From: an uncultured Oxalobacteraceae bacterium
Lineage (GTDB): Bacteria; Pseudomonadota; Gammaproteobacteria; Burkholderiales; Burkholderiaceae
NCBI GenBank assembly: GCA_946479705.1
Contig: CAMLHI010000159.1
Location: 1-5,557 of the forward strand
Direction of reading: 5' to 3'
Length of the DNA stretch: 5,557 nt
The notes below the pieces were generated by a model. That model ran no database searches and was not told where the DNA came from. It was given only the letters and a program-made list of their open reading frames with translations. Position numbers and translations under genes: made by a program. Below, one piece after another: positions 1 through 5,557 of the stretch. The stretch's first letter is position 1, and the number at the start of each line of letters is the position of its first letter.

Positions 1-65
1 AACAGTGCGATGGCGGCGGCGATGGGGCGGGCGGAGAAGGTGTAGTGTTTGTTCGAGTGAGTCAT
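1..65 (-). CDS. N-terminus of a fourth operon gene, probably exported (truncated)
   Basis: An ATG at 65-63 opens a frame that runs off the left edge after 21 codons: MTHSNKHYTFSARPIAAAIAL. A polar, basic start followed by Arg-Pro and a run of small hydrophobic residues is what the first part of a signal peptide looks like. The start lies 26 nt after the stop of the DUF2149 gene, with a weak AGAAG at 78-74 spaced 8 nt from it, so it most likely belongs to the same operon. The style resembles N-termini of outer-membrane proteins such as TonB-dependent receptors in betaproteobacteria, and such a receptor would fit a B12-controlled uptake operon. Too little is present to name a family; a periplasmic protein is equally possible. 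Confidence 0.6.
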   Translation of the reverse strand, partial: MTHSNKHYTFSARPIAAAIAL

Positions 66-91
66 GGAAGGTTCTTCTGGTTGTAGCGGGT

Positions 92-412
92 TTAATTTTT
101 CTTGGCTGGCTCGATCAGTACGAGTTGGCCGGTATGGGGATCGCGGAAGACCTCGCCGACGCGGTCGTAGCCGCTGCCGTCCTGGGTCACGCCTTCCGCG
201 GGGCGTTCGATCTGCCGCCCCTTCTCCACCGGCTTGGGCGCCTTCGTGGCGCCTTGCGTGCTGGCGATGGCTGCGATCAGGCCGCAGGCGAACACCAGCA
301 TCACGTCGACCAGGTTGACCAGGCTGGCGCGTGGATCTTCGTCGCCGTCGTCGAAGCGGGCGTCGAGCCGGGAATACAGGCGCAGGCGCTGGCGCGCGGG
401 CTGGCCGCTCAT
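92..412 (-). CDS. DUF2149 protein, ExbD/TolR-like single-helix partner
   Basis: 106 aa. A basic, charged N-terminus (1-30) is followed by one membrane helix (about 31-51, LVNLVDVMLVFACGLIAAI) and a periplasmic tail ending in the DUF2149 signature GSGYDRVGEVFRDPHTGQL (79-97). The NLVDVMLV stretch closely resembles the start of the ExbD/TolR helix (FIDVMLVLL in ExbD), and places Asp36 where those proteins have the Asp that carries protons. ExbD and TolR have a larger periplasmic domain, so this is a minimal version. The start overlaps the stop of the ExbB-like gene (ATGA). From the family, DUF2149 genes commonly sit beside ExbB-like and CobN-like genes. I infer that the two small proteins form a proton-driven stator-like unit and that the periplasmic tail contacts the CobN-like protein or a later gene product. 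No biochemical role is proven by the sequence. Confidence 0.9.
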   Translation of the reverse strand: MSGQPARQRLRLYSRLDARFDDGDEDPRASLVNLVDVMLVFACGLIAAIASTQGATKAPKPVEKGRQIERPAEGVTQDGSGYDRVGEVFRDPHTGQLVLIEPAKKN

Positions 413-852
413 GCCGCCCGCTCCATGGCTTCCAGCGTTTCCTCGTACCAGCGGCGACGCAGTTTGCCGATCACCAGGCCGCCGATACCGGCAACCAGGC
501 CCAGTACCGTGGCATCGAACGCGACCGTCACCGCGCTTGCGAGCTGGGCGGGATCACCCTGTCCCAGCGCGGCCAAGCCGGGCCCGAGCGGAATGATGGT
601 GGCCATCAGGCCCAGCATCGGCGGGATGCGCGCCAGCAGGTCGGCGCGTTCCAGGCGGTGGCGGGCGATGGCCTGCACCTGCGCCACGTTGCCGCCAGCT
701 CCCAGCTTGGCCAGGCCGCCAAAGCGCTCGCCGGCAGCGATGCCCGCTTCCACCACTGCGATGGCGCAGCCGATCAGCAGGGCGGCCAGGGCCGGCGCGA
801 GCAGCCAGCGGACCGCGTCGTGCAGCCAGGCGAAAGACAAGATTTCGATCAT
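409..852 (-). CDS. MotA/TolQ/ExbB-family proton channel protein (short)
   Basis: 147 aa, an inner-membrane protein of the family whose members (ExbB, TolQ, MotA) form the proton path of motors that turn proton motive force into mechanical work. Three hydrophobic stretches are visible: about 15-37, 74-96 (IPPMLGLMATIIPLGPGLAAL) and 104-128 (LASAVTVAFDATVLGLVAGI). The second and third match the paired TolQ/ExbB helices, with Thr at 85 and 115 where ExbB has its conserved polar Thr residues. The Glu found in helix 3 of E. coli ExbB is not at the matching place, but an Asp (113) lies nearby. The protein is much shorter than ExbB or TolQ (about 230-240 aa), mostly because the cytoplasmic loop between helices 1 and 2 is small. 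Its ATG overlaps the stop of the CobN-like gene (ATGA), and its stop overlaps the next start, so all three are probably made together. The likely partner is the DUF2149 protein, acting on the anchored CobN-like protein. The family call is firm; the role is inference. Confidence 0.9.
   Translation of the reverse strand: MIEILSFAWLHDAVRWLLAPALAALLIGCAIAVVEAGIAAGERFGGLAKLGAGGNVAQVQAIARHRLERADLLARIPPMLGLMATIIPLGPGLAALGQGDPAQLASAVTVAFDATVLGLVAGIGGLVIGKLRRRWYEETLEAMERAA
421..424 (-). promoter_or_regulatory. Ribosome binding site of the DUF2149 gene
   Basis: GGAG on the minus strand lies 8 nt before the ATG at 412-410, within the end of the ExbB-like gene. It supports that start and coupled translation. 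Confidence 0.65.
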
Positions 853-3800
853 GTGGAACTCCTTACAGGTTGAGATAGGTGACGGCCGCGCCACAGGCCA
901 AGCGTAAACAGGGCGAGGACGGTGGCCAGCGCGCCGAGCAGCTTGGCCACGCGCACCGCGGCGGCCTCCGTCGGCGCGGGCTTCTGGTGCAATTCATAAA
1001 CACGGGGCGGCGGCGGGGTGGTCGCCGCAGCGTTTTGCGCCGCGGCTTGTTCGACAGGTTTGGCCGGCTTCGCAGTCTTGGCACGATCCGCCTGGCCAGG
1101 GGCGCCTGCCTTGGCCGAAGCCGGAGCGGCAGCCGCGGCGGGCAGCATCTCGCCGCGCGCCTTGGCCAGCGCCACCCCGAGCGCGCTCGCCTCGGCGCCG
1201 TCCAGCTGTGGCGCCAGCCAATCCCACATCGGATGGTTGGGCGCGGCGTGGCCGCTGCCTGGCAAACCATTTTTTGCCACCAGCTGCGCCAGTTCTCCGC
1301 CCATCTGCTTGATGGTGGCGGGATCGGTCTTCCAGTAGCCCTTTTCGGCAGCCACCATGAAGATGGCCAGCATGTGCGCCTTGACGTGTGCGTTGTGCTG
1401 ATGGCCAAGGAATTGCGGCAGGCCCAGCTTGTGGGCGTCGTCGAAGTACACCGACTTCACCTCGTCCCAGGCCCAGTTCTTCACCAGGTCGGGACGCGTC
1501 ACTTGCCAGCCCCACAGGTTCTCGAGGAATTCCTGCCCCATGGTGCGGGCGCCGGCGTAGCCATGCCCCATCAGCGGCTTGAGCCAAGCCGGGTTGAGGA
1601 AGCGGCCGCGCAGCTCGCCCAGCAGGGCCGCGGCCAGCGGTTCGACGTCGGCGCGGCCGGGCTGCGCATGCTGCAATATCATCGCCTCCGGGACGCGGCC
1701 GGTGCGGCCTTCGATGGCCAGCGACAGGCCCCCCAGATAGTCGAAGGCGTCGTTGTTGTCGAGTAAACCATACAGATTGCTGGCGCGGCCGTGGTAGGTG
1801 CGCTCGATGCCGTCCAGCGCCACGTCGAAGGCGCCGTGGCTGGCCTCGCCGCTGGCGTCCAGCCCGTAGGCGTGGCCCATGCGGTTGCGGTAGGCGCGCC
1901 CGATTTCGTCGCGCTCGCGCCAGGCGCCGGAACGTTCGGTCAGGCGGTTGACGCCGGTGCCGTACGCGCCCGGCGCATCGCCGAACACGCGCTGCGCCGC
2001 GGCGCGGCCGGCATCGCTGGCGGACATGCCGTTGCCGGCCAGCGCGCGCAGGCGCACCAGCCATTCGCGCGCCACGCGGTTCTGCGCCGGACTCTCACTG
2101 CCCCAGGCCGCGCCTGGCACGGGCGCGAGCGCCGCTTGCAGGGCTTCTTTCAAAGCCGGGTCCTGCTCGGCCAGTGTCGTGGCCGATGCAGCCAGCGCCA
2201 AGCGTCCGGCGCGGTCGATCAGGCGGATCAGGTTCGGATACAGGTCGCGGAACAGGCCCGACGTTGTCACCAGCGCATCGCGCCGCACCGCGCCAGGCTT
2301 GAGGCGCACGTCGGTGACGATCCCGCGCGCATTCCATACCGGCTCGGCGCCCATCATGGCCAGCGCGAACGCCACCATCACGCCCTCGTCGCGCACGGCG
2401 TCCGACGCCCACAGAATGATGCCCTCGCTGCCCTTGGCCGAAGCGTCGCGCGCATCGGCCTTGGCGGCCATGCGCTCGCCCAGCTGGTAACCCAGGCGGG
2501 TCGGCAGAATATCGCCGTCGATCGCATGGAAATTGCGCCCGGTAGGTAGTGCTTCGGGCGAGCGCAGCGGGTCGTTCCCCTTGCCCGGCTCGATATACTG
2601 GCCATCCAGGCCAGCGAGCAGGGCGAGCATTTCGCGGCGCGGCGAATCGGCCAGCTTGGCGGCAATGTCCGGGCCGTCGATGCCGCCCTTTTTCATCGAA
2701 TCGAGCATCAAGTCGATCGATTCCTGTTTCCACGGCCGGCCGAAAATGTGCAGGCCATGCGGCATGAATTTTTCTTGCAGCTTGGTCAGGTAATGGCCCA
2801 CCTCGTGCGCCAGCAGATCGTCGTCGGCCGCCTCCAAGCCGATGCCGCGCACGGCCAGCACGTCGGCCATGGACGCTTCCAGCTCCGCCTTCAGATTCAA
2901 TGCGTTGACACGCTCGCGCATCAGCGCCGCGGCCTGCGATTTGAGCGACTCGGAGCTGGCGGCCTCGAAACTCTCGACGACCTGGCGCAGGGCCAGCAGT
3001 TCGTCGTACAGCGGTGTGGTCGCCAGCGGCGGCGTCAGGTGGTCGACGATGACGGCCAGGCCGCGCCGCTTGGCCTGCGTGCCTTCGCCCACGCCGTCGA
3101 CGATGTAGGGATAGATGCCAGGCAGGTCGCCCGCGATCAGGCTCGGATAATCGTCGGAGCTCAGCCCTACCGCCTTGCCGGGCAAGAATTCATAGGTGGA
3201 GTGGCGGCCCACGTGCACCAGCGCGTCGGCCTTGAAGCGGTCGCGCACCCAGTGGTAGAAGCCGAGGTACTGGTGCGGCGGCGTGATGCTGGTGTTGGCG
3301 TGCAGCAGTTCTTCGTCCACTTCCCAGCCGCGTGGCGGCTGCGGACCGAGGAACACATTTCCGAACACCAAGCCGGGCACCAACAACTTGCCACTGTCGA
3401 TCATGATCTTGCCTGGCGCGGCCCCCCAGCCTTTCAAGCCTTCGATGCCATAGCCAGCCAGCCGCTTGCTGAGCGGTGCCAGCGCTGTGCAGCGGCGCAC
3501 CGCTGGCACCTCCAGGCAGGCGTGGTAGCCCTCGGCCAGCGCGGCCAGGTCGCGGATGGCGGCGTCGCGCCGCGGGTGGTCCGCGCCTTCGACCAGGTGC
3601 TGCAATTCCTTGATGATGACCTCGGCCTGCTTGCGGCCCGGCGCGCGCTCGCCGCTGGCCTCGGCTTCCAGCACGTCGGCATGCAGGCGGCCCAGCAGGC
3701 CGCTGGTCATTTCGCCCTGTACGCGCGGCGGCAGCGTGCGAAACCAGCGCGCATAGTCGGCCACGCTCACGCTGTTCACGGTACTGCTCAGTTCGCGCAA

Positions 3801-5216
3801 GGCGGCGCGGTCTTCCGGCAGGTTGACGCCGTGCGCCATGATCATGTCCAGCAGCGCTTGCGGCGATTCGGGCAGGGTGCCCACCGTGTAGCCCGCGTTC
3901 TTCATCGCATGCAGCATGTCGAACAGCGAGGCCGGCACGTCCAGGTTGTCGGCGCCGATGTTCTGGCGGCCCGGCGGGTGGTTGTAATAGATCAGCGCTA
4001 CGCGCTTGTCCCGATTGGCCTTGGCGCGCAATGCCAGCCAGCGGCTGACGCGCGCGGACAGCCTGTCGGCCTCCGCAGGCAGCACCAGCGGAGGCCGGTG
4101 CTCGATGCCGGTTTGCTTGTCGCGCTGCGCCTGGCCTTGCGCCGCCACCACGATGGGCTGGCCTATGCCTTGCAGCTCCGGCAGCGCCACGCGGTATTGC
4201 ACCGAATCTGGCGGCAAGCCGTCCGGCGACAAGCGCCATTGCACGGCGGTGCGGTCGGACAGGCGGATCGCCTTAAAGACTGGCACATTGAGCCGCTTGA
4301 GCGCCTCCGTGACCGCTTCGCGCCCCTCGGCGGCGCCCACCACAAAGTCCTGCAGCACCACCAGTGCCGCCGGCTGGGCCGGTGCGATCAGTTCGGGCAA
4401 GCGCTCCAGCGCCTCGCGTGAGGCGCCACCCCAGCGCGTGAGCACCTGCACGCAGGGCTGGCCACGCTGTTCGATACGCTGGCAGATTGCGGCGGGCACG
4501 TCGCTGTCCATATTGGACAGGTCGAGCACCACGACGGCGGGCTGCGCCTTCAGGCCGAGCTGTGCGGCCTTGCCCCATGCGGCCGCGTCGGTCAGCTCGC
4601 GCCGGCCCACGCGCAGGCGCAGCGTCGGTTCCGGCAGCGGGCTGGCCAGCGCCACGGCCGGATTGAGCAGATGCGCAAACAGCGCAGCGGTGTTGTCAGG
4701 GCCGGCGGCCTGCCACGCCTGGCGCGCGGCCAGCCACGCGCTTGCGGCGGGATCGGCTCGCGCGGCTTCCAGTGCTGCAACCGACGGGGCCTCGGCCGAC
4801 AGTTCGCGCAGCCTATCGGGCGAAAAGTCCCGCAGGCCGCCGCGCGCGCTTCGACTCATCAGGCTGAGGCTGGCTTCCCCGTTGAAGGCCAGCACGACCG
4901 TCTGCGCCCTGGCGTAGCGCGGCAAGGTTTCCTTCAGGCGGCGCGCCGGATCGCCGAACAGGGACACCGCCAGCACACTGTCGGCCTGTCTGAGCCAGAG
5001 ACCGGCCTCGCGGTCGCTGGCGGCCAACCACTGCGCCGGCGTGCGCAGCACAATGCGGTCCTGCGGATGGCTGGCCAGGTGACGGTGGGCCGCCTCGATG
5101 GCCACCGGGGCGGCCCGCTCGGTCACGATCGCGAACATACTGGCGGCCTGAGCGCCCGCGCAGGCGAAGGCACACAGCAGAGCTGCGAGAATCCGCACAA
5201 ATGTAGAAGTGCTCAA
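849..5216 (-). CDS. cobN: CobN/BchH-family chelatase-like protein, exported and C-terminally membrane-anchored
   Basis: About 1455 aa, the large-subunit family of cobaltochelatase (CobN) and magnesium chelatase (ChlH/BchH), which binds the tetrapyrrole ring during metal insertion. Family hallmarks (numbered from the TTG at 5216) are PPGRQNIGADNLDVPASL at 414-431, HVGRHSTYEFLPGK at 668-681 (canonical CobN has HGNLEWLPGK), GEGTQAKRRG and IVDHLTPPL within 710-731, PHGLHIFGRP near 819-828, and the C-terminal block NPAWLKPLMGHGYAGAR at about 1208-1224. Unlike cytoplasmic CobN it opens with a signal peptide (RILAALLCAFACAGAQA, cleavage near AQA-A at 24/25). It ends with an Ala/Lys/Pro-rich linker (about 1358-1404, with PPPP at 1401-1404), one membrane helix (about 1424-1443) and a short basic tail. 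This predicts a periplasmic body tethered to the inner membrane. The start is uncertain: TTG 5216, GTG 5240 and GTG 5198 all suit a signal peptide and none has a good ribosome binding site. The symbol is a family label; this is probably a paralogue of biosynthetic CobN, and its substrate (cobalt-corrinoid, haem or other) is unknown. Confidence 0.9.
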   Translation of the reverse strand: MSTSTFVRILAALLCAFACAGAQAASMFAIVTERAAPVAIEAAHRHLASHPQDRIVLRTPAQWLAASDREAGLWLRQADSVLAVSLFGDPARRLKETLPRYARAQTVVLAFNGEASLSLMSRSARGGLRDFSPDRLRELSAEAPSVAALEAARADPAASAWLAARQAWQAAGPDNTAALFAHLLNPAVALASPLPEPTLRLRVGRRELTDAAAWGKAAQLGLKAQPAVVVLDLSNMDSDVPAAICQRIEQRGQPCVQVLTRWGGASREALERLPELIAPAQPAALVVLQDFVVGAAEGREAVTEALKRLNVPVFKAIRLSDRTAVQWRLSPDGLPPDSVQYRVALPELQGIGQPIVVAAQGQAQRDKQTGIEHRPPLVLPAEADRLSARVSRWLALRAKANRDKRVALIYYNHPPGRQNIGADNLDVPASLFDMLHAMKNAGYTVGTLPESPQALLDMIMAHGVNLPEDRAALRELSSTVNSVSVADYARWFRTLPPRVQGEMTSGLLGRLHADVLEAEASGERAPGRKQAEVIIKELQHLVEGADHPRRDAAIRDLAALAEGYHACLEVPAVRRCTALAPLSKRLAGYGIEGLKGWGAAPGKIMIDSGKLLVPGLVFGNVFLGPQPPRGWEVDEELLHANTSITPPHQYLGFYHWVRDRFKADALVHVGRHSTYEFLPGKAVGLSSDDYPSLIAGDLPGIYPYIVDGVGEGTQAKRRGLAVIVDHLTPPLATTPLYDELLALRQVVESFEAASSESLKSQAAALMRERVNALNLKAELEASMADVLAVRGIGLEAADDDLLAHEVGHYLTKLQEKFMPHGLHIFGRPWKQESIDLMLDSMKKGGIDGPDIAAKLADSPRREMLALLAGLDGQYIEPGKGNDPLRSPEALPTGRNFHAIDGDILPTRLGYQLGERMAAKADARDASAKGSEGIILWASDAVRDEGVMVAFALAMMGAEPVWNARGIVTDVRLKPGAVRRDALVTTSGLFRDLYPNLIRLIDRAGRLALAASATTLAEQDPALKEALQAALAPVPGAAWGSESPAQNRVAREWLVRLRALAGNGMSASDAGRAAAQRVFGDAPGAYGTGVNRLTERSGAWRERDEIGRAYRNRMGHAYGLDASGEASHGAFDVALDGIERTYHGRASNLYGLLDNNDAFDYLGGLSLAIEGRTGRVPEAMILQHAQPGRADVEPLAAALLGELRGRFLNPAWLKPLMGHGYAGARTMGQEFLENLWGWQVTRPDLVKNWAWDEVKSVYFDDAHKLGLPQFLGHQHNAHVKAHMLAIFMVAAEKGYWKTDPATIKQMGGELAQLVAKNGLPGSGHAAPNHPMWDWLAPQLDGAEASALGVALAKARGEMLPAAAAAPASAKAGAPGQADRAKTAKPAKPVEQAAAQNAAATTPPPPRVYELHQKPAPTEAAAVRVAKLLGALATVLALFTLGLWRGRHLSQPVRSST
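858..863 (-). promoter_or_regulatory. Ribosome binding site of the ExbB-like gene
   Basis: AGGAGT on the minus strand lies 5 nt before the ATG at 852-850, inside the last codons of the CobN-like gene. It fixes this ATG as the start rather than the in-frame ATG 14 codons upstream at 894. Confidence 0.8.
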
Positions 5217-5436
5217 TTTGAATTTAATCCGTAACTGCACGCAGAGCGCGCGTGAACTCAGGCAGCCGCCTTCCTTCCATTGAGGCGAAGCGCACATTTG
5301 GTGAAGCATAGACTGCATATGCGACGTGCACACGCGCAGATAGGCCACCGCGGCATACGATTGCGTTACCAGCAAAGGAAGAAACATCGAACAACCAACA
5401 GGCAAAACCGCACCCCGGGTTTTGCACAAGCAATCG
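5217..5436 (-). other. Leader between riboswitch and CobN-like gene
   Basis: About 200 nt separate the aptamer from the likely start of the CobN-like gene. The reading frame of that gene stays open back to a TTG at 5429, but the peptide encoded upstream of about 5240 is Cys/His-rich, looks nothing like an exported chelatase, and starts inside the hairpin, so I treat it as untranslated leader. It holds a strong Shine-Dalgarno-like run, GGAAGGAAGG, at 5278-5269, but no ATG, GTG or TTG in the main frame lies at a usable distance after it. A tiny ORF of 18 codons (5280-5224) overlaps this run. No promoter is evident; the operon promoter should lie upstream of the riboswitch, outside the window. 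Confidence 0.5.
5402..5425 (-). promoter_or_regulatory. Leader hairpin after the riboswitch (possible expression platform)
   Basis: A perfect 8-bp inverted repeat, GCAAAACC and GGTTTTGC with an 8-nt loop, begins about 12 nt after the last conserved riboswitch bases. It is enclosed by a second perfect 8-bp pair, ACGATTGC at 5437-5430 and GCAATCGT at 5364-5357 (minus-strand reading). What follows the inner hairpin is T-rich but broken (CCTGTTGGTTGTT), so it is not a textbook intrinsic terminator. Its place suggests part of the switch that couples ligand binding to expression, but this is inference from position and pairing only. Confidence 0.45.
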
Positions 5437-5557
5437 TGACTGGCCGGTCTTCTGGCTCGCCGTCATCCTTCTTTGGTCCTGCCTTCCCGTGCAGAGCACA
5501 GTGGCGTTCGATCAAAGTCGTCAGGCATACAGCAGCGGGGGCTGCGCCGGACTGGCG
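5437..5557 (-). ncRNA. Cobalamin (B12) riboswitch, 5' part cut off by window edge
   Basis: Read on the minus strand, this stretch carries the conserved core of the adenosylcobalamin/cobalamin riboswitch in the right order. A CCCCGC-TGCTGTA segment (about 5539-5527) corresponds to the usual CCCCGCAACTGTA. The B12-box heptamer GCCACTG follows at 5505-5499, then GGGAAGGC at 5488-5481, GGATGAC, and the 3' signature GAGCCAGAAGACCGGCC at 5458-5442. The 5' strand of the closing P1 helix and the first conserved block lie beyond the window, so the true 5' end is not seen. Such elements usually repress downstream genes when cobalamin is plentiful, by terminating transcription or hiding the ribosome binding site. 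It lies upstream of, and on the same strand as, the CobN-like operon, so that operon is very probably expressed when B12 is scarce. The 3' boundary is approximate. Confidence 0.93.

Follow-up and report, generated by a model that had tools for sequence, protein, structure and literature searches.

Exported relatives of the cobaltochelatase subunit CobN already bear a class name, BtuS, and form a third type alongside CobN and ChlH; the class is credited to Rodionov et al. (2003) in the available text of PMC6460266. Like the protein considered here, the BtuS1 and BtuS2 proteins of Bacteroides fragilis belong to the CobN family and are predicted to be exported and membrane-anchored; the work on them differs in that it concerned heme iron, and free protoporphyrin was still made by the double mutant (available text of PMC6460266). 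Neither a proteobacterial clade with the GRHST motif described below nor coupling to a motor was found in the accessible part of that account. In the hmuYRSTUV loci, a TonB receptor is combined with an exported CobN-like protein bearing N- and C-terminal membrane segments (HmuS), an ExbB-like protein (HmuU), and a DUF2149 protein (HmuV). An earlier, sequence-only reading of this DNA had correctly compared its CobN-type, ExbB-like, and DUF2149 set with the hmu loci, though it does not mention the BtuS class. These loci differ from the present one in their control by iron, the presence of HmuY and HmuT, an HGR heme ligand, and a second active-site His, and the HmuS branch is a sister group. The hmu papers, in the portions available, assign HmuU/HmuV to powering the TonB receptor, with one of them invoking a TonB encoded elsewhere, and hmu-like operons behind a cobalamin riboswitch have been noted in B. 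fragilis (PMC10100974, in part).

Three further systems are comparable. Pseudomonas aeruginosa PA1922-PA1925 comprises a TonB receptor, a CobN-like protein, a proton-channel protein, and DUF2149, but belongs to the Zur regulon under zinc control (available text of PMC4542158) and lies outside the tree of this analysis. Plasmid pSZ77 of Geobacter (Trichlorobacter) lovleyi carries cobN, without CobS/CobT, between receptor genes, and its authors propose a role in transporting siderophores, B12, or corrinoid precursors (PMC3403914, as far as available). ExbB/DUF2149 genes and B12 riboswitches occur at this cobN cluster, which differs in belonging to the GTHG branch and in carrying both a DUF2162 transporter and an ExbB/ExbD/TonB set of its own. 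Lastly, CobNST cobaltochelatase and BchHID magnesium chelatase have a large subunit that is homologous and shares the active-site His (in CobN, the Asp as well), but are cytoplasmic, show no C-terminal anchor in any of 20 control genes checked, and are driven by AAA+ ATPases (PMC7689651, in part). With hmu, PA1922-1925, and BtuS already in print, the layout has precedents; what appears to be new here is the GRHST clade of putatively exported CobN-like proteins with a riboswitch upstream, the lack of CobH/CbiC in most of its hosts tested, and the co-occurrence of the CobN helix with an adjacent ExbB/DUF2149 pair.

Gene Content and Cobalamin Control

The window (the whole stretch of DNA analyzed, 5,557 nt) encodes its gene set and a cobalamin riboswitch on the minus strand, in the order riboswitch, exported CobN-family gene, ExbB-like gene, DUF2149 gene, and a TonB-dependent receptor gene of which only the start lies inside the window (Table 1), with 4-nt ATGA overlaps joining genes at 852-849 and 412-409. 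Because the block recurs in relatives, the grouping is not due to chance. The gene list given by the sequence-only reading, including a membrane Asp in the DUF2149 protein, is hereby borne out, and its “further exported product” can be named as the receptor start: the truncated ORF from position 65 shares the N-terminal RPIAAAIAL with the gene in the same place in Massilia Root351, which is a TonB-dependent receptor (PF00593 and PF07715), and HPIAAAIALL stands at the corresponding position in Root418. The neighboring Massilia receptor is of siderophore type, over the TIGR01783 cut-off, and not BtuB, and has a PepSY protein alongside.

Table 1. Positions of the features on the 5,557-nt window.
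Feature	Positions	Strand	Basis or remark
Cobalamin riboswitch aptamer	5425..5557	-	RF00174; 5' part beyond window edge
Leader, aptamer to start codon	5217..5424	-	
Exported CobN-family protein, 1455 aa, GRHST clade	849..5216	-	PF02514; clade support 1.0
Signal-peptide-like N-terminus of CobN-like protein	5145..5216	-	Read from sequence
His672 of CobN-like protein, equivalent to HmuS catalytic His538	3201..3203	-	Alignment to 9d26 and motif table
C-terminal membrane helix of CobN-like protein	891..950	-	KLLGALATVLALFTLGLW, conserved in A1
ExbB/TolQ-like proton-channel protein, 147 aa	409..852	-	PF01618; PxxGLxxT motif
DUF2149 protein, 106 aa, single membrane helix and short tail	92..412	-	PF09919
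Asp36 of DUF2149, within membrane helix	305..307	-	Alignment of DUF2149 proteins
TonB-dependent receptor gene start, cut by window edge	1..65	-	N-terminus matches Massilia Root351 neighbor

Although 5'-truncated, the RF00174 match (5557-5425) reaches 75.9 bits with an E-value of 5.5e-18; the gathering score is 31.5. A riboswitch was present on the same strand upstream of the clade's cobN in all 40 related genomes tested (40 of 80 loci, hand-picked to span taxa), directly before cobN in 20 and at the operon head, 2.6-8.4 kb upstream, in 20. Predicted B12 control, which the first reading had proposed for this locus, is a clade-wide trait in the genomes tested (40/40). Terminator-like hairpins such as the one at 5425-5402 do not exceed chance, two being present in the window where 3.6 would be expected.

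The Exported CobN-Like Protein

The CobN-family ORF spans 5216-849, its TTG start picked by eye from the homologue alignment; a longer ORF (5429-849) scores 813.9 bits to PF02514. A signal peptide-like start and a C-terminal hydrophobic helix, judged by hydropathy and alignment, occur in all 10 aligned proteins, the window's included, which upholds the initial proposal of an exported, membrane-anchored CobN and fits the description of the BtuS type (CobN family, membrane-anchored, with export predicted from sequence). The protein falls in a distinct clade with the GRHST motif (support 1.0), in which the Asp at the CobN position is conserved (motif table), and it keeps the active-site His of the superfamily.

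By score, the closest solved structure is HmuS (9d26, 403 bits, with ChlH near at 389), as would be expected of an HmuS orthologue acting as a heme dechelatase. We consider such a function very unlikely, given that the heme-ligand motif HGR of HmuS (His254) aligns with EGR, that HmuS His1209 aligns with Asp1156, that the clade is a separate one, and that a B12 riboswitch stands in place of iron control. HmuY and HmuT were unseen in by-eye gene lists of nine loci of the window's clade, the window itself being cut.

It is scarcely credible that this protein is simply the cytoplasmic CobN used to make B12 by the aerobic route, as the database label CobN, the CobB-CobN-CobO gene order in some operons of the clade, and a CobS/CobT pair in 2 of 40 relative genomes would have it. 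The signal peptide-like start and anchor argue against this assignment, as do scores under every NCBIfam CobN/BchH equivalog cut-off among those listed (for CobN, 588.6 vs. 1619 and 505.6 vs. 822.05 bits) and the lack of CobH in 32 of the 40 genomes. Among the relatives of the window's bacterium covered by the CobS/CobT check, CobS was over its cut-off of 558.55 bits in 0 of 40 genomes (two were just under, at 549 and 529) and ChlD in 0 of 40, in keeping with the earlier observation that no CobS/CobT gene lies in the window.

Co-occurrence of the Anchor and the ExbB/DUF2149 Pair

The ExbB-like ORF (852-409) scores 33.2 bits to PF01618 (cut-off 22.9) and its PxxGLxxT motif is preserved in 14/14 aligned proteins, while the DUF2149 ORF (412-92) scores 35.6 bits to PF09919 (cut-off 27.1) and its Asp36 is invariant in 24/24 aligned DUF2149 proteins from several subfamilies. 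The structural model of the latter is one long helix (27-53) with a mean pLDDT of only 62.3, too weak for a fold search, and its hhalign comparison with ExbD (only two ExbD sequences) gave a probability of 28% over 25 columns around the membrane Asp. ExbB is present at 19/19 DUF2149 places in the phylum sample.

The sequence-only reading had proposed surveying anchored CobN proteins for DUF2149. Across all loci, the C-terminal helix of CobN and an adjacent ExbB and DUF2149 pair were both found at 90, neither at 37, and one without the other at 3, with the hydropathy threshold for the anchor (1.1) fixed after the values were seen. The 80 clade loci divide into 61 with both, 12 with neither, 2 discordant, and 5 dropped, the contrast within the clade amounting to a single loss event; the phylum-sample loci into 18, 22, and 0 (one of the 18 is also among the 80); and the other loci into 7, 3, and 1. 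Further plasmid cases have both in 5/5. One Cupriavidus protein has the anchor with no motor in 49 kb. In Marinobacter, the CobN of 12/12 loci is exported and encoded in a B12 operon but lacks the anchor, and no ExbB/DUF2149 pair lies near it; in the tree this genus nests beside Halomonas, which has both.

Since the CobN helix tracks the adjacent pair, the co-occurrence favors a motor that acts on CobN, as first suggested for this locus, and disfavors the published assignment to the receptor. A strict requirement for the motor is opposed by the Marinobacter loci, where it may not always be needed or may be sited elsewhere in the genome. Known clients of ExbB-type motors include TonB, Tol-Pal, and flagella. 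The co-occurrence suggests that, in the heme version as well as the B12 version, the motor serves the CobN-like protein, which, if true, would be a new client class for these proton motors and would couple a chelatase fold, outside the cytoplasm, to proton motive force.

If the pair instead energizes the outer-membrane receptor, as the available hmu literature holds for HmuU/HmuV, then CobN would be an enzyme or binding protein acting independently in the periplasm. Of the 18 phylum-sample loci with a motor, 14 do have a receptor within 4 kb (by a receptor profile built for this analysis), but the remaining 4 lack one within that distance, though it may lie further off. Additionally, Marinobacter retains BtuB and CobN with no motor nearby, Trichlorobacter has ExbB/DUF2149 beside its distinct ExbB/ExbD/TonB set, and in four loci that lack CobN, ExbB/DUF2149 is accompanied by a Sel1-repeat protein. 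Together with the tracking of the CobN helix, these observations make it rather improbable that the pair serves the receptor.

Hosts, Neighboring Genes, and Putative Function

CobH/CbiC was found in 8 of the 40 genomes and not in the other 32, so most hosts must import corrin; the 4 of these 8 carriers that were examined all have CbiD over its cut-off and a CbiX-like gene below. With CobH in just 8 genomes, CobN alone is a misleading marker of B12 synthesis, and “cobaltochelatase CobN” labels in the GRHST clade would mostly mark B12 scavengers, not makers. Same-strand corrinoid genes occur within 9 kb at 34 of 67 full-flank loci (e.g., CobO at 31 and CobB at 30), with BtuB, BtuC, BtuD, and BtuF among the neighbors; at the other 33, no same-strand corrinoid gene of the reference set is nearby. 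CobB is over its cut-off in 39 of the 40 genomes and is not specific, being present in 152 of 299 phylum members and missing from 2 of the 5 GRHST carriers found in that 299-member draw. An exported CbiZ-amidase fusion is found in Dechloromonas/Azonexus, and in sister branches NikR adjoins the Azospirillum operon and hydrogenase maturation genes lie at the Runella locus.

We favor, at a probability of about one half, the reading that the window holds a periplasmic corrinoid-processing module of the exported CobN-like “BtuS” type, induced by B12 starvation and coupled to a proton motor. Low cobalamin would cause the riboswitch to switch the module on, and the TonB-dependent receptor would bring a corrinoid into the periplasm, where the CobN-like protein, its C-terminal helix serving as a tether to the inner membrane, may hold it in the chelatase cavity. 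ExbB and DUF2149 would form a small proton-driven motor touching this helix and driving conformational cycles of CobN, a role played by the CobS/CobT ATPases for cytoplasmic CobN, and the corrinoid, possibly with its metal center or side chains corrected, would pass to BtuFCD, CobO, CobB, and CobQ. The gene set, export signal, anchor, riboswitch, absent ring synthesis in most hosts tested, and anchor/motor co-occurrence are read directly; the corrinoid as substrate and the action of the motor on CobN we infer. Counting against this reading are the Marinobacter loci with no motor nearby, the single loss event behind the contrast within the clade, the hydropathy threshold fixed afterwards, the anchored Cupriavidus protein, the siderophore-type receptor in Massilia, the 33 loci with no corrinoid gene nearby on the same strand, and the lack of specificity of CobB. 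Many bacteria, most apparently unable to build B12, may thus express a membrane-anchored, exported CobN relative with a small motor at low B12.

Alternatively, the protein could be a corrinoid carrier or release factor that binds the imported corrinoid until the motor forces its hand-off to BtuF, the metal unchanged. Such a role is consistent with the Btu neighbors and with the 32 hosts without CobH/CbiC, but seems unlikely given the conserved active-site His, the conserved Asp at the CobN position, and the near-universal CobB in the 40 genomes, which hints at early-intermediate chemistry. In a further reading, ExbB/DUF2149 would replace, by proton drive, the AAA+ ATPase that class I chelatases use and, via the CobN helix, would power periplasmic insertion of cobalt (or metal exchange) into scavenged metal-free or wrongly metallated corrins, letting non-synthesizers complete them; prior trimming of the corrin would fall to the Dechloromonas/Azonexus fusion, and re-amidation inside the cell to CobB/CobQ. 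We regard this reading as improbable.

Metal removal, one of the tasks suggested by the sequence-only reading, is unlikely for a corrinoid, since scarcity of B12 should derepress the operon and the hosts mostly lack corrin synthesis; extracting cobalt from B12 fits this regulation badly. It is similarly improbable that the protein releases cobalt from imported complexes for use by the cell, as HmuS frees iron from heme. Cobalt uptake under B12 control is well known and would suit this function. So would the ties of sister branches to other metals (NikR, hydrogenase maturation, and heme in hmu) and the placement of the P. aeruginosa set, itself outside the tree, in the Zur regulon (available text of PMC4542158). 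Against it, taking cobalt out of scarce B12 would be senseless, the 32 hosts without CobH/CbiC would have little need of free cobalt for B12 synthesis, and the neighbors found, in a search set of corrinoid reference genes, are corrinoid genes.

Gene content of the window

The arrangement described in the sequence-only reading, a B12 riboswitch followed by genes for an exported CobN-like protein, an ExbB-like protein, a DUF2149 protein and a further product, was confirmed by riboswitch and Pfam matches, and 4-nt ATGA overlaps join the full genes. The CobN-like protein, whose nearest named relatives are from Massilia, Pseudoduganella and Duganella, carries the database label CobN, yet its scores reach none of the listed NCBIfam cut-offs for CobN or BchH. 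Judged by hydropathy and alignment, 10 of 10 aligned CobN-like proteins begin with a signal peptide-like segment and carry a hydrophobic helix at the C-terminus (hereafter, the anchor). A promoter/terminator scan of the window returned no site above chance, megablast against plasmids gave no match, and the predicted model of the DUF2149 protein (mean pLDDT 62.3) was too weak for a fold search.

Genes and regulatory element of the window, with supporting matches.
Feature	Position	Strand	Match
Cobalamin riboswitch	5557-5425	minus	75.9 bits
CobN-family gene	5216-849	minus	Pfam PF02514
ExbB-like gene	852-409	minus	Pfam PF01618
DUF2149 gene	412-92	minus	Pfam PF09919
TonB-dependent receptor, first codons only	65-1	minus	

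Phylogeny and active site of the CobN-like protein

Phylogenetic analysis of 77 hand-picked sequences places the proteins encoded with an ExbB/DUF2149 pair (the motor) within a single clade (support 1.0) that excludes cytoplasmic CobN and BchH. This clade splits into the window's own clade, termed GRHST after its active-site motif (34 tips, support 1.0), in which Marinobacter nests beside Halomonas, and a 25-tip sister group with HmuS, the heme dechelatase of the hmu heme-uptake operons. Exported CobN-like proteins had been set apart as BtuS (Rodionov et al., 2003, cited in excerpts of PMC6460266). Searches of the open-access literature, outside which most subscription papers fall, and the excerpts read yielded no treatment of the proteobacterial GRHST clade and no link of the C-terminal helix to the motor; membrane segments of HmuS are described in excerpts of PMC13227078.

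The superfamily histidine, which is His538 in HmuS and is needed there for activity (PMC12583661, in part), corresponds to His672 of the window protein. The signature around it is GRHST, as against GTHG in HmuS and most of its kin, KHGN in CobN and THGALEF in BchH. HmuS His1209 aligns with Asp1156 of the window protein, a position at which CobN also has Asp, and the heme-ligand motif HGR of HmuS is replaced by EGR (in pairwise alignment; the multiple alignment is gapped there). From these residues, the catalytic site is kept in the window protein and looks more cobaltochelatase-like than HmuS-like; the reading as an HmuS orthologue is rejected from the ligand residues and the tree. In one motor-linked CobN-like protein (L119:5826-9869), the active-site His motif was not found by alignment.

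Association of the C-terminal anchor with the ExbB/DUF2149 motor

An anchor was called where any 19 consecutive residues among the last 75 of CobN average at least 1.1 in hydropathy, the threshold being chosen post hoc (lowest value among loci with both features, 1.19; highest among loci with neither, 0.93), and a motor was called where ExbB and DUF2149 genes adjoin cobN. The co-occurrence of C-terminal helix and DUF2149 raised by the sequence-only reading was borne out: among distinct loci, 90 have both anchor and motor, 37 have neither and 3 are discordant. The 80 best of 101 loci from a GTDB contig scan with a CobN alignment contributed 61 with both, 12 with neither (all Marinobacter) and 2 with a motor and no anchor, while five that were cut or short were dropped (L044, L048, L056, L072 and L084, the last with an N run). 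The phylum survey gave 18 with both, 22 with neither and none discordant; those 22 include 20 hand-picked control genes (L135-L154), all of genomes in which Pfam finds no DUF2149, for which the motor was looked for only in the ∼0.8-1 kb after each gene. Other loci comprised 7 with both, 3 with neither and 1 with an anchor and no motor, and five further plasmid relatives, identified via DUF2149 and with two HmuS among them, all have both (5/5). One of the 18 phylum loci with both repeats a locus of the GTDB scan (L125 and L038 are a single record) and was counted once; L006 was counted by eye as having both, since its ExbB ORF overlaps cobN and the script missed the motor.

The discordant loci are L032, which has a motor and no clear anchor; L042, which has a motor, a frame broken near the CobN C-terminus and a hydrophobic stretch in another frame; and a Cupriavidus locus (L003_5230) with an anchor and no ExbB/DUF2149 in 49 kb. 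At the Cupriavidus loci L003:5230-14967 and L166, an anchored CobN-like protein that begins with a signal peptide-like segment is encoded beside CobW, a CobN of the cytoplasmic type and a ChlI-like ATPase.

Marinobacter has nearly the same operon as Halomonas, but neither motor nor anchor near cobN, and in all 12 loci the N-terminus of its CobN resembles a signal peptide. Pfam found DUF2149 in none of five Marinobacter genomes, which is weak evidence because the model also missed six genomes that have the gene, and a motor may be encoded elsewhere in Marinobacter genomes. The contrast represents one loss event rather than many, yet it fits the prediction for an anchor that serves the motor. 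That the motor acts on the CobN-like protein, as had been proposed, is thus pointed to by the tracking of anchor with motor, though not proved; the protein would then be a client of the motor. In the hmu papers, HmuU (ExbB-like) and HmuV (DUF2149) are assigned instead to powering the receptor (PMC12583661 and PMC10100974, each in part), and a testable claim about what the motor drives results. By our own profile, a receptor lies within 4 kb, on either strand, at 14 of 18 motor loci, and none does at the other 4.

By Pfam, DUF2149 occurs in at least 17 of the 398 genomes of the phylum draw (centre genome included), at 19 places; this is a lower bound, as the model missed G001, G002, G019, G029 (Halomonas), G038 and G040, all positive by our own profile. 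ExbB adjoins DUF2149 at 19/19 places and CobN lies within 4 kb at 18/19, the remaining place having instead a Sel1-repeat protein whose start resembles a signal peptide. Counting this place and three further genomes, sets of ExbB, DUF2149 and Sel1-repeat genes with no CobN-sized gene occur at L092:8341-10129, L158:7159-9021, L159:8665-10448 and L160:8669-10341, two of which adjoin a nickel-dependent hydrogenase gene; we read the Sel1-repeat protein as another client of the motor. Among 111 DUF2149 ORFs (some repeats), 12 missed the search pattern for the membrane Asp, yet show Asp on inspection.

B12 control and corrin synthesis in the host genomes

Whole-genome searches covered the genomes of 40 of the 80 loci, hand-picked to span taxa; because some are draft or metagenome assemblies, gene absences in them are not proof. 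All 40 have a cobalamin riboswitch upstream of cobN and on its strand, at no more than 1.2 kb from the first matched cobN residue in 20 genomes and at 2.6-8.4 kb in 20, where it looks to sit at the operon head. Cobalamin riboswitches likewise precede hmu-like operons in Bacteroides (PMC10100974, in part).

CobH/CbiC, the marker used for corrin-ring synthesis, was found in 8/40 genomes. In the four of these eight that were inspected, CbiD is over its cut-off (4/4) and a sirohydrochlorin-chelatase-like gene, below cut-off, stands beside CobH (4/4), the gene set of the early-cobalt route, for which CobN is not needed. CobS passed its cut-off (558.55 bits) in none of the 40, with near misses in G011 and G029 (549 and 529 bits), each adjoining a CobT-like gene. 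ChlD was over cut-off in 0/40, and among the matches listed G018 alone, which has a BchH-type gene, exceeded 200 bits. With CobH/CbiC, CobS and ChlD mostly missing, the exported CobN is therefore not for de novo synthesis in most of these hosts, and an ordinary CobN of classical cobaltochelatase is rejected from the export signal, the family scores and the missing ring synthesis. A cobN cluster of Geobacter lovleyi lacking CobS/CobT is discussed in excerpts of PMC3403914. CobS and CobT-like pairs occur at L155:8272-10973 and L156:381-3058, in genomes whose sole CobN-family match is the exported one.

Operon neighbors and a proposed role with imported corrinoid

At 34 of the 67 loci with full flanks, corrinoid genes share the strand of cobN and lie no more than 9 kb away; CobO (31), CobB (30), BluB (22), BtuD (20), BtuC (19) and CobQ (13) are among the neighbors, and a PepSY gene is near 13. 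The reference-based tally left 32/80 loci without a receptor, an overcount, since it misses receptor types absent from the references. Gene order in Methylobacillus is btuB-(189-aa membrane protein)-cobO-cobB-cobN-exbB-DUF2149, and in Dechloromonas hortensis, where btuB scores below the B12-receptor cut-off, it is btuB-btuC-btuD-btuF-cobO-(CbiZ/amidase fusion with signal peptide-like start)-cobN-exbB-DUF2149-cobB. In Massilia Root351, further operon genes specify a receptor of siderophore type and a PepSY membrane protein.

CobB exceeds its cut-off in 39/40 relative genomes versus 152/299 genomes drawn evenly from the phylum (up to 5 candidates scored in each), and is missing in G126 and G328, two of the five GRHST-clade carriers found in the phylum draw. 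As it is common in this background and in precursor salvagers, 46% of which have cbiA/cobB (PMC6461909, in part), its co-occurrence is kept as a hint and not as decisive evidence. CbiZ was found in 5/40 genomes. Directly before cobN in Dechloromonas/Azonexus lies a fusion of CbiZ (PF01955) with a carbon-nitrogen hydrolase (PF00795), the fusion beginning with a signal peptide-like segment (L085:8313-9938, on which Pfam was run, and also L020 and L022; 3/85 loci), possibly a periplasmic corrinoid side-chain hydrolase.

Genes behind a cobalamin riboswitch are usually derepressed at low B12. Together with hosts mostly without ring synthesis and with corrinoid neighbors, this points to a module that handles imported corrinoid, which would have its metal inserted or exchanged, or simply be handed on. 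Metal removal, another option of the sequence-only reading, is unlikely for B12 given the regulation and gene content, as loss of cobalt from scarce B12 would be self-defeating. Overall, that reading's observation was confirmed and its interpretation supported in part. A route via de-amidated corrin would be consistent with the CbiZ/amidase fusion and with CobB, a suggestion drawn from 3/85 loci and a common enzyme. For Chlorobaculum, it has been speculated that exogenous cobalamin might receive cobalt (cited in excerpts of PMC8620254).

Other CobN-like loci

On a Trichlorobacter lovleyi plasmid (L002:5128-5594), two tandem cobalamin riboswitches precede a TBDR-DUF2162-ExbB-DUF2149-CobN set of the HmuS-side branch; B12 control is therefore found in both branches. 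Another HmuS-side (GTHG) CobN with ExbB-DUF2149 lies inside a BtuF-BtuC-BtuD-CobO-nitroreductase (BluB-like)-CobD operon at L120:3647-13478 (BtuF, BtuC and BtuD named by eye), with no riboswitch found within the 13.5 kb of this locus. At L122:3203-8002, the gene immediately after a CobN-like one encodes a CbiK-like cobaltochelatase (below cut-off). P. aeruginosa PA1922-1925 are under Zur control (PMC9431628 and PMC4542158, in part). On an Azospirillum brasilense plasmid (L164), a CobN-ExbB-DUF2149 set has nikR and genes for an ABC importer and a TonB receptor nearby and is likely a nickel version. Two Zoogloea loci (L025:2-3183 and L026:3-3179) have a second CobN-ExbB-DUF2149 set ∼6-7 kb upstream of the window-type one.
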